64,000 nt of DNA from Candidatus Symbiothrix dinenymphae (GTDB lineage: Bacteria > Bacteroidota > Bacteroidia > Bacteroidales > Azobacteroidaceae). Below, piece by piece: positions 1 through 64,000 of this stretch. The first letter of the stretch is position 1. Each line of letters opens with the position of its first letter. A program made the translations under genes and the position numbers. The notes below the pieces were generated by a model. The model was not told where the DNA came from and did no database searches. It saw only the letters and a program-made list of their open reading frames with translations. The stretch spans positions 1-64,000 of the forward strand of contig BBRT01000001.1 of assembly GCA_001417715.1 (NCBI GenBank), in the 5' to 3' direction.

Positions 1-190
1 AGAACGCAAAAATTTCATCCGATTGTAATCTTTTTGACACCCCACCCTACGGGATAAAAAACAGAACGCAAAAATTTCATCCGATTGTAATCTGTTTGAC
101 AACCCACCCTACGGGATAAAAACAAATAATGAACGAACAATATTCACAAAACATCCATCTTTTTAACACCCCACCATACGGGGTAACAGA
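1..190. repeat. 62-bp direct repeats with CCCTACGGGAT core
   Basis: Two nearly identical 62-bp units lie head to tail (1-62 and 63-122). A third, degraded copy of the distal half follows at about 152-190. Each unit holds an AT-rich half (aaaatttcatccgattg) and ends in ccaccctacgggataaaa. The same ccctacggga core appears in the palindrome at 9459-9477. There is no reading frame. The array runs off the left edge of the window, so its full length is unknown. Confidence 0.8.
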
Positions 191-274
191 CGGAAACAAA
201 ATTGCAGATATCACTTAATTTTGGGTTGCCCTGCAAATTTGCTGTTTTTTTTTATCAAAAAATCACATTTCCGC

Positions 275-305
275 ATTGCCATTCAAAAATAATTTCCTAC
301 TTTTG
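275..305 (+). promoter_or_regulatory. Bacteroidota promoter of structured RNA 1
   Basis: The -7 box TACTTTTG (298-305) fits TAnnTTTG. An ATTG at 275-278 lies 19 nt upstream at the -33 position. Transcription should start near 311-313. No other recognisable promoter lies between here and the first kinase-cluster gene at 602. Confidence 0.7.
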
Positions 306-310
306 CCGCC

Positions 311-550
311 AATTAAATGTAAAAATTATATAAAATGACGTAGGTATAAATACAGTGTGCTGAAACGCACATTTAAAGACATATTAAAAAAAGCATTATG
401 CTTTATTCTTGCTATTAGAAAATTTACCGATTAAATAATAGTCTGTAAGAATAAGTTTATCACGTGTGCGTGAGCTTGACTTATTTTTATAGACTTGGTT
501 ACGGTAAATACCACTAATAGCGGGATACGGTTGAGTATCACGCTTTTTTG
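311..550 (+). ncRNA. Structured RNA 1 (unassigned family; paralogue at 29892)
   Basis: About 240 nt lie between a promoter and an intrinsic terminator, with no reading frame. Visible structure: a small hairpin gtgtgc/gcacat (355-372); a second AAAGC...GCTTT hairpin near 391-404; an 8-bp stem AATTTACCG-side/CGGTAAAT-side (422-429 with 502-509) enclosing a 17-bp helix (440-456 with 479-495, including two G-U pairs) capped by CACG-tgtg-CGTG; then the terminator. The same order of elements and short conserved sequences (acgcacatt, gctttat..tct.gc..t..gaaa) recur at 29892-30175. It could be a free small RNA, such as a Bacteroidales-1 or 6S-like class, or a leader with a terminator switch for the downstream gene. 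I cannot assign the family. Confidence 0.7.
519..550 (+). terminator. Intrinsic terminator of structured RNA 1
   Basis: AGCGGGATAC (519-528), a six-base loop, GTATCACGCT (535-544) with one mismatch, then a T-run (544-549). It lies about 50 bp before the gene at 602. Confidence 0.8.
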
Positions 551-601
551 TTGTCTGAAAATGAAGTAAATAAGTTGAGTTATAATTAAAGATTAAAAGA
601 T

Positions 602-1237
602 ATGAGATGTAAAAATTGCGGCTGGGATAATCCGGACGGAAATGGGAAATGTGAGAAATGCGGAACTGCTCTGGATGAGCGAGTTAGCGAGATGGCGGCT
701 ACGAAACTTCAGTCGGCAGAGGGGACGTTCAATCCCCAATCAACAGCGATGGGATGCCCCAAGTGCGGTTATCCGGTGCGACCATCGGATGCGCAATGTC
801 CGAATTGCGATGCGAATATTGCGCCGGTTGGCAAGAGTGAAACAAAAGCTCCTGCGCCAAAACCGGCACCACGCGGCACCGTCATTGGTGGAATTGGCGG
901 TGATGAAAAACCGGTGGAAGGCAGAAAATTGGCGGGATTTCTTGTAACATATTCGCACAATCCGCTGGGCGATTTTTACCCTCTCTTTGAGGGCAGAAAC
1001 TGCATCGGGCGCGACAGTTCGGCAGATATTTCTATCCCCAACGATGTGCAAATATCAGCCAGGCAATTGTCGATTTTGTACCGCTCGGTGGACAAAAAAT
1101 TCAAATTCAAAGACGAACAATCCAGCAACGGCTCATTCATCAACGAAGAACTATTAGACGAAGGCGAACTAAAAAACCTGGACATAATCCGAGTGGGAAC
1201 AACAAAATTAGTCCTACTAACAATCCCAACATTCTAA
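602..1237 (+). CDS. Double zinc-ribbon FHA domain protein
   Basis: A 211-aa cytoplasmic protein. Two zinc ribbons come first: Cys3/Cys6 with Cys17/Cys20, and Cys52/Cys55 with Cys66/Cys69. A Pro/Ala-rich linker and a C-terminal FHA domain (about residues 110-211) follow, with GR-D-S and SSNGSFIN motifs typical of phosphothreonine binding. FHA domains read Thr phosphorylation, so this is a likely target or adaptor of the adjacent kinases. It is first in the co-directional cluster, 37 bp before the FHA-kinase gene. No promoter is visible after the terminator at 550, so expression may depend on readthrough from the upstream RNA. What the zinc ribbons bind is unknown. Confidence 0.85.
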   Translation: MRCKNCGWDNPDGNGKCEKCGTALDERVSEMAATKLQSAEGTFNPQSTAMGCPKCGYPVRPSDAQCPNCDANIAPVGKSETKAPAPKPAPRGTVIGGIGGDEKPVEGRKLAGFLVTYSHNPLGDFYPLFEGRNCIGRDSSADISIPNDVQISARQLSILYRSVDKKFKFKDEQSSNGSFINEELLDEGELKNLDIIRVGTTKLVLLTIPTF

Positions 1238-1240
1238 AAC

Positions 1241-1267
1241 ATAACTCATAACTCATAACTCATAACT
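1241..1267. repeat. Heptanucleotide tandem repeat (ataactc)n
   Basis: Almost four head-to-tail copies of ataactc between the first two genes of the cluster. The same family, read on the other strand as gagttat, is seen near 34240 and 53540. Confidence 0.8.
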
Positions 1268-1274
1268 AAAAAAA

Positions 1275-2564
1275 GTGGCTGCAATAGAACGATGCGATTT
1301 CAAACGGGGCGATACTATCGATAAATATCAGATAGAATCGGTGCTCGGTGAGGGGTCTTTTGGCAAGGTTTTTCGGGTAAAAGACAGCTCTCAGCACGTT
1401 TATGCACTTAAAATTCTGAAACTTTGGGAGGTGCCTTCGGATATTCGGCAGAAACTGATTGAGCGATTTGATATGGAGTTTGAAACGGGGCGCATTCCGA
1501 GCAATTATTTGGTGCAGTCGATTGCCCACGGATACACCAACAAAGACATTCCGTTTATCGTGATGGAGTATTGCCCCAATGGCGACTTGATGCAGCACAA
1601 GGCACGGCAGAGGCTGCCGGATTGGGTGCGCGTTGCCAATGAGGTTTTGTACGGGCTCAAAGATTTGCACCGCTACGGCAAGGTGCATCGCGACCTGAAA
1701 CCCGAAAATGTGCTGCTCAAAGCAAACGGAACGGCTGCTCTGACCGATTTTGGCATTTCAGGTGACCGCAACAAACGCCTGACCGAGCGCAACCTGTGGG
1801 GAAAACCGGCTCAGATTTTTGGCACTTACGCCTATATGCCTCCCGAGCAACTCACGGGCAGTCGCGATGCAACGGTGCTGCCGACCACCGATATTTTTTC
1901 GTTTGGCGTGATGATGCACCTCCTTTTGACCGATAATTTGCCTTTTGGAAAATTGGAATCAGAAGACGATTTGGTGCGTTACATCAAAAACGCTCGTGAG
2001 GGCAGTTGGAATCAATCCACTTTGGAGTATCATCCGCTTGGCAAGGGTTTCAAAACCCTTGTTACAGGGTGCTTGGTGCCCGATTTCAAAAAGCGGTTGC
2101 AAACCATTGATGAGGTTTTGCAACTTATGCCGGCGGGCAGTTCGTCCTATCATTCCGCCGGTGGGGATGAGGTTGCGCCAAGCGTTGGCACAAGTGGGAT
2201 GCTGCTGCGCGTGATGCAGGGCGAAGAGTATAGAAAGGTGTATCAACTCAACGATTTATTGCAGGGCGAACGGCGAATTGTGACGATGGGGCGGTGTGAT
2301 GGTGTTACAAAAAATACGGTGCAAATCGTTGAAAATCAAAGCAGTTACGTTTCGCGCAGGCATTGCACGCTGGAGTTGGATGCGGCAACTCGAAAATGGT
2401 ATATCCGTGACGGTCAATGGGATAGAGAGGCAACAGCGGGTTGGAAATGCTCGCTGAATGGCACATTTGTAAATTCGTCCGAAGTAACAAAAGCCGGTAT
2501 GCCGATTGTTGCGGGCGATATTATTTCGATTGGGGATGTAAAACTCAGGGTTGAAGGGTATTAA
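1275..2564 (+). CDS. Ser/Thr protein kinase with C-terminal FHA domain (RD type)
   Basis: 429 aa starting at a GTG codon. The kinase domain (about residues 18-280) has the glycine loop GEGSFGKVF (25-33), Lys46 in ALK, the catalytic loop HRDLKPEN (His138-Arg139-Asp140) and DFG from Asp158. An FHA domain fills about residues 310-429, with SRRHC and SLNGTFVN. No membrane segment is evident, so this is the soluble kinase of the cluster. It is the only RD kinase here; the other four have Gln in place of Arg. A kinase-FHA fusion can bind its own phosphorylated partners, so it may act as a hub between the membrane kinases and the FHA proteins (inference). Confidence 0.9.
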   Translation: MAAIERCDFKRGDTIDKYQIESVLGEGSFGKVFRVKDSSQHVYALKILKLWEVPSDIRQKLIERFDMEFETGRIPSNYLVQSIAHGYTNKDIPFIVMEYCPNGDLMQHKARQRLPDWVRVANEVLYGLKDLHRYGKVHRDLKPENVLLKANGTAALTDFGISGDRNKRLTERNLWGKPAQIFGTYAYMPPEQLTGSRDATVLPTTDIFSFGVMMHLLLTDNLPFGKLESEDDLVRYIKNAREGSWNQSTLEYHPLGKGFKTLVTGCLVPDFKKRLQTIDEVLQLMPAGSSSYHSAGGDEVAPSVGTSGMLLRVMQGEEYRKVYQLNDLLQGERRIVTMGRCDGVTKNTVQIVENQSSYVSRRHCTLELDAATRKWYIRDGQWDREATAGWKCSLNGTFVNSSEVTKAGMPIVAGDIISIGDVKLRVEGY

Positions 2565-2603
2565 GAAGTTCATTAAAATATGCAATTAAAAAAATAGAAA
2601 AAT

Positions 2604-3848
2604 ATGCAACTCACAGAAAACACAATATTTGCCGACAGATACCGTCTGATGCGGCTATTGGGGCGCGGAGGCTTCTCGGAAGTCTGGCTGGTGGAAGACA
2701 CCAAACTCGACGGTGCACAGGCGGCATTGAAAATCTATGCGCCGGGCACGGGTTTAGACACCGACGGGACAGCGTTGTTTAGGCAGGAATTTAAACTGGT
2801 GTCTAATCTCAACCACACCAATTTGTTGCGCCCATCCCATTTCGATGAGTACGACAACCGGCCGTATCTCCTTATGCCGTTTTGCGAACAAGGGTCGGCA
2901 AAAAAGTTTGTGGGCAACATCACGGAAGAGCAAGCGTGGTCGTTTTTGCACTATGTGGCAGCCGGATTGGAGTATCTTCATTCGCAAGAGCCGCCCATAA
3001 TTCATCAGGACATTAAGCCAGACAATATCTTGCTAAACAGCAAAGGCGTGTTTTTAATCACCGATTTTGGCATCAGCACCAAAGCGCGGAGCACGTTGCG
3101 CCGAAGTGTGTCCGACAATGCCGGTGCCGGAACGCTGGCATATATGGGTCCCGAGCGGTTTGGCAAAGACCCTCTCCCCATCAAAGCCGGCGATATATGG
3201 GCATTAGGCGCATCCATGTTTGAACTCCTGACCGGCGACGTGCCCTTTGGCGAGCATGGCGGCTTGATTCAAAAAAGCGGTGCCGAAATACCGGATATTA
3301 AAGCATCCTATTCTGAAGATCTCAAAGCGTTGGTTTACAAATGCTTATCTGAAAAAACATGGGATAGACCTACTGCGGGCGATATTGTGGGGATGGCAGA
3401 TAAGTGGTTTAAAGGGGAAAAGGTGGATGGTGCGGCAAAGCCAAAGGCAAAGCCGGAAATAGAACGGAAAACTCAGCGCAGGGATGAGATGCCAACAGTG
3501 CCACAACAGCCTGTTGTGGCTAAACATACTGAAAAGAAATCAAATATAGGTGGATGGATTTTGAGCATAGCGGCAATTGTGCTTGTTATTGTTCTTTTTC
3601 CGCGTAAAAAAGAAACACCTGCTCCCATACTAATAGAACCTGAAGTAGAAGAGGTAGACGTAGTATATCCTGCCTATTCAGACGAAGAATTTGCTGATTA
3701 CAAGCAGCGTGCTATTAACATGTACAAAATGGCACGAAATAGAGATCCCTATTATTATCCCTTTGCATTGGAATTATGTAACAAGGCACTAGAAATGCGG
3801 GAGGATGCGGAGTTAAGAAAAATAAAAAGGGACTGTGAAAACAAATAA
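2604..3848 (+). CDS. Membrane Ser/Thr kinase, non-RD, paralogue A
   Basis: 414 aa. The kinase domain covers about residues 13-270: LLGRGGFSEVW, Lys43 in AALKIY, catalytic loop HQDIKPDN (His134, Gln135, Asp136) and DFG at Asp154. A Lys/Pro-rich linker leads to one transmembrane helix (GGWILSIAAIVLVIVLF, about 312-330) and an ~80-residue C-terminal region predicted outside the cytoplasm, rich in acidic and Tyr residues. All catalytic residues are present; only the HRD Arg is replaced. The kinase half is almost identical to those at 5091, 6786 and 14794, whereas the tail is unrelated. The linker (GEKVDGAAKPK) is shared with the kinase at 6786. Confidence 0.9.
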   Translation: MQLTENTIFADRYRLMRLLGRGGFSEVWLVEDTKLDGAQAALKIYAPGTGLDTDGTALFRQEFKLVSNLNHTNLLRPSHFDEYDNRPYLLMPFCEQGSAKKFVGNITEEQAWSFLHYVAAGLEYLHSQEPPIIHQDIKPDNILLNSKGVFLITDFGISTKARSTLRRSVSDNAGAGTLAYMGPERFGKDPLPIKAGDIWALGASMFELLTGDVPFGEHGGLIQKSGAEIPDIKASYSEDLKALVYKCLSEKTWDRPTAGDIVGMADKWFKGEKVDGAAKPKAKPEIERKTQRRDEMPTVPQQPVVAKHTEKKSNIGGWILSIAAIVLVIVLFPRKKETPAPILIEPEVEEVDVVYPAYSDEEFADYKQRAINMYKMARNRDPYYYPFALELCNKALEMREDAELRKIKRDCENK

Positions 3849-3878
3849 TAAATTATAATAAATAAAAAAAATAAAACA

Positions 3879-5075
3879 ATGAAAAGAAATTATTTTACAC
3901 TTGCTTTTTTCTTGTGCGTTACCTGCGCTTTGGCACAAGCACAAGATTGTTACAACCGTTCGCGTACTATTGGCATCGAAGACTACGAAGCCGGTAAATA
4001 CGATTCGGCTCTTGATTATTTTAGGGCAGCATTGGATTGTCCAGATAAACCGGATAATAATGATATAAACAGTTGGAAACAAAAATGCAATAATGCTAAG
4101 CAGAAAAAAAATGCAAATCCTGTTATTGTTCCAACTGAACCAAAAGTAGAGAAGCAAACGGCAACACTTAGAATCACATCTACGCCTACTGCCTCATGGG
4201 TTTATATTAACAACATATATGTAGGGCAAACTCCTATCATAGAGAACGGTCTACCACTTGGACAAACAAAGATTGAAATTAGACAATCGGGTTTTAAAAA
4301 CTATGCTAATATAATCAATTTGAAACAGGGCGATAATTATCACCATGCACTACTAATCGAAGAAAATAAAACAGCAACGCCCAAAACCACACCAGCTCCT
4401 TCCAGAGAAACAAAGAGCGAGAAACAACAACCCACACAAAGGACCTATCTGGAGGACTCCTACACAACAGTAAAGCGATATTCAAATTATCCAACCACTA
4501 AATTTGGCATTACAGGCGGGTTGGGTTTGTTAAAGTTTTATGTAGATGAACCAACAAATAATGAACCGGACGCGACATTCGGATTTCAAGCCGGTTTGAT
4601 TGTTGATTTTCCTCTGAGCGAAAGTTTTTCTCTTGTTCCTGAATTACTTTATGCTCAAAGAGGCGCTGATTTTTCAGACATTGCTGTTAGTGGTACTTCT
4701 ACTATTATGACGTTAAATTATTTACAACTACCTGTCAATGTCATGTACAAAAAGGAAATGACACCCAGTTCGAATTTTCTTCTTTTTGCCGGTGTTTATG
4801 CCGGTTATGGAATTGATGGAAAATCTGAAGTTGAAAACTATTCCGATGGTGAATATTCTGTGGATGATGGTAGCAGTGGTGATTTGAAATTTGGTTCAGG
4901 CGAGGATGAGATTAATCCGTTGGATTTTGGCATTAATGCAGGTTTGGGTTTTCTATTTGGAGATATCTTTTTTGTTAAAATGCAACTTAGCAAAGGCGTG
5001 ACTAACATATCTAACTCCCCAAATACAACCATCACAAACTTTCGATATGGCATAGATATAGGCTTTTTCTTCTAA
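3879..5075 (+). CDS. Secreted PEGA-domain / outer-membrane beta-barrel protein
   Basis: 398 aa. It has a signal peptide (MKRNYFTLAFFLCVTCALAQA), a short TPR-like helical region (about 25-80) and a PEGA-type beta domain (about 92-160; TPTASWVYINNIYVGQTP). A Thr/Lys-rich linker leads to a C-terminal barrel of the OmpX/PorT-like kind (about 205-398), with GGLGLLKFYV strands and a terminal FRYGIDIGFFF strand. It would sit in the outer membrane with PEGA in the periplasm. It lies between two kinase genes with short gaps (30 and 15 bp), so it is probably co-expressed. It could provide a periplasmic or surface partner for the membrane kinases (inference). Confidence 0.8.
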   Translation: MKRNYFTLAFFLCVTCALAQAQDCYNRSRTIGIEDYEAGKYDSALDYFRAALDCPDKPDNNDINSWKQKCNNAKQKKNANPVIVPTEPKVEKQTATLRITSTPTASWVYINNIYVGQTPIIENGLPLGQTKIEIRQSGFKNYANIINLKQGDNYHHALLIEENKTATPKTTPAPSRETKSEKQQPTQRTYLEDSYTTVKRYSNYPTTKFGITGGLGLLKFYVDEPTNNEPDATFGFQAGLIVDFPLSESFSLVPELLYAQRGADFSDIAVSGTSTIMTLNYLQLPVNVMYKKEMTPSSNFLLFAGVYAGYGIDGKSEVENYSDGEYSVDDGSSGDLKFGSGEDEINPLDFGINAGLGFLFGDIFFVKMQLSKGVTNISNSPNTTITNFRYGIDIGFFF

Positions 5076-5090
5076 AAATGATTAAAAAAT

Positions 5091-6764
5091 ATGCAACACA
5101 CAGAAAATACAGTATTTGACAACAGATATCGCTTGATACGGCTGTTGGGGCGTGGGGGCTTTTCAGAAGTCTGGCTGGTGGAAGACACTAAAATCAATGC
5201 GCAGGCGGCGTTGAAAATCTATGCGCCGGGCACGGGTTTAGACACAGACGGGACTGCGCTGTTTAGGCAGGAATTTGCATTGGTCTTTAATCTCAATCAT
5301 GCTAATTTGTTGTGTCCAACACATTATGATGTGTATGAAAATCAGCCTTATCTGCTGATGCCATTTTGCGAAAAAGGGTCAGCTAAAAGGTTTGTGGGCA
5401 AAATTACTGAAGACCAAGCATGGCACTTTTTGCATGATGTGGCAGCCGGATTAGATTATCTTCATTCGCAAGAGCCGCCCATAATTCACCAAGATATTAA
5501 ACCGGACAATATCTTGTTGAATAGCAAAGGCGAGTTTTTAATCACCGATTTTGGCATCAGCACCAAAGCGAGAAACACGTTGAGCCAAAGTACAACCGAC
5601 ATTGCCAATGCCGGAACATTGGCATATATGGGATCCGAGCGGTTTGGAAAAGCCCCTCGTCCCATCAAAGCCAGCGATATATGGGCATTAGGCGCATCGG
5701 CATTTGAACTCATAACGGGAGATACCCCGTTTGGCGAGCATGGGGGATTGCTCTTGAAAGGCGGTGCCGAAGTACCGAATATTCAGACACCTTGTTCTGA
5801 GGTTCTGAAAGAGTTGGTTTACAAATGTTTATCTAAAGAAACTTGGGATAGACCTACAGCACACGATATTGTGGAGATGGCGGATAAGTGGTTTAGAGGG
5901 GAAAAACTTCTACCTGCCCCTTCAAGACCAACAACCCTCAAAACACCAACAACAAAGGAACCGAAACCGGAGCCAAAAAAGCGATATGGAACTATTTGGA
6001 TAGGGCTGATAATTTTGGGGTTGGGGGGAAGCGGTATCTATTATTATGCGAAACAAACCACATTGGAAAAAGCCCGACAAGAACAATTGGCTCGAGAAGA
6101 AAAAGCCCGACAGGAACAATTGGCACAAGAAGAAAGAGCATACAACTATGCTATTAAAGAAAATACCATAGCAGCGTGTGATGATTTTTTGAGGCACTAT
6201 CCGAACAGCGTGTATAAAAACGATATTATAGATAGAAAAAAACAAATTCCAATTTTTAGTTATGAAGTTGATGAATTTTTAGCTTATGAATGGCATGCGC
6301 AGAAAAAGATAAATCTTTTCGGTAATAGTGATTGTAGCAATACTGTGGGAACAATCACTGCGAATGAAACTTTTCGTATGGTGGAAAATAAATTGAGTTT
6401 TTATATGATTCCGGAAATTAGAATAACCAAAATTTATCCTAATGATTTTCCTGATTGTCCCTCAATGTTTCATGTAGGGGACATAATTAAACCTCTGTTT
6501 TATGTAGGAGAAGGATATTATCATGTATTACATAACGGACAAGTCCGCTATGCAGGATTCAGATATGATGCTAAAGATGCAAGCAAAGTGAACAGATCGC
6601 CTTATGATAGTTGTAATCCAATTGAAGGAATTGTAGTTCAAAGCAAAGGGAATCACATTCTCATTGCTAAAATTAAAACGTCTTCCGGACGTAGTGGATG
6701 GATAAAGATTGCCCATAATGATGAAAACTATACAAGTGATTGGGATAAATTAGTTCACTATTAA
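5091..6764 (+). CDS. Membrane Ser/Thr kinase, non-RD, with SH3-like tail, paralogue B
   Basis: 557 aa, the longest of the paralogues. The kinase domain (about 13-265) has the same GRGGFSEVW, HQDIKPDN and DFG motifs; the APE position reads GSE. One transmembrane helix (about 303-323) is followed by a Lys/Glu/Gln-rich repeat (KARQEQLA, twice), likely coiled coil. The ~180-residue tail contains Gly-Tyr-Tyr strands that look like a bacterial SH3-type beta domain; this is a weak call. The first 33 residues are the same as in the kinases at 6786 and 14794 and nearly so in DNA, showing recent duplication or gene conversion. Confidence 0.88.
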   Translation: MQHTENTVFDNRYRLIRLLGRGGFSEVWLVEDTKINAQAALKIYAPGTGLDTDGTALFRQEFALVFNLNHANLLCPTHYDVYENQPYLLMPFCEKGSAKRFVGKITEDQAWHFLHDVAAGLDYLHSQEPPIIHQDIKPDNILLNSKGEFLITDFGISTKARNTLSQSTTDIANAGTLAYMGSERFGKAPRPIKASDIWALGASAFELITGDTPFGEHGGLLLKGGAEVPNIQTPCSEVLKELVYKCLSKETWDRPTAHDIVEMADKWFRGEKLLPAPSRPTTLKTPTTKEPKPEPKKRYGTIWIGLIILGLGGSGIYYYAKQTTLEKARQEQLAREEKARQEQLAQEERAYNYAIKENTIAACDDFLRHYPNSVYKNDIIDRKKQIPIFSYEVDEFLAYEWHAQKKINLFGNSDCSNTVGTITANETFRMVENKLSFYMIPEIRITKIYPNDFPDCPSMFHVGDIIKPLFYVGEGYYHVLHNGQVRYAGFRYDAKDASKVNRSPYDSCNPIEGIVVQSKGNHILIAKIKTSSGRSGWIKIAHNDENYTSDWDKLVHY

Positions 6765-6785
6765 AAACAAATTTAGCGTAAAAGT

Positions 6786-8180
6786 ATGCAACACACAGAA
6801 AATACAGTATTTGACAACAGATATCGCTTGATACGGCTGTTGGGTCGCGGGGGCTTCTCGGAAGTCTGGCTGGTGGAAGACACTAAAATCGATGGTGCGC
6901 AGGCGGCGTTGAAAATCTATGCGCCGGGCACGGGCTTGGACACGAGTGGGACAAAACTGTTTAGTCAGGAATTTGCATTGGTGTTTGACCTCAACCACAC
7001 CAATTTGCTGCGCCCAACGCATTTCGATGTCTATGACAATCAGCCCTATTTGCTGATGCCATATTGCGAAAAAGGCTCGGCAAAACAGTTTGTGGGCAGC
7101 ATCACGGAGGCGCAAGCATGGCATTTTTTGCACGATGTGGCGGCCGGATTGGAGTATCTTCATTCGCAAGAGCCGCCCGTGATTCACCAGGACATTAAAC
7201 CAGACAATATCTTGCTAAACAGCAAAGGCGTGTTTTTAATCACCGATTTTGGCATCAGCACCAAAGCACGGAGCACGTTGCGCCGAAGTGTCACCAACGC
7301 CAATGCCGGGACAGTGGCGTATATGCCGCCGGAACGGTTTAGTGAAGATAATCGCCCCATCAGAGCCAGCGATGTGTGGGCATTAGGCGTATCCGTGTTT
7401 GAACTAATAACGGGAGATGTGCCATTCGAGCAAGGCGGATTGTTTCAGAAAGCAGGTGCCGCAATACCCCGTATTCAAACATCGTATTCTGCACCGCTGA
7501 AAGAGTTGGTTTACAAATGCTTATCTAAAGAAACATGGGATAGACCTACTGCGGGTGATATTGTGGGGATGGCGGATAAGTGGTTTAGAGGGGAAAAGGT
7601 GGATGGTGCTGCAAAGCCTAAACCAAAGCCAAAGCCGGAAATAGAACGGAAAACTCAACGAAAGGTTGATGAGCCAAAAGGTAAAGGAAAAATTGATTTT
7701 TTTAAATCTTCCATAAATGCTAATACATCGGCAGGACCTATTATGGTTACTTTTTCATGGAAAACATCAAACTTATCTTATGTTTGGCTTGAATTTTTGG
7801 ATAAGACAGGTAAATGCTCGCGTACTTTATTTAAGCGATATAATTTATCCAGAGAAGGGAGTATTGACATAGAAATTAATTTTTGGCATGATATTGAAGT
7901 TGAGTTACATGCTAAAAGTATCACTCGGGTTGACGACTACTGCGTTGAACGCATCGTGATTAAAGATGAGCGTCCAAGACCGACTAAAGTTAAGATGCAA
8001 AATGGCTGTCTTTTTGCGTTCTGTGGATCCCTGCTGTACGTGGGGATAGCGAATCTATGTGTATTTCTTGGGCTAATAAATGACAGCATATCTATTATAG
8101 AAGACGGTGTAATAATGATAATTTCCCTCATTGCAGTGTTTTGTATTGGATATTCGCTGACCAATAAATTAAAACTATAA
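6786..8180 (+). CDS. Membrane Ser/Thr kinase, non-RD, paralogue C
   Basis: 464 aa. The kinase domain (about 13-270) has Lys43, HQDIKPDN and DFG; the APE position is PPE. The linker matches the kinase at 2604 (GEKVDGAAKPK...IERKTQRK), while the N-terminus matches those at 5091 and 14794, so the gene is a mosaic. A ~90-residue beta-rich domain (about 305-395) precedes two transmembrane helices (about 405-430 and 438-458). The beta domain is therefore on the cytoplasmic side if the helices form a hairpin, unlike paralogues A and B. The stop lies 4 bp before the next ATG, indicating translational coupling. Confidence 0.88.
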   Translation: MQHTENTVFDNRYRLIRLLGRGGFSEVWLVEDTKIDGAQAALKIYAPGTGLDTSGTKLFSQEFALVFDLNHTNLLRPTHFDVYDNQPYLLMPYCEKGSAKQFVGSITEAQAWHFLHDVAAGLEYLHSQEPPVIHQDIKPDNILLNSKGVFLITDFGISTKARSTLRRSVTNANAGTVAYMPPERFSEDNRPIRASDVWALGVSVFELITGDVPFEQGGLFQKAGAAIPRIQTSYSAPLKELVYKCLSKETWDRPTAGDIVGMADKWFRGEKVDGAAKPKPKPKPEIERKTQRKVDEPKGKGKIDFFKSSINANTSAGPIMVTFSWKTSNLSYVWLEFLDKTGKCSRTLFKRYNLSREGSIDIEINFWHDIEVELHAKSITRVDDYCVERIVIKDERPRPTKVKMQNGCLFAFCGSLLYVGIANLCVFLGLINDSISIIEDGVIMIISLIAVFCIGYSLTNKLKL

Positions 8181-8184
8181 AAAA

Positions 8185-9291
8185 ATGAAAAGGACAATAT
8201 TTAGTTTATCTTTGCTGTATTCAACATTTTCGTTAGGACAAACATCAAATATAAACACTTGTGCTGCTGAACAAGCGATAGGTATGGATAGCTTGTACTG
8301 GAAAAAGGGGGCAATGCCAAATATATTTGGTGTTGTAAAAAAAGAAAGTAAAGTTGATTTGATTTTGGATATTATAAATGGATATTTATCAGAAAATGAA
8401 GAGCAAGCTATTCCTATTAGTGATACAACAAAAATAATAATGGTTAAAGAAAAGAAAATTTGTGATATTCTCAACTATATTTTTCCAATAATAACACTTA
8501 TTTTGGGTTCGTTATGGAACGAATATTGCCATAAAATTAATGATAAAAGACGTATAAAAAAATCTGGTAATAGATGGGTCGCCGAATTGCGCAGTTTAGA
8601 AGAACCAATTAATCACCAAATAAAAGCCCTCAATCAATTTTTAGGAACATTTACTGATGATGATTTTCAGATACCTCCACCAAGTATCTATCCATTTTTA
8701 AATGGAGATGTATTTAAATCATTGGATAAAAATGATTTGTTGTCATTCATTGAGAGGAACAATAAAAACAACGATTTCAAAGAGATTGTGAAAATTTCAA
8801 ATAAGACAAATGGATTCATTAGTAGTTTATCAGAGCTACATTCCAAATTAAGAGAAAAATTCGAAAAATTCATGACAAAAACAGATGAATATACTATAAA
8901 TTTGCAAAAATTTAATGAGCCTTTGGCTGATTACTTTAATCTTGTTGAAAAAAAATGTGGTGAAGATTGTTATAATTTGCCAAATTACAAACCGATGGCA
9001 GACCTATATTCTAAATATATAATGGCCCAAGAGGATAGTAAATTTAATCCCTTCCTTCTTGAAAAAGAGTTTTTTCTACCACTCCTTACCCATATTTTCA
9101 CTAACTTACGATATGATGAAAGAATAAAACCGCTTCGTGTTTCCATAACAGAATCTTTGAATAATATTAAGAATTTGAAATTGGAAAGAGAATACATAAA
9201 AGAATCTGTTGTTAAAATTACTGAGATGTATGAAAAGCAACTTATGGATCTAAACAGTATTGTAAAGCAGATATTGAATATTAAAAAGTAA
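8185..9291 (+). CDS. Unknown membrane protein of the kinase cluster
   Basis: 368 aa; I do not recognise a family. There is a likely signal peptide (MKRTIFSLSLLYSTFSLG), about 70 residues predicted in the periplasm, one transmembrane helix (about 92-110, DILNYIFPIITLILGSLW) and then ~250 Lys/Glu-rich, mostly helical residues predicted in the cytoplasm. It starts 4 bp after the kinase at 6786, so the pair is probably translationally coupled. The protein may be a dedicated partner or substrate of that kinase (inference from context only). It is the last gene before the AbiE insertion. Confidence 0.6.
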   Translation: MKRTIFSLSLLYSTFSLGQTSNINTCAAEQAIGMDSLYWKKGAMPNIFGVVKKESKVDLILDIINGYLSENEEQAIPISDTTKIIMVKEKKICDILNYIFPIITLILGSLWNEYCHKINDKRRIKKSGNRWVAELRSLEEPINHQIKALNQFLGTFTDDDFQIPPPSIYPFLNGDVFKSLDKNDLLSFIERNNKNNDFKEIVKISNKTNGFISSLSELHSKLREKFEKFMTKTDEYTINLQKFNEPLADYFNLVEKKCGEDCYNLPNYKPMADLYSKYIMAQEDSKFNPFLLEKEFFLPLLTHIFTNLRYDERIKPLRVSITESLNNIKNLKLEREYIKESVVKITEMYEKQLMDLNSIVKQILNIKK

Positions 9292-9294
9292 AAC

Positions 9295-9364
9295 ATGCAA
9301 CAAACAGAAATATATAAAAGACCACTATTAGGCTCCGCCTTCGGCGGTGGCGGCAGGCAATTTC
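9295..9364 (+). pseudogene. Duplicated 5' end of the FHA-protease gene
   Basis: Starting at ATG 9298 is run-on coding sequence for MQQTEIYKRPLL-GSAFGGGGRQ. It closely matches the first residues of the FHA-protease gene at 11228 (MQQAQTYKRTL...GSVFGGGGRQ), with about six codons missing in the middle. The similarity stops where the palindromic block begins at 9368. It is a remnant or partial duplication of the protease gene start, left on the far side of the AbiE insertion. The frame happens to stay open into abiEi, giving a spurious longer ORF. Confidence 0.75.
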
Positions 9365-9367
9365 TAC

Positions 9368-9533
9368 GCCATTCCGTTAGGAATGGCTCGCTCGGTAGAA
9401 AGAGCAACATTCCCCTAACCCCTGCATTCCGTAGGAATGCAACCGGTGCGATAGCGGTCGCATCCCTACGGGATGCGGGTTTGGGGCGTGTGGTTGCTGT
9501 TTCTACCGAGCGATTCATCCCTAATGGGATGAA
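9368..9533. repeat. BIME-like block: four short palindromes and a 20-bp inverted repeat
   Basis: Four hairpins with related but different stems: GCCATTCC-gtta-GGAATGGC (9368-9387), TGCATTCC-gta-GGAATGCA (9423-9441), CGCATCCC-tac-GGGATGCG (9459-9477) and TTCATCCC-taat-GGGATGAA (9514-9533). A 20-bp inverted repeat (9389-9408 and 9493-9512, one mismatch) encloses the two central hairpins, so the block could extrude as one large cruciform. It lies between the duplicated protease-gene start and the abiEi operator array. Confidence 0.85.
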
Positions 9534-9549
9534 AAATGGGGTCAAAACA

Positions 9550-9756
9550 ACCGCTAATTTTCAAAAGAGCGGTGATTTTGTGCCCGAAAATGAGAATGGA
9601 ATATGGCACAAAAACACGGTACTTATCCACAAATACCGTAACTTTGTGCCAAAAATGGGGTCAAAACAACTGCTTATTTCAATAAAAGCAGTGATTTTGT
9701 ACCCGAAAATGAAAAGCAAATGGCACAAAACTACGGCTAATTCAAATAAAAGCCGT
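9550..9756. repeat. Four tandem hairpins with co-varying 6-bp arms upstream of abiEi
   Basis: Four perfect inverted repeats, each with 6-bp arms and exactly 12 nt between them: ACCGCT/AGCGGT (9550-9573), ACGGTA/TACCGT (9616-9639), ACTGCT/AGCAGT (9669-9692) and ACGGCT/AGCCGT (9733-9756). The arms differ between copies but always stay complementary. Units 1 and 3 are followed by gattttgt.cccgaaaatga, units 2 and 4 by aactttgtgcca, so the array is a duplicated ~120-bp pair. TAACTTTG boxes overlap the ends of units 2 and 4. This could be the operator of AbiEi, which in characterised systems represses its own promoter by binding inverted repeats. Confidence 0.85.
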
Positions 9757-9763
9757 AACTTTG
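9756..9763 (+). promoter_or_regulatory. Predicted abiEi promoter (-7 TAACTTTG)
   Basis: TAACTTTG overlaps the last base of the fourth inverted repeat and lies 14 bp before ATG 9778. An equivalent box lies at 9639-9646 after hairpin 2. A repressor or structure at the repeat would directly occlude it. Confidence 0.5.
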
Positions 9764-9777
9764 TGCCAAAAAAAAGA

Positions 9778-10356
9778 ATGAATGATTTGATAAACATATT
9801 TAATGAAAATTCAGGTTTTCTGAAATCAAAAGACATTATAAGCAGAACGCAATGGCGCAATTTGGCTAAAATGTTGAATGAAAACTTGGTATATAAAGTC
9901 AAGAGAGGGCTTTATCGTTTGAGTGATTATGATGCAGACCAACTTACAGATGTTTCAAACATAATCCCTGACGGCGTTTTGTGTCTGTTTTCGGCATGGT
10001 TTCACTATGAACTTACAACAACAATTCCTCATTCTTACTATATTGCCATTGAGAAGAAGCGAAAAATAGTGTTGCCGGACTATCCGCCAATTAAGTTGCA
10101 TTATTGGCAGAAAAATCAATATGATTTGGGCATTTCCACATACACGAAAGATGGTATCGTGATAAAAATTTACGACATTGAAAAATCAGTATGCGATGCG
10201 GTGAAGTTTCGCAATAAAACAGGAATTGATATTGCCGCCGAAGTGTTGAAAAATTACTTGCACCGACAAGACCGCAACCTCACTAAATTGGTGAGTTATG
10301 CCCGACAACTGAGAATAGAAAAGATTTTGAGAACTTATTTGGAAGTAGAACTATGA
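9778..10356 (+). CDS. abiEi: AbiEi-type antitoxin / transcriptional regulator
   Basis: 192 aa from ATG 9778; the frame is open further upstream only through the repeat block and the duplicated protease-gene start. The N-terminal ~60 residues form a winged-helix-like region (MNDLINIFNENSGFLKSKDI, then VYKVKRGLYRL), as in type IV antitoxins that repress their own operon. The C-terminal part carries the SYYIAIEKKRK and DIEKSVCDAVKFRNK motifs of the AbiEi family. The stop overlaps the start of the next gene by 4 bp (ATGA), typical of a toxin-antitoxin pair. It interrupts the kinase cluster and is an acquired defence or stability module. Confidence 0.85.
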   Translation: MNDLINIFNENSGFLKSKDIISRTQWRNLAKMLNENLVYKVKRGLYRLSDYDADQLTDVSNIIPDGVLCLFSAWFHYELTTTIPHSYYIAIEKKRKIVLPDYPPIKLHYWQKNQYDLGISTYTKDGIVIKIYDIEKSVCDAVKFRNKTGIDIAAEVLKNYLHRQDRNLTKLVSYARQLRIEKILRTYLEVEL

Positions 10357-11222
10357 CAAAAGAAATAGCAAAATCAATTAAAGCGCGGCTTTTGAATATT
10401 GCGCAAAAAGAAAATCTGAACAATCAGCAACTGACTGTTAGATATTTATTTGAGAGAGTATTGTATCGCTTGTCTGTCAGCAAGTTCAAGGACAGGTTTT
10501 GTTTGAAAGGCGGCACTCTACTTTATGCACTTGCAAAAGATATGCCTCGTCCAACGTTGGATATTGACTTTTTGGGGATAAATCTTTCAAATGAAATTGT
10601 ATTTATCAAAAAGGCGTTTACCGAAATTCTTTCAATCAAGTGTAATGAAGATGGTATTGTTTTTGAAATAGCCTCTATTGAGGCAAAAGAACTTACAGGT
10701 AATAAGTTATATGCTGGTATCAGGGTTTCTTTTGTTGCATTGCTGGATACTTTCAAACAAGCGATGCAAATTGACATTGGTTTTGGCGATGTGATAACAC
10801 CTGCACCCCAAAATTTGCGTTATCCTGTGTTTTTTGACGAACTGCCGACACCCGAAATTCTTGTCTATTCGCTCGAAACCATAGTAGCAGAAAAATTTCA
10901 TGCAATGATTGAGCGGTCGGATACAAACAGCCGTTACAAGGATTTTTATGATGTATATAAAATTTTCACAACGCAAAAAATAGACGATAATGTATTGGGT
11001 GCAGCCATAAGAGCAACATTTCAAAATCGCAAAACGGGTTATCAAAATAATCATCCGCTGTTTACCGATGAATTTTCCACAGAGAAAAACCGTACAACCC
11101 AATGGCGAAATTTTCTACGCAAGATAAAACAGGATGACGATTTGAGTTTTGAGACCGTTATGACAGTGATTAGCAAGAAATTGCAACCCATTTTTGAAAC
11201 ATTAAAACAATTAAAAACATAA
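10353..11222 (+). CDS. abiEii: AbiEii-type nucleotidyltransferase toxin
   Basis: 289 aa. The nucleotidyltransferase core has LKGGTLLYAL followed by TLDIDFLG (the GG...DxD signature, about residues 50-72). The family motif ETIVAEKFHAMIERSDTNSR-KDFYDVY appears at about 178-202. Characterised AbiEii enzymes transfer nucleotides and block growth, for example during phage infection, and AbiEi neutralises them. The gene is intact and coupled to abiEi. The downstream kinase-cluster gene begins only 5 bp after its stop, so the insertion boundary is very tight. Confidence 0.88.
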   Translation: MTKEIAKSIKARLLNIAQKENLNNQQLTVRYLFERVLYRLSVSKFKDRFCLKGGTLLYALAKDMPRPTLDIDFLGINLSNEIVFIKKAFTEILSIKCNEDGIVFEIASIEAKELTGNKLYAGIRVSFVALLDTFKQAMQIDIGFGDVITPAPQNLRYPVFFDELPTPEILVYSLETIVAEKFHAMIERSDTNSRYKDFYDVYKIFTTQKIDDNVLGAAIRATFQNRKTGYQNNHPLFTDEFSTEKNRTTQWRNFLRKIKQDDDLSFETVMTVISKKLQPIFETLKQLKT

Positions 11223-11227
11223 AAGAT

Positions 11228-12700
11228 ATGCAACAAGCACAAACGTACAAACGCACATTATCCGGCTCAGTGGGTGCCGGATTAGGCTCTGTCTTCGGCG
11301 GCGGGGGCAGGCAGTATTACATTTTGGAGCACAAAATCAGTTCCAAATACCACCGTGTGGGCGACAATCAGGAGATTATTGTTGACCAGGTTGAAATTGG
11401 GCGCGACCCTAAGTGTCAGGTGCGCTTCGATGAGTCGTTTAAGACCGTCAGTCGGCGACATGCGGCGATTGAGAAAGACGGCGACAAGTGGAAACTTGTG
11501 CAGTTGTCGGCGACCAATCCCACGTTTTTGAATGGCAATCCGGTCAAGCGCGAATGGTATTTGCAAAATGGCGATGAAATTCAGTTGTCCACCGGCGGTC
11601 CCAAACTGGGTTTTCTCATTCCGGCGGGCAAAACTACAGGGACTTTGGGCTTCACGCACCGTTTGAGTTTGTTTGGCAAACAGGCACTTCGCCCCTATAA
11701 GCAGGCTGTAACGCTGCTTTCGCTATTCCTGCTGCTGGCAATCGGCGGTGGCGGTTATGCTATTTTGCATCAGCAGAGCATTATAGGCGAGACTCAAATC
11801 GGACTTACAAAAGTGATTGAAGAGAATAAATCGCTGAAAAAAATGGTGAAAGACACAGAAGACAAGCGGGTGCAAGATTCTATCCGAGTGGCAAATCTCC
11901 CCAAACCGGTTCCGCCACCACCTGCAATCCACAACTTGATTGCGGCGGTTAAAAAGGATATTTATTTCATTGAAACACGTGCATTTATGCAGGATAACGC
12001 AGGGACGCAAAAATTGGCAACCTCTTATGGCACAGGTTTTGTGCTTCAAGACGGCACTTTTGTGACGGCTCGCCATTGCGTGGAAACGTGGCTATTTGAT
12101 ATGTCAGAAGAATCCGTCCGTGCCAATGCCAATGCAACCACCTACTCGACTGAATATAAAGTCTATTCGGAGGTGCGGGCTTACAACAAAAGCGGGCTGC
12201 AATTTACCTTAAAGAGTGCTGATTTTAAAATCAACCGCAGTAGCGATGTTATCAAGCAGATTGGCGTTGACGAAAATAATCAGCCCATTCACTTCCAATT
12301 TGCTTTTCCGAACGCTTTCAAGGAGAAAACGATAGGCTCGCCAAGCATGCTTGCGCACGATTGGGCGGTGGCGCGTGTTTCTCAGTCTTCATCGTTGAAT
12401 GCTGATTATGAGGCTTCTACATCGTTGCGCACGGGCGAAGAAATCCACATTTTGGGCTTTCCGGATGGCTATGGCGTCAATGACGGCAAGGCATTGGTGG
12501 AGCCTATCTACAACAAAATGTCGGTTTCGCGTGATGGTTTGGATAATGCGGGTTGCATCATGACCTCTTCGGGTGTCAATCATGGCAATTCGGGCGGTCC
12601 CGTTTTTGCATTGCGGGGCGGCAAGTTGGTTGTGGTTGGTATTGTGTCGCGAGGGAGTTCTTATGACCATGCTGTGCCTATTTCACAAATTAAAAATTAA
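11228..12700 (+). CDS. FHA-transmembrane-trypsin-like serine protease
   Basis: 490 aa. An N-terminal Gly-rich segment precedes a cytoplasmic FHA domain (about 38-135; GRDPKCQVRFD, SRRHA, NPTFLNG). One transmembrane helix follows (about 157-180, VTLLSLFLLLAIGGGGYAIL), then a periplasmic trypsin-like protease. The triad is visible: His in GTGFVLQDGTFVTARHC, Asp in AHDWAVARV and Ser in NHGNSGGPVF. The FHA domain would let cytoplasmic Thr phosphorylation by the cluster kinases recruit or control a protease across the membrane (inference). The start of the gene is partly duplicated at 9298, across the AbiE insertion. Confidence 0.9.
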   Translation: MQQAQTYKRTLSGSVGAGLGSVFGGGGRQYYILEHKISSKYHRVGDNQEIIVDQVEIGRDPKCQVRFDESFKTVSRRHAAIEKDGDKWKLVQLSATNPTFLNGNPVKREWYLQNGDEIQLSTGGPKLGFLIPAGKTTGTLGFTHRLSLFGKQALRPYKQAVTLLSLFLLLAIGGGGYAILHQQSIIGETQIGLTKVIEENKSLKKMVKDTEDKRVQDSIRVANLPKPVPPPPAIHNLIAAVKKDIYFIETRAFMQDNAGTQKLATSYGTGFVLQDGTFVTARHCVETWLFDMSEESVRANANATTYSTEYKVYSEVRAYNKSGLQFTLKSADFKINRSSDVIKQIGVDENNQPIHFQFAFPNAFKEKTIGSPSMLAHDWAVARVSQSSSLNADYEASTSLRTGEEIHILGFPDGYGVNDGKALVEPIYNKMSVSRDGLDNAGCIMTSSGVNHGNSGGPVFALRGGKLVVVGIVSRGSSYDHAVPISQIKN

Positions 12701-12719
12701 GAATTAAAAATTAAGAATT

Positions 12720-13571
12720 ATGAAACGTTTTGTGTTATTTTTGATGGTGTGTTTGGCTGTTGTGCAGCCTTTGGATGCGCAATTTGCTTTGCGGTCGCTC
12801 AGTTCGGGCAATCAGCAGTTGATTGAGGAGGCTGTGCGGGATGGGCTTTTTGTTGTCCGTCAGAGTTATCAGTTGCGCGATTCGGTTACGAGTTACGGTT
12901 GGAACAATCTGCCACAGTTTGGCACAACCTATTCGCTGGGTGTGAAAGTTGTGGACGGCTATTATTTGGATGCGCAAGCCGTGACACCGTGGCTATACGA
13001 CCCCAAATTCGATGAATATCGCGACAGCAAGCAATACACGCCTGTTATTTCGCAGACAGACTGTTACCGGTTGTCGGATACCACGTTCCGAAAAGTCAGT
13101 TTTCGGCTTCCGTCGGAGGGTGTTGGGAGTTCAAATTTTCAGTTTGTTACCGATTCGCTATTTGCCAACGAGGGATTTGCGGCAGATAATTCCGATGGGG
13201 CAAAAGCGGGTTGGCTGGTATGGGTGGTGAGTGCCGATTCGTTAGACAAAATCACTGCCGGGGCTTTGTCGCTGTTGATTTATCGCAACGAATTGAAATT
13301 TGAAGCGGGTGAAAATACTTACAAAATTGATGCGCCCACTACGACTAAAACAGTGGTGGGAGGCATCTACATTGTGCCCAAAACAGAAGGTATCGGCAAA
13401 ATTTCGTTCTATCTTGGCGGCATCGCCCACCGGCAAGAGGGCGATTGGCGGGTTGTGCGCTTGGGCGAAAGTGAGGCGAATGTTCAGGAGGTTGCGGGTC
13501 AAGCCCGCAATGACAAAAAGGGGAAAGGTGGATTGACACCAATTAAAACGACTAAAAAAATAAAAAAATGA
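12720..13571 (+). CDS. Secreted protein of unknown function
   Basis: 283 aa with a clear signal peptide (MKRFVLFLMVCLAVVQPLDAQ). The mature region is beta-rich and I recognise no family. The last ~25 residues (EVAGQARNDKKGKG..., Lys-rich) come from an in-frame copy of the 30-bp palindromic repeat and an AT-rich tail, so the original C-terminus was probably a little shorter. Its stop overlaps the PP2C start by 4 bp (ATGA). Its partner is likely periplasmic, such as the protease or the kinase tails, but there is no direct evidence. Confidence 0.65.
   Translation: MKRFVLFLMVCLAVVQPLDAQFALRSLSSGNQQLIEEAVRDGLFVVRQSYQLRDSVTSYGWNNLPQFGTTYSLGVKVVDGYYLDAQAVTPWLYDPKFDEYRDSKQYTPVISQTDCYRLSDTTFRKVSFRLPSEGVGSSNFQFVTDSLFANEGFAADNSDGAKAGWLVWVVSADSLDKITAGALSLLIYRNELKFEAGENTYKIDAPTTTKTVVGGIYIVPKTEGIGKISFYLGGIAHRQEGDWRVVRLGESEANVQEVAGQARNDKKGKGGLTPIKTTKKIKK
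13487..13514. repeat. ATTGCGGG palindromic element, copy 1 (in coding sequence)
   Basis: Reverse-oriented copy of the ~30-bp element (gtcattgcgggcttgacc, then cgcaatcccctg in the consensus). Arms ATTGCGGG/CCCGCAAT-type with loop cttga; here the outer bases of one arm are degenerate. It encodes VAGQARND in the upstream gene. Confidence 0.85.
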
Positions 13572-14791
13572 GTATAAAATTTAGAATGGCTGCTTGGAGC
13601 GATGCTGCAGGTCGCCCAAACAATGAAGACTGCTTCGTAGTAAGCAAAAACATCGCGGCGCAAGAGTGGGCGTTTGTTACCAACGAAACCCTCGCTTTGG
13701 GCGAAAAAGGCGCACTCATGGTGGTGTGCGATGGCATGGGCGGCATGAACGCGGGCGAAGTCGCCTCTGCCGTTGCCGTAGAAACAGTGAAAGAGTGGTT
13801 TGCGCCCGAAAAACTGACGGACGAGGTAGTCAAAAGCACTGAAAGCATTTTGCGCTACATCAAAAAAACAATCATCGCCGCCGACAAAAAAATCAAGGAA
13901 AAAGCCCGCTTAGACCCCGAAAAAGAGGGCATGGGCAGCACCATCGTGTTGGCATGGCTACTCGACCAACAGGTGTATGCAGGCTGGTGCGGCGACAGCC
14001 GAGCCTACCGCTACAACCCCGCAAACGGCATAGAACGCCTCTCACACGACCATTCCTACGTCCAAGAATTGGTAGATGCAGGCAAACTAACGCCCGAACT
14101 GGCAATGGAACACCCCCACAGCAACATCATAACCCGCAGCCTCGGCGACATCCGCCAAGAAGCCCAACCCGACACCAAGGCATTCCCGCTCTGCACCAAC
14201 GACATCATCCTCCTATGCAGCGACGGCTTATGCGGCATCATGCAAGACGCTGAAATAGAAGCTGTTATCGCAGAAAACACAAATGATATGGGAGCATGTC
14301 GCGATGCCCTGTTGCAAGCCTCCGAACAAACGGGCTGGACAGATAATGTGACATTCACACTGTCCCAGATTGTATCAGGCGGCGATAAAGCGGAGAAGAA
14401 ACCGAAAAAAGCAGCTAAGAAAAAGCGCGGTGGTATTGTGTGTTTGGTGGTTTTTGTTCTTTTGCTCTTGGTGGGTGGTTATTTTGGAAGGCATTGTTGT
14501 ATCCAAAACACAGATGAAAATCAGGAAAATGTGCCGGATTCTACTCATCATGAAAAACCGGATTCTGTTGAAAAAGAGGTTGGTAGACAGACACAGCCAC
14601 AGACAGAGGCTATAGATACAACAAACACGGGAGAGGATAAAACAGAAGTTGATAAACAGCCACAGACAGAGGATAAAAATGTAACAAAAAAGAAACAGGC
14701 TAAAAAAGTGGAGAAAAGTAGTGGGGTCAATAATCCGCAGAAAGGTAGGATAACACCCGTAGTGAATGATGATAAAGATAATAAAAAATAA
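13568..14791 (+). CDS. PP2C-family Ser/Thr phosphatase with membrane anchor
   Basis: 407 aa. The PP2C domain (about 1-260) shows the metal-binding and family motifs in order: GRPNNEDCF, VVCDGMGGMNAGE, GSTIVLAWL, GDSRAYRY, LLCSDGLCG and DNVTF. A Lys-rich stop-transfer region and one transmembrane helix (about 291-311, IVCLVVFVLLLLVGGYFG) follow. The ~95-residue low-complexity tail carries PQTE repeats and is predicted in the periplasm. It should remove the phosphates added by the neighbouring kinases. It is the only phosphatase gene in the cluster, translationally coupled to the gene before it and 2 bp from the kinase after it. Confidence 0.93.
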   Translation: MSIKFRMAAWSDAAGRPNNEDCFVVSKNIAAQEWAFVTNETLALGEKGALMVVCDGMGGMNAGEVASAVAVETVKEWFAPEKLTDEVVKSTESILRYIKKTIIAADKKIKEKARLDPEKEGMGSTIVLAWLLDQQVYAGWCGDSRAYRYNPANGIERLSHDHSYVQELVDAGKLTPELAMEHPHSNIITRSLGDIRQEAQPDTKAFPLCTNDIILLCSDGLCGIMQDAEIEAVIAENTNDMGACRDALLQASEQTGWTDNVTFTLSQIVSGGDKAEKKPKKAAKKKRGGIVCLVVFVLLLLVGGYFGRHCCIQNTDENQENVPDSTHHEKPDSVEKEVGRQTQPQTEAIDTTNTGEDKTEVDKQPQTEDKNVTKKKQAKKVEKSSGVNNPQKGRITPVVNDDKDNKK

Positions 14792-14793
14792 AA

Positions 14794-16038
14794 ATGCAAC
14801 ACACAGAAAACACAGTATTCGACAACAGATATCGCCTGATACGCCTGTTGGGGCGAGGAGGCTTCTCGGAAGTCTGGCTGGTTGAGGACACTAAACTCGA
14901 TGATGCACAGGCGGCGTTGAAAATCTATGCGCCGGGCACGGGGTTAGACACAGGCGGGACAGCGTTGTTTAGACAAGAATTTAAAATTGTGTCTAATCTC
15001 AACCACACCAATTTGTTGCGCCCATCCCATTTCGATGAGTGCGACAACCGACCGTATCTCCTTATGCCGTTTTGCGAACAAGGGTCGGCAAAAAAGTTTG
15101 TTGGCGAAATCACGGAAGAGCAAGCATGGCATTTTTTGCACGATGTGGCAGCCGGGTTAGAGTATCTCCACTCGCAAGAAACGCCTGTAATTCATCAAGA
15201 TATTAAGCCCGACAATATTTTGTTGAACAGCAAAGGTGTGTTTTTAGTTACAGATTTTGGCATAAGCACCAAAGCACGGAGCACGTTGCGCCGAAGTGTT
15301 TCCGACAATACCGGTGCCGGAACGCTGGCGTATATGGCTCCGGAGCGGTTTGGCAAAGACCCTCTCCCCATCAAAGCCGGCGATATATGGGCATTAGGCG
15401 CATCTGTATTTGAACTTCTAACCGGCAATGTGCCCTTTGGCGAGCATGGCGGTTTGATTCAAAAAAGCGGGGCGGAAATACCCAATATTAAAGCATCGTG
15501 TTCTGACGCACTCAAAGAGTTGGTTTACAAATGTTTAGCAAAAGAGCCTTGGGATAGGCCTAAAGCGGACGATATTGTGGAAATTTGCGAAAAACATTTT
15601 AAAGGAGAAAAGTTGAATAGACCAACGGTATCGATACCAAGCCCTCAGCCTGAAGCGGTGGTTCCTATCAGAGAAAATAAACTTGAATATCACGGCTTTA
15701 TTACGTTTTGGTTGAGTTTGATAATTCTTGGAAATGTTATACTTCTCATTGCACTTCTTATAAATATTATTCCTTTTTTAGCTGATGCTGATGTTTATGT
15801 TATTGTTGCAGTTATTGTACCGATAATCAATATTCTCGCATCAATATTATTATTATTGCGAAAAACTAAATTTGGAGTGACTATATTTATAATTTCCACT
15901 ATTATTCAAATATTAGTTGGCTACGGAGAAGCATACTTTGGATTAACAGTATATTTGAATATTGCATTGTTTTTCATCTTGATGATAAAGAAAAATGGCG
16001 TGTCGGGATGGAATTTTTCTAACAATAAAATAAAATAA
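14794..16038 (+). CDS. Membrane Ser/Thr kinase, non-RD, polytopic tail, paralogue D
   Basis: 414 aa. The kinase domain (about 13-270) is nearly identical to the other paralogues and closest to the one at 2604 over EFK-VSNLNHTNLLRPSH. It keeps GRGGFSEVW, HQDIKPDN, DFG and an intact APE. The tail is four predicted transmembrane helices (about 300-405) with almost no soluble sensor, unlike the single-pass paralogues, so any signal would be sensed in the membrane. It starts 2 bp after the PP2C stop and ends 1 bp before the next gene. Confidence 0.9.
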   Translation: MQHTENTVFDNRYRLIRLLGRGGFSEVWLVEDTKLDDAQAALKIYAPGTGLDTGGTALFRQEFKIVSNLNHTNLLRPSHFDECDNRPYLLMPFCEQGSAKKFVGEITEEQAWHFLHDVAAGLEYLHSQETPVIHQDIKPDNILLNSKGVFLVTDFGISTKARSTLRRSVSDNTGAGTLAYMAPERFGKDPLPIKAGDIWALGASVFELLTGNVPFGEHGGLIQKSGAEIPNIKASCSDALKELVYKCLAKEPWDRPKADDIVEICEKHFKGEKLNRPTVSIPSPQPEAVVPIRENKLEYHGFITFWLSLIILGNVILLIALLINIIPFLADADVYVIVAVIVPIINILASILLLLRKTKFGVTIFIISTIIQILVGYGEAYFGLTVYLNIALFFILMIKKNGVSGWNFSNNKIK

Positions 16039-16039
16039 T

Positions 16040-16705
16040 ATGAAAACAATAACAATCGGGCGCAGCGCGCAAAACGACATCGTGGTAAGCGATGAGAAAG
16101 TGTCGAGAACCCATTTGCAAATCATTCAAGATGATTATGGCAATTTTCGTTTGACTGACGTTGGCTCCACCAACGGAACGTTTGTAAACGGCAGAAAAGT
16201 GACCGGAGCAGTGTCGCTCAATCCCAACGACAGCATTGTGATTGGGGATACGACTTTGCCATGGCGAAATTATTTTGCAGAACATCAAAGTACGCCCTAT
16301 TCGCCTCCCGACCGAGGCAGTGAGCCACCGACTACCACTAATTGGTATGCCAAAGCGTGGAAACAGTACGCCGATTTTAGCGGGAGAGCAAGAAGAAAAG
16401 AGTATTGGCTATTTTCTCTGGTTAATGGGCTGATTCTTTTCGTTTTGTACATGGCAGGACTTGGAATGATGGCTTCAGGGGATGACACAGGCGCAATTCT
16501 TTTTGGCATATTGGGCGTATTTTTTCTTGTTTCCTTCATCCCCTCAATAGCCGTAGAAGTGCGGCGATTGCACGACATCGGCAAAAGTGGCTGGTGGTAT
16601 TGGATAGCCCTTGTGCCAATCATCGGAGGCATTTGGCTGTTAATTCTCTTGCTAACGGATAGCGAACGCGGCGAGAATGAATATGGGCGTAATCCCAAAG
16701 AATAA
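16040..16705 (+). CDS. FHA-DUF805 membrane protein
   Basis: 221 aa. The N-terminal FHA domain (about 1-72) has IGR-AQNDIVV, SRTHL and GSTNGTFVNG, all close to the consensus. A Pro-rich linker leads to a DUF805 membrane domain (about 105-215): the DFSGRARRKEYW signature, helices, then the RRLHDIGKSGWWY motif. DUF805 function is unknown. The FHA part suggests that phosphorylated partners recruit it to the membrane. It is the last gene of the cluster; a new promoter follows immediately. Confidence 0.9.
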   Translation: MKTITIGRSAQNDIVVSDEKVSRTHLQIIQDDYGNFRLTDVGSTNGTFVNGRKVTGAVSLNPNDSIVIGDTTLPWRNYFAEHQSTPYSPPDRGSEPPTTTNWYAKAWKQYADFSGRARRKEYWLFSLVNGLILFVLYMAGLGMMASGDDTGAILFGILGVFFLVSFIPSIAVEVRRLHDIGKSGWWYWIALVPIIGGIWLLILLLTDSERGENEYGRNPKE

Positions 16706-16728
16706 CAGGTATTTCCGGCTAATTTTCT

Positions 16729-16736
16729 TACCTTTG
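16729..16736 (+). promoter_or_regulatory. pepP-like gene promoter (TACCTTTG)
   Basis: A consensus -7 box 24 bp before ATG 16761. It decides the start: the longer upstream reading frame would precede transcription. Confidence 0.8.
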
Positions 16737-16760
16737 CAGAAAATTAAAAAGACAAACACC

Positions 16761-18173
16761 ATGTTTGCAAAAGAGATTTATGTGCAGCGGCGGGCGGAAC
16801 TGAAAAAAATGGTTGGCTCGGGGAAAATTGTGTTGCTTGGCAATGGCGAGGCGGCGAAAAATTATGCCGATAACGCTTATGCTTTTCGGCAAGACAGCAC
16901 GTTTATATACTATATTGGGCTGGATACGCCCGATTTGGCATACGTGTTGGACATCGACAACGACAAGGAATATCTGTTTGGCGATGAGTTGACGATGGAC
17001 GACATCATCTGGATGGGCAATTTGCCTTCGCTGAAAGACCGTGCCGCCGAAGTGGGCATCTCTTCGGTGCTTCCGGCAGCGGATTTGAAGCGCATTGTAA
17101 ACGCTGTGGAAACGGGGCACGCCCAGTCGCTACACTATTTGAAACCGTATCGCCATCGTAATTTATTGCTATTGAGCGAATTGCTCGGAAAAACACCGGC
17201 TGAAATCACCCAAAATTGGTCGGAAAAATTGACAAAAGCAGTCATCAAAATGCGCCTCATCAAGTCGGCAGAGGAAATTGCAGAATTGGAAAATGCGGGT
17301 GCAATCGGCTATTCAATGCACCTGCTGGCGATGTGCAGGTGCCACAAGGGGACTAAAGAGCGAACAATCGCCGGGCTGCTGGAAGGTCTTGCAACCGCTT
17401 ACGGCTGCGGCACATCGTTTGCAACCATCCTCTCGATGGACGGTCAAACTCTCCACAACCACGACCACAGCGGCATTTTGCAGTCCGGACGACTGATGCT
17501 CTGCGATGCGGGGTGTGAAAATCTGAACCATTACGCCTCCGATTTCACGCGCACCACAGCTGTCGATGGCGATTATTCGCAAAAGCAAAAAGAGGTGTAT
17601 GACATTGTGTTAAAGGCAAATAACGAATCGATTGCGATGGCAAAACCGGGTATTACCTACAAATCGGTACACCGCAATGCCTACAAAATAATTTTCGAGG
17701 GATTGCGCGATTTGGGGCTGACCAAAGGCGACACCGAAGCGGCTCTCAATGCCGGTGCACCTGCCCTCTTTATGCCCCACGGATTGGGTCACGCCATGGG
17801 TTTGGACGTGCACGACATGGAAAATTTGGGCGAAACATTGGTCGGCTACGATGACGAAACAACGCGCGACACGCTCTTTGGCTACAAAAGTCTGCGCTTT
17901 GGCAAACGCCTGGGAGTGGGGCACGTCCTGACCGTAGAGCCGGGCATCTACTTCGTCCCCCAGCTGATTGCCAAGTGGGAAAAAGAAAAAATAAACACGG
18001 AATTTATCAATTTCAGCGCACTGAAAAGCTACCTCGACTTTGGCGGCATCCGTTTGGAAGACGACATTCTCATTACCGACACGGGTTGTCGGCTGGTTTC
18101 TGAACAGCGGCTGCCCATCACTACGGAGGAGGTCAAAGCCGCAACTTCGGTGAAGGCATTCACGCGGGAGTGA
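16761..18173 (+). CDS. pepP: Xaa-Pro aminopeptidase (M24B family)
   Basis: 470 aa. It removes N-terminal residues that precede proline. An aminopeptidase-P N-terminal domain covers about residues 1-150 and the pita-bread M24 domain about 170-460. The two-metal ligands are all visible: Asp in MLCDAG, Asp in ASDFTRT, His in PHGLGHAMGLDVHD, Glu in TVEPGIYF and Glu in GIRLEDD. The start at 16761 fits the promoter. It is monocistronic, sitting between the FHA cluster and ileS. The symbol is by family; substrate range is not testable here. Confidence 0.9.
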   Translation: MFAKEIYVQRRAELKKMVGSGKIVLLGNGEAAKNYADNAYAFRQDSTFIYYIGLDTPDLAYVLDIDNDKEYLFGDELTMDDIIWMGNLPSLKDRAAEVGISSVLPAADLKRIVNAVETGHAQSLHYLKPYRHRNLLLLSELLGKTPAEITQNWSEKLTKAVIKMRLIKSAEEIAELENAGAIGYSMHLLAMCRCHKGTKERTIAGLLEGLATAYGCGTSFATILSMDGQTLHNHDHSGILQSGRLMLCDAGCENLNHYASDFTRTTAVDGDYSQKQKEVYDIVLKANNESIAMAKPGITYKSVHRNAYKIIFEGLRDLGLTKGDTEAALNAGAPALFMPHGLGHAMGLDVHDMENLGETLVGYDDETTRDTLFGYKSLRFGKRLGVGHVLTVEPGIYFVPQLIAKWEKEKINTEFINFSALKSYLDFGGIRLEDDILITDTGCRLVSEQRLPITTEEVKAATSVKAFTRE

Positions 18174-18191
18174 TGATGTCAAAAAAAGTTG

Positions 18192-18199
18192 TACCTTTG
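18192..18199 (+). promoter_or_regulatory. ileS promoter (TACCTTTG)
   Basis: A consensus -7 box 22 bp before ATG 18222. It overlaps the upstream part of the open frame, so the shorter start is correct. Confidence 0.8.
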
Positions 18200-18221
18200 C
18201 GGCTTCAATTGGAGATGTGCT

Positions 18222-21200
18222 ATGGCAAAGAAATTTTCCGAATATAATAAGCTTGATTTAGCCAACGTCAATCAGGAGATTTTGAAACGTTGGGAAGAGA
18301 TGGATGTCTTCCACAAAAGTTTGAAAATCAGGGAGAACGCCCCTGCTTTTGTGTTTTACGAGGGACCGCCATCGGCTAACGGTATGCCCGGCATCCACCA
18401 CGTGATGGCACGCAGCATCAAGGACATTTTTTGTCGCTACAAGACGATGAAGGGCTTCTTGGTAAACCGCAAAGCGGGCTGGGACACGCACGGATTGCCG
18501 GTCGAACTGGGCGTAGAAAAGTCGCTCGGCATCACCAAAGAGGACATCGGCAAAAAAATATCCGTCGAAGAATACAACGCCGCCTGCCGCAAAGACGTGA
18601 TGAAATACACCAAGGAATGGGAAGACCTGACGCAAAAAATGGGCTACTGGGTGGATATGAGCGACCCCTACATCACCTGCGACAACCGCTACATCGAAAC
18701 GCTCTGGTGGCTGCTTAAAGAACTGTATAACAAAGGATTACTGTATAAAGGCTACACCATTCAGCCCTATTCGCCCGCAGCGGGCACGGGCTTGAGTTCC
18801 CACGAATTGAATCAGCCCGGCTGCTATCGCGACGTGAAAGATACGACCTGCACGGCGCAGTTCAAAATTCTCAATCCGCTGCCCAAAATGGCAGGTGCGG
18901 GCGAAGCGTTTTTCCTCGCGTGGACGACCACGCCGTGGACATTGCCCTCAAACACAGCACTTTGCGTGGGTCCGAATATCGAATACGTCGCCGTTAAAAC
19001 GAACAATCCCTACACCAATCAGCCGATGGCCGCCGTGCTGGCGAAAGATTTATTGCCCGCGTATTTCAAGGAAGTGCCCGAAATCGTTGGCTCGTGGAAA
19101 GGCGAGGAATTGGCGGGGATGGAATATGAGCAGTTGATTCCGTGGGTGAATCCGGGAAAAGGGGCTTTTCGCGTTATCACAGGCGACTTTGTGACGACCG
19201 AAGACGGCACGGGAATTGTGCACATCGCCCCCACTTTTGGTGCCGATGACGACCGCGTGGCAAAGGCAAACGGCGTGCCGCCGCTGATGCTGGTGGATAA
19301 GGACGGCAACCGCCGCCCGATGGTCGATTTGACCGGCAAATTCTTCAATCTGGACGATTTGGACATAGATTTTGTAAAAACGCATCTGAACGTGCCGCTG
19401 TATGGCGAATATGCGGGGCGGTTTGTCAAAAATGCTTACGACGATAGTCTGACGGATGCCGATGCGACGCTCGACATCGACATTTGCGTGATGTTGAAAC
19501 AGCAAAACCGCGCGTTCAAAATCGAGAAACATACGCACAACTATCCGCATTGCTGGCGGACGGACAAACCGGTGCTTTACTACCCGCTCGACAGTTGGTT
19601 TGTCCGCTCCACAGCCGTGAAAGAGCAGATGATGGCACTCAACGACACCATCAACTGGAAGCCGCAATCGACAGGCTCGGGGCGTTTCGGCAAGTGGCTG
19701 GAAAATCTCAACGACTGGAATCTCAGCCGCAGCCGCTACTGGGGCACGCCGCTACCAATATGGCGCACGGAGGATGGCGCGGAAGAAAAGTGCATCGGCT
19801 CGGTCGCCGAACTCATCGACGAAATCAACAAAGCCGTTGCAGCAGGCGTGATGAAGGAAAATCCGTACAAAAATTTCCAACCGAACGTGTTTACCGCTGC
19901 AAATTATGCGGTGCAAAACATTGATTTGCACCGTCCATACGTGGACGATATTATTCTCGTGTCGGCAAGCAGCAAGCCGATGAAACGCGAAACAGACCTC
20001 ATTGACGTGTGGTTTGATTCAGGTGCGATGCCCTTTGCGCAGGTGCACTATCCGTTTGAAAATAAGGACATTATCGACCGTCATTGCGGGCTTGACCCGC
20101 AATCCCCTGCCAATAGTGGAAACTATCCCGCCGACTTCATTTCCGAGGGCGTTGACCAAACGCGCGGCTGGTTTTTCACGCTACACGCCATCAGCACGAT
20201 GGTCAAAAGTTCGGTCGCATTCAAAAACGTGGTTTCAACGGGCTTGGTGCTCGACAAAAACGGCAATAAGATGTCCAAACGCTTGGGCAATGCCGTCAAT
20301 CCGTTTGAAACGATTGCCCGACACGGCTCCGACCCGCTACGATGGTATATGATTACGAATGCCAGTCCGTGGGACAATCTAAAATTCGACGACAAGGGCA
20401 TTGAGGACGTGCGCGGCAAATTTTTTGGCACCTTATACAACACATACTCGTTTTTTGCGCTGTATGCCAATGTCGATAATTTCGATGGCTCGGAAAAAGA
20501 CGTGCCGTTTGAAAAACGCCCCGAAATCGACCGCTGGATATTGTCGCTGCTGAACACGCTGGTGCAGGATGTGGACGAATATTATGCCACCTACGAGCCA
20601 ACAAAGGCTGGTCGCGCCATCAACGATTTTGTCAACGACCACCTCAGCAATTGGTACGTCCGCCTCAATCGCAAACGCTACTGGGGAGGCGGTATGAGCG
20701 ACGACAAACTCTCGGCATATCAAACGCTCTACACTTGCCTCAAAACGGTGGCGCAACTGATAGCACCCATCGCGCCGTTTTATGCGGATAAGTTGTATTT
20801 GGATTTGTTGGGAACGGCTGAATCGGTGCATTTGGCGGACTTCCCAAAAGTGAATAATTTACTGATTGACAAGGACTTGGAAGAGCGGATGCAAATTGCG
20901 CAGGATATTTCGTCGATGGTGCTGGCATTGCGCCGAAAGGTCAATATCAAGGTGCGCCAACCGCTGTCGTCCATCATGGTGCCGGTGCTGGACGCGCACC
21001 ACAAAGCAGCCATTGAAGCCGTGCAAACGCTGATTTTGGGCGAAGTCAATGTGAAAGAAATCAAATATGTGGACAGCGATGCGGGCATTCTGGTCAAAAA
21101 AATAAAGGTCGATTTCAAGAAATTGGGACCGCGCTACGGCAAGATAATGAAAGATGTGGCCGCCGCCATCGCCGCCCTGCCGCAAGCCCAAATCAACCAA

Positions 21201-21611
21201 TTGGAAAAAGACACCTGTTTGGAAATTTCGGTGGCGGGCGAAATGGTACGCATCACGACCGACGATGTGGAAATCCTCTCCGAAGACATCCCCGGCTGGC
21301 TGGTTGCCAACGACGGACGGCTGATTGTTGCCCTCGACATCACCCTTACAGAGGCTTTGGAGCGGGAAGGCATCGCCCGCGAATTGGTCAACCGGATACA
21401 AAACATCCGCAAATCCAACGGCTACGAAATCACCGACCGCATCCGCGTAGAAATCCAGCGCGACGACCGCATCACCGCCGCCGTGGAAGCCTACAAAGAC
21501 TATATCGCAGGTCAAGTGCTTGCCAACAGCGTGATATTGAGCAACTTGACGGAGGGTGTCGAGTTGGATTTTGATGAGTTCAAGTTATTAGTAAAAATTG
21601 AAAAAGCATAA
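18222..21611 (+). CDS. ileS: Isoleucyl-tRNA synthetase with an in-frame palindrome insertion
   Basis: 1129 aa, class I synthetase charging tRNA-Ile. The HIGH-type motif reads GIHH near residue 52, the editing domain lies at about 200-400, and KMSKR is near 686. At about residues 620-631 the sequence HCGLDPQSPANSG is inserted between DIIDR and the conserved PADFISEGVDQTRGWFFTLH. It is encoded exactly by a copy of the 30-bp palindromic element (20080-20109). The frame stays open and all motifs are intact, so the enzyme is presumably functional with an added surface loop near the active-site domain. It is probably co-transcribed with the DUF1016 gene 6 bp downstream. Confidence 0.97.
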   Translation: MAKKFSEYNKLDLANVNQEILKRWEEMDVFHKSLKIRENAPAFVFYEGPPSANGMPGIHHVMARSIKDIFCRYKTMKGFLVNRKAGWDTHGLPVELGVEKSLGITKEDIGKKISVEEYNAACRKDVMKYTKEWEDLTQKMGYWVDMSDPYITCDNRYIETLWWLLKELYNKGLLYKGYTIQPYSPAAGTGLSSHELNQPGCYRDVKDTTCTAQFKILNPLPKMAGAGEAFFLAWTTTPWTLPSNTALCVGPNIEYVAVKTNNPYTNQPMAAVLAKDLLPAYFKEVPEIVGSWKGEELAGMEYEQLIPWVNPGKGAFRVITGDFVTTEDGTGIVHIAPTFGADDDRVAKANGVPPLMLVDKDGNRRPMVDLTGKFFNLDDLDIDFVKTHLNVPLYGEYAGRFVKNAYDDSLTDADATLDIDICVMLKQQNRAFKIEKHTHNYPHCWRTDKPVLYYPLDSWFVRSTAVKEQMMALNDTINWKPQSTGSGRFGKWLENLNDWNLSRSRYWGTPLPIWRTEDGAEEKCIGSVAELIDEINKAVAAGVMKENPYKNFQPNVFTAANYAVQNIDLHRPYVDDIILVSASSKPMKRETDLIDVWFDSGAMPFAQVHYPFENKDIIDRHCGLDPQSPANSGNYPADFISEGVDQTRGWFFTLHAISTMVKSSVAFKNVVSTGLVLDKNGNKMSKRLGNAVNPFETIARHGSDPLRWYMITNASPWDNLKFDDKGIEDVRGKFFGTLYNTYSFFALYANVDNFDGSEKDVPFEKRPEIDRWILSLLNTLVQDVDEYYATYEPTKAGRAINDFVNDHLSNWYVRLNRKRYWGGGMSDDKLSAYQTLYTCLKTVAQLIAPIAPFYADKLYLDLLGTAESVHLADFPKVNNLLIDKDLEERMQIAQDISSMVLALRRKVNIKVRQPLSSIMVPVLDAHHKAAIEAVQTLILGEVNVKEIKYVDSDAGILVKKIKVDFKKLGPRYGKIMKDVAAAIAALPQAQINQLEKDTCLEISVAGEMVRITTDDVEILSEDIPGWLVANDGRLIVALDITLTEALEREGIARELVNRIQNIRKSNGYEITDRIRVEIQRDDRITAAVEAYKDYIAGQVLANSVILSNLTEGVELDFDEFKLLVKIEKA
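20080..20109. repeat. ATTGCGGG palindromic element, copy 2 (inside ileS)
   Basis: A full forward copy of the ~30-bp element with perfect ATTGCGGG/CCCGCAAT arms. It is in frame in ileS and encodes HCGLDPQSPA. Confidence 0.95.
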
Positions 21612-21617
21612 ACAAAC

Positions 21618-22874
21618 ATGGATTTTCCCGCTTTAGTCACACAAATACAATCGGTACAAACGACCTTGCAAGCGTCTGTAGCTCACGCCATTAACACCGG
21701 TTTGACACTTCGCAACTGGTTGATAGGCTACTACATTGTGGAGTTTGAACAAAACGGCGAAGACCGCGCGCAATATGGCTCCAATTTGCTGAAAAACTTG
21801 GAAAAGCAGTTGAATACGAGAGGGCTAAATGCACAACGATTTACTGAATACCGCCGTTTTTACTCCGTTTATCCGCAAATCGGCACGGAGATTTTTCATC
21901 ATTTTTCACCGGAGATAATTGACCGTTTATCGCTGTCTAACAGCGAGTTATCAATTCGCCGACCAGTGGTCGGCGAATCTGAAATTGCAATTCACCGGAC
22001 AGTGACCGGTGAATCTGAAATCGCAATTCACCGGTCAGTGACCGGTGAATCTGAAATTGCAATTCACCGGTCAGTGACCGGCGAATCTGAAATTGCAATT
22101 CGGCGGGCAGTGCCCGCCGAATTCAAAGGATGCCCTCCCGCCTTGTTAATCAAGCGAATACCTTATACGCATTTATTGCAAATTTCAAAAATCGACAACC
22201 CTCTGAAGCGAGCATTTTACGAATTAGAGACGATAAAAGGCACTTGGTCAACGAGAGAACTTGAACGTCAGATAAACACACTTTATTACGAACGTAGCGG
22301 TTTATCTAAAAATAAGAAAGCGCTTTCGGCTTTGGCAAATCAGGAGGCTGTGAAATTGCGCCCCGAAGATGTTCTTAATACGCCTGTGGCTGTGGAATTT
22401 TTGAATTTGAGTGAACGTGCTTTGGTTACGGAGGGTGATTTGGAGCAGGCTATTTTGGATAATTTGCAGGCATTTTTGTTGGAGATGGGGCACGGTTTTT
22501 GTTTTGAAGCCCGACAAAAGCGGATATTGATTGATGATGATTATTTTTTTGTGGATTTGCTGTTTTACCACCGAGTGCTTAAATGTCACGTGATTGTTGA
22601 ACTTAAATTGGATAAGTTTCGTCATGAGTATGCCTCACAACTGAATATGTATCTGAATTATTTTAAGCATGAGGAGGTTACACCCGGCGACAATCCGCCT
22701 GTGGGCATTCTGCTTTGTTCGGAAAAAGGAAATACGCAAGTCAAATATGCAACTGCCGGGATGGACGAAAATATTTTTGTCCAAAAATATTTGGTGGAAT
22801 TGCCCGATGAAAAAACATTGGCAGATTACATTACAAACGAGTTTTATATGATTGAAAATAAAATTATAAATTAA
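21618..22874 (+). CDS. DUF1016 (YhcG-type) PD-(D/E)XK nuclease with hairpin repeat insert
   Basis: 418 aa. The N-terminal DUF1016 domain (about 1-110; LRNWLIGYYIVEFEQNG, YGSNLLKNLEKQL) and the C-terminal PD-(D/E)XK nuclease domain (about 270-400) are both present. Catalytic residues are visible as Asp in FFVDLLFYHR and Glu-Leu-Lys in VIVELKLDKF. Between them, residues ~113-168 are four to five 12-residue repeats (HRSVTGESEIAI) encoded by the 36-bp hairpin array. YhcG proteins often accompany restriction or mobile loci, and their physiological role is unsettled. The gene is 6 bp after ileS and 14 bp before the TraR/DksA gene, an unusual housekeeping setting. Confidence 0.88.
   Translation: MDFPALVTQIQSVQTTLQASVAHAINTGLTLRNWLIGYYIVEFEQNGEDRAQYGSNLLKNLEKQLNTRGLNAQRFTEYRRFYSVYPQIGTEIFHHFSPEIIDRLSLSNSELSIRRPVVGESEIAIHRTVTGESEIAIHRSVTGESEIAIHRSVTGESEIAIRRAVPAEFKGCPPALLIKRIPYTHLLQISKIDNPLKRAFYELETIKGTWSTRELERQINTLYYERSGLSKNKKALSALANQEAVKLRPEDVLNTPVAVEFLNLSERALVTEGDLEQAILDNLQAFLLEMGHGFCFEARQKRILIDDDYFFVDLLFYHRVLKCHVIVELKLDKFRHEYASQLNMYLNYFKHEEVTPGDNPPVGILLCSEKGNTQVKYATAGMDENIFVQKYLVELPDEKTLADYITNEFYMIENKIIN
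21955..22121. repeat. Five 36-bp tandem repeats, each a hairpin with varying arms
   Basis: Hairpins start at 21955, 21991, 22027, 22063 and 22099, a strict 36-bp period. Each has 10-bp arms and an AGT loop: TTCGCCGACC/GGTCGGCGAA, TTCACCGGAC/GACCGGTGAA, TTCACCGGTC/GACCGGTGAA, TTCACCGGTC/GACCGGCGAA and TTCGGCGGGC/GCCCGCCGAA. Units 1, 3 and 5 pair perfectly although their arms differ; units 2 and 4 each have one mismatch. The spacer tctgaaattgcaa is nearly constant. The array is in frame in the DUF1016 gene. Confidence 0.95.
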
Positions 22875-22888
22875 AATAAAATAGAATT

Positions 22889-23272
22889 ATGGAGACAAAC
22901 GGAAAAACGCAATATAGCGATGCGGAATTGCAGGAGTTTCGTGCTATTATCAATGAGAAGTTGGAAGCGGCTCGGCGGGACTACGACTTGCTGAAGGCTT
23001 CGGTTTCTAACACCGATGGCAATGATGTTGCCGACACTTCCCCCACGTTCAAGGTGCTGGAAGAGGGGGCGGCAACGCTTAACAAGGAGGAAGCCGGGCG
23101 GATGGCGCAACGGCAAATGAAGTTTATTCAGAATTTGCAGGCGGCTTTGGTGCGCATCGAAACCAAAACCTACGGGATTTGTCGCGAAACAGGTATGCTG
23201 ATTCCTAAGGAACGTCTGCGTGCTGTGCCGCATGCCACTTTGAGTATCGAAGCAAAACAAGGGAAAAAATAG
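22889..23272 (+). CDS. TraR/DksA-family protein with degenerate zinc finger
   Basis: 127 aa. The N-terminal part is coiled coil (about 10-85), followed by the C-terminal TraR/DksA finger region (YGICRETGMLIPKERLRAVPHA). Only the first Cys of the usual four is kept, so zinc binding by the standard C4 site is unlikely; the ERLRA-P-A core is intact. DksA-like proteins act on RNA polymerase secondary-channel regulation. Loss of the other Cys seems common in Bacteroidota members (from memory). It lies between the DUF1016 gene and lspA, 2 bp before lspA. Confidence 0.85.
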   Translation: METNGKTQYSDAELQEFRAIINEKLEAARRDYDLLKASVSNTDGNDVADTSPTFKVLEEGAATLNKEEAGRMAQRQMKFIQNLQAALVRIETKTYGICRETGMLIPKERLRAVPHATLSIEAKQGKK

Positions 23273-23274
23273 CT

Positions 23275-23940
23275 ATGTGGTATAAAAACAAGGGACTTTG
23301 GGCTGCTACCGGTGTGGTGTTGATTTTGGTGCTTGACCAAGTGTTAAAAATTTGGATTAAGACGCATCTGGCTCTGTATGAGGATATTCGGATTTTCGAT
23401 TGGTTTATCATTCGCTTTGTGGAAAACCCCGGAATTGCGATGGGCATCGATGTTATGAACAAAATTTTTATCACGATTTTCCGTATCATAGCGTCCGGGG
23501 CAGTGATTTATTACCTCACTCAGTTGGTCAAACGCAATTTTTCGACGGGCTACATCGTGTGTGTATCTTTGGTGCTGGCGGGTGCGATTGGCAATTGCAT
23601 CGACTGCGTGGCTTACGGGGTGATTTTCGATGAGAGTACGCCCGCTCATGTTGCCTCGCTGTTTCCGCCCGATGGCGGTTACACTTCTTGGCTCAACGGA
23701 AAAGTGGTTGATATGTTCTATTTCCCGCTAATTGAAGGGCATTATCCATCATGGGTGCCGTGGTTTGGGGGAGATGATTTTGTTTTTTTTCGCTACATTT
23801 TTAACATTGCCGATGCGAGTATCAGCGTTGGTATCGTTGCGATATTGATTTTTTACCGCGATGTTTTGTCGCAGAGTTTTGAAAAAGAAGAAAATGTTGA
23901 AAAAAATGAATTAATTATTCAAAAAATGGAGGATAATTAA
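23275..23940 (+). CDS. lspA: Prolipoprotein signal peptidase (signal peptidase II)
   Basis: 221 aa inner-membrane aspartic protease that removes signal peptides from prolipoproteins at the lipobox Cys. There are four transmembrane helices. The two catalytic Asp motifs are GNCIDCVAYG (about residue 115) and FNIADASISVG (about 182). The NPGIAMG motif is near residue 51. A 40-residue loop between helices and a Glu/Lys-rich C-terminus are typical of Bacteroidota versions. It is coupled to the TraR/DksA gene. The lipoproteins encoded at 30276, 38305 and 43603 are candidate substrates. Confidence 0.95.
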   Translation: MWYKNKGLWAATGVVLILVLDQVLKIWIKTHLALYEDIRIFDWFIIRFVENPGIAMGIDVMNKIFITIFRIIASGAVIYYLTQLVKRNFSTGYIVCVSLVLAGAIGNCIDCVAYGVIFDESTPAHVASLFPPDGGYTSWLNGKVVDMFYFPLIEGHYPSWVPWFGGDDFVFFRYIFNIADASISVGIVAILIFYRDVLSQSFEKEENVEKNELIIQKMEDN

Positions 23941-23951
23941 AAAAAACGTAT

Positions 23952-23959
23952 TATCTTTG
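23952..23959 (+). promoter_or_regulatory. Ferredoxin promoter (TATCTTTG)
   Basis: A consensus -7 box 27 bp before ATG 23987. Confidence 0.8.
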
Positions 23960-23986
23960 CAGCACGAATTTTAAAACTATATAAAA

Positions 23987-24154
23987 ATGGCTTATGTAAT
24001 TACAGATGATTGTATCGCTTGCGGCACTTGTATTGATGAGTGTCCGGTAAGTGCAATCAGCGAAGGGGACATTTACAAAATTGACCCTTCAACGTGTTCA
24101 GAATGTGGAGCTTGTGCGGATGTTTGTCCGTCAGGGGCAATCGTAAAAGGTTAA
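23987..24154 (+). CDS. 2[4Fe-4S] ferredoxin (55 aa)
   Basis: 55 aa, a complete small gene with its own promoter and a strong terminator. It has two CxxCxxCxxxCP clusters: Cys9, 12, 15, 19 and Cys37, 40, 43, 47. This is the clostridial-type 8Fe ferredoxin layout (MAYVITDDCIACGTCIDECP start). It serves as a low-potential electron carrier for anaerobic metabolism, such as pyruvate:ferredoxin oxidoreductase or hydrogenase, and points to an anaerobic lifestyle. Confidence 0.97.
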   Translation: MAYVITDDCIACGTCIDECPVSAISEGDIYKIDPSTCSECGACADVCPSGAIVKG

Positions 24155-24169
24155 TTTTCCACAGACAAG

Positions 24170-24210
24170 AAAACTGTTATCTTGCACTTGTGTGTGATGA
24201 CAGTTTTTTT
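24170..24210 (+). terminator. Ferredoxin terminator
   Basis: AAAACTGTTATC (24170-24181) pairs with GATGACAGTTTT (24196-24207) over 12 bp including one G-U pair, followed by a T-run. Confidence 0.85.
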
Positions 24211-24211
24211 G

Positions 24212-24219
24212 TAACTTTG
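24212..24219 (+). promoter_or_regulatory. yhcH-galM promoter (TAACTTTG)
   Basis: A -7 box directly after the ferredoxin terminator, 25 bp before ATG 24245. Confidence 0.7.
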
Positions 24220-24244
24220 CACTTTCATTTACAACATAAGAATT

Positions 24245-24700
24245 ATGATACTTGCTACATTGAAGGAGTCAGAGCGTTATGAGCTACTGAATCCACGATT
24301 TAAAAAGGCGTTTGAGTGGCTTAAATCGGAAGATTTGATGCTCTTGGAAAACGAAAAATTGGTTTTGGAACCCGGAGTCTTACTTGTGAATGTCAGCGAC
24401 AGCCCGCTGAAAGATAAAGGGAATGCCAAATTAGAGTGTCATCACCACTATGTGGACATTCAGGTGCCAATCACGGGTGCGGAAAATTACGGGTGGAAAG
24501 ACCGCAATCAATGCACCAAAGTCTTAAAACCGTTTGATGCGGCAAAAGATATCATATTTTATGGTGATGCCCCCACCACCTATTTCACGTTGCAGCCGGG
24601 GCAATTTTGCATCTTTTTCCCCGAAGATGCGCACGCACCTTGCGTGGGGACCAACGGGGGAGTTCTCAAAAAAATAATTATTAAAGTAGCAGTAATATGA
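24245..24700 (+). CDS. YhcH/YjgK/YiaL family protein (DUF386)
   Basis: 151 aa cupin-like beta-sandwich. Family motifs include KLECHHHYVDIQVPITGAE and a C-terminal FFPEDAHAPC with likely metal-binding His residues. The family includes EbgC and sialic-acid-linked YhcH, proposed to act on sugars or anomers. It overlaps galM by 4 bp, supporting a role in sugar mutarotation or turnover. The exact substrate cannot be read from the sequence. Confidence 0.85.
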   Translation: MILATLKESERYELLNPRFKKAFEWLKSEDLMLLENEKLVLEPGVLLVNVSDSPLKDKGNAKLECHHHYVDIQVPITGAENYGWKDRNQCTKVLKPFDAAKDIIFYGDAPTTYFTLQPGQFCIFFPEDAHAPCVGTNGGVLKKIIIKVAVI

Positions 24701-25758
24701 AAGCAGTAGATTTTGAAAAAACAGTGGATGGCAAGCCCGTGCGTTTATACACGCTGAGCAATGCCGGCGGAGTGAAAATGGAAGTGACTAATTGGGGCGG
24801 CAAAATCGTGTCGCTTCATGTGCCCGACAAAAACGGCAATTTAGTGGATGTGGTGCTGGGAAAAAGCAACATTGACGACTATATGGACGACAATGAGCCG
24901 TATTTTGGTGCCATTTGCGGGCGCGTTGCCAACCGCATTGCCAACGGGAAATTCACGTTGGAAGGCAAAGATTACACTTTGGCAGTCAATAACGGTCCCA
25001 ATGCGTTGCATGGTGGCATCAAGGGCTTCAATTCGGTCGTTTGGGATGCCAAGCAACTTGCCGAAGAGTCACTTGAGTTGACATACCTCGCTAAAGACGG
25101 CGAAGAAGGCTATCCGGGCAATCTGAAAGTGACGGTTATCTACCATTTGTCGAGAAAAACAAATGCCTTAGAGATTTATTATACCGCCACAACGGACCAA
25201 ACGACCATTCTCAACCTCACCAATCACAGTTATTTCAATCTGTCGGGCGAAGGCGACCCCTACGTGGGTGACCATACGTTGCAAATCGATGCCGACACCT
25301 ATTTGCCAACGAATGACACGGCAATTCCGTTGGGAAATCTCGAAAAAGTGGAGGGCACACCGTTCGATTTTCGCTCGCCACACACGATTGGCGAGCGGAT
25401 TGGTGATGACAATCAGCAGTTGATTTGGGGTGTTGGCTATGACCACACCTACATTGTAAATCGTCCCAAATTAAACAAAGCAGATGATGCTCTTTTTGTA
25501 GCAAAAGCCTATTCGCCCAAGACAGGCATCACCATGGTGGTGTATTCCACCGAGCCGGGGGTGCAACTTTACACCGGTAACTGGTTGAATGGCAGCTTTG
25601 TAGGTAAAAACGGACACACCTATCCTAAGCGGTCGGCGTTCTGCTTGGAAACACAGCACTATCCCGACAGCATCCACCAGCCAACGTATCCTACAACGGT
25701 TTTAAAGGCGGGGGAAAAATTTGAGTCAAAAACGGCGTTTTTGTTCAAATGTGGATGA
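24697..25758 (+). CDS. galM: Aldose 1-epimerase (galactose mutarotase)
   Basis: 353 aa. It interconverts alpha and beta anomers of galactose and other aldoses. Signature residues are visible: NRIANGKFTL, the general-acid His in LTNHSYFNLSG (about residue 175), a substrate-binding Asp in GYDHTYIV and the base Glu in AFCLETQHYPDS. There is no signal peptide, so it is cytoplasmic. It is coupled to the YhcH gene upstream and overlaps the FemAB-like gene by 10 bp. Confidence 0.93.
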   Translation: MKAVDFEKTVDGKPVRLYTLSNAGGVKMEVTNWGGKIVSLHVPDKNGNLVDVVLGKSNIDDYMDDNEPYFGAICGRVANRIANGKFTLEGKDYTLAVNNGPNALHGGIKGFNSVVWDAKQLAEESLELTYLAKDGEEGYPGNLKVTVIYHLSRKTNALEIYYTATTDQTTILNLTNHSYFNLSGEGDPYVGDHTLQIDADTYLPTNDTAIPLGNLEKVEGTPFDFRSPHTIGERIGDDNQQLIWGVGYDHTYIVNRPKLNKADDALFVAKAYSPKTGITMVVYSTEPGVQLYTGNWLNGSFVGKNGHTYPKRSAFCLETQHYPDSIHQPTYPTTVLKAGEKFESKTAFLFKCG

Positions 25759-26708
25759 CGAGCAGGGAAAAATACGCGATTTTACTCCAAAACGAGCCGA
25801 CAATCCCGCTCTATGTGCAGGATTGGTGGCTTGATTGTGTGTGTGGCGCAAAATTGTGGGATGTGCTGCTTTATGAAAATGACAAGGGCGAAATTGAGGC
25901 TGCAATGCCGATTTATACACCTTGTAAGGGCGTTATCACAATGCCGCCATTCACGCAAAGCATGGGAATTTGGTTTAATCCGGCGTTTGAAAAAAGCACT
26001 CAGCAAGGCATCACGGACTATTTTATCCGCCAATTAACTTGTCATTGCGGGCTTGACTCGCAATCCCCTGCAAGTTTTCTGGTAGGTTTTGACACCTCTT
26101 TCACCGATTGCCAGCCGTTTTCTCAAGCGGGCTACACGCAAACGACACGCACCAATTACATCCTGCCACTGTCGGCTCAATTAAGCAATGTGCACGAAAA
26201 CACCCGCCGCAACATTCAAAAAGCACATAAAAAATTCAACATCACCATCCAAAAGGAGGTGCCTGTTGATGCCTTTTTGCGACTGAACGCGATGGTCTAT
26301 GAGCGACAAAACAGGAACGCAGTAGCCCCCAATGTGCTGAAAAAAGTTATCAAAATAGCCTTACAACGCGGCCAAGGTGCCATTTGGGGTGCTTATGATG
26401 CGGAAGGCAAATTATATTCAGCCGTTTTTCTCGTATGGCAATCCAACCGTGCCTACTACATTGCAGCAGGGAGCGACCCTGCGCTGCGACATTCCGGCGC
26501 ACCCGCAGCAGTGCTGTGGCAAGCCATTTTGGATGTTGCCGAGCATGCCAAAACATTCGATTTTTGCGGCTCAATGCTGCCCGGAGTTGCTCGTTTTTTT
26601 TATCAATTCGGAGCAATACCCACATCCTATCTTGTTATTAGCAAAGGCAATATGAATTTGTGGCTACGCATCCGTGCAAAATTGAACAAAATAGTGCATA
26701 ACTTATAG
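25749..26708 (+). CDS. FemAB/GNAT-like acyltransferase with palindrome insertion
   Basis: 319 aa. The fold looks like FemAB/GNAT: an N-terminal half with YVQDWWLD, then ENTRRNIQKAHKKF, and a C-terminal half with AAGSDPALRHSGAPAAVLWQAI and FDFCGSMLPGVARFFYQFG. Relatives transfer amino acids or acyl groups onto cell-envelope precursors. The donor and acceptor are unknown. Residues ~98-107 (CHCGLDSQSP) are encoded by an in-frame palindromic element. It overlaps galM by 10 bp, so it is probably the third gene of the yhcH operon. Confidence 0.75.
   Translation: MWMTSREKYAILLQNEPTIPLYVQDWWLDCVCGAKLWDVLLYENDKGEIEAAMPIYTPCKGVITMPPFTQSMGIWFNPAFEKSTQQGITDYFIRQLTCHCGLDSQSPASFLVGFDTSFTDCQPFSQAGYTQTTRTNYILPLSAQLSNVHENTRRNIQKAHKKFNITIQKEVPVDAFLRLNAMVYERQNRNAVAPNVLKKVIKIALQRGQGAIWGAYDAEGKLYSAVFLVWQSNRAYYIAAGSDPALRHSGAPAAVLWQAILDVAEHAKTFDFCGSMLPGVARFFYQFGAIPTSYLVISKGNMNLWLRIRAKLNKIVHNL
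26041..26070. repeat. ATTGCGGG palindromic element, copy 3 (in coding sequence)
   Basis: A forward copy with one change in the right arm (ctcgcaat). In frame, encoding CHCGLDSQSPA in the FemAB-like gene. Confidence 0.95.
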
Positions 26709-26868
26709 TTAAACCTGTTAAGGAAACCGAAGTTTCCTATTGCGTTTACACAAGTAACGGTACCAATCCGTCCCGAGAGCAACCGAGCCGCAGCACTGCC
26801 TCGATATATTTTTTTGCTGCGGTTTTAAAAATTACTTTCTTAACTCATAACTTTTTCCTATCTTTGCG
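26709..26868 (+). other. Intergenic stretch with hairpins before pyrE
   Basis: About 160 bp without a reading frame. AGGAAAC-cgaa-GTTTCCT-type hairpin (26721-26738), then a GC-richer stretch ending in the terminator at 26788. No TAnnTTTG box precedes it, so it is more likely the 3' UTR of the upstream operon than a separate RNA gene. I see no SRP RNA or tRNA signature. Confidence 0.4.
26788..26826 (+). terminator. Terminator upstream of pyrE
   Basis: CCGCAGCA (26788-26795) pairs perfectly with TGCTGCGG (26815-26822) across a 19-nt loop, followed by TTTT. Confidence 0.75.
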
Positions 26869-26876
26869 CTTTAAAT
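26869..26876 (+). promoter_or_regulatory. pyrE promoter (TATCTTTG)
   Basis: A consensus -7 box 19 bp before ATG 26896. Confidence 0.8.
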
Positions 26877-26895
26877 AAAAAAAAGTCTTGCAATT

Positions 26896-27528
26896 ATGAA
26901 TTTGTTAGAACAACTTTTGGCACAAAAACTGCTGCACATCAGAGCGATTAAGCTGCAGCCTGCCAACCCGTTTACATGGGCATCCGGCTGGAAATCACCT
27001 ATTTACTGCGACAATCGGAAGACGCTTTCGTATCCGGCGTTGCGCAATTTCATCAAATTGGAATTGTGTCGCGTCATCATCGAAAAATATCCCGATGTGG
27101 AAGCCATCGCCGGAGTAGCCACCGGAGCCATCGCTCAGGGTGCTATGGTGGCAGAAGAATTGTACTTGCCTTTCGTGTATGTGCGCTCAGCCCCCAAAGA
27201 CCACGGGCTGGAAAACCTCATCGAGGGCGACCTGAAACCGGGAGCTAAAGTGGTGGTTATCGAGGACTTAATCTCCACCGGCGGCAGCAGTTTGAAAGCC
27301 GTAGAAGCCATTCGCAGTGCCGGTTGCCATGTGCTCGGCATGGCGGCGATTTTCACGTATGGTTTTCCGATTGCACAAGAGCAGTTTGAGGAGGCAAAGG
27401 TGGAATTGACGGCACTCTGCAACTACGACTGCGTGCTCGACGAAGCCCTGAAAACCAATTACATCAACGAAAGCGAGATAAAAACATTGCAGGCGTGGCG
27501 CAAAGCCCCTGATAAATGGGATAAATAA
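26896..27528 (+). CDS. pyrE: Orotate phosphoribosyltransferase
   Basis: 210 aa. It makes orotidine monophosphate from orotate and PRPP in pyrimidine synthesis. The PRPP-binding motif VVVIEDLISTGGSS is at about residues 117-130. The N-terminal orotate-binding part reads FTWASGWKSPIYCDNRK, and the flexible-loop region includes SAPKDHGLENLIEG. Length is normal. It is followed by the SRPBCC gene 48 bp away, with a palindromic element in the gap. Confidence 0.97.
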   Translation: MNLLEQLLAQKLLHIRAIKLQPANPFTWASGWKSPIYCDNRKTLSYPALRNFIKLELCRVIIEKYPDVEAIAGVATGAIAQGAMVAEELYLPFVYVRSAPKDHGLENLIEGDLKPGAKVVVIEDLISTGGSSLKAVEAIRSAGCHVLGMAAIFTYGFPIAQEQFEEAKVELTALCNYDCVLDEALKTNYINESEIKTLQAWRKAPDKWDK

Positions 27529-27533
27529 CAATT

Positions 27534-27563
27534 GTCATTGCGGGCTTGACCCGCAATCCCTTG
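27534..27563. repeat. ATTGCGGG palindromic element, copy 4 (intergenic)
   Basis: A forward copy with perfect ATTGCGGG/CCCGCAAT arms in the gap between pyrE and the SRPBCC gene. Confidence 0.95.
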
Positions 27564-27576
27564 AAACACAAACAAA

Positions 27577-28050
27577 ATGACAGAATTTACAAGCGAAATA
27601 AAAACAATCCCCCACAGCCAAGAGGTTGTGTATGAGGCACTTTCCAATCTGGAAAACCTTGCATGGGTAAAAGACAAAATCCCGATGAGCCAACTTCCGG
27701 CAAAGGATTTGGAAAAAATCAAAGATTTCACTTTCGACCGTGATTCCTGCTCATTCATGGTCGATATGGCAGGCAAAGTTACCATTGCCATCATCGAACG
27801 AGAGCCGTTCAAAACAATCAAATTTGGCGTCGAAGGCATCCCGGTCAAAGGCAATTTGTGGATACAACTCGCGCCCGCAGGCACGCAAATGTCGAAAATC
27901 AAACTGACAGTGAAAGCCGATTTGCCGTTTTTTCTTAAAGGCATGGCATCCAAGCCTTTGCAAAATGGGCTGAGTCGGATGGTGGAGGTGCTGGCGATGT
28001 TGCCTTATGGGGCGATTATTTCTTCGCCGCCCCAACTTTCCCCTTTTTAG
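27577..28050 (+). CDS. SRPBCC (START-like) family protein
   Basis: 157 aa. A helix-grip fold is suggested by the N-terminal strand EFTSEIKTIPHSQEVVYEAL, the central beta strands and a long C-terminal helix (KPLQNGLSRMVEVLAML). Such proteins bind hydrophobic ligands; the ligand is unknown. It follows pyrE, an arrangement I recall from other Bacteroidales. Its last 35 bp overlap the convergent gene on the minus strand, so the two transcripts are antisense at their 3' ends. Confidence 0.75.
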   Translation: MTEFTSEIKTIPHSQEVVYEALSNLENLAWVKDKIPMSQLPAKDLEKIKDFTFDRDSCSFMVDMAGKVTIAIIEREPFKTIKFGVEGIPVKGNLWIQLAPAGTQMSKIKLTVKADLPFFLKGMASKPLQNGLSRMVEVLAMLPYGAIISSPPQLSPF

Positions 28051-28522
28051 CCACTTCCTTCCGAATGCTGTTGGCTTTTTTGTTGAATGATTGTGCGGCT
28101 GCTGCGTATTTAGCTACTTTGGCGGCGGGCAACACTTCCAACATCTTGTTGGTGTATTCTTCGTCCAATTCGGCTTCTTTTTTCTTGCTTTCTGCACGTT
28201 GTGCCACCATTTGTTTGCGTTCGTCATCCGTCAGTTCTTTGTCTTTGTCGCGTTGCACAAGCAAACTTTTGTGCAAGTCGAACTTCTTTTGTTGCAATTC
28301 TGCATCAATCGGACTAAACTTCGCCTTTTCGTCCTCCGTCAAGTCCATTTTCTTGGCAATGTAATCAATGCGCTCAGCCTTGAGTTTCTGAAAAAGTTCT
28401 TTGTTTTTCTCAATGCGTACACCCCGCTCGTGTCCGCCTTTCTGTTGTGCAACCGCAGGATTAACCCCGCCAAAGATGAACATCATCACCACAAATAAAA
28501 TCAATTTCCGTGTCATAACCAT
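28016..28522 (-). CDS. Secreted Spy/CpxP-like helical protein
   Basis: 168 aa with a signal peptide (ILFVVMMFIFGGVNPAVAQ). The mature protein is almost entirely charged helix. KMDLTEDEKAKFSPIDAEL and KELTDDERKQM are two LTxxQ-like segments, as in the Spy/CpxP family of periplasmic chaperones or stress sensors. The C-terminus is Lys/Ala rich. It is transcribed towards, and overlaps, the SRPBCC gene. The start could be either Met1 or Met3. Confidence 0.65.
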   Translation of the reverse strand: MVMTRKLILFVVMMFIFGGVNPAVAQQKGGHERGVRIEKNKELFQKLKAERIDYIAKKMDLTEDEKAKFSPIDAELQQKKFDLHKSLLVQRDKDKELTDDERKQMVAQRAESKKKEAELDEEYTNKMLEVLPAAKVAKYAAAAQSFNKKANSIRKEVAKKGKVGAAKK

Positions 28523-28543
28523 ATAATTTTTAATTCGTAATTT

Positions 28544-29818
28544 TTAATTCGTAATTCGAGCAAACCCCGTGTAAGGCACCAACGCCTTCGGGATGCAAAT
28601 GCCATCCGCCGTCTGATTGTTTTCCAGCAGGGCTGCCACGATGCGCGGGAGGGCTAATGCGCTACCGTTGAGGGTGTGCACGAGCTGTGTTTTTTTGTTG
28701 GCATCGCGGTAGCGGCATTTCAGACGATTGGCTTGGTAGCTCTCGAAATTGGATACCGAGCTGACTTCCAACCAGCGTTGTTGTGCCGCCGAAAACACCT
28801 CAAAATCGAACGTCAAAGCCGATGTGAAGCTCATATCGCCACCACACAGTCGGAGAATGCGCCACGGGAGTTCCAACTTATCCACCAGCGACTGCACATA
28901 ATCAACCATCTCTTGCAGCGACTGATAGGAGTGTTCAGGCGTGTCGAGGCGCACTATTTCGACCTTGTCGAACTGGTGCAGGCGGTTGAGCCCGCGCACA
29001 TCCTTGCCATACGACCCCGCTTCGCGGCGAAAACAAGCCGAATACGCCGCATTTTTGATGGGTAAATCTTTTTCGTCCACAATCACATCGCGGTAGATAT
29101 TAGTTACAGGTACTTCTGCCGTTGGTATCAGGTATAAATCGTCACTGCTGCAATGATACATTTGTCCCTCTTTATCAGGCAATTGTCCTGTGCCATAGCC
29201 CGAATCGGCATTCACCACGTAGGGCGGTTGCACCTCCACATAGCCCGCTTCGCGGGCATTGTCCAAGAAAAAGTTGATGAGCGCACGCTGTAAACGGGCT
29301 CCCTGACCCTTGTAAACAGGGAAACCGGCACCGGCGATTTTCACGCCGAGTTCAAAATCAATCAAATCATATTTTTTTGCCAACTCCCAGTGAGGTAAGG
29401 CATTGGCGGGCAATTCGGGGATGGTGCCGCCCGTTTTTTCAGCTACGTTATCTTCGGCATGTTTGCCCTCAGGTACGCTGTCGTGTGGCAGGTTGGGAAT
29501 TTGACAGAGCAGTTCGGTCAGTTTTTTTTCTGCCTCGCGCATATCGGATTCCAATTGGGCGTTGGCTTCTTTTGTCTTGCTGACGGTGTGGCGCATTGCT
29601 TCTGCCGCCTCTTTTTTGCCCTCTTTCATCAGTTGCCCGATGGATTTCGACAGGTTATTGACTTCTGCCAGATTGCTATCTAACTGCTGTTGAGCCGTTT
29701 TGCGCTTTGCATCGGTCGCCAAAACGTCCGCGATGATAGCCTTTGCATCGAAATGCTTCTTTGCCAGGCGGTCAATCACCGACTGCGTATTTTCTGTAAT
29801 GACTTTTAGTGTAAGCAT
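28544..29818 (-). CDS. serS: Seryl-tRNA synthetase
   Basis: 424 aa, class II synthetase. The N-terminal coiled-coil tRNA-binding arm spans about residues 25-110. The catalytic core shows motif 2 (ACFRREAGSYGKDVRGLNR) and motif 3 (LNGSALALPRIVAALLENNQ). It charges tRNA-Ser and tRNA-Sec where present. Its promoter is divergent from that of structured RNA 2, and the two -7 boxes are about 35 bp apart. Confidence 0.97.
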   Translation of the reverse strand: MLTLKVITENTQSVIDRLAKKHFDAKAIIADVLATDAKRKTAQQQLDSNLAEVNNLSKSIGQLMKEGKKEAAEAMRHTVSKTKEANAQLESDMREAEKKLTELLCQIPNLPHDSVPEGKHAEDNVAEKTGGTIPELPANALPHWELAKKYDLIDFELGVKIAGAGFPVYKGQGARLQRALINFFLDNAREAGYVEVQPPYVVNADSGYGTGQLPDKEGQMYHCSSDDLYLIPTAEVPVTNIYRDVIVDEKDLPIKNAAYSACFRREAGSYGKDVRGLNRLHQFDKVEIVRLDTPEHSYQSLQEMVDYVQSLVDKLELPWRILRLCGGDMSFTSALTFDFEVFSAAQQRWLEVSSVSNFESYQANRLKCRYRDANKKTQLVHTLNGSALALPRIVAALLENNQTADGICIPKALVPYTGFARITN

Positions 29819-29837
29819 AATCTTTAAATAATTCGCA

Positions 29838-29845
29838 CAAAGGTA
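29838..29845 (-). promoter_or_regulatory. serS promoter (TACCTTTG, minus strand)
   Basis: CAAAGGTA on the plus strand, 20 bp upstream of the serS start codon. Confidence 0.8.
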
Positions 29846-29854
29846 CGATTTTTT

Positions 29855-29885
29855 TTTGGTAGTTCAAAAAAAATGATTACCTTTG
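29855..29885 (+). promoter_or_regulatory. Promoter of structured RNA 2
   Basis: TTTG (29855-29858), exactly 19 nt, then TACCTTTG (29878-29885): a full Bacteroidota -33/-7 promoter with the same spacing as the RNA 1 promoter. Confidence 0.85.
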
Positions 29886-29891
29886 CGCCCG

Positions 29892-30175
29892 ATATTTACG
29901 AAAGAGAAAGTAAATACGAGTGAATAACAGTTTAGCAATAAGGAGATTAGATTATGAAAACTTAGAAAAAATGCGGTAACACGCACATTATAAATTGGAA
30001 AAAGCGTTTTTGCTTTATATTCTGGCTTTTCGAAACTTCGCAAATTTCAGTCGCCAAGAGTAAAAGTGATGACGTTCGCGCCGGTCGGCGGGGACTACTC
30101 ATTTTTATTTGGCGACAAAGGTATGCGAAGACCTCGAAAAGCGGATGACATTAGAGTTTTGTCCGCGTTTTTTTT
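29892..30175 (+). ncRNA. Structured RNA 2 (paralogue of the RNA at 311)
   Basis: About 284 nt between promoter and terminator. A 5' hairpin TATTTAC/GTAAATA (29893-29917 region) is followed by ATGCG-gtaaca-CGCA, an AAAAGC...GCTTT hairpin, a CTTCGCA/TGCGAAG stem (30036-30042 with 30124-30130) enclosing GTCGCCAA/TTGGCGAC (30050-30057 with 30109-30116), then the terminator. The order and several short sequences match RNA 1, while the helices are built from different bases, as expected for a conserved RNA fold. The downstream lipoprotein gene (30276) has no other visible promoter, so a leader or attenuator role is possible. Family not assigned. Confidence 0.75.
30141..30175 (+). terminator. Intrinsic terminator of structured RNA 2
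   Basis: GCGGA (30141-30145) pairs with TCCGC (30162-30166), followed by a run of eight T residues. Confidence 0.8.
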
Positions 30176-30275
30176 ATGTGTGTGTCAAGAACTTACGAGT
30201 TCGAGGGCGAAACCAAGCAGTTTTATTAATGAGTTATTGTGTTTATTAAAAATTAAAAATTAAAAAAAAAGTAAA

Positions 30276-32045
30276 ATGAACAAGAGAAATTTTTTAAGAA
30301 GTGCCGCTCTATTAGCAGTGGCAAGTTTGAATTTCGTTAGCTGCGGCGACGAAGCAAGTGTGTTTGACCCGACTTCCGTCAAGAGCGATTTGTCGGTGAT
30401 AGCGAAGGACTACTCCGGTGGTCAGGTATTAACAGGTGCGACTTTCACGTTGCTATCAGGGGAAGAGGTTGTGGCAACCAATGCAACAGGTGCGTTCACG
30501 CAGATTCCGGCAGGCAGCTATAGTCTGAAAGTAGAAAAAACAGACTATGCTACTTACTTGACCATAGTGTCAATCGGAGTAAGCAATGGTGCCTATACAA
30601 CCCACGCCGCGCAAAACGTGGAGTTGTTTAAATTGGGTGCAAAACTGTCCGGTAAAGCAACGTATTCAGAAACAACGTCCGCCGGCAGTCAAACGCTACC
30701 TGTTGCAGGGGCTATTTTGACTTTGTCTGTGGACAACCCCTATTTTGCAGTGAAAGAATACACTGCTACTGTGGGTGCAGATGGGGCGTATGTGTTTGAC
30801 AATTTGCCTGAAAAGCTCTATGCTACTATCAATTCGGTGGTAACAATAGACGGTGTTGTGTATCAAGGTTCTGAGACCACCACGCTGAAAGCAGCAGGAC
30901 AGGAAGGGAAAATCAACATCTCTTTCACAAGAGCGACCGATCAGTTGTTGCCTACTTCTACACCGACCAAAGTTGAGCCGCTTGGTGATATTGTGTTCAC
31001 ATTCAACCAATCGATGGATGTTGCCCGTATTGCCCGGATTTATGTTTACAATGGTAACGATGGCACCACCATCCTTGTAGATGCTGTATGGTCGGATGAC
31101 GATAAAACATTAACGGTCAAAAATGCGGCTGCAGGACAAGCATGGCCTGCAGGAGCAAATTTACAGGTTCGTGTTGACAACTCTTATGGTAATTCTAATT
31201 ATTTATATAGTCTTGTTAGTGGCCAAGTGAATATGAACAATTATCCTGTAAGTGTAAATGTCGTTCCGGTTGCTGCAATAGCAAACTTTGTAGGAAGGTT
31301 CGCAAGCAGTAACTATTATACAGACCACGATACGCTGTACTGGGATACCCCAACCGATAGCGTAACTACCAACTATCGCCTCTATAGGAAAGCAGAAAGT
31401 GCTAAGGTGTTTACACAAGCAAGCCTCAGCCTCCCTATTGCTCAAGTCAATAGCAGCGGTAGCTACAGCTACAGCTACTACGATGAAATAAGCAGCGGCG
31501 GGAGGCCGTACACCTTTGGCAGAACTGTTAAAGACGGAAAATCTGTGAGATACCTCACACTTAATCCTGTTTTCACGGCGGCAAACACCAAGTATGAGTA
31601 CAAAATTGAGGCGTATAATGGCGTGTTGTCTTCAAAGTTATCGGCTACAGTAGTCACAATTGAGAAGCCGAAAGTGGCTGCGATAACAGGATTTGAGGTA
31701 ACAAAAACATTGGATTCCGGTAATGATTATTATGTTGAACTCAAATTGAATGCGACAGATAACGGAACCCAGTATCGCATCTATCGCAAGCCGGGAGGTG
31801 CTCCGGACGGCAGCTATTCTCAAGTTGCTAACATTTATTCCTACAATAATGGCAACAATTTCTACGATGACTACAACAACGACTATGACGCTACGAAGTC
31901 TGCCGGGGTTATTACTATTAGCTACAGATACGGGTCAATTCCCTTGGATGCAGCAGGATACGACTACAAAGTGGAAGCGTGGAATGCGAGCAACGGAAGC
32001 GAGTATAGCAAATCTGCGGCAGTAACCGGTACCGCCAAACTATAA
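30276..32045 (+). CDS. Surface lipoprotein with carboxypeptidase-regulatory-like, Ig-like and Fn3-like repeats
   Basis: 589 aa. A lipoprotein signal peptide ends at the lipobox Cys in LNFVSCGD (about residue 23). A carboxypeptidase-regulatory-like beta domain (about 40-115) is followed by a similar second domain (about 120-215). An Ig-like SbsA-type domain (about 222-325; VFTFNQSMDVARIARIYVYN) and two Fn3-like modules rich in Tyr/Ser/Asn (about 335-470 and 475-589; NYRLYRKAES, TQYRIYRKPGG) complete it. It is probably displayed at the cell surface for adhesion or polysaccharide contact; the ligand is unknown. It follows structured RNA 2. Confidence 0.75.
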   Translation: MNKRNFLRSAALLAVASLNFVSCGDEASVFDPTSVKSDLSVIAKDYSGGQVLTGATFTLLSGEEVVATNATGAFTQIPAGSYSLKVEKTDYATYLTIVSIGVSNGAYTTHAAQNVELFKLGAKLSGKATYSETTSAGSQTLPVAGAILTLSVDNPYFAVKEYTATVGADGAYVFDNLPEKLYATINSVVTIDGVVYQGSETTTLKAAGQEGKINISFTRATDQLLPTSTPTKVEPLGDIVFTFNQSMDVARIARIYVYNGNDGTTILVDAVWSDDDKTLTVKNAAAGQAWPAGANLQVRVDNSYGNSNYLYSLVSGQVNMNNYPVSVNVVPVAAIANFVGRFASSNYYTDHDTLYWDTPTDSVTTNYRLYRKAESAKVFTQASLSLPIAQVNSSGSYSYSYYDEISSGGRPYTFGRTVKDGKSVRYLTLNPVFTAANTKYEYKIEAYNGVLSSKLSATVVTIEKPKVAAITGFEVTKTLDSGNDYYVELKLNATDNGTQYRIYRKPGGAPDGSYSQVANIYSYNNGNNFYDDYNNDYDATKSAGVITISYRYGSIPLDAAGYDYKVEAWNASNGSEYSKSAAVTGTAKL

Positions 32046-32093
32046 TCGTCTAAAACTATGCTGTAAAGTCATAGTTTAGAAGTAACGCAAGCG

Positions 32094-32126
32094 GCGCACG
32101 GAGAGATGACAACTCCGTGCGCTTTT
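32094..32126. terminator. Bidirectional terminator between lipoprotein gene and guaA
   Basis: GCGCACGGAG (32094-32103) pairs perfectly with CTCCGTGCGC (32113-32122), followed by TTTT. A weaker hairpin AAACTATG/CATAGTTT lies just upstream. It serves two convergent genes. Confidence 0.9.
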
Positions 32127-32137
32127 GCATTTATTTC

Positions 32138-33658
32138 TCATTCCCACTCAATCGTGGCGGGTGGCTTGGAGCTGATGTCGTACACTACGCGGTTTATGCC
32201 GCGCACTTTGTTGATGATTTCGTTTGATACTTTGGCGAGAAATTCGTTGGGGAGGTGCGCCCAATCGGCTGTCATGGCATCGGTGGAGGTTACGGCTCGC
32301 AGGGCTACCACATTTTCGTATGTCCGCTCGTCGCCCATCACGCCTACCGATTGCACGGGAAGCAGGATGGCTCCTGCTTGCCACACCTGGTCGTAGAGGT
32401 CGTTGTCGCGCAAGCCTTGAATGAAAATGTCGTCTGCCTCCTGCAAAATCTGCACTTTTTCGGGGGTGACTGCACCCAGAATGCGTACTCCCAAGCCCGG
32501 TCCGGGGAACGGATGCCGCTTAATCAGGTGGTCTTTCATGCCTAATTCGCGACCTACATTGCGCACCTCGTCTTTGAATAGAAGTCGCAGTGGCTCAATG
32601 AGTTGCAGATTCATTTTTTCGGGCAATCCGCCCACGTTGTGGTGCGATTTGATGGTGGTGCCGGTAATCGACAGCGACTCAATGATGTCGGGGTAGATGG
32701 TGCCTTGCGCCAGCCATTTGATGTCTTGCAGTTTTTGAGCTTCCCGGTCGAAAATGTCGATGAAGCCTTTGCCGATGATTTTGCGTTTTAATTCGGGGTT
32801 GGTTACGCCCTTCAAGGCATTGTAAAACTGCAGCTTTGCATCAATGCCGCGTACATTTAAGCCCAGATGTGCGTAGTCTTCGAGTACTTTTTCGAACTCA
32901 TTTTTGCGCAACAACCCGTTATCTACAAAGATGCAGGTCAGGTTTTTGCCAATCGCCCGGTTCAGCAGCACCGCACTCACGGAGGAGTCCACGCCGCCGG
33001 AGAGCGCGAGAATGACTTTGTCGTTGCCGAGCTTCTCTTGCAACTGTTTGACGGTCGAATCAATGAAATTTGCCGGAGTCCAATCCCGCTTGGCGTTGCA
33101 GATGGCAAGGAAATTTTCCAAAATCTGCGTACCAATCTCTGTATGAGATACTTCCGGATGAAACTGTACGCCCCAAGTCGGCTCGTTGTTAACACTGTAG
33201 GCGGCGTATTTCACGTCCCTCGTTTTTGCAATAATGGTGAAATGCTCGGGTATTTTCGTGATAGTGTCCCCGTGAGACATCCACACCTGTGAATTGGCGG
33301 GGATATTGAGCATCAAAGGGTCGCTCGATTTGATAGGCGTGAGCAGAGCGCGACCATATTCGCGGCTGTTGCCTTTTTCCACCCTGCCGCCCACGCTATG
33401 TGCCAGATACTGAGCACCATAGCAAATACCCAGAATGGGGTATTTTCTCCGAATGGCGTACAAATCAGGTCTAAAAGCATCCGAGTCATTGACCGAAAAC
33501 GGACTTCCCGAAAGGATAACCCCAATAACAGCGGTGTCATCCTTCGGAAACTTGTTGTAGGGCACAATTTCGCAATACATATTGAGTTCGCGCAACCGGC
33601 GAGCAATCAACTGGGTCGTTTGCGAACCAAAATCCATAATAACAATTTTTTCAAGCAT
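32138..33658 (-). CDS. guaA: GMP synthase (glutamine-hydrolysing)
   Basis: 506 aa. It converts XMP to GMP. The class I glutamine amidotransferase domain (about 1-190) has the nucleophile Cys in LGICYGAQ and the His-Glu of [11 protein letters not shown]. The PP-loop ATP-pyrophosphatase domain has [10 protein letters not shown] near residue 220. The C-terminal dimerisation domain ends PPATIEWE. It is the last gene of the ruvX-def-guaA run. Confidence 0.97.
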
Positions 33659-33672
33659 ATAAAATAGATATG

Positions 33673-34230
33673 TTAAATTTTATTTTTTTTCACTTTGTAA
33701 TCACAACTCACCTGTCCTGCCATAATTCGGTTGAGTTTGGCACGAAACATCTGTTTGCGCATTCCGGAGGCATGTTCTGTGAACATAATGCCTTCCAGAT
33801 GGTCGTGCTCGTGTTGGATACAGCGGGCAGCATAGCCGTCAAAAACGTCTTCGTGCGGTTGCAAATTTTCATCCAAATATTGCAAGCGCACCCACTTGGG
33901 GCGGCTGATTTTTTCGTGAATATCCGGCACGGACAGGCAACCTTCCTCGATGATGCAGGTTTCGTCGCTTGTTTCGAGGATGTGCCCGTTGATAAACACC
34001 CGTTTGAAATCCGTGCATTCAGGGTGGTCTTTTGCCAACGACGACAGGTCGATGACCACGATGCGGTCGCTCAACCCAATTTGCGGAGCCGCCAAACCCA
34101 CCCCTTCGACTTTTGCCATCGTTTCAAACATATTGGCAAGCAGCTCGCTCAAATGGGGATAATCCGGCGAAATGTCGTTTGCCACTTTCTGCAAAATCGG
34201 ATGACCATATAAATAAATCGGCAATATCAT
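33673..34230 (-). CDS. def: Peptide deformylase
   Basis: 185 aa. It removes the formyl group from nascent N-terminal Met. All three family motifs are present: [18 protein letters not shown] (metal Cys) and QHEHDHLEG (two metal His and the catalytic Glu). It starts 4 bp after the ruvX stop, so it is co-transcribed. Confidence 0.97.
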
Positions 34231-34234
34231 CTTC

Positions 34235-34681
34235 TTAGTTATGAGTTATGAGTTGTGAGTCGTCATTGCGGGCTTGACCCGCAATCCCCTGTTCTAAATA
34301 GGATTGTAGCAAGATGGTGGCACTTAGTTTGTCCACTAATGCTTTGTTTTGTCGCTGTTGCTTTTTCAGACCGCCTGTGCGCATGGCTTGGTGGGCTAAG
34401 ACGGATGTGAAGCGTTCGTCCACCAGTTTGATTGCCACTTTTGGGAATGTCTGTTGCAATTTTTCTTTGAACAGCATCACGCGCGGCATGTTTTCCGACG
34501 GCTGATAGTTCATCTGTCGCGGCTCGCCCAGCAGAAACAATTCGACCGGCTCGTTGTCCGCATAGTGCTTCAAAAAGGGGATAATTTCGCGGCTGGGAAG
34601 CGTTGTAAGCCCCCCTGCAATCATCTGCAACGGGTCTGAAACCGCCAGCCCCGTCCGCTTTTTTCCATAATCAATCGCCAT
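34235..34681 (-). CDS. ruvX: RuvX/YqgF Holliday-junction resolvase-like protein
   Basis: 148 aa from the internal ATG at 34681 (MAIDYGKKRTGLA); the upstream ATG at 34693 would leave a leader of only a few bases after the TACCTTTG box at 34701-34708. RNase H-like fold: Asp in MAIDYG and the LVDERFTSVLA motif are present. YqgF homologues process rRNA ends. The C-terminal ~19 residues (GIAGQARNDDSQLITHN) are encoded by a palindromic element and a heptamer repeat, so the natural C-terminus has been replaced or extended. Confidence 0.88.
   Translation of the reverse strand: MAIDYGKKRTGLAVSDPLQMIAGGLTTLPSREIIPFLKHYADNEPVELFLLGEPRQMNYQPSENMPRVMLFKEKLQQTFPKVAIKLVDERFTSVLAHQAMRTGGLKKQQRQNKALVDKLSATILLQSYLEQGIAGQARNDDSQLITHN
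34262..34291. repeat. ATTGCGGG palindromic element, copy 5 (3' end of ruvX)
   Basis: A copy with perfect arms at the 3' end of ruvX, read there as GIAGQARND. A gagttat heptamer repeat adjoins it. Confidence 0.95.
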
Positions 34682-34700
34682 AATTCGTCCCATGAGGCTG

Positions 34701-34708
34701 CAAAGGTA
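34701..34708 (-). promoter_or_regulatory. ruvX-def-guaA promoter (TACCTTTG, minus strand)
   Basis: CAAAGGTA on the plus strand, 8 bp before the first ATG and 20 bp before the internal ATG at 34681. Confidence 0.8.
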
Positions 34709-34769
34709 AGGAAAATTTGCAAAATTCCGATGGTTTCTATTTTAAAGGAAAATTCGATTGCATGATTGT

Positions 34770-35080
34770 AGAGACGTGGCGTGCCACGTCTCTGATGCCA
34801 TTTATACAATAATCCGGATAATCACAAATTTGTAAAAAAAATGGCGTGCCACGTCTCTGATGCAGGTTTATATCATAATCCGGATAATCGCGAATTTGCG
34901 CAGGAGACGTGGCACGCCACGTCTCTACAGGTACCACACAAAACCGCAATACCCCAATATACCTCCCCAAAAACACAATCCCCAATGTAGAGACATGGCA
35001 TGCCACGCCTCTGATGCAGGTTTATATCATAATCCGGATAATCACAAATTTGCGCAGGAGACGTGGCACGCCACGTCTCT
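34770..35080. repeat. REP/BIME cluster upstream of the REP-associated transposase
   Basis: Five copies of the 24-bp palindrome AGAGACGTGGC-gt-GCCACGTCTCT or its GCACGC-centred inverse: 34770-34793, a half copy 34843-34858, 34904-34926, 34989-35012 and 35058-35080. Copies alternate in orientation and are separated by a conserved ~45-bp spacer (aatccggataatc.c.aatt). This is the paired BIME arrangement. No reading frame of interest lies between 34693 and 35127 apart from these repeats. Confidence 0.93.
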
Positions 35081-35097
35081 ACATCAGAAAAAAACAG

Positions 35098-35105
35098 TAC
35101 CTTTG
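35098..35105 (+). promoter_or_regulatory. RAYT promoter (TACCTTTG)
   Basis: A consensus -7 box 22 bp before ATG 35127, just after the last upstream REP copy. Confidence 0.8.
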
Positions 35106-35126
35106 TCCCCAATAATTGAAAAAACT

Positions 35127-35759
35127 ATGTCAACAGAAAAATTTCAAAATCAATATCGCCTAAAATCGGCACGGGCAGAATGGCATGACTATGGCGGCGG
35201 CACCTATTTCATCACCGTTTGCACGGCACAACGCGAACATTTTTTCGGGGAAATTGTGGATGGACAAATGCAATTATCGCCAATCGGTGAATATCTATCT
35301 GAAAATTTGCAAAATGTAGCCCAACATTATTCATACGCCGAAATGCCACTGTATGTTATTATGCCCAATCATTGGCACGCCATTGTGTTTATTGATGGCG
35401 AAAAAACACCACAAAAACGCAATTCCCAATGTAGAGACGTGGCGTGCCACGTCTCTGATGCCGGTTTATACAATAATTCGGATAATGTTGTGGCACAGAT
35501 GCGCGCAGGAGACGTGGCACGCCACGTCTCTACCAATGAGACGATGATAGATATTCGTGCTATGAAAGGTTGGTTGTCGGTTGCGATTGGTGGGGTAAAA
35601 TCTGCTGTAACAAAATATGCAAATGGGAACAAAATTGATTTTGCTTGGCAACCTCGATTTCACGACCATATTATTCGCGATACCGAAGAAATAAATCGCA
35701 TAGCGGATTATATCGAAAATAATCCGGCAACGTGGGACATAGATTGTTTTAATAAATAA
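35127..35759 (+). CDS. REP-associated tyrosine transposase (RAYT, Y1/HUH family)
   Basis: 210 aa. A single-strand DNA HUH enzyme of the TnpA-REP/IS200 superfamily: the two-His motif is MPNHWHAIVF (about residues 78-87) and the nucleophile Tyr is in NRIADYIENNP (about 197). RAYTs nick and join at REP palindromes. Residues ~103-138 (CRDVACHVS...GDVARHVS) are encoded by a complete BIME inserted in the gene's own reading frame. The frame and the catalytic residues are kept, so the enzyme may still be active. Five further REP copies lie directly upstream. Confidence 0.9.
   Translation: MSTEKFQNQYRLKSARAEWHDYGGGTYFITVCTAQREHFFGEIVDGQMQLSPIGEYLSENLQNVAQHYSYAEMPLYVIMPNHWHAIVFIDGEKTPQKRNSQCRDVACHVSDAGLYNNSDNVVAQMRAGDVARHVSTNETMIDIRAMKGWLSVAIGGVKSAVTKYANGNKIDFAWQPRFHDHIIRDTEEINRIADYIENNPATWDIDCFNK
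35433..35531. repeat. BIME inside the RAYT gene
   Basis: Two inverted REP palindromes (35433-35456 and 35509-35531) with the same spacer type as upstream. The left flank (cgcaattcccaatgt) also resembles the flank of the upstream copy at 34989, suggesting the insert was copied from there. Confidence 0.93.
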
Positions 35760-35846
35760 TGTGCGAACATAACAAAACCGTGCGGATTGGCAATCACCAA
35801 CGCCCACACCGCACCATCGCACCACCGACACCCTCACACACGCAAC

Positions 35847-36239
35847 TCACTCCTGCTGATAATCCACCGTCAGCAGAAAGCCTTTGTTGCGGATGGTCAG
35901 GATTTTGACTTTGGGGTCTGCTGCCAGTTGCTTGCGCAGGCGGCAGATGAACAAGTCCAGACTGCGCGAGGCGTACTGCGAATAGCCTTGCCAGTAGGCT
36001 GCCAGCAATGCTTCGCGGCTCACCAAGTTTTCTACAGCGCGCCATAATACGCCGAGTATGTCGCACTCGCGAGGCGACAAGTGCTGCGTCTTTCGGTGCG
36101 CAAACTTCAGTGTGTTTCGCTGTTCATTCAAAACATACTGCCCGATTTGAATCATCGAATCATTCAACATGACAGAGTCATGAAAAATAATGTCTTTCAC
36201 TTTGCAAATAGCATCTCTTACAATTGTTAAATTCTCCAT
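35847..36239 (-). CDS. Winged-helix DNA-binding protein (OmpR/PhoB type, no receiver domain)
   Basis: 130 aa from ATG 36239; an in-frame ATG nine codons upstream is also possible. The C-terminal ~95 residues form a Trans_reg_C winged helix: LSPRECDILGVLWRAVENLVSREALLAAYW and the recognition region RSLDLFICRLRKQLAADPKVKILTIRNKGFLL. There is no phosphoacceptor receiver domain and no adjacent histidine kinase. A ToxR-like or orphan regulator is possible, or the receiver has been lost. Target genes are unknown. Confidence 0.8.
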   Translation of the reverse strand: MENLTIVRDAICKVKDIIFHDSVMLNDSMIQIGQYVLNEQRNTLKFAHRKTQHLSPRECDILGVLWRAVENLVSREALLAAYWQGYSQYASRSLDLFICRLRKQLAADPKVKILTIRNKGFLLTVDYQQE

Positions 36240-36367
36240 ACTTTTTAGTTGATAAGTTACTACCAAACAGTTAACAAAACACTAACAGTTTGCAAATGTA
36301 AGGACAATTTTTGAATAAACAAGCATATTTGCAAAAAAAAATGAAAAAAAAGTGATTTTTTTGAATT

Positions 36368-37396
36368 TTAATCCTCCTCTTGCGTCCAACCTTGCGCTAC
36401 GAGCGAGATTTCTGAGGCATCGCGCGTGATGAGGGCTGCCCCTTCGGCTACGGTGCGGATGTGACCGATGAGGTGGATGCCTTCGGTTGCTAAGTCTTCG
36501 ATTTTCTCGTGCATGCTCAATGGCACTGTGAACAGCAATTCGTAGTCGTCGCCGCCGTTGAGAGCCGTTGTGGTGAGGTTCATATTGAATGTTTCCGCCA
36601 TCGTTGCCGTCTGAAAATCAATCGGGATGCGCTCTTCGTAAATCGCACAACCTACCCCACTTTGCTGACAAATGTGCAACATATCGGACGACAGCCCGTC
36701 CTTCACATTGACCATCGCCGTGGGCACAATCCCGTGCTCAGCCAGCAGTGCGACGATGTCTTGACGTGCTTCGGGACGCAGTTGGCGTTCCAGCAGGTAT
36801 TCTTTACCCGCAAAATCGGGCGTAAAATCCGTTTCACCCTGATGCACCGCTTTTTCGCGCTCCAAGAGTTGCAACCCCATGTAGGCACCGCCCAAATCGC
36901 CCGACACGCAGATTAAATCCGGTTCTTTGGCGGTGTTTTGATAGACGACTGTTTCTTTGTCGGCACTTCCTATGCAGTTTGTAGCGACACACAAGCCTGT
37001 CAATGAAGCGGTTACATCCACTTTCACAATATCTACCTTGTAGTTTTTGCACGCAAATTGCAGACCGAGAAAAATCTCGTCGATGTGTTCCACTGCAAAG
37101 CGTTTGGAGATGCCGATGCTTACCGTCAGCTGTTGCGGCTGCCCGTTCATGGCATAAATATCCGCAAAAGCTGCCACTGCTGCCTTGTAGCCTACAAATT
37201 TGAGCGCAAAATACGTCAAATCGAAGTGAATACCCTCCAGCAAGAGTGCCGAAGCCACTAAGGTCGCCTTTTTGCCGTATTCCAACACGGCGGCATCATC
37301 GCCCACGCCTTTGAGGGTTGTTGAATTGGACGTTTTGATGTCTTTTGTCAGATGGTCGAGCAGTCCAAACTTGCCATACGATGCTATTTCTGTCAT
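36368..37396 (-). CDS. thiL: Thiamine-monophosphate kinase-like protein with altered active-site motifs
   Basis: 342 aa. The PurM/ThiL fold is clear: GVGDDAAVL (about 31-38), LLLEGIHFDLTY, the ADIYAMNG motif, SLTGL and VKDGLSSDMLHIC. ThiL phosphorylates thiamine monophosphate to the active cofactor. Two motifs deviate: the usual TTD before LLLEGIHF is ASA (48-50), removing an expected metal-binding Asp, and the usual GGDTT reads KVDVT (125-129). Other metal Asp residues remain. It overlaps the phosphorylase gene by 4 bp (ATGA). Activity may be reduced or changed. Confidence 0.82.
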   Translation of the reverse strand: MTEIASYGKFGLLDHLTKDIKTSNSTTLKGVGDDAAVLEYGKKATLVASALLLEGIHFDLTYFALKFVGYKAAVAAFADIYAMNGQPQQLTVSIGISKRFAVEHIDEIFLGLQFACKNYKVDIVKVDVTASLTGLCVATNCIGSADKETVVYQNTAKEPDLICVSGDLGGAYMGLQLLEREKAVHQGETDFTPDFAGKEYLLERQLRPEARQDIVALLAEHGIVPTAMVNVKDGLSSDMLHICQQSGVGCAIYEERIPIDFQTATMAETFNMNLTTTALNGGDDYELLFTVPLSMHEKIEDLATEGIHLIGHIRTVAEGAALITRDASEISLVAQGWTQEED

Positions 37397-38205
37397 ATTT
37401 GTTTGATGATTTCTTCTAAAATAATTGATAGTTTGGGTTGGGCTATTTTCGCGGCAGCTTGCACCTCTGAGTGGCTCACGGTCTTGATGTGCCCTGTCAC
37501 GCCGAGGTCGGTGATGATGGAAAATGCCAGCACTTTCAGCCCGCCATGGTGCGCTACGATGACCTCCGGCACGGTGGACATGCCCACCGCATCGCCGCCT
37601 ATGATGCGGAAAAATTTATATTCGGCAGGGGTTTCAAAAGTTGGTCCCTGAACACCCACATATACGCCGCGTTGCAGTTTTATGTGGTGCCGGGCTGCCG
37701 TTGCGTCGGCTAATTGGAGCAATTTGTGGGTGTAGGTTTCGCTCATGTCGGGGAAGCGCACGCCTAATGCTGCCTCGTTTTTGCCGCGCAAGGGGTGTTC
37801 GGGAAACAGGTTGATGTGGTCTTCAATCAGCATGATGTCGCCCACCTCAAACGCTTCGTTCAGCCCACCCGCCGCATTGCTCACAACCAGGTATTCAAAA
37901 CCCAGCAACTGCATGACGCGCACGGGAAATGTAACCTGCTTCATCTCGTAGCCTTCGTAGTAATGAAACCGCCCCTGCATCGCCAGAATGGGCTTTCCAC
38001 CCAATTTGCCGACTATCAGTTTGCCACTATGCCCCTCCACCGTTGATACGGGGAAATGCGGAATGGCGTCGTAGGGAATCTCTTTTTTGTCCGTAATCAC
38101 ATTCACCAACTCACCCAAGCCGGTCCCCAGAATGACACCAATTTTTGTATCCACAGGTATCTGTGGGCGTAGCCAATCCGCAGATTCTTTTATCGCGTGT
38201 AACAT
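37393..38205 (-). CDS. Purine nucleoside phosphorylase (trimeric NP-I type)
   Basis: 270 aa from ATG 38205; the longer frame starts upstream of the promoter. It cleaves purine nucleosides with phosphate for salvage. Motifs include GVILGTGLGELV (phosphate loop), HFPVSTVEGHSGKL, GRFHYYEGY, VVSNAAGGLN and GPTFETPAEYKFFR (base and ribose binding). It is in an operon with thiL through a 4-bp overlap. The promoter is divergent from the lipoprotein gene at 38305. Confidence 0.93.
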   Translation of the reverse strand: MLHAIKESADWLRPQIPVDTKIGVILGTGLGELVNVITDKKEIPYDAIPHFPVSTVEGHSGKLIVGKLGGKPILAMQGRFHYYEGYEMKQVTFPVRVMQLLGFEYLVVSNAAGGLNEAFEVGDIMLIEDHINLFPEHPLRGKNEAALGVRFPDMSETYTHKLLQLADATAARHHIKLQRGVYVGVQGPTFETPAEYKFFRIIGGDAVGMSTVPEVIVAHHGGLKVLAFSIITDLGVTGHIKTVSHSEVQAAAKIAQPKLSIILEEIIKQI

Positions 38206-38233
38206 ATTTCTTATTGTGTAAAAAAATTGAGCG

Positions 38234-38241
38234 CAAAGGTA
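38234..38241 (-). promoter_or_regulatory. Phosphorylase-thiL promoter (TACCTTTG, minus strand)
   Basis: CAAAGGTA on the plus strand, 29 bp upstream of ATG 38205. Confidence 0.8.
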
Positions 38242-38273
38242 GTTAAAAATTTGGTTTGTATAAAAAAAAAAAC

Positions 38274-38281
38274 TACCTTTG
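38274..38281 (+). promoter_or_regulatory. Promoter of the 38305 lipoprotein (TACCTTTG)
   Basis: A consensus -7 box 24 bp before ATG 38305, divergent from the box at 38234-38241. Confidence 0.8.
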
Positions 38282-38304
38282 CGCCCGATTTCAAAGAGGA
38301 ACAA

Positions 38305-39189
38305 ATGAAAAAAATCTTGTTTTTTGCAATATTCGTTGCTTTTGCGTTTTATTTCAACAGTTGTGATGCGGGAAATGAGCCGGAAGGAACTACTCACGGT
38401 GCGTGGACAGACCCTGCGGCAAATTTGCCAAAAGCCACCATTAGAGGGGTTGCGTATTTATCAGCAAACACGCTCACTCCGAATGGATATAAACTCAGCA
38501 CATACGCGCAAGAGGGTCAAACATTGCATTTTTCAATCACGTATGCTTCCCTGGGGCTTGTTGGCAGTAAGATTAATTACGACACGACCGCAATTGTCGG
38601 TGTAGATGGTATCTATGAGGTGAAATTGCCCACCAGAACGGATGGCGAACCGGTCAATGTGTCTATCTCAAGCGATATTGATACCATCGACAGTGGCTCG
38701 CAAGCTCGTCTTTATGCCATTGAACCAATTAGTTATGCAATAAAATCGGATATGGTATATCAGAAAAACCTGAACTATAACCTTACAGGCATCGTTCCCT
38801 CTATATGGGAAAATGGAACCTACCGTGTTACGCTTAAGTATAGCACCGGTACTGCGCTTGTAACGGCTCCCGCGAAATATACTTTCGGTACAGGGACAGA
38901 GAGAGATACGAAAGTTACAATAGTCATTGGCGGAGACCAATTTGTTCCGGCAAGAAGGGATACCGTTTTTGCTGAAAAATTGAAAACCTCTGACGATGGA
39001 TATGTTACACAGACTTACTTGGAATTTACAATGTCGGCTCCACGTGGCGGGTTGAAATTCAGAATGGGTTCTACATTTGTGTACGGTGATAATATTTACT
39101 CACTATTGAATCAATCGGATGTGATTTATGGTGGTAAGGTAACAGTTGGAGAAGATAAAATTTTTAATAATCCTAATGAACAATTTTAA
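38305..39189 (+). CDS. Lipoprotein, DUF3823-like beta-sandwich
   Basis: 294 aa from ATG 38305, the start supported by the promoter. A lipoprotein signal ends at Cys in FAFYFNSCDAGNEP (about residue 20). The rest is beta-rich: a carboxypeptidase-regulatory-like domain (about 40-130; ATIRGVAYLSANT) and a second beta domain. The layout resembles DUF3823-type lipoproteins of glycan-use loci, but no SusC/SusD pair is adjacent. It is probably co-transcribed with the barrel gene 9 bp downstream. Confidence 0.6.
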   Translation: MKKILFFAIFVAFAFYFNSCDAGNEPEGTTHGAWTDPAANLPKATIRGVAYLSANTLTPNGYKLSTYAQEGQTLHFSITYASLGLVGSKINYDTTAIVGVDGIYEVKLPTRTDGEPVNVSISSDIDTIDSGSQARLYAIEPISYAIKSDMVYQKNLNYNLTGIVPSIWENGTYRVTLKYSTGTALVTAPAKYTFGTGTERDTKVTIVIGGDQFVPARRDTVFAEKLKTSDDGYVTQTYLEFTMSAPRGGLKFRMGSTFVYGDNIYSLLNQSDVIYGGKVTVGEDKIFNNPNEQF

Positions 39190-39198
39190 TAAACAATA

Positions 39199-40119
39199 GT
39201 GTATATGAAAAAGATGATGTTATTAGCGTTTGTGTGCTTGGGTGGTTGGTCTGTTATGGCGCAAGGCTCAGGAAGTGTCAATAATTCCAGGGCGACGTCG
39301 GCAGAGCCGCAGGTGGCATCGCAGCCTCCTCAATTTGGTCAGACTACGGTTTTGGCTATTCCGCAGAGACCGACATACTTGCCCGAAGCAGGTAGTTTTT
39401 CGATAGGAATTAGTGCCAACCCATTTTTAGATTATTTGGGTAATCTGTTTAGTTCGTATGGTAGTTCGGCTCCTAATCTGGAAGGCTTGGCTTTCGGTGC
39501 CAAGTATTTTCTGAGAGACGAACATGCGATTCGTGCCAATTTAAAATTTAGTTTTGACAGTAATACAGACGAAAATGCTGTGGACGGTATTGACGGTCTC
39601 GGTGCCCTAACCGGGTCTAAGGTAACCGATACACGGTCTTCTTCTAACCTTGATGTGGAGCTTCGCGTCGGTTATGAATTGCATAAGGGTAAGGGTAGAG
39701 TAGATGGATTTTATGGTGCGGAAGTTTTGTTTGGTTATGCATCCGGTAGCGCGACTTATGAGTATGGAAATGCAACACTATCTCCCATGGGAGGCACACC
39801 GATAACTGACTGGAATTCCGTTACAGAAAGGCGTCTGGATAGCCGTCCCCTTGAAGATAAGGTCGGTGCTTCTTTAAAAGTGGGCGTGGGTGCTTTTGTC
39901 GGTATTGAATACTTTTTTGCACCTCAGTTTTCTATTGGCGGTGAAGTTGGCTTAGAATTTGCTTATACAAGTATCGGACAACGCGAAACAAAGACACAGT
40001 CGATTGATATTGTGACCGGTGGACCGGTAACGGGGACAACACATTCCGGAGTTAAATCTTCTAATATGGGAGTTCACACAAATCCGAATGGTCATCTGTT
40101 CGTTTCGTTCTATTTTTAA
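39199..40119 (+). CDS. Outer-membrane beta-barrel protein
   Basis: 306 aa; Met1 or Met3 may start translation. A signal peptide (KKMMLLAFVCLGGWSVMAQG) is followed by a Ser/Gln-rich linker and a barrel with alternating aromatic strands (GISANPFLDYLGNLF, AIRANLKFSF, FVGIEYFFAPQFSIGGEVGLEF). It ends in HLFVSFYF, a C-terminal aromatic strand suitable for BAM recognition. It is probably expressed with the lipoprotein upstream. Function unknown. Confidence 0.75.
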   Translation: MYMKKMMLLAFVCLGGWSVMAQGSGSVNNSRATSAEPQVASQPPQFGQTTVLAIPQRPTYLPEAGSFSIGISANPFLDYLGNLFSSYGSSAPNLEGLAFGAKYFLRDEHAIRANLKFSFDSNTDENAVDGIDGLGALTGSKVTDTRSSSNLDVELRVGYELHKGKGRVDGFYGAEVLFGYASGSATYEYGNATLSPMGGTPITDWNSVTERRLDSRPLEDKVGASLKVGVGAFVGIEYFFAPQFSIGGEVGLEFAYTSIGQRETKTQSIDIVTGGPVTGTTHSGVKSSNMGVHTNPNGHLFVSFYF

Positions 40120-40143
40120 TCACTTAAATGACAACAAGATAGG

Positions 40144-40170
40144 GGCTGCTTTTTTGGTGAAGCAGCCTTT
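40144..40170 (+). terminator. Terminator after the barrel gene
   Basis: GGCTGCTT (40144-40151) pairs with AAGCAGCC (40160-40167), followed by a T-rich tail. It lies 20 bp before rsmG. Confidence 0.85.
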
Positions 40171-40191
40171 CTCTTTTTCACCGGAAGTTTT

Positions 40192-40812
40192 ATGGACGTG
40201 ATTAGCAAATATTTTCCCGCTTTGACGGCGAAGCAAAAGGCACAATTTGCTGCGCTGGGTGATTTGTACACCGATTGGAACGCCAAAATCAACCTGATTT
40301 CGCGCAAAGACATCGCACATTTGTACGAAAAGCACATCCTCCATTCGTTGGGAATTGCTAAGGCGCTGCGGATGACGGACGGTTCCAAAGTGCTGGATGT
40401 GGGCACAGGTGGTGGTTTTCCGGGTATTCCGCTGGCAATTTTTTTTCCGGAGGTGCAGTTTGTCTTACTCGACAGTATCGGCAAAAAAGTGAAGGTGGCA
40501 GCGGATGTAGCACAAACCATTGAGCTGCAAAACGTTGAATGCTGCCACGCCCGCGCGGAGGAAGAAAGGCGACAGTTCGATTTTGTGGTCAGCCGTGCCG
40601 TGATGCCGCTACCGGCTTTGGCGCATGTTGTGAAGAAAAATATCGTCAAAAAACAGCGCAACGCCCTGCCCAATGGCCTCCTGTGCCTGAAAGGAGGCGA
40701 CTTGCAAGCCGAATTAGCCCCGTTCAAAAAGCAGGTCATGGAATATGAGTTGAGCGACTATTTTGATGAGGCGTTTTTTGAAACAAAAAAGGTCGTTTAT
40801 TTACCCCTCTGA
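40192..40812 (+). CDS. rsmG: 16S rRNA m7G527 methyltransferase
   Basis: 206 aa. It methylates N7 of G527 in 16S rRNA (E. coli numbering) using SAM. The SAM-binding motif VLDVGTGGGFPGIPLAI is at about residues 66-82, followed by LLDSIGKKVKVA and the conserved VVSRAVMPL. Length is normal. It lies 5 bp before recO. Confidence 0.95.
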   Translation: MDVISKYFPALTAKQKAQFAALGDLYTDWNAKINLISRKDIAHLYEKHILHSLGIAKALRMTDGSKVLDVGTGGGFPGIPLAIFFPEVQFVLLDSIGKKVKVAADVAQTIELQNVECCHARAEEERRQFDFVVSRAVMPLPALAHVVKKNIVKKQRNALPNGLLCLKGGDLQAELAPFKKQVMEYELSDYFDEAFFETKKVVYLPL

Positions 40813-40817
40813 CCACC

Positions 40818-41543
40818 ATGCTACACAAGACAAGAGCGATTGTGCTGCGACAACTGAACTATAATGACAATTATGGCATCGTGCGCGTGTTCACCGAAGA
40901 GTTTGGATTGGTATCCTATTTGACCCGCCCGACGCGGGGCAAAAAGGCAAAAGGGGTGGGGTCGGTGCTTCATCCGTTGGCGATTTTGAATTTGGAAGTG
41001 GAGCATCAGCCCCTGCGCGACATTCAGCGATTGAAGGAGGCGCGGGTGCATCTATCGACATTGTCGTTGCTCAACAATCCGATTAAAAGCACTGTGAGCC
41101 TGTTTTTGGCAGAGTGGATTAGCAAGGCGGTGCAGGGCGAGCAGACCGACAAGTTGCTGTTTGACTACCTTGTGCAGTCCATTCAGATATTGGATTTGTC
41201 GGAACGGGAGTTTGCCAATTTCCATTTGGTCTTTCTGATGCGCCTCACGCAGTTTCTCGGATTCCATCCGGCGGCAGACAGCTACGTTCTAAACAGCTAT
41301 TTCGACCTCTTGAACGGGCTTTTTGTGACCGCACCACCCAATCATGTCCATTATTTAGACAGGGAAGAAAGTGCGCTGTTTTTCCAACTTTTAAATCTCG
41401 ATTACACTCGCATGGGTGATTTACAACTGTCCGGCAGTCGCCGTAAATTGCTTATTGGCAGGCTGTTGGAATATTACCGACTGCATTTGGCAACTTTCCC
41501 CGACATCAAGTCGTTGGAAGTTTTGCACGAAGTGTTTGGATAA
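40818..41543 (+). CDS. recO: DNA repair protein RecO
   Basis: 241 aa. RecO loads RecA on SSB-coated DNA with RecR. The N-terminal OB-fold (MLHKTRAIVLRQLNYNDNYGIVRVFTEEFGLVSYL) and the C-terminal helical region are present. The usual zinc-finger Cys residues are absent, as in many Bacteroidota RecO proteins. It is co-directional with rsmG (5 bp gap) and followed by the tRNA-Arg promoter. Confidence 0.92.
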   Translation: MLHKTRAIVLRQLNYNDNYGIVRVFTEEFGLVSYLTRPTRGKKAKGVGSVLHPLAILNLEVEHQPLRDIQRLKEARVHLSTLSLLNNPIKSTVSLFLAEWISKAVQGEQTDKLLFDYLVQSIQILDLSEREFANFHLVFLMRLTQFLGFHPAADSYVLNSYFDLLNGLFVTAPPNHVHYLDREESALFFQLLNLDYTRMGDLQLSGSRRKLLIGRLLEYYRLHLATFPDIKSLEVLHEVFG

Positions 41544-41558
41544 TTTGCTTTAAAACCG

Positions 41559-41566
41559 TACCTTTG
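41559..41566 (+). promoter_or_regulatory. tRNA-Arg promoter (TACCTTTG)
   Basis: A consensus -7 box 14 bp upstream of the tRNA 5' end. Confidence 0.8.
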
Positions 41567-41580
41567 CAGACGATTTTTAT

Positions 41581-41652
41581 GCCCCCGTAGTTCAACGGAT
41601 AGAATAGAAGTTTCCTAAACTTTTGATAGCAGTTCGATTCTGCTCGGGGGTA
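41581..41652 (+). tRNA. tRNA-Arg (anticodon CCT)
   Basis: A full cloverleaf. The acceptor GCCCCCG pairs with CGGGGGT (terminal G-U), the anticodon loop TTCCTAA gives CCT, and the T-arm is AGCAG-TTCGATT-CTGCT. The CCA end is not encoded. It decodes AGG. Its last 14 bases plus 2 more are repeated at 42271-42286. Confidence 0.95.
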
Positions 41653-41654
41653 CA
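41639..41654. repeat. attL-like 16-bp repeat, tRNA 3' end
   Basis: TCTGCTCGGGGGTACA covers the 3' part of the T-arm and acceptor stem of tRNA-Arg. An identical copy lies at 42271-42286, the signature of site-specific integration into a tRNA gene. Confidence 0.85.
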
Positions 41655-41664
41655 AATAAATAGT

Positions 41665-41672
41665 TACCTTTG
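41665..41672 (+). promoter_or_regulatory. Toxin-antitoxin promoter (TACCTTTG)
   Basis: A consensus -7 box inside the tRNA-flanked segment, 27 bp before ATG 41700. It excludes the longer upstream reading frame as the start. Confidence 0.8.
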
Positions 41673-41699
41673 CGGGGTAATATTAAAAATGACAAATAT

Positions 41700-41936
41700 A
41701 TGAATCAGGTAGCAACAGGGATAACAATTGAACGCAACGTACTTGGTGTACCCAGTTATGTGCGCATTGATATTAGAAAGTATGGGAATCAACTCAAAGA
41801 TTTTTTTTCATCTAACGGAGTGGCAATTAGCGACATTCCAAATTCTGATACCCAAAAAGCAATGAGTGAGGCTCAAAAAAACGCTACGGTAGGTTTTGAT
41901 AGTATTGATGCACTCTTGCATGATTTAAAAAATTGA
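41700..41936 (+). CDS. Antitoxin of a YafQ-type toxin-antitoxin pair
   Basis: 78 aa from ATG 41700. A short N-terminal region (QVATGITIERNVLGVPSYVRIDI) is followed by a C-terminal tail rich in Asp/Ser that would wrap the toxin (IDALLHDLKN). It does not look like a classical DinJ ribbon-helix-helix protein, so the antitoxin family is uncertain. Position immediately before a YafQ-like gene, with a 3-bp gap, supports the role. Confidence 0.8.
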   Translation: MNQVATGITIERNVLGVPSYVRIDIRKYGNQLKDFFSSNGVAISDIPNSDTQKAMSEAQKNATVGFDSIDALLHDLKN

Positions 41937-41939
41937 TTT

Positions 41940-42233
41940 ATGTACTATCCTAAACGAACCGGGCAATTCAAAAAAGATTATAAGTTATGTATGAAGCGTA
42001 ATTTTGATATGGCTTTGATTGATGAAGCTATGAAAACTTTATGTGCAACAGGCACATTGCCGGAAGTTTATTTACCACATCCTTTGACAGGAAACTATGC
42101 CGGACATAACGAATGCCACATAAAACCGGATTGGCTAATGACGTGGTATATTGAAAGTTACTGTGAGAATCCGGATTTTGAAGGCACAGCCCATTTTGTC
42201 AGAACAGGGACACATTCTGATTTGTTTAAATAA
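41940..42233 (+). CDS. YafQ/RelE-superfamily mRNA interferase toxin
   Basis: 97 aa. The YafQ signature is well kept: an N-terminal helix YPKRTGQFKKDYKLCMKRNFD, PHPLTGNYAGHNECHIKPDWLMTW and the C-terminal VRTGTHSDLFK, which carries catalytic His. Such toxins cut mRNA on translating ribosomes. It is the only non-antitoxin gene between the two 16-bp repeats. Confidence 0.93.
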   Translation: MYYPKRTGQFKKDYKLCMKRNFDMALIDEAMKTLCATGTLPEVYLPHPLTGNYAGHNECHIKPDWLMTWYIESYCENPDFEGTAHFVRTGTHSDLFK

Positions 42234-42270
42234 ATATGCTCTATCGAGCCTAAAAATTACTCCTGCGATG

Positions 42271-42286
42271 TCTGCTCGGGGGTACA
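42271..42286. repeat. attR-like 16-bp repeat
   Basis: An exact copy of the tRNA 3' end (TCTGCTCGGGGGTACA), 632 bp from the first copy. It lies 6 bp beyond the stop codon of the convergent lipoprotein gene. It is not a full tRNA. Confidence 0.85.
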
Positions 42287-42292
42287 TGCATT

Positions 42293-43603
42293 TTAATCAG
42301 CAGGATAGCACCCAATGTACTCACCACCACCCAATAATGCAGGCGAACCTGCTTGCAAGCGAAAATCGTAGATAAATTCGGCTTTGGCGGGGTCTTCAGA
42401 CATGATGATGCGAAATTTGGGGTCTTTCTCAGTGAGGCAGTTGCGAAACAAGTAGTGCAAATTTTCTGCATTTTCGGCAAAACTGATTTTGGAGGTTGAT
42501 GTGTAATTTGCTCCCCAGATGATGGTGTTTTCAAACGTAGCTTGGGTGTTGTCGCGCAAAAAGACCGTTTCGTCTTTGGTGTTGCCCCAGCCGTATTCTG
42601 CTCTGCCGTTGAAATAGTAATTAGCTATGGTGCAGTGATTTACAGTGTATTTGCCGCCGTTTAAATGTAGCAAACCATCTCTGGCGTTGCTCAATTCGCA
42701 CCGGTCAAACTCCATCCGGCAATTGGTGGCGGACACTAACATGCCTTTGAAATTGGTCAATATGGTGTTGCGCATCGACAATTTTGGGAGTATGGTGTCG
42801 GCGTTTGCAAACGTCAGACCTTGTGAGCCATTCCTAATTCGGGCGTGTTCAATCACATTGTTATAGCTCTGCGAATCAAACCAAATGCCGCCCCACTGCC
42901 CGGGAATGCGGTCGTAGGGGATGCCCACCATCCGGTCGAAGCGGTCGCCCCGAATGGTGACGGGATTTGCCTCTGTACCAAGCAGTTGCAACGTGCCACA
43001 CACTACAATCTCTGCCTTGTCGTGCATATACAAACGTGCCCCGGCAGGAATAGTCAAAGTCGCGCCCGCCTGCACCACCAGACTGTCGTAAATCACATAG
43101 GGTTTGGCACTGCCCAAAGTGGCATCTGTCGCTATATTCATTCCCGCCGTGCAAATCTCCGCATCCTGCGCAACGGCTTGCAAAACAACCGATTGCGTCA
43201 CACCATTGGTAACAAACACAATGTGGTCAAGAATTTCTCTCGGCTCATCCAAATTATTTAACATCGGCTGAGCCACCACCAACACATACAAACTATCATT
43301 CGCCAAAATTTCAACGTTCGACAAAGCACCGCCCACAGCCACCGCCCGCCCATCCACATTAATCCTGAAATTCGCCCCATTTGCAAGCGAAATAGACGAA
43401 ATCAACAAAGCCTTATCATGCCAATTGCGAACCATAAAAGCACCAAAAGGAGTCCGAACCGCAGAAACAATAGTATCAAACACCACAGTATCAGCCGAAA
43501 AAGCCAACAAATCATCCGGACTATAAGAATAATCCTCAAACCCATCATCGCAACCAACAAAAGCCGCCACCAAAAAAACCAACCCAAACCAAAACCTATT
43601 CAT
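42293..43603 (-). CDS. Lipoprotein with right-handed beta-helix repeats
   Basis: 436 aa. The lipobox Cys is in LVAAFVGCDDG (about residue 18). An N-terminal beta domain (about 30-150) precedes a right-handed parallel beta-helix (about 165-420) with repeated turns such as NNVIEHARIRNGSQGLTF, MRNTILTNFKGM and VNHCTIANYYF. Such lipoproteins in Bacteroidota are outer-membrane-attached and often bind polysaccharide. No catalytic residues can be assigned. Its 3' end abuts the attR-like repeat. Confidence 0.8.
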   Translation of the reverse strand: MNRFWFGLVFLVAAFVGCDDGFEDYSYSPDDLLAFSADTVVFDTIVSAVRTPFGAFMVRNWHDKALLISSISLANGANFRINVDGRAVAVGGALSNVEILANDSLYVLVVAQPMLNNLDEPREILDHIVFVTNGVTQSVVLQAVAQDAEICTAGMNIATDATLGSAKPYVIYDSLVVQAGATLTIPAGARLYMHDKAEIVVCGTLQLLGTEANPVTIRGDRFDRMVGIPYDRIPGQWGGIWFDSQSYNNVIEHARIRNGSQGLTFANADTILPKLSMRNTILTNFKGMLVSATNCRMEFDRCELSNARDGLLHLNGGKYTVNHCTIANYYFNGRAEYGWGNTKDETVFLRDNTQATFENTIIWGANYTSTSKISFAENAENLHYLFRNCLTEKDPKFRIIMSEDPAKAEFIYDFRLQAGSPALLGGGEYIGCYPAD

Positions 43604-43607
43604 AATT

Positions 43608-43655
43608 CAATTACCAATTACCCTTTACCTTTTACCTTTTACCCTTCACCCTTCA
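43608..43655. repeat. Heptamer repeats (caattac / ccttttac)
   Basis: Short, imperfect 7-8-bp tandem repeats between the lipoprotein gene start and the mazG 3' end, running into the last codons of mazG. Confidence 0.7.
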
Positions 43656-44436
43656 TCCCTTTCGCTTCCCCCCAAAGCTCCTCCATCTCCCCCAAAGTCA
43701 TGTCTTTCAATGACTTACCTTGCTCTTTGGCGCGCTGCTCAATATAATTAAAGCGGGTGATGAACTTCTGATTAGTGCGTTCCAGCGCATTGTCGGGGTT
43801 GATTTTGTAGAGGCGGGCGGCATTGATGAGGCTGAAAAACAGGTCGCCAAACTCGGCTTCCATCTTGTCGGCATCCATCGTGGCGATTTCGGCTTGCAGT
43901 TCTCCAAACTCTTCGCGCACTTTTTCCCAAACTTGCTCTTTCTGCTCCCAGTCGAAGCCCGCGTTGCGGGCTTTGTCTTGGATGCGGTGTGCCTTCGGCA
44001 CACTCGGCAAGCTGGCGGGTACGCCCGCCAACACGGTTCTGTTGCCGCCCTTCTCTTTCAGTTTGATTTGTTCCCAATTTTTGGAAACCTCACCGGCAGT
44101 ATCCGCCTGAACATCGCCATAAATATGCGGATGCCGAAACATCAGCTTGTCGCACAGCACATTACACACATCGGCAATGTCGAACTGCCCCTTCTCCGAA
44201 GCAATTCGGGAATAGAAAATAATGTGCAGCAACACGTCGCCCAACTCCTTTTCAATCTCCTGAAAATCATCTTTGATGATGGCTTCGCAGAGTTCGTAAG
44301 TTTCCTCAATCGTGTTGGTGCGCAGGCTCTCATTGGTCTGCTTCTTGTCCCACGGGCACTTCTCGCGCAGTTCGTCCATGATGTCGAGCAGTCGCCCGAA
44401 AGCTTGTAATTTATCTTCTTTTGTGTTCATATTCAT
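43639..44436 (-). CDS. mazG: Nucleoside triphosphate pyrophosphohydrolase MazG
   Basis: 265 aa. It hydrolyses NTPs to NMP and pyrophosphate for nucleotide-pool cleaning. Two MazG domains: the N-terminal one has CPWDKKQTNESLRTNTIEE and ELGDVLLHIIFYSRIA with the metal-binding ExxE...ExxD pattern; the C-terminal one has EFGDLFFSLINAARLY. It is followed by the heptamer repeat and the lipoprotein gene on the same strand. Confidence 0.95.
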   Translation of the reverse strand: MNMNTKEDKLQAFGRLLDIMDELREKCPWDKKQTNESLRTNTIEETYELCEAIIKDDFQEIEKELGDVLLHIIFYSRIASEKGQFDIADVCNVLCDKLMFRHPHIYGDVQADTAGEVSKNWEQIKLKEKGGNRTVLAGVPASLPSVPKAHRIQDKARNAGFDWEQKEQVWEKVREEFGELQAEIATMDADKMEAEFGDLFFSLINAARLYKINPDNALERTNQKFITRFNYIEQRAKEQGKSLKDMTLGEMEELWGEAKGMKGEG

Positions 44437-44468
44437 CCTGTTAATCCTTTAATCCGGTAAATCCTGAT

Positions 44469-46133
44469 TCAGACTATTTTCCCCAACAACTCCATCATCA
44501 AATGCCGCCTTTTATACATAACTCGGTAATTATCAATTATTTGCGACACCACTATAGCCCCATTGGGAAGTCCCTTTATCAATTTCAGCAATCGGCACAC
44601 ATAGTGATAACTCCTTTCACCGGAATCTGTGGCAGCCATATCAACGGCTTTTCGGAACAATTCCAATGTTTTTTCAGGGTATTCTTCTAAAAAATGCGCG
44701 TAATATTCTTCCATCATTGTTGCCGACAGGTGGGTTTCGATGTAGTCCACCAGTCGCGCTACAAGTTTTTCGGCAAGCAGGAGATTGGGAATGTTACAGT
44801 TGTCTGAGTGCCACCCATCTTTCGGTGGTTTATCGTAATGGTTGTAAAGGTTTTCAAATGCGTCTTGCCACTTTTCGTCCGAAAATGTCGCTTTGTAAAT
44901 TCTATAGTATTGCTTATCAAAAGTATTTTTGATAAATTCAAAAGCGATTGTGCGTATGGCGGGAACATCTTTTTCTGCTTGGGCAATGGTCAGCAGATAG
45001 CCATTCCATTTGCTTTCGTAGGAAGTATCAGGCAATCTCTTGAATCTTAAAATCAGCTGTTTGGCTTCGTCATACCGCTTTTCGGCAATCCGTTTTTCAA
45101 CCGCCAATTTGAAAAAATACTCAATTTGCCAATTTTCTTCCACCAATTTGTCTGCTTTATCTTTCTGATTGTTAGACAAATAGAATTTATACAACCGCTT
45201 CACAATTTTTCCCGCCTCTGATGAAGTTTTATTTGAAACGTTTTCCAACAAATCGTTTTGCAATTTTACAAACTCGTCAGGGTTCGCCGCATGAGCCACC
45301 AAACCCATCAAGTCGTTAAGCATATTGTTTCTGTCATAGAAGCTATCTTCATGTTCTGACAATTGCTGCTTGCAGTATTCATAAAGCGAGGGTTTGTCAA
45401 TCTGCTCATTTTCAGCCATTTTGCCCAACAAATCAAAAAAATCTTGCTGATAATCGAGGAAAATATTATCACATATTTCGCCGTCCGCCTCCTCATACCA
45501 ATCGGCGTAGGCTTCAATCACGGCTTTGCAAACCAACAAAGCATCATCGTATTCTTGCTGCTCGACAAATTTTTCCGCCTTGTTGAGCCAATCTCTCAAA
45601 ATGCTCAAATCCACGTCTCTATCACTGTCATAATCATAGTCATAAAAACGTTCTGCATCAAACTCAACCTCATTCAAATCGGCTTCAACAAGCGGTTTAT
45701 AGAAATTTTCATCTGTTGCTTCGGCATCTGTTGCTTCGTCATCTGCGCTTGCATCTATTGTTTTGGCAGGCTTTTTCAATTTCTCGGCAAATTCAAAGGT
45801 AATGGCTTTTGCCAAGTCGCTGTTATACTTTGCTTTTTTGACAACAAACGTCCGCAATTCGTCAAGCGAAACATATTGCAAAATAGCCTCAACAGTCAGT
45901 TCGTTTTGCGCGTGCTTCGCGTCAAACTGCGCAGCCTGCGTTTGTATGGCAGCCTCCAAATAGCCAATATGCTTACACAGATGATGGTCGCTCGGACACG
46001 AACACGAGAAATTTCGCCGCTGCCCATCACTGTCAAACTCAATTTTAACGGTATAAATGCCATAATTGCCATGATAGTGGGCTAGCCACTTATTTTCGGC
46101 AGTCTGCTGAATGTCTGAAAAGTCGTTTGTCAT
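44469..46133 (-). CDS. SWIM zinc-finger protein
   Basis: 554 aa. The N-terminal SWIM finger (FSCSCPSDHHLCKHIGYL, about residues 39-56; CxC...CxH) follows a small beta region. The rest is alpha-helical, with an acidic segment (about 125-180). SWIM fingers bind DNA or proteins; in bacteria they often accompany SNF2 helicases, but none is adjacent here. It is on the same strand as the genes on either side, 22 bp after the Schlafen-like gene. Confidence 0.82.
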   Translation of the reverse strand: MTNDFSDIQQTAENKWLAHYHGNYGIYTVKIEFDSDGQRRNFSCSCPSDHHLCKHIGYLEAAIQTQAAQFDAKHAQNELTVEAILQYVSLDELRTFVVKKAKYNSDLAKAITFEFAEKLKKPAKTIDASADDEATDAEATDENFYKPLVEADLNEVEFDAERFYDYDYDSDRDVDLSILRDWLNKAEKFVEQQEYDDALLVCKAVIEAYADWYEEADGEICDNIFLDYQQDFFDLLGKMAENEQIDKPSLYEYCKQQLSEHEDSFYDRNNMLNDLMGLVAHAANPDEFVKLQNDLLENVSNKTSSEAGKIVKRLYKFYLSNNQKDKADKLVEENWQIEYFFKLAVEKRIAEKRYDEAKQLILRFKRLPDTSYESKWNGYLLTIAQAEKDVPAIRTIAFEFIKNTFDKQYYRIYKATFSDEKWQDAFENLYNHYDKPPKDGWHSDNCNIPNLLLAEKLVARLVDYIETHLSATMMEEYYAHFLEEYPEKTLELFRKAVDMAATDSGERSYHYVCRLLKLIKGLPNGAIVVSQIIDNYRVMYKRRHLMMELLGKIV

Positions 46134-46154
46134 GTTTTATTTGTGTTTTTATAT

Positions 46155-47084
46155 TTAATTGCCTTTTTTGCCCCACTTTTGCCCCACTACGGTATTTTTT
46201 TGCCCCACTATCTCATAGAAAATGCCGGAACCCGATGTACCGGTTTTTGCTAAAACAGCAAATTTATTGACCATCTCTGTTAATTCATTCGTTGCAGTCC
46301 GTTTAGAAACACCATTTATCGTCTGATATTCACTATTCGTAATTTTCCCTTTTTCTCTGGTGTACAAAGTTGCCTCTATCTGTCGCTCATTCAGACCTAA
46401 CTCTTTCAAATACTCAGGAAAAAGAATATCTTTGCGAAAGACGACCCAAACATCTGAATTTTTGTAAGAATAAGTTGGTGTTGGAAGTCCCGCCGCTATG
46501 CATTGTTCTGTCATTTTGTTTATTCCTCGCCCCCACGATTCAATATAGCCAATACGGAAAAATGCATTCGCTATATCGGGATTGTATGGACGGGAGGAAT
46601 GTTTCTCAAGTAAATCTGTAATCGTCCAATTTTCAGGCAATTGTCCATAATTCCAAATCATGATTCTATCTTTGTAAACACTGATTTGTATGGGATAACC
46701 GCCCGAATAATCCTTGTGTGCAACGGCATTGTGCAGGGCTTCACGAATGGCTTCTTTGGGGTATTCAAAGGTCTCAACGCGGTAAATGCCTTCATAACTA
46801 ATCAGGGCTTTGATGCCTTTTTTGCGAAAGAAATCAAAAGTTTCCGGTTTCAAGTCGGCAACAGCCACATGGGGCACCGGCACTCCGTCCCATGTCCGCC
46901 CATACTTTTGCAACAAAAATTTATCCAATAGCAACTTTTTCGCGTTATTCACACCAACCACTGCACCACCGTCATCTTTGCCAATAAAAATAGTGCCGCC
47001 TTGCGCATTGGCAAAGCCGCATATCCACCGCAGATATTCATCTTTCCAGATGGACTTATATTCTATGTTTTGTTTTTCGTGCAT
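46155..47084 (-). CDS. Schlafen/AlbA_2-RecG-like regulator with two apparent in-frame deletions
   Basis: 309 aa. The family is AlbA_2 putative DNA-binding domain plus a GHKL-type ATPase-like (RecG C-terminal) domain and a winged helix. The AlbA_2 start (QNIEYKSIWKDEYLRWICGFANAQGG) is present. The usual middle of that domain seems missing between NAKKLLLDK and FLLQKYGRTWDG, and a second block between FFRKKG and IKALISYEG. Members I recall are ~450-480 aa. The C-terminal part (REALHNAVAHKDY, RGINKM) and a winged helix (YQTINGVSKRTATNEL) are intact. The frame survives both losses. Confidence 0.72.
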   Translation of the reverse strand: MHEKQNIEYKSIWKDEYLRWICGFANAQGGTIFIGKDDGGAVVGVNNAKKLLLDKFLLQKYGRTWDGVPVPHVAVADLKPETFDFFRKKGIKALISYEGIYRVETFEYPKEAIREALHNAVAHKDYSGGYPIQISVYKDRIMIWNYGQLPENWTITDLLEKHSSRPYNPDIANAFFRIGYIESWGRGINKMTEQCIAAGLPTPTYSYKNSDVWVVFRKDILFPEYLKELGLNERQIEATLYTREKGKITNSEYQTINGVSKRTATNELTEMVNKFAVLAKTGTSGSGIFYEIVGQKNTVVGQKWGKKGN

Positions 47085-47313
47085 GAAACAGACTATTTAT
47101 TTCCCCAATTTCCCTGCGATACGTTGGAAATGTGGCTGTTACCCATGAGCCGGAATAAACGGCATCCCGCTGCTTGTCTTTGTAAATAAACTCCCGCTGG
47201 TAAGGCGGGCGAATATCCAAAAATTTGCCGTAGCCGACAACTCCGTTTTCTCGGTTATCTTCATAACCCGCAGTCAATTCGCGGACTGTAATCTCTTTTA
47301 GTTCGATTTTCAT
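47056..47313 (-). pseudogene. Truncated DUF262 (GmrSD-type) gene
   Basis: 85 aa. The first ~52 residues (ITVRELTAGYEDN..., VVGYGKFLDIRPPYQREFIY, KDKQRDAV) are the start of a DUF262 ParB-like domain protein, normally 350-600 aa and often ending in an HNH nuclease. After about 47158 the similarity stops and unrelated sequence runs into the start of the next gene. It overlaps the methyltransferase by 4 bp, so it was once its translationally coupled partner. Confidence 0.75.
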
Positions 47314-48329
47314 TTTACTATTTTTATATTTTTTATTATTATGCGGGCGTATGGGACTTCAACAATTCCGTTTTTAATCATATACAAATCACCATCAACG
47401 GCACCCCTTTTTTGTACTTCTTTCCTGTATTTTTTGTGTTCTTCTTTATATGGTTTAACGCCAATTTCTATTCCCAAATTTGATATGCCTAATCCGAGTA
47501 TCTCAAACTGTTTCGGGTTAAATATATCAATGAAAGTAATCGGTACACCCATACAGCCGACATAATCCATAGGAATATCACTTGTTTTATCAATATTTAT
47601 CGCATCATAGTTTTCGTACTTAGTATATTCTTCGGGATTGTATTTTTTGCAGAGAATTAAATCTTCATGCCGCTTTTTAACATCAAGATTTGTGTACCAA
47701 CTGATATTTCCAAACTTTTTAATTATTCCACCGGGCTGTAAAAATTCCTTGACGTGGTTATATCCACACCACAACTTATTTTCTTTTATAAACTTAAAAA
47801 TGTCTTTATAAGTTCTACAATTATCATTGCCTATAATCAGAAATTTCTTATCATACGCTACAAGTTGGGCAACAAATTCACGAAACATCGAAAACGGCGG
47901 ATTTGTAACCACAATATCGGCTTGCTTCAGCAACTCAATACATTCTTTGCTGCGAAAATCACCATCGCCTTTCAATATATCCCACTTGTTTTGCTTGATA
48001 AACTTTTCACGGTCATAAACAATATCGTCAACGCGGTCTTTGCCATCGTAGATACAATATACAGCTTGCTCATCTTTGTTTTGACTGCACAAATAGGGGT
48101 TCAAATTTTTATAACAAGTGGCAATAAGTTGTCTTAAACCAAGCGCATGGAAATTTGCATAGAAAAAGAAAAAGAAATTGCTCACTCGTGGGTCATCACA
48201 ATTACAGAAAACAACCTTGTTCTTAAATTGCCCTTTGTAATGTTTAAGTTCTTTTTCTATATCAACAAGTTGGGTATAGAATTCATCATTTTTTGCCTTG
48301 TTTGCATTATGCAAATTTTCGTTAACCAT
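47310..48329 (-). CDS. EcoRI-type adenine-specific DNA methyltransferase
   Basis: 339 aa. The start (MVNENLHNANKAKNDEFYTQLVDIEKEL) and the catalytic motif IV NPPFSMFREFVAQLVAY (about residue 137) are of the M.EcoRI family of N6-adenine methyltransferases. FCNCDDPRVSNFFFFFYANF is the cofactor region. The gene looks full length. Its downstream DUF262 partner is truncated, so it is now an orphan methyltransferase. The recognition sequence cannot be told from the protein. Confidence 0.88.
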   Translation of the reverse strand: MVNENLHNANKAKNDEFYTQLVDIEKELKHYKGQFKNKVVFCNCDDPRVSNFFFFFYANFHALGLRQLIATCYKNLNPYLCSQNKDEQAVYCIYDGKDRVDDIVYDREKFIKQNKWDILKGDGDFRSKECIELLKQADIVVTNPPFSMFREFVAQLVAYDKKFLIIGNDNCRTYKDIFKFIKENKLWCGYNHVKEFLQPGGIIKKFGNISWYTNLDVKKRHEDLILCKKYNPEEYTKYENYDAINIDKTSDIPMDYVGCMGVPITFIDIFNPKQFEILGLGISNLGIEIGVKPYKEEHKKYRKEVQKRGAVDGDLYMIKNGIVEVPYARIIIKNIKIVK

Positions 48330-48351
48330 ACTTAGTTGTTTTTAATTTCTG

Positions 48352-48359
48352 CAAAGGTA
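48352..48359 (-). promoter_or_regulatory. Methyltransferase promoter (TACCTTTG, minus strand)
   Basis: CAAAGGTA on the plus strand, 23 bp before the methyltransferase start codon. Confidence 0.8.
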
Positions 48360-48381
48360 CGTTTTTTTTACATTACTCAGA

Positions 48382-50505
48382 CTATTTTTTCAGCCCATCG
48401 CGCAAAAACTGCACATACTTATCCACATCCTCATCAAAGGCATACCACGGCGCAAGCGGCAACCCATCATTGTCCACCAACACATAATAGGGCTGCGCAT
48501 TGGCACCGAATTTGTGCCTTTGCAGGTAGCTCCACTTGTCGCCGATGGTGCGCAGTTTGGTTTCTTTGCCGTCTTCTTCGATGAGGATTGGCTCCGGCAA
48601 TTTTGTTTTGTCGTCCACGTAGAGCGAAATCAGGACGTAGTCGTTGTTGAGGATGCTTTTTACGCGCGGGTTTGACCACACTGCGGCTTCCATTTTTCGG
48701 CAGTTTACGCAGCCGTAGCCCGTGAAATCGAGCATTGCCGGCTTGTTGTGCCTCCTTGCATACGCCATGCCTTCGTCGTAGTCGTGGAATTTGGGGAGCA
48801 CTTCGCCGTCGTAGAGGTTGAAATCCTGCGTGTAGAGCGGGGGCGAGAAGGCGCTGATGGCTTTCAGCGGCGCACCCCACAGTCCGGGCACCATATATAT
48901 TGCGAATGCAAACGAAATCACTGCCATGAAAAAGTGCGACACAGACACGTGTTGCACCTCATCATCGTGTGCAAAGCGAATTTTCCCCAGCAGATAAACG
49001 CCCAACAGCGCGAAAATCACTATCCAAAGCGCGAGGAATGTTTCGCGGTCAAGGATGTGCCAACCATACGCTAAGTCAGCCACCGACAGGAATTTAAGTG
49101 CCAAAGCCAACTCCAAAAATCCCAGCACGACCTTCACCGTATTGAGCCACCCGCCCGACTTCGGCATTTTTTGCAGCATGGACGGGAAAATCGCGAACAG
49201 CGCAAACGGAATCGCCAACGCCAAGCCGAAGCCAAACATCCCAACAGCCGGTCCCGCCAAACTGCCCATGCTCGCCGCCTCCACCAGCAAGCCACCAATA
49301 ATAGGTCCGGTGCACGAAAACGACACCAGCACCAGCGTGAACGCCATAAAGAAAATGCTCAAAATGCCGGTGGTCGCCTCGGCTTTGCTGTCCATCTTGC
49401 TCGACCACGAGGACGGCAAAGTGAGTTCAAACGCACCCAAAAACGACACCGCAAACAGCACCAGCAACGCAAAGAAAATCAGATTAAACACCGCATTGGT
49501 CGATAAATCGTTCAGCGCACTCGCACCGAACAGCACCGTCACCAGCAGCCCCAGCCCCAAATAAATCACGATAATCGACAGCCCGTAAATCAGCGCATCG
49601 CGCACCGCTTTGGTGCGGTTAGATTTCGACCGCTTCAGAAAAAAACTGACCGTCATCGGGATAATGGGCCACACGCAAGGCGTGAGCAACGCCAACAAGC
49701 CGCCGACAAAACACAGCCAAAACACCGACCACAGCGAATTGTCGCCGTCCGTTTGACTTTCGCCCAATGCCTGCAACTCCGCGATAACGGGCTTCCAGAA
49801 GTCCACATTGCTATTTTCCGTAGCTTTGTCATCACTCGTAGTCCTGCCGTAGCCCCCTGGCTTGTCATTGCGGTTTTGACCTGCAATCCCCTCCTCAGTT
49901 ATGCTGGTGTCTGTTTGACTTGCAATTTCTTCTTCATTTATGCTCGCCGGCAGGGGATTATGGGTCAAGCCCGCAGCGACAGAATCTTCCTCCGAATGCG
50001 TGTTTTTTTTAACGATAGTGCGTGGCACACTTGCAATAACAACCGCAGGGAGGTCTTTTTTCGTCAGCGAAAATTCGAGTTGTCCGGGCAGGCACGATTC
50101 GTCGTTGCACGTCATGTAGTCCACATAGCCCGTGATGGCGAATTTCTCTGCATCCGTCACGCGCAACCGCTGCACAAACGTTGGATTGCCGTTGTACCAA
50201 CTCACATTCATCTCAAACGTTTCGTCAAATTTGGTCGTTATTTTGGCAGCTGTGGTCACTTTGCCGAGCCGTTCTGCTCCGCTGATTTTTTCAAAATGAA
50301 ACACAGTCGGGTTGGGTCCGCCTTCGGGCTGATCTATGTCGTAGAGGTGCCAACCATAGTCAATAGAGGTTCTGAAGACAATCTCAGCCTTGTCATTGAT
50401 AGAATAACTCCAGCGAATAGCTTCCTGTAGCTGCCCCCAAGCAGACACGACAGAGCAAAAACTCAGCAATACAACTGCAAATGATATACGAAACGTTTTA
50501 TACAT
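48382..50505 (-). CDS. dsbD: Thiol:disulfide interchange protein DsbD
   Basis: 707 aa from ATG 50505. It moves reducing power from cytoplasmic thioredoxin to the periplasm. A signal peptide (MYKTFRISFAVVLLSFCSVVSAWG) precedes the N-terminal DsbD-alpha domain (about 25-150; Cys pair in MTCNDESCLPG). A linker (about 160-235) holds two palindromic elements. Eight transmembrane helices (about 260-580) carry the Cys in TPCVWPIIPMT and SCTGPIIGG. The C-terminal thioredoxin domain has YGCVNCRKME. All three redox Cys pairs are kept; the linker is expanded by the repeats. Confidence 0.95.
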   Translation of the reverse strand: MYKTFRISFAVVLLSFCSVVSAWGQLQEAIRWSYSINDKAEIVFRTSIDYGWHLYDIDQPEGGPNPTVFHFEKISGAERLGKVTTAAKITTKFDETFEMNVSWYNGNPTFVQRLRVTDAEKFAITGYVDYMTCNDESCLPGQLEFSLTKKDLPAVVIASVPRTIVKKNTHSEEDSVAAGLTHNPLPASINEEEIASQTDTSITEEGIAGQNRNDKPGGYGRTTSDDKATENSNVDFWKPVIAELQALGESQTDGDNSLWSVFWLCFVGGLLALLTPCVWPIIPMTVSFFLKRSKSNRTKAVRDALIYGLSIIVIYLGLGLLVTVLFGASALNDLSTNAVFNLIFFALLVLFAVSFLGAFELTLPSSWSSKMDSKAEATTGILSIFFMAFTLVLVSFSCTGPIIGGLLVEAASMGSLAGPAVGMFGFGLALAIPFALFAIFPSMLQKMPKSGGWLNTVKVVLGFLELALALKFLSVADLAYGWHILDRETFLALWIVIFALLGVYLLGKIRFAHDDEVQHVSVSHFFMAVISFAFAIYMVPGLWGAPLKAISAFSPPLYTQDFNLYDGEVLPKFHDYDEGMAYARRHNKPAMLDFTGYGCVNCRKMEAAVWSNPRVKSILNNDYVLISLYVDDKTKLPEPILIEEDGKETKLRTIGDKWSYLQRHKFGANAQPYYVLVDNDGLPLAPWYAFDEDVDKYVQFLRDGLKK
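49864..49893. repeat. ATTGCGGG palindromic element, copy 6 (in dsbD)
   Basis: A slightly degenerate copy (gtcattgcggttttgacc, then tgcaatcccct), in frame, read as GIAGQNRND in the DsbD linker. Confidence 0.85.
49951..49980. repeat. ATTGCGGG palindromic element, copy 7 (in dsbD)
   Basis: A reverse-oriented, slightly degenerate copy about 60 bp from copy 6, in frame, read as VAAGLTHNPLPA. Confidence 0.85.
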
Positions 50506-50535
50506 ACATTTTATTTTTTTATTTCTCATTTCGAC

Positions 50536-51783
50536 CTACGCCAACGAGTGGATTACCAGCCCTGACCGCAACTTTGGTTCAAACCATGTTGTTTTTGGCG
50601 GCATGATGTTGCCAGAGTCGGCTATGTCAATCAGTTGCTTCATCGACACGGGGTAGAGGGCGAGGGCGGCTGCCATTTCGCCGCTGTCCACGCGCTTTTT
50701 GAGTTCGCCAAGTCCGCGCAACCCGCCAACGAAATCTACGCGCTTGTCGGTGCGCAAGTCTTTCATTCCCAGCAATTTGTCGAGGATGAGGTTGGACGAA
50801 ATCGTTACGTCCAGCACGCCAATCGGGTCGCTGTCGTTGTATGTGCCGGGCTTTGCATCCAGCGAATACCAATGCTTGTTGTTGAGATACAGCGCAAAAT
50901 TGTGGAGGTGTGCTGGGTGGTAAATTTTTTCGCCTTTGTCCGTAACGGTGAAATTTTTTGCCAATTCCGTCAAAAAATCGGCATTCGACAGCCCGTTCAA
51001 ATCCTTCACTAAACGGTTGTAATCCATGATTTTAAGTTGGTTTGCGGGGAAACACACCGCCATGAAATAGTTGTATTCTTCCTTGCCCGTGTGGTCGGGG
51101 TTTTGCTTCGCCTTTTCTGCGCCTACCAACGCCGCCGCCGCCGAACGATGATGTCCGTCTGCGATATATAAATAAGGTATATCTGCAAAAAGGTCCGTGA
51201 TGCGATCGATGACTCCGGTGTAGTCAATTATCCAAAACGTGTGCCTAATGCCGTCAGCGGACACAAAATCGTATTCGGGAGTCTTTCTCGTTTCCGCCTT
51301 CACAATGATATCCAGCTCGGGATTGTCGGGATAGGCGAAAAACACCGGCTCGATGTTGGCATTATTCACGCGCACGTGCTTCATGCGGTCTTCTTCCTTA
51401 TCTTTGCGCGTCAATTCGTGCTTTTTAATCGCACCGGTCAGATAATCAGGCACATACGACCCAACGACCAGACCATACTGCGTGCGCCCGTCCATCGTTT
51501 GCGCATAGACGTAATAATTTTCTCTCGTGTCCTGCACAAGCCAGCCCTTGTCTTGAAAAAGTTTGAAATTTTCAGCCGCTTTCGCATACACATCCGCATC
51601 GTGCTCGTCTTTTCCCGCCGGAAAATCAATCTCCGGCTTGATAATGCGATACAAAGACTTCTCATTGCCCGCCGCCTCAGCACGCGCTTCCTCCGAACTC
51701 AAAACATCGTAAGGACGTGATGCAATGTCAGTTACGAACTGCTTATCGGGGCGAATCCCCCTAAAAGGCCTAATTGTTGCCAT
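50536..51783 (-). CDS. DUF1015 family protein
   Basis: 415 aa. The family signature is clear: IRPFRGIRPDK and RPYDVLSSEEARA at the N-terminus, KKHELTRKDKEEDRMKHVRVN, and the LYIADGHHRSAAAALVG motif near residue 220. DUF1015 proteins are conserved and of unproven biochemical function; the DGHHR motif suggests nucleotide or substrate binding. It has its own promoter and lies 7 bp before the dsbD frame on the same strand. Confidence 0.88.
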   Translation of the reverse strand: MATIRPFRGIRPDKQFVTDIASRPYDVLSSEEARAEAAGNEKSLYRIIKPEIDFPAGKDEHDADVYAKAAENFKLFQDKGWLVQDTRENYYVYAQTMDGRTQYGLVVGSYVPDYLTGAIKKHELTRKDKEEDRMKHVRVNNANIEPVFFAYPDNPELDIIVKAETRKTPEYDFVSADGIRHTFWIIDYTGVIDRITDLFADIPYLYIADGHHRSAAAALVGAEKAKQNPDHTGKEEYNYFMAVCFPANQLKIMDYNRLVKDLNGLSNADFLTELAKNFTVTDKGEKIYHPAHLHNFALYLNNKHWYSLDAKPGTYNDSDPIGVLDVTISSNLILDKLLGMKDLRTDKRVDFVGGLRGLGELKKRVDSGEMAAALALYPVSMKQLIDIADSGNIMPPKTTWFEPKLRSGLVIHSLA

Positions 51784-51814
51784 ATAATAATTTTTTTTAT
51801 GTTAAAAAACAGCG

Positions 51815-51822
51815 CAAAGGTA
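51815..51822 (-). promoter_or_regulatory. DUF1015 gene promoter (TACCTTTG, minus strand)
   Basis: CAAAGGTA on the plus strand, 32 bp before the start codon. Confidence 0.8.
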
Positions 51823-51840
51823 CAGAAAAATCAGCAATCA

Positions 51841-53496
51841 TTAAAATCTGTAAGTCAGCCCCCCCATCACATTAAACGGATTGGCAGGATAGCCGTACCA
51901 CAATTCATATTTCTGAAACAGCAGATTGTTGATTGCCACGAATGCCGAAAAATGCTTTGCGAACGAAAAAGTGCCCCGCAGCGACACATCATGAATGTCA
52001 TCTAATTCAGGGCGACCCAACTCAAAGTGATACAGCAAATCAAAACGCAGCGGCTCAATGGGTTTGACGCCAATGTTCAAGTGCCCGTCAAATTTAGGCT
52101 TGTTAAACGACTGCAAATCAGCCACATTCCAATTATTGTAATCGGCAGACAGCTCAATGTCTGCCACATCGGAGTGCTTGTAACGCATTGTGCCACCCAC
52201 ATTAAGCACTTTGGCATCGGCGGAAACAGGTATGTTGGCGTACTCATTTACCAAAAACCACTCATCATCGGTAATTCGATAGCCCGCGTGCAAATCCATG
52301 TTCAGGCTGCGTGTAATGGCGAAATTGGTACCTAATTTGGCATTCAGAGAGGTGCGCGAATCCGTTACTCGCAACACATACGGGGCGATGTAGCGATTTT
52401 GCTGATACAGTTCGTAGTTGCTATTATCCCTGAAACCACCTGTTGCAGAGGCATATAGTTGCAAATGGTCTGTCGCATTCACATAAAATCGCACGTCGGG
52501 GGCAAGCAAAAATTTGCTGCGGTCGCCAAATTGTTTGCCGACACTCAACCCCAAATGCGTTTCCCAATTAGCACCCTCAAACAGCATGTAAGGCGACACA
52601 GAAAGCGTTGTGTAATTGCTCTTTGAGTCCCTGTCTGTATCGGCATTGTTTGTATCGGCATTGTCCTGATTTTTGGCATAACCTTTTATCCCAATGCGTT
52701 TATCAATGCTCAGCGGCGCACTCATATCGGCATCCAGCAGCAACCGATTTTCACTTTTAGCATCGGGCGCACCATAATCTTGACCAAAACGGGTATAACC
52801 AACATCAAATTTGAACGCAGGAACATCCAAATCAGTAGAAACCGCCCCCAAATGAGCCGCAAAAAGATTATCTTTCCAATCGGCAACCGGTAACTGGTAA
52901 CTGGTAACCGGTAACTGCCCATAATCATTGTACTGCGAATAGGTGTATTGCGCATCTGTAAGAATTTTCCAAGTATTGAAATTATGCAAATAGTTCACTC
53001 CCAACACATTATCATTGATTTTCTTTTTGCCCTCTTTATCATCCTGCAAAAAATTCACCTTGTAATTGCCCGAATGGTGCGAGGCAAAGATATTGAGTTG
53101 GTTGGCGAACGAGTGGAGCGGTTGCACGGCGGCATCGGCAAAAAAATCGGGCAACGCACTACCACCAAGCGTGATATAGCCAATCTGGTCGCCGGAGCCA
53201 AACGCCGAAGCAGACGATTGAAGCGGATACGGCGACGACGGCACCTCCACAGCCGAGAGATATTTGGCAAACCGAACATCCGCTTGGGGTGCTGTGGGCG
53301 CAGCCACATCGGGCACACTGTTGATTTTGTTAGCATCTTTAATGCTGGGCACATAATCTTTTTCCAGCGTCATCTCCCTGCTCACGTTTTGGGCTTGTGC
53401 AACGGCGCACATCACCACTAATGCGGCTATGATTTTCAGGGGATTGCGGGTCAAACCCGCAATGACAGCCCTTTTAATGACATTTATTGTTTTCAT
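51841..53496 (-). CDS. Outer-membrane beta-barrel protein (TonB-receptor-like barrel without plug)
   Basis: 551 aa from ATG 53496 (24 bp of leader after the promoter). The signal peptide is unusual: MKTINVIKR, then VIAGLTRNPLK from a palindromic element, then the hydrophobic core IIAALVVMCAVAQAQ. A short periplasmic segment is followed by ~20 amphipathic beta strands and the terminal FNVMGGLTYRF. It resembles the barrel part of TonB-dependent receptors, with no plug domain recognisable. QLPVTSYQLPVA at about residue 195 comes from a heptamer repeat. Substrate unknown. Confidence 0.72.
   Translation of the reverse strand: MKTINVIKRAVIAGLTRNPLKIIAALVVMCAVAQAQNVSREMTLEKDYVPSIKDANKINSVPDVAAPTAPQADVRFAKYLSAVEVPSSPYPLQSSASAFGSGDQIGYITLGGSALPDFFADAAVQPLHSFANQLNIFASHHSGNYKVNFLQDDKEGKKKINDNVLGVNYLHNFNTWKILTDAQYTYSQYNDYGQLPVTSYQLPVADWKDNLFAAHLGAVSTDLDVPAFKFDVGYTRFGQDYGAPDAKSENRLLLDADMSAPLSIDKRIGIKGYAKNQDNADTNNADTDRDSKSNYTTLSVSPYMLFEGANWETHLGLSVGKQFGDRSKFLLAPDVRFYVNATDHLQLYASATGGFRDNSNYELYQQNRYIAPYVLRVTDSRTSLNAKLGTNFAITRSLNMDLHAGYRITDDEWFLVNEYANIPVSADAKVLNVGGTMRYKHSDVADIELSADYNNWNVADLQSFNKPKFDGHLNIGVKPIEPLRFDLLYHFELGRPELDDIHDVSLRGTFSFAKHFSAFVAINNLLFQKYELWYGYPANPFNVMGGLTYRF
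52885..52917. repeat. Heptamer repeat (aactggt)n in coding sequence
   Basis: Nearly five 7-bp units in frame in the barrel gene, read on the minus strand as QLPVTSYQLPV. Confidence 0.9.
53437..53466. repeat. ATTGCGGG palindromic element, copy 8 (in a signal peptide)
   Basis: A copy with perfect ATTGCGGG arms interrupted by one base in the loop, in frame in the 51841-53496 gene. It encodes VIAGLTRNPL between the basic n-region and the hydrophobic core of the signal peptide. Confidence 0.95.
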
Positions 53497-53525
53497 CTGT
53501 GTATGTTTTTGTTGCAAAAACGCTA

Positions 53526-53533
53526 CAAAGGTA
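53526..53533 (-). promoter_or_regulatory. Barrel-gene promoter (TACCTTTG, minus strand)
   Basis: CAAAGGTA on the plus strand. It lies 8 bp from the upstream ATG at 53517 and 29 bp from ATG 53496, favouring the latter. Confidence 0.8.
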
Positions 53534-53581
53534 CGAATTAGTTATGAGTTATGAGTTATTTTTAGACCATTTCAACCCTTT

Positions 53582-53992
53582 TCAAATGAGTTTTTTTGCT
53601 GAAATTATATTTTCTATCGCTTGTATGAATTGCTTGGCAGGCTCAAATAGGGGTTGTATGTCTTTTTCGTCGATGATAATCCAATCGCTGTAATCGCCAC
53701 TTTGCCGCAGGTCGAATAATTTTCGGTAGAGTTTATTTTGTTCCGAACTAAAAATTCCTGTCGAAACAAAGTGTTTTCCGAACAACCCAATGGCTCCACC
53801 ATGAGTGTGAGATGAGCATTCGTTTGCTATCAATAAGGCAGTTACAGCATAATAGCATGCATAATACAAACGGTTTGTTGCCCCGTGCCAATGTTGTGAG
53901 TTTAATAAATCTTTTGCCTCATCCAAAGTTTCTTTTGAACGCTCCAAACGATGTTGCACAATAATTGCTCTTTCTTCTTCATTGAGTGTCAT
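53582..53992 (-). CDS. HEPN domain protein of a HEPN/MNT toxin-antitoxin pair
   Basis: 136 aa, all helical. LERSKETLDEAKDLLNSQHWHGATNRLYYACYYAVTALLIA is typical of the HEPN fold (first half only quoted by its ends: about residues 17-57). The RQSGDYSD segment near residue 103 is the conserved R..DY region. HEPN proteins paired with MNT are RNase-type toxins or partners. It overlaps the MNT gene by 4 bp (ATGA). Confidence 0.88.
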   Translation of the reverse strand: MTLNEEERAIIVQHRLERSKETLDEAKDLLNSQHWHGATNRLYYACYYAVTALLIANECSSHTHGGAIGLFGKHFVSTGIFSSEQNKLYRKLFDLRQSGDYSDWIIIDEKDIQPLFEPAKQFIQAIENIISAKKLI

Positions 53993-54300
53993 ACGATTTC
54001 TACTTTGTCGTGTTCTACATTTTTATAAAAAATAGATGGTTTTTGCCGTTCCCAATCTGTTGTCGTAAAAACCTTTGCATTGATAAGCGTGCCATCTTTC
54101 ATTCCAAGTTCGGCAAACGGATAACCATAGTTGTCGTAGTCCTCAAATTCCTTTTGGGGCTTGTCCAACAGCACCAGCAAATCCCAATCCGAATCGGGGC
54201 GGGCATCGCCGCGTGCCTGCGAGCCAAACAAAATGACTGTATCATTTGGCAAAATTTTGCGCTTTAATTCGCGTATGTTTGATAAAATTTGTTCGTTCAT
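53989..54300 (-). CDS. MNT-type minimal nucleotidyltransferase (antitoxin)
   Basis: 103 aa from ATG 54300. The nucleotidyltransferase signature is VILFGSQARGDARPDSDWDLLV (from about residue 21; GSxARGDxRxDSDxDL). In characterised MNT/HEPN pairs this enzyme adds AMP to the HEPN toxin to silence it. The promoter at 54323-54330 supports the start. It is followed directly by the HEPN gene. Confidence 0.92.
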   Translation of the reverse strand: MNEQILSNIRELKRKILPNDTVILFGSQARGDARPDSDWDLLVLLDKPQKEFEDYDNYGYPFAELGMKDGTLINAKVFTTTDWERQKPSIFYKNVEHDKVEIV

Positions 54301-54322
54301 TTTTTTTGAATTTATCCTGTGA

Positions 54323-54330
54323 CAAAGGTA
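54323..54330 (-). promoter_or_regulatory. HEPN/MNT promoter (TACCTTTG, minus strand)
   Basis: CAAAGGTA on the plus strand, 23 bp before ATG 54300. It also lies 11 bp from the 3' end of ilvD. Confidence 0.8.
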
Positions 54331-54340
54331 CAATTTTATT

Positions 54341-56176
54341 CTATATTATTCTCACCGCCCCCTTATCTGCCGAACTTACCATTGAGGCATACGCTTGCAG
54401 GGCTTTTGAAACTGTGCGCGTGCGGTGGGGCGGCGTGAAAGCCTTGTTGCCGCGTGCCTCTTCTTCCTTGCGGCGGGCAGCGAGAACTTCATCTGACACT
54501 TCCACCTTGATGCTGCGTTCGGGAATGTTAATTGTGATGGTGTCGCCCGTCCGCACCAAGCCGATGGCTCCGCCTGCTGCGGCTTCGGGGGATACATGAC
54601 CTATTGACAAGCCGGAGGTGCCGCCCGAAAAGCGTCCGTCCGTGATGAGCGCGCAGGCTTTCCCCAAGTGGCGCGATTTGATGTAGGATGTCGGGTAAAG
54701 CATTTCCTGCATTCCGGGTCCGCCTTTGGGACCTTCGTAGGTGATGACTACCACATCGCCCGCCTCCACATTGCCGTTCAGAATACCATCGCAGGCGGTT
54801 TCTTGCGAATCAAACACTTTGGCGGTGCCGGAGAATTTCAGGATGCTTTCGTCCACGCCGGCGGTTTTCACCACGCAGCCGTCCTGCGCGATGTTGCCGT
54901 AGAGCACGGCTAAGCCGCCGTCTTTGCTGTAGGCATGGGCGATGTCGCGAATGCAACCTTCGGCGCGGTCAATATCCATTTCATCTACGTCGTAATATTC
55001 TTCCTGCGAACCGAACTTCAAATTAAATCGATTGCCGGGTGCCGCTGTATATAACTGTAGAGATTGTGAGGACATAGTGTCCTCGCAAATATTGTATTCT
55101 TTAATGGCTTCTGCCAATGTTTTTCCGTCTACACGCTTCAGAGAGGCATCAATCAAACCACCTTTCTGCAATTCGCCAAGAATGCCGAGGATACCGCCGG
55201 CGCGGTTGACATCTTGCATATAGTATTTATTGGTATTCGGAGCCACTTTACACAGACAGGGCGTTTTGCGCGACAGGCGGTCGATGTCTTGCATGGTGAA
55301 GTCCACGCCAGCCTCCTGCGCCACTGCCAGGAGGTGCAACACCGTGTTTGTGGAGCCGCCCATGGCAATATCCAAAGTCATAGCATTCAAAAAAGCCTCT
55401 CGTGTGGCAATACTTCTCGGCAAAACGCTTTCGTCGCCGTCTTCGTAATATTTATAGGCATTTTTGACAATCAGACGGGCGGCGTCGCGAAATAAATTTT
55501 CGCGGTCGGCATGGGACGCCAGCAAGGTTCCGTTGCCCGGCAAAGCCAAACCGATGGCTTCATTCAGGCAATTCATCGAGTTAGCGGTAAACATTCCCGA
55601 ACACGAGCCGCAAGTGGGACAAGCATTTTGTTCGATTTTGCGAACCTGTTCGTCCGAAACGGATTCATCGGCACTCTGCACCATGGCATCAATCAAATCC
55701 AAGCCGTGCCCGTCGAGCCTTCCGGCTTCCATTGGTCCGCCGGAAACGAATACCGCGGGGATATTCAGGCGCATTGCCGCCATGAGCATCCCCGGCGTGA
55801 TTTTGTCGCAGTTGCTGATGCACACCATTGCATCGGCTTTGTGGGCTTGCACCATGTATTCTACACTGTCGGCGATGATGTCGCGGCTCGGCAGCGAATA
55901 GAGCATCCCGTCGTGACCCATCGCTATGCCGTCGTCGATGGCGATGGTGTTAAATTCGGCGGCGAAGCAGCCCAATTCCTCGATTTTTGCCTTCACAAAT
56001 TGCCCGATTTCGTGCAGATGCACATGTCCGGGCACAAACTGCGTGAACGAATTGACAATCGCGATGATGGGCTTGTTCATCTGCTCGGTGGTCATGCCGT
56101 TGGCTTTCCACAAGGCACGTGCGCCCGCCATTTTGCGACCGTTGGTGCTGCTGTAACTTCTAAGTTGATTTTTCAT
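54341..56176 (-). CDS. ilvD: Dihydroxy-acid dehydratase
   Basis: 611 aa. It makes the 2-keto acids of isoleucine and valine with an Fe-S cluster. Cluster Cys residues lie in [10 protein letters not shown] and [18 protein letters not shown]. The N-terminal [16 protein letters not shown] and the C-terminal [25 protein letters not shown] are family hallmarks. Other ilv genes are not next to it, so it appears to be a single-gene unit with its own promoter. Confidence 0.97.
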
Positions 56177-56204
56177 TTTCTATTTAGTGTTGATAAATTT
56201 CGTG

Positions 56205-56212
56205 CAAAGATA
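56205..56212 (-). promoter_or_regulatory. ilvD promoter (TATCTTTG, minus strand)
   Basis: CAAAGATA on the plus strand, 29 bp before the ilvD start codon. Confidence 0.8.
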
Positions 56213-56223
56213 ATAAAAATTGA

Positions 56224-57951
56224 CTAAATGCTGTGCTCAAATATCCGGTATTTATTTTTGCCGATGAATACGATGACGGCGGCTTTCAGGTCGGGGCGAC
56301 TGCTCAAGCGGTGCGAACCAAGATATTGCTTTATCTGCGCCTCTCCCTCTTTTTGCAGTTTGGTGATTTCAGATGATTTGGCTTTTGCCTTGCAGTATTT
56401 GAGTTCAAACACCCATTCATATTTTATTTCTGGCAACTGCGGGCTGCGCTGCAAATAAATATCTGTTCTGCCCGGCACGGCTTCGTATTCGCTCATTGGG
56501 ACGTAAATACGGCTCATAAGCAGATATGCCAGCAGCAGGATTTTGATGTATTTCTCATCGAAGTGTTGCAAATCGTGGTCGGATAATTTGCTGAGTGCGT
56601 GCTCTGAAACGTAGGCTATAAACCGTTTTAAATCTCCTTCCATTGCCAATGCGGTGATGGATTCGTCGAGGTGGCGCGTTTCAATGGTCATGGCGGGCGA
56701 TTGCTCGCGCACAAATTTCATCACATACTCCCAATATAAAGTGCGGATGGAATAATTGGGAATACCCAACCACACTTTACCCATTACCGGCTCTTTGATG
56801 GTGAGCAAACCCATATAGAACAGCAGGGAAATGAAATAATCGGTATCGTTCAGCGTATCTACCGAAAATTTATTCAAAACTTCCGCTATAATTCCATCTT
56901 CTTTGATGATTTGAATCACGGTTGCACGGTTGCTATCGTTCTGAGTGAGCTTTTTCAAGCGTCCGTAATCCGTTTTCAGATTCTCATCAATGATGCTGTC
57001 CGGCACTCTATGTAAATCTATAATCTGATTGAAGAAATAGAGCACCATTGCCGGATTATACACCCTGTTTGCCCCGTCTTTATTAAACAGATAACCATCG
57101 TAATAAGCTTCCATATCCACAGTGATGAAATCAGGATTAACACCGGTTTCGTGCATCAGCCAGTCAACCTCTTTTTTCGTAAATCCCATCATTTCATTAT
57201 ATTTCTCGTGCAGCGTGAGGTTGGTCGAGATATTATACCCGCTGGTGAGGTCGTCGAGCATCACCGGCGAAATGCCTGTGATAAATGTGCGGCTGGAAAC
57301 AAACTTTGTAGAGTTTTTTATTCGTTCATAAAAATCGCGCACCAACCCGTTAGCAGACACCATTGTTTTGTAAAAATCCTTGCCTAACCGGTTGCCCATC
57401 GCAATGAGGTCGTTAGCAAAATGGTCGTATTCATCAATGATGAAATAGATTTTCACATTACTCTGCTCGGCGGCAGAAAAGGCTCTATCCAAAGACAAGA
57501 TTCCCAATTTATTCTCACTTAGCTCACGACTATACACAGCAGCCTGAGAAAAAACGGACGGATACACATTAAAAAAGTTGCGCACGGATGTCTGGACAGC
57601 ATCGTTGAAAGAAACTCGGAAACTTTCCTCGCTTGAAGTGTCCATCCCCGAAAAATCGAACCGCAGCACCGCATACGAGTTCTTTTCAGGAGTCGGATGC
57701 TTGCCTATGTAGAGGTCGCCGAACAATTGCTCAAAATTCTCCGCCTCGTTCATGTCGTAGTAGCACGACAAGGTCATAAAGAACAGGCTTTTGCCGAACT
57801 TGCGCGGGCGGATGAAAAACAGATTTTTGTTGGTTTCGTTCTCCAACATCTCAATATACATGGTTTTATCCACATAAGCATAGTTCTCAGTCCGTATGCT
57901 CTTGTAATTACTGCTACCGTAGGGCAAGCGCTTAAATTTTTTTGCTTCCAT
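56224..57951 (-). CDS. AAA-ATPase-like / PD-(D/E)XK nuclease family protein
   Basis: 575 aa. The N-terminal AAA-ATPase-like domain has LPYGSSNYKSIRTENYAYVDKT at the start (first 20 of a longer motif), the P-loop-like FIRPRKFGKSLFF (about 46-58) and IYFIIDEYDHFAND as Walker B. The C-terminal DUF1703-type PD-(D/E)XK region has YEWVFELKYCKAK. These proteins are numerous in Bacteroidota and expand by duplication; their role is unclear. It has its own promoter. Confidence 0.88.
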   Translation of the reverse strand: MEAKKFKRLPYGSSNYKSIRTENYAYVDKTMYIEMLENETNKNLFFIRPRKFGKSLFFMTLSCYYDMNEAENFEQLFGDLYIGKHPTPEKNSYAVLRFDFSGMDTSSEESFRVSFNDAVQTSVRNFFNVYPSVFSQAAVYSRELSENKLGILSLDRAFSAAEQSNVKIYFIIDEYDHFANDLIAMGNRLGKDFYKTMVSANGLVRDFYERIKNSTKFVSSRTFITGISPVMLDDLTSGYNISTNLTLHEKYNEMMGFTKKEVDWLMHETGVNPDFITVDMEAYYDGYLFNKDGANRVYNPAMVLYFFNQIIDLHRVPDSIIDENLKTDYGRLKKLTQNDSNRATVIQIIKEDGIIAEVLNKFSVDTLNDTDYFISLLFYMGLLTIKEPVMGKVWLGIPNYSIRTLYWEYVMKFVREQSPAMTIETRHLDESITALAMEGDLKRFIAYVSEHALSKLSDHDLQHFDEKYIKILLLAYLLMSRIYVPMSEYEAVPGRTDIYLQRSPQLPEIKYEWVFELKYCKAKAKSSEITKLQKEGEAQIKQYLGSHRLSSRPDLKAAVIVFIGKNKYRIFEHSI

Positions 57952-57969
57952 CTTTTTTTATTTTGGCTA

Positions 57970-57977
57970 CAAAGATA
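57970..57977 (-). promoter_or_regulatory. Promoter of the AAA-ATPase-like gene (TATCTTTG, minus strand)
   Basis: CAAAGATA on the plus strand, 19 bp before the start codon at 57951. Confidence 0.75.
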
Positions 57978-58033
57978 GGCTATTTTTTGGTATAACGGAA
58001 AAAGCGTATTACAAATTTTCAAAATTTTTTATC

Positions 58034-58041
58034 TACCTTTG
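58034..58041 (+). promoter_or_regulatory. TACCTTTG promoter before the decayed stretch
   Basis: A consensus -7 box on the plus strand, 25 bp before ATG 58067, the only strong promoter box between 57980 and the glycosyltransferase gene. Confidence 0.65.
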
Positions 58042-58066
58042 CGCCCGAAAATAAAAAAAAGAGAAA

Positions 58067-58285
58067 ATGCAACTTGCTTCATTGATATTCGCGATTCTGC
58101 TGTCGGTAGGGTTTCTACTCTATCGGGGAGGAGTGTGGTTTCTCAACTCATTGATAATGAGCAAGTTACCCCCACCTACCGCCCCCATGCTATACTACCT
58201 CGCTCCACCTCATTGTACCCCTCCAAACTTTATCACCGTTCTGGCCACTCATCTTGTTCTTTATCAACCATATCGTAATCACTAG
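58067..58285 (+). CDS. Small possible membrane peptide (uncertain)
   Basis: 72 aa with an N-terminal hydrophobic segment (MQLASLIFAILLSVGFLLY) behind a good promoter. The rest is Pro-rich and does not look like a conserved protein. The first ~105 bp are imperfectly repeated at about 58308-58412, so this may be the broken 5' end of a duplicated gene rather than a true small gene. Confidence 0.3.
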   Translation: MQLASLIFAILLSVGFLLYRGGVWFLNSLIMSKLPPPTAPMLYYLAPPHCTPPNFITVLATHLVLYQPYRNH

Positions 58286-58425
58286 TATATAATAAAATAG
58301 AAAAAGGGCCTCTCTTCTTTGGTGTTTTCGTTGTGTCTGCTGTTGTAGGTTCTCTTTCCATCGGGGAGGGTTGGTGTTTTCCAATCATTTATTATTGGAT
58401 CAATTCCCCCCCCCCCCCCCCCCCC
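58072..58425. repeat. Imperfect ~105-bp duplication ending in a C20 tract
   Basis: Bases ~58072-58180 resemble ~58308-58412: both contain tctgctgt.ggtagg, tatcggggagg or catcggggagg, then a tggtttctc- or ggtgttttcc-type stretch and a C-rich end. The second copy runs into 20 consecutive C residues (58406-58425). No complete gene survives from 57980 to 58638. Confidence 0.6.
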
Positions 58426-58506
58426 AATTTTAACGTTTATTAACACTTCGGGATGTTTCGGTCGCCGTCATCGCGAGTCAAGTATTAACCAATTAACTTG
58501 CCTGCC

Positions 58507-58644
58507 ATGATGGATTTCACCATTTTATCAAAAGTACAGGAGATTTTCAGAAATGTGCCGGATGAGGAGAGTATCATTTTGACGAAAGCAACAGGTGAAA
58601 TGGTTGACCTTTGCCGCCGAAAAAAAACCAGTTACCGATGGTAA
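58507..58644 (+). pseudogene. Possible truncated acyl-carrier-protein-like gene
   Basis: A 45-codon frame whose first ~30 residues (DFTILSKVQEIFRNVPDEES, then IILTKATGE) resemble the N-terminus of acyl carrier proteins, but it stops before the phosphopantetheine DSL site. It overlaps the glycosyltransferase start by 7 bp in another frame. Similarity is from memory and weak. Confidence 0.35.
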
Positions 58645-59591
58645 ATTCAAGACAAATAGCAGTTCTCATACCTTGTTATAATGAAGCCGGCACGATTGCC
58701 GCTGTAATTAAAAATTTCAGAAACGAGCTTCCTGATGCAAGTATTTATGTGTATGATAATAATTCCACAGATGGGACAGCAGAAATAGCAGCCCTGTCCG
58801 GAGCGATTGTTCGCCACGAATACAAACAGGGCAAAGGGAATGTCATTTGCGCAATGTTTCGCGACATTGAGGCGGATTACTATTTGATGGTTGATGGTGA
58901 CGATACCTATCCTGCTGAATCAGCGATGGTTTTGTTGGGCGAAGCGATAGAAAACGGGAAAGATGTGGTCATTGGCGATAGACTTTCTTCCACTTATTTC
59001 ACGGAAAATAAGCGACCACTTCATAACTCAGGCAATAAACTGGTACGCTGGTTAATCAATAAAATATTTGATAATTCTATCAAAGATATCATGTCCGGTT
59101 ATCGAGTTTTTAGTTATGACTTTGTAAAAACTTTCCCAATTTTATCGAAAGGGTTTGAGATTGAAACGGAAATGACCATTCATGCGTTGGATAAAGGTTT
59201 CAATATATCCGAAATAGCAATTGCATATCGGAACCGTCCGGAAGGGAGCGTTTCCAAATTAAACACCCTCAGCGATGGCTTTAAAGTGCTATTAACAATT
59301 TTCAATTTATTTAAGGACACACGCCCGTTTCTCTTTTTTGGAACGCTGTCAATTATTCTTTTTGTTGTATCGGTGGTAGCGTTTATTCCGATATTGCTTC
59401 AGTATATTGAAGTGGGGCTGGTGCCTAATTTTCCGACTTTGATTGTGGCATCAATAGTGATGGTGTTGTCGTTATTGTTTTTTGTGTGCGGACTGATTTT
59501 GGATAGTCTTCGGAAACAATATTTGCAATCGTTTCAAATTGAGCGGAATAAAATGCGGTTATTTAAAACGTTATATAAAAATAATTTATGA
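58638..59591 (+). CDS. Family 2 glycosyltransferase with membrane C-terminus
   Basis: 317 aa from ATG 58638. The GT2 domain is at about 1-230: AVLIPCYNEAGTIAAVIKNF, DNNSTDGTA, the metal-binding DGDDTYPAE and SGYRVFSYDFVKTF. Two transmembrane helices follow (about 233-262 and 270-298). It is like dolichyl/polyprenyl-phosphate sugar transferases (DPM1/GtrB type), which load a sugar on a lipid carrier for transfer across the membrane. It lies 3 bp before a polytopic membrane protein, a plausible partner. Confidence 0.9.
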   Translation: MVNSRQIAVLIPCYNEAGTIAAVIKNFRNELPDASIYVYDNNSTDGTAEIAALSGAIVRHEYKQGKGNVICAMFRDIEADYYLMVDGDDTYPAESAMVLLGEAIENGKDVVIGDRLSSTYFTENKRPLHNSGNKLVRWLINKIFDNSIKDIMSGYRVFSYDFVKTFPILSKGFEIETEMTIHALDKGFNISEIAIAYRNRPEGSVSKLNTLSDGFKVLLTIFNLFKDTRPFLFFGTLSIILFVVSVVAFIPILLQYIEVGLVPNFPTLIVASIVMVLSLLFFVCGLILDSLRKQYLQSFQIERNKMRLFKTLYKNNL

Positions 59592-59594
59592 ATT

Positions 59595-60947
59595 ATGGAA
59601 AAGTGTAGTTTCTCTAAAAAAAATGCAGGTAAAGGCGTGGTACTGTTTGTATCATTAATCGTGGTATACAGTTGTGCGCTGTATCTTTCTTCAATTATCC
59701 CTTCAAAACGTATTCAGGAAAACATTAAGACTTCCGCTCAAATTATGGAGGACGGATTTATACGCGAGCCAATTTATTTTGACAGAGCAATTTATGGGCA
59801 CCAATTAGGCGCAACGCGCCTTGATGATGGAACAGATGCTCTTATGATGAACAATATCTATAACATTGATAATGAACATCCTCTGAAAAGTGCATTAACC
59901 AATAAATTGACGGGAAAGGTTGTCGGAGAAGGTGCGATACCCGATTTATGTGCAACTGTGAGAGGCGAAGCGACTGCTTCCGGAATTTATAGCCAGTATT
60001 GGCACGGATATATAGCGGTATGGCGACCGTTGCTTGTCTTTTTTGATTACTTAGACTTGCGCAAAATCAATGTTTTTATTTTTAATCTGCTTGTTTTTCT
60101 GTTGGTTATATTGACGGCACGAAAATTTGGCGGTTTTGCTGCATCGGCTTTGGCATTATCTTTGATGTATATCAATTGGTTTTGCATCCCTTTGGTATTT
60201 CAGTATATAATCTGTTTTTATATTGCGTTTATATGTGCCCTTTTGATACTTATCCGGAATTTCAGCAAAGAGTCGAGCTACATGAAAATTCTTTTCATTG
60301 CCGGTTCCTTAACATCGTTTATAGATTTTCTCACTGCCCCTATGGTCACTTTAGGCATTCCTTTGATTTTCATTGTAATGAAGCACACAAAATTTATTAA
60401 CACTCAATCATTTAAGCAAATTTTATTTTTCCTATCCAAATTAGTGTTGTGCTGGGGATTAGGCTATGCTTTAACTTGGGGGATGAAGCCCATAGTCGCG
60501 GCTGCTTTTGGTATAAACATTTTCCAAACCTTTGCTGGGGCATTATTAAATAGAATAGGTGGGGCAGAAGATTTCGGTCTATTTAGCCATATATATGGCA
60601 ATAATATTGGTTTTACGGGGATGAGATTTATCAGCCTTGCACACAATGTGTATCGATTAGTCATTGAACTTTATTTGGGTCCCACTCTATGTATCGTAGT
60701 TGCTTTACTTACAGGCTGGTTCATATTTAGAAAGAAAAGTAAACTTTCTCCTGTTTTCTATGCCTATTTATTAATCGCCATGCTACCGTATTTGTGGTAT
60801 CTTATGGCGACTAATCATTCTGCCGTCCATTCTACATTCACCTACCGCGCACAAATGATTAGTGTTTTTGCGTTACTTCTGGCTTACGGAGAAAGTATAG
60901 ATTGGGTTGCGATTAAGAAAAAAATTGTACCTTTGTCGCCATTATAG
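59595..60947 (+). CDS. Polytopic membrane protein, possible GT-C-like
   Basis: 450 aa with 9-11 predicted transmembrane helices. A long loop after helix 1 (about 35-135) has DRAIYGHQLGATRLDDGTDA. I do not recognise the family. Size, topology and position after a lipid-linked GT2 gene fit a GT-C-type glycosyltransferase or a glycan export/modification protein (inference). Its last codons contain the promoter of the next gene. Confidence 0.6.
   Translation: MEKCSFSKKNAGKGVVLFVSLIVVYSCALYLSSIIPSKRIQENIKTSAQIMEDGFIREPIYFDRAIYGHQLGATRLDDGTDALMMNNIYNIDNEHPLKSALTNKLTGKVVGEGAIPDLCATVRGEATASGIYSQYWHGYIAVWRPLLVFFDYLDLRKINVFIFNLLVFLLVILTARKFGGFAASALALSLMYINWFCIPLVFQYIICFYIAFICALLILIRNFSKESSYMKILFIAGSLTSFIDFLTAPMVTLGIPLIFIVMKHTKFINTQSFKQILFFLSKLVLCWGLGYALTWGMKPIVAAAFGINIFQTFAGALLNRIGGAEDFGLFSHIYGNNIGFTGMRFISLAHNVYRLVIELYLGPTLCIVVALLTGWFIFRKKSKLSPVFYAYLLIAMLPYLWYLMATNHSAVHSTFTYRAQMISVFALLLAYGESIDWVAIKKKIVPLSPL
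60928..60935 (+). promoter_or_regulatory. Promoter of the YfhO-like gene, inside the preceding coding region
   Basis: TACCTTTG within the last seven codons of the upstream gene, 19 bp before ATG 60955. Confidence 0.7.
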
Positions 60948-60954
60948 AAAATTT

Positions 60955-63480
60955 ATGAACACACAATTGAAAAAAATAGTGCCGCATGTGGGAGTTCTTT
61001 TGAGTTTCTTTTTGCTGGTTTTAGTGTATTTTTATCCTTCGTTTGAAGGAAAAGTCTTGCAACAAGGCGATGTGAGTAATTGGGCAGGCATGGTGCAGGA
61101 AGTAGCAGCATACGGGCAGTCGTCGGGTTGGACCAATTCGATGTTTTCCGGTATGCCAACCTATCACATTGGTGGTTATGATAGTGGCGGCGTGAATTTT
61201 ATTGTTTGGATAGGAGGTGAATCTCTTATCAACAATGTATTCCAAATCCGTACAATAGGAAATCCAATTTTATTATTGCTTATCACGTCCTATATTTTAT
61301 TTTTGTGCTTGGGTGCAAGTTGGTGGTTGGCAGCCCTGGGAGCTATTGCAACGACTTTTTCTTCCTATAATTTGATTATTCTCGTTGCCGGACATTGGAC
61401 CAAATTATGGGTATTGGCGTATGTGCCGCTCCTGATAGCGGGAATAGTCTTACTCTTTCGACAGAAATGGTGGATGGGATTTCTAACGTTTTCCTTTGGT
61501 TTGGCGTCTGTGATTCAGCACAATCACTTGCAAATAGCCTATTATGCGGCAATTTTCTGCGCTATCTTATATATAGGGTTCTTGGTTGAAGTCTTGCGAA
61601 AAAAGGAATATAAACGGCTGGGTATCACCACAGGCATTTTTGCCGGTGGGGTGATTTTCGCCATTTTAGCCAATTCGTCCGCTTTATATCTGAACTACGA
61701 ATCGGGACAAACGAGTATGCGCGGAAAAGCCGAATTGACCCCGCTTGAAAGTGCGGAAAACGCTGCTCCAACCATTTCTGCGGTGGATGGCTTGGACAAA
61801 GACTATGTGTTTGCTTGGAGCTATGGCAAAGCGGAAACGCTTAACTTGATGATACCCAACGCTAAAGGAGGCGAATCGGGAGGTTCGCTCGGCAAAGATT
61901 CGCATCTATACAAAGAATTGAGAGCACACGGCGCACAGGTGGGCAAGGAGGTGCGTGCGCAAACCTATTGGGGCGATAAACCGTTCACGTCGGGTCCGGC
62001 ATATCTTGGCGCGGTGGTTTGTTTCTTGTTTCTGCTGGCGTTATTCATCGTCCCAGGCAGGGCAAAATGGTGGCTGCTGGGTGCTTCTGTCTTCTTTATT
62101 ATGTTGGCTTGGGGGCGAAATTTGGCTTGGTTTAATGATTGGATGTATTATCATTTTCCGCTGTATGCCAAATTTCGTGCGGTGGAAACGGCTTTGGTGA
62201 TAACATCTTTCACATTTCCCTTCTTGGCTGTTTTGGCGATTAAAGAATTGATAAATACCCAAATAGAGAAAATAAAATTGACAAAATCATTGTACTGGTC
62301 GGCGGGCGTCACGGGCGGCATTTGCTTGTTGATGTGGCTCATACCGGGTGCCTTTTTTGATTTTGAATCAGTGAATTACGATGGTCAAATTACCGGTCAA
62401 GCCCCCGATTGGTATTATCAGGCATTGCTTGCCGACCGCAAGGATTTGTTGGCGTCGGATGCCTTTCGGTCGCTCATGTATATTGCATTGGCGGCGGGGT
62501 TGGTGTTTGTGTATATTCAATCCAAAAATCGCCGGAAGGTGTTGCCTTATTTGGCGGGCGGACTGATTGTGTTGATATTGTGCGATTTATGGACGGTGGA
62601 CAAACGCTATTTGAATGATGGCAATTTTATGACTGCAAAGAAACACACGGAGCAGCAGTTTCCCAAAACCGTTGCCGATGAGTGGATTTTGCGCGATACA
62701 TCGCCCTCCTATCGCGTGCTGAATTTGCAAGGAACATGGAACGAATCGCGCACATCGTATTTCCACAAGTCCATCGGTGGCTACCACGCAGCAAAGTTGG
62801 GTCGCTATCAGGATTTGATTGACCGCAGGCTATCACAGGAGGAAAATGCAATTATCCGACAATTGCAATCAGCAAAGCAGCAGAGCGATTTGGAGGCGGT
62901 TTTCGCCAACTGCCCAACTCTTAATATGCTGAATGCCAAGTATATCATCTACAATACCGGACAGCCGCCTATAGTCAATCCGGCAGCCAATGGCAACGCA
63001 TGGTTTGTGCAATCATACCGCTTTGTGGATACTCCCGATGAAGAAATGGCGGCTTTGCAAACGCTTAATCCGAAGACGGAGGCGGTGTTTGACAGGCAGT
63101 TTCAATTATCAATTACCAATTACCAATTACCGGCTACGTTGCCGGTTGATTCGGCGGCTTCTATTGTGATGACGGCTTATTTTCCTAATCGGGTGGAGTA
63201 TAAATCGTCGTCTGCGCAGGCGGGGTTGGCAATTTTCTCGGAGGTGTATTACAAAAATGGTTGGAAAGCCTTTATTGACGGTGAGCGGGTGCCGATTAGT
63301 CGCGCCAACTGGATTTTGCGTGCCTTGGTTGTTCCGGCTGGCGAGCATGAAATCAAAATGGTGTTTGACCCCGATGATATGAAATTTGCAGGCACTATGA
63401 CGACAGTCTTTTCGGGTTTGTTGATGCTACTGTTGCTCATTGCGATTGTTGTGGGCTTGATTCGCCATCCACAATCATAG
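60955..63480 (+). CDS. YfhO-family membrane protein
   Basis: 841 aa from ATG 60955, the start supported by the promoter. There are 12-14 transmembrane helices, with a soluble stretch (about 560-790) before the last helix. Motifs typical of YfhO include QQGDVSNWAGM and SGMPTYHIGG at the N-terminus, TYWGDKPFTSGPAYLGAVV and YKNGWKAFIDGE-VPI. YfhO proteins are linked to glycosylation of lipoteichoic acid or other surface polymers in other bacteria. Near residue 720, LSITNYQLPAT comes from a heptamer repeat. Confidence 0.88.
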   Translation: MNTQLKKIVPHVGVLLSFFLLVLVYFYPSFEGKVLQQGDVSNWAGMVQEVAAYGQSSGWTNSMFSGMPTYHIGGYDSGGVNFIVWIGGESLINNVFQIRTIGNPILLLLITSYILFLCLGASWWLAALGAIATTFSSYNLIILVAGHWTKLWVLAYVPLLIAGIVLLFRQKWWMGFLTFSFGLASVIQHNHLQIAYYAAIFCAILYIGFLVEVLRKKEYKRLGITTGIFAGGVIFAILANSSALYLNYESGQTSMRGKAELTPLESAENAAPTISAVDGLDKDYVFAWSYGKAETLNLMIPNAKGGESGGSLGKDSHLYKELRAHGAQVGKEVRAQTYWGDKPFTSGPAYLGAVVCFLFLLALFIVPGRAKWWLLGASVFFIMLAWGRNLAWFNDWMYYHFPLYAKFRAVETALVITSFTFPFLAVLAIKELINTQIEKIKLTKSLYWSAGVTGGICLLMWLIPGAFFDFESVNYDGQITGQAPDWYYQALLADRKDLLASDAFRSLMYIALAAGLVFVYIQSKNRRKVLPYLAGGLIVLILCDLWTVDKRYLNDGNFMTAKKHTEQQFPKTVADEWILRDTSPSYRVLNLQGTWNESRTSYFHKSIGGYHAAKLGRYQDLIDRRLSQEENAIIRQLQSAKQQSDLEAVFANCPTLNMLNAKYIIYNTGQPPIVNPAANGNAWFVQSYRFVDTPDEEMAALQTLNPKTEAVFDRQFQLSITNYQLPATLPVDSAASIVMTAYFPNRVEYKSSSAQAGLAIFSEVYYKNGWKAFIDGERVPISRANWILRALVVPAGEHEIKMVFDPDDMKFAGTMTTVFSGLLMLLLLIAIVVGLIRHPQS
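63103..63132. repeat. Heptamer repeat (caattac)n in coding sequence
   Basis: About four 7-bp units in frame in the YfhO-like gene, read as QLSITNYQLP. Confidence 0.9.
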
Positions 63481-63484
63481 TAAA

Positions 63485-64000
63485 ATGATAAATGCAGAAA
63501 AAATAAAGTCCATAATAGCCCAAGGCGAAGGTTTGAATGTTGAATTTAAAACCGCTCATTCAGTATTGCCTCGCAGTGTATTTGAAACCATCTGCGCGTT
63601 CTTAAATCGAAAGGGTGGACATATTTTGCTCGGTGTTAAAGACAATGGTCACATTGAGGGCATCATGGAGGACTCTTTGCCTACTCAATTGAAGACGCTG
63701 GCTGACGATATGAACAATCCGAAGATTATTTCGCCAACGTTTTATCTCACAAGTGAAGTGGTTGAAATAGACGAGAAAAAAATTATCTGCATCTATGTGC
63801 CGGAAAGTTCGCAAGCGCACACACATTTGAACATTTATTACGACCGCAATCATGAAGGCGATTATCGGTTGATGACCAATCATCAAATTTCTACACTGTT
63901 TTTGCGCAAATTTGACGGATATACGGAGAATAAAGTGTTTCCATACCTGCAAATGAGTGATTTTGTGCAGGAAGATTTTGACACGGTAAGAAATATTGTG
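63485..64000 (+). CDS. AlbA_2 (Schlafen-like) DNA-binding protein, partial
   Basis: The first 172 residues; the gene continues past the window. The AlbA_2 signature is GEGLNVEFKTAHSVLPRSVF, then CAFLNRKGGHILLGVKDNG, with IICIYVPESSQAH as a later strand. Family members are putative transcription regulators or nucleic-acid-binding proteins, often with a C-terminal ATPase-like domain. It begins 4 bp after the YfhO-like gene. Compared with the shrunken relative at 46155, this copy keeps the middle of the AlbA_2 domain. Confidence 0.85.
   Translation, partial: MINAEKIKSIIAQGEGLNVEFKTAHSVLPRSVFETICAFLNRKGGHILLGVKDNGHIEGIMEDSLPTQLKTLADDMNNPKIISPTFYLTSEVVEIDEKKIICIYVPESSQAHTHLNIYYDRNHEGDYRLMTNHQISTLFLRKFDGYTENKVFPYLQMSDFVQEDFDTVRNIV

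Follow-up and report, generated by a model that had tools for sequence, protein, structure and literature searches.

In Streptococcus agalactiae, the abiE operator is described as two 23-bp inverted repeats, TGTTGCTTTTATACCACAAATAT-N3-AAAATTGTAGTGTAAAAGCAACA, with each repeat bound by AbiEi in gel shifts (PMC3985639). The rv2827c promoter of Mycobacterium tuberculosis is described as containing four 23-bp repeats, arranged in two pairs, with differing affinities for Rv2827c (PMC7319586). The -7 consensus TAnnTTTG was deduced in B. fragilis and, according to the same account, was also seen in another member of the Bacteroidetes (PMC7366714). A literature search, judged in part by titles and abstract openings, yielded no paper on AbiE operators in Bacteroidota. 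The type of operator is known; what appears to be new, as predicted here from the DNA, is an AbiEi operator array of four symmetric, mutually different units.

In the window (the whole stretch of DNA analysed, 64,000 nucleotides), the region at 9550-9756 is best explained as the control region of an AbiE-type toxin-antitoxin operon. An earlier note had claimed four inverted repeats with 6-bp arms, a 12-nt spacing and differing arm sequences in this region, and these are indeed present, beyond chance as judged by shuffles; the boxes that it had placed over the second and fourth units were found as well. The features are as follows.

9532-9768, plus strand: tandem duplication, block U1-U2 copied as U3-U4, copies 119 and 117 bp apart
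9538-9585, plus strand: unit 1 (U1), inner hexamers ACCGCT (9550-9555) and AGCGGT (9568-9573)
9604-9651, plus strand: unit 2 (U2), inner hexamers ACGGTA (9616-9621) and TACCGT (9634-9639), outer arms TGGCACAAA and TTTGTGCCA
9639-9646, plus strand: TAACTTTG, -7 box in the right arm of U2, fitting the Bacteroidota -7 consensus TAnnTTTG
9657-9704, plus strand: unit 3 (U3), inner hexamers ACTGCT (9669-9674) and AGCAGT (9687-9692), duplicate of U1
9721-9768, plus strand: unit 4 (U4), inner hexamers ACGGCT (9733-9738) and AGCCGT (9751-9756), closest to the gene, duplicate of U2
9756-9763, plus strand: TAACTTTG, -7 box in the right arm of U4, same consensus, 14 bp upstream of the abiEi ATG
9778-10356, plus strand: abiEi, AbiEi-family antitoxin/repressor of 192 aa, ATG at 9778, PADLOC AbiEi 5.7e-57
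10353-11222, plus strand: abiEii, AbiEii-family nucleotidyltransferase toxin of 289 aa, PF08843 3.1e-50, PDB 9hlo_B AbiGII 6.9e-34

The perfect 6/12/6 inverted repeats start at 9550, 9616, 9669 and 9733, each with a different arm sequence. Other spacings from 6 to 19, scanned over 9500-9800, gave one perfect repeat or none apiece. The window has 45 perfect 6/12/6 repeats, and only at the array do four starts fall within 186 bases. Dinucleotide shuffles of 9550-9756 (5,000) gave a mean of 0.08 perfect units and a maximum of 2, compared to an observed count of 3 in that scan, whose loop bound missed the last unit, hence 3 rather than four. Each 6-bp arm forms the inner portion of a longer half-site (18 bp) that also has an outer arm, so each unit is a 48-bp near-palindrome; the matching arms of the units are 18-23 nt long. 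The outer arm reads GGCACAAA in U2 and U4 and GGG..CAAAA, with left and right unequal, in U1 and U3, and is largely conserved inside each of these unit classes. An AbiEi operator is expected to have inverted repeats that measure about 23 bp, lie a few bp apart and overlap a promoter; we found 48-bp units with a -7 consensus in U2 and U4 and none in U1 and U3. The unit centres are 66, 53 and 64 bp apart, or 6.3, 5.0 and 6.1 helical turns at 10.5 bp a turn, so that all units may lie on roughly the same face of the DNA. The stretch immediately before the array, 9331-9535, has GC-rich nested palindromes (25-nt arms at 9421-9445 and 9455-9479, 84% complementary, plus smaller ones) that look like REP-type repeats.

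Duplication of a two-unit block best explains how the array arose; U1-U2 and U3-U4 being one duplicated block, the four units are not four independent events. Between the block copies there are 24 substitutions, of which six are in hexamers and form three matched pairs (one position between U1 and U3, two between U2 and U4); there were zero single-arm hexamer changes, and the loops differ freely. U1 and U3 are 86% identical over 65 nt. Judged by the consensus, the -7 box in U4 is likely to be the promoter of the abiE operon. The corresponding box in the right arm of U1, TGATTTTG, is not a consensus -7 box, and both U1 and U3 have TG where TA is expected.

An abiEi-family antitoxin gene followed by an abiEii nucleotidyltransferase gene is the gene order expected of an AbiE type IV toxin-antitoxin operon, a type in which the toxin is expected to inhibit growth and the antitoxin to counteract it without direct contact. 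The start of abiEii overlaps the end of abiEi by 4 bp, and we infer that the two are co-transcribed as one operon. Among PDB entries searched with phmmer, the abiEi product matched 6y8q ("Abortive phage infection protein") and 9hlo_A (AbiGI), each at 5e-16. In Pfam it matched AbiEi_4 alone, at 0.011 and under the family cut-off, and NCBIfam had no family for the product of either gene. A 353-aa open frame at 9295-10356 runs across the array in frame with abiEi; it was not accepted as coding because the block copies are 119 and 117 bp apart and so not in the same reading frame throughout.

We conclude that 9538-9768 very probably comprises four tandem operators for the operon's own repressor, AbiEi. 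From outside to inside, each half-site consists of a 6-bp block whose sequence changes from locus to locus, then AAA-nn-T and AC, and last a 4-bp block (h3-h6), which is variable between loci and units. One AbiEi monomer would bind per half-site, two per unit and eight in total. Since the -7 box TAACTTTG lies within the right half-site in both U2 and U4, bound AbiEi would block RNA polymerase; U1 and U3, without a -7 box, could have an auxiliary role, either increasing the occupancy of AbiEi nearby or making the response graded. That repression is graded through unequal units is a guess by analogy with rv2827c. Selection for matched half-sites would be the cause of the covariation between arms. 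Recognition of the arrangement by AbiEi, one of the options that the earlier note had offered, is the best reading, given that the proven operator of S. agalactiae is built in the same way.

Indeed, the S. agalactiae operator, as described in PMC3985639, has a total length of 49 bp versus 48 bp here, an outer palindromic block, an AT-rich stretch and inner AC[CT]ACA hexamers in the same register, overlaps a promoter and adjoins abiEi-abiEii. It contains ACCACA-N13-TGTAGT, the same inner element and register as the Bacteroidales half-sites. With a matrix of 54 Bacteroidales half-sites, both S. agalactiae half-sites scored best in the expected register of the six tried, with shuffle p values of 0.003 and 0.006 (0.001 and 0.003 for o1-h6 alone). 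The absolute scores were low (2.1 and 0.3 bits over 18 columns, versus a training median of 16.6 over 19 columns) because the outer block is different. Unlike the array, S. agalactiae is described with one operator, with 13 rather than 12 nt between the hexamers and with h3 mismatched; its promoter is a putative -35/-10 promoter, whereas the boxes here follow TAnnTTTG (PMC3985639). The C/T mismatch at h3 means that symmetry is not strictly needed for binding. Like the array, the rv2827c promoter, in the description given in PMC7319586, has multiple repeat pairs upstream of the gene for an AbiEi-like antitoxin, with repeats unequal in sequence; it differs in having two pairs, a 13-bp gap within pairs and negatively cooperative binding. 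A second array, at an abiEi gene of the same genus (L060), has three units above the unbiased cut described below, with cores ACTGC, ACCACA and ACCGC, and its first two units are 53 bp apart, as are U2 and U3; it differs in a fourth, degenerate unit, placed by eye, and in an h6 mismatch in two of three pairs.

AbiEi loci were taken from GTDB contigs (11 loci), from genomes of the same order (matches in 126 of 295 at E <= 0.001, with the best loci only fetched, and in 21 of 393 at E <= 1e-25), from chosen families (8 of 45, 8 of 18, 5 of 43, 12 of 129, 1 of 12 and 2 of 16 genomes with a match, some genomes recurring between searches) and from viral contigs (one locus, L055). The class-wide search gave no close AbiEi except the window's own (1/395); an earlier class-wide search with a single protein had given that AbiEi and two distant ones (3/395). 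Three groups of loci were left out beforehand: L012-L014, which are the window once more; L015-L016 and L034-L046, whose AbiEi are distant, with E values from 1e-4 to 1e-19; and, as far as fetched, the plasmid loci L047-L049, which were judged by eye only. Of the 62 close loci analysed, two duplicate others over 120 nt upstream (L058 = L001, L006 = L005), leaving 60; the genome of L058, whose upstream DNA is identical to that of L001, belongs to the family of the window.

The earlier note had staked its claim on a search of other genomes and a test of covariation; the outcome that it had named as adverse did not occur, and the pattern recurs. Upstream of the close AbiEi loci we found 33 perfect AC-hexamer N12 units in 28 of 60 loci, compared to 0.5 expected from single-base shuffles; the 33 include the window's four, a near-copy and those of six closely related loci, and the 60 include the window's own locus. 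The other 32 loci had no perfect unit, and two of these have almost no upstream DNA. Unbiased scoring used the outer 13 positions and AC only, so that hexamer positions 3-6 were unused in selection. The best score was at least 13 in 22 of the 60 loci scored and in 5 of 300 shuffles; this spacing scan kept L058 and L006 and left unscored two loci with too little upstream DNA, which again makes 60. With spacings of 11-14 allowed, 20 of the 22 best-scoring loci had a spacing of 12, the exceptions being L056 (13, inner GCTAAC) and L062 (14), the latter unit probably due to chance. A cut of 12 with AC on both arms and a spacing of 12 gave 29 units versus 0.45 expected. Positions were counted on 28 units, with L069, a near-copy of L024, dropped and L051 (-252) kept; the unit at -252 is probably chance, and L051 and L069 were both dropped for the letter and matrix analyses, which used 27 units or 54 half-sites. 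A scan that picked units partly by hexamer match was excluded from the statistics. The right arm contained exact TAnnTTTG in 15 of the 27 units and none exact in 12. The candidate half-site code for Bacteroidales thus reads variable block, AAAnnTAC (which holds the complement of the -7 box), variable block; it joins these sites to the proven Streptococcus operator and should therefore make AbiE operators in Bacteroidales predictable and testable.

That the arms covary, as the earlier note had claimed, was borne out both by the three matched hexamer pairs between the block copies and by the arm agreement among the 28 units, which was 26 at h3, 27 at h4, 24 at h5 and 20 at h6, compared to 9.5, 15.6, 15.7 and 10.0 expected. 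In the outer block (o12-o7), agreement was 20-25 of 28 versus 7.0-13.4 expected, a value inflated since these positions entered selection. Each position of h3-h6 and o12-o7 gave p <= 0.0015 in a permutation that ignores relatedness. At nn (o3 and o2), positions also used in selection, agreement was 13/28 and 8/28 versus 9.3 and 6.6 expected (p 0.11 and 0.33), and loop positions agreed at chance level in the 28 units. Matched blocks with uncoupled nn are the pattern of contact blocks. The assumption of the earlier note that a simple protein operator would conserve the arm sequence found no support: across loci, both blocks vary while remaining mostly symmetric.

Changes were also counted on a tree of the AbiEi proteins from 22 loci (L051 dropped, L069 kept), which was built with FastTree and rooted at the midpoint, with changes placed by Fitch assignment. 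Branches with concerted and single-arm changes numbered, respectively, 5 and 4 at h3, 4 and 0 at h4, 1 and 4 at h5, and 2 and 10 at h6 in the inner block, and 1 and 6 at o12, 1 and 3 at o11, 2 and 3 at o10, 6 and 1 at o9, 2 and 0 at o8, and 4 and 6 at o7 in the outer block. The counts were 1 and 15 at o3, 0 and 15 at o2, 1 and 1 at o1, and 2 and 51 for six loop positions together. At o13, o12, o11, o4, o2, h5, h6 and loop positions 1, 3 and 4, there was one branch each on which the two arms changed differently. Single-arm changes therefore equal or outnumber concerted ones at o12-o10, o7, o1, h5 and h6 on this tree. At h3, h4, o8 and o9 the coupling is clear; at the remaining positions of both blocks it is weak, and in nn and the loop it is absent.

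Within arrays, the actual pairing of arms was the best of all permutations in the window (16/16, 1 of 24), in L060 (10/12, 1 of 6) and in L055 (8/8, 1 of 2), a product of 1 in 288, or 1 in 144 without the second unit of L055, which, at -149 and without AAA, may not be an operator. That second unit has the hexamer ACGGAG, as do six related loci (L029, L076-L079 and L082) in which ACGGAG-N12-CTCCGT lies at about -106 relative to the start and precedes the apparent -7 box rather than covering it. L071 has two perfect units with different hexamers, found in the scan that used the hexamer. That the units of one array all differ may be chance. A correlation of AbiEi residues with hexamer letters over 21 loci gave top columns that were scattered and mostly outside residues 20-50. 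L002 and L060 have different hexamers and 23 of 31 residues in common in AbiEi 20-50, too few to infer one shared reading surface.

If the units were DNA or RNA hairpins or cruciforms, the arms would covary through pairing, and AbiEi or another factor would read the fold. Indeed, the single strand of the array folds far more stably than shuffles do (z -8.7 as DNA, -8.1 as RNA), the arms change together in one array under one protein, and concerted branches were found at h3 (5 concerted, 4 single) and h4 (4, 0). A stem, however, should pair throughout, but nn between the blocks is without significant pairing (13/28, 8/28), so covariation does not extend over the whole stem; nor would a hairpin require the spacing to stay at 12, as it mostly does. 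The letters are restricted as well: in the 54 half-sites h3 is without A, h4 is only G or A and h5 is without G, which fits reading by a protein and not pairing alone, since pairing would allow A at h3 and C or T at h4 (an orphan unit, L095, does have A at h3). Among the 11 mismatches in h3-h6 of the 27 units, the T.G wobble on the sense strand accounts for only 1, and C.A or A.C for 5. An RNA hairpin is a poor fit because the likely promoter lies inside the right arm: in the 15 of 27 units with the -7 box there, a transcript from that box would start past that hairpin, although U3-U4 could lie in a transcript from the U2 box. We therefore regard folded units as improbable, and an independent structured element with its own activity, the other option of the earlier note, is possible but not needed. 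Rfam gave five weak matches, none at gathering score, the best being a microRNA family on the minus strand (E 6e-4, 27 of 245 bits), and on this result a known RNA family was rejected as the identity of the array. Template switching, the non-selective alternative of the earlier note, would have copied one arm onto the other; such switching is known to turn imperfect palindromes into perfect ones, and the hexamer arms here do match perfectly. Copying would match nn too, but nn (o3 and o2) changed in one arm on 30 branches and together on 1, and the outer arms of U1 and U3 stay unequal. Because nn is uncoupled, template switching is a poor fit and, in our view, very improbable.

The units could also be relic operators of earlier AbiEi proteins, with only U4, perhaps U2, serving the present AbiEi, a reading that is compatible with operators for AbiEi in general. 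U1 is close to the operator of L001, with which it shares the left hexamer and 11 of 12 loop positions, and in U1 and U3 the TA of the -7 box is missing and the outer arms are unequal. However, the duplicates U1/U3 and U2/U4 differ in their hexamers only by matched pairs, so symmetry was kept within the array unless the copies came from units that already differed, and the identity of U1 and U3 suggests upkeep or youth rather than decay; relics are rather unlikely. Exceedingly improbable is a dispersed repeat, a REP- or MITE-like hairpin that happens to precede abiEi. The REP-like palindromes at 9331-9535 just upstream, one U2-like unit elsewhere in the same genome (L095) and a weak match that lies away from any abiEi gene in another genome (L092) would agree with it. 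In its own genome, however, the pattern TGGCACAAA-N20-32-TTTGTGCCA occurs only at U2 and U4 and the array DNA matches only itself and L095; in four of five other genomes matched the site is the abiEi locus, and units elsewhere precede abiEi genes.

Four tandem AbiEi operators thus remain the preferred reading, and one protein serves all units, yet the arms inside one array differ between units. Additive reading by a protein alone does not force both arms to change together. The two inner blocks could be selected for identity beyond the specificity of one protein, the arms being compared with each other; the means of comparison could be extrusion or hairpin pairing while repression or replication takes place, or else an AbiEi dimer that is non-additive and requires equal half-sites. 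This is doubtful, and we keep it in consideration because one protein reading all four units would tolerate several hexamers, and additive reading would then leave nothing that keeps the arms equal. If true, one array could hold several orthogonal, individually matched operators. Units that differ and yet are symmetric raise the question of whether equality of the half-sites can be required by a repressor that leaves their sequence free.

The orphan U2-like unit L095 (G000:C337:35323-35367 of the same genome) has its hexamers at 1517-1540 on the minus strand, with ACAGTA-N12-TACTGT followed by AACTTTGTGCC. No AbiEi-like ORF was seen in the 3 kb around it. The unit adjoins an ORF with HTH_38 and a sub-threshold rve match, which we take to be IS30-like, and two ORFs further up (181-435 and 747-1001) are presumably RelE-like. 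DNA similar to L095 in L092 also abuts a GTAACTTTGTGCC site, and an insertion sequence may favour such sites.

The genome has five further AbiEi paralogs (L084-L088), and a general inverted-repeat scan upstream of them found nothing strong at three and other palindromes at two. The latter, L086 and L088, have long imperfect palindromes of different sequence, with 26-nt arms at about -123 in one case and 25-nt arms at about -155 in the other, which are perhaps operators of other AbiEi subfamilies. In L076, a perfect ACTGCA-N12-TGCAGT at 2956-2979 lies directly behind the apparent abiEii stop codon, as it does in L078 and L079. Around abiE in the window, the first residues of the 9295 frame (MQQTEIYKRPLLGSAFGGGGRQ) are similar to the start of the ORF at 11228-12700 after abiE (MQQAQTYKRTLSGSVGAGLGSVFGGGGRQ), as if the abiE module lay between two copies of one gene start. 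The ORFs after abiE that start at 11228 and 13568 are, by motif, presumably FHA-like and PP2C-like, and two adjacent ORFs at 5091-8180, with beginnings almost alike, we take to be kinase-like by motif.
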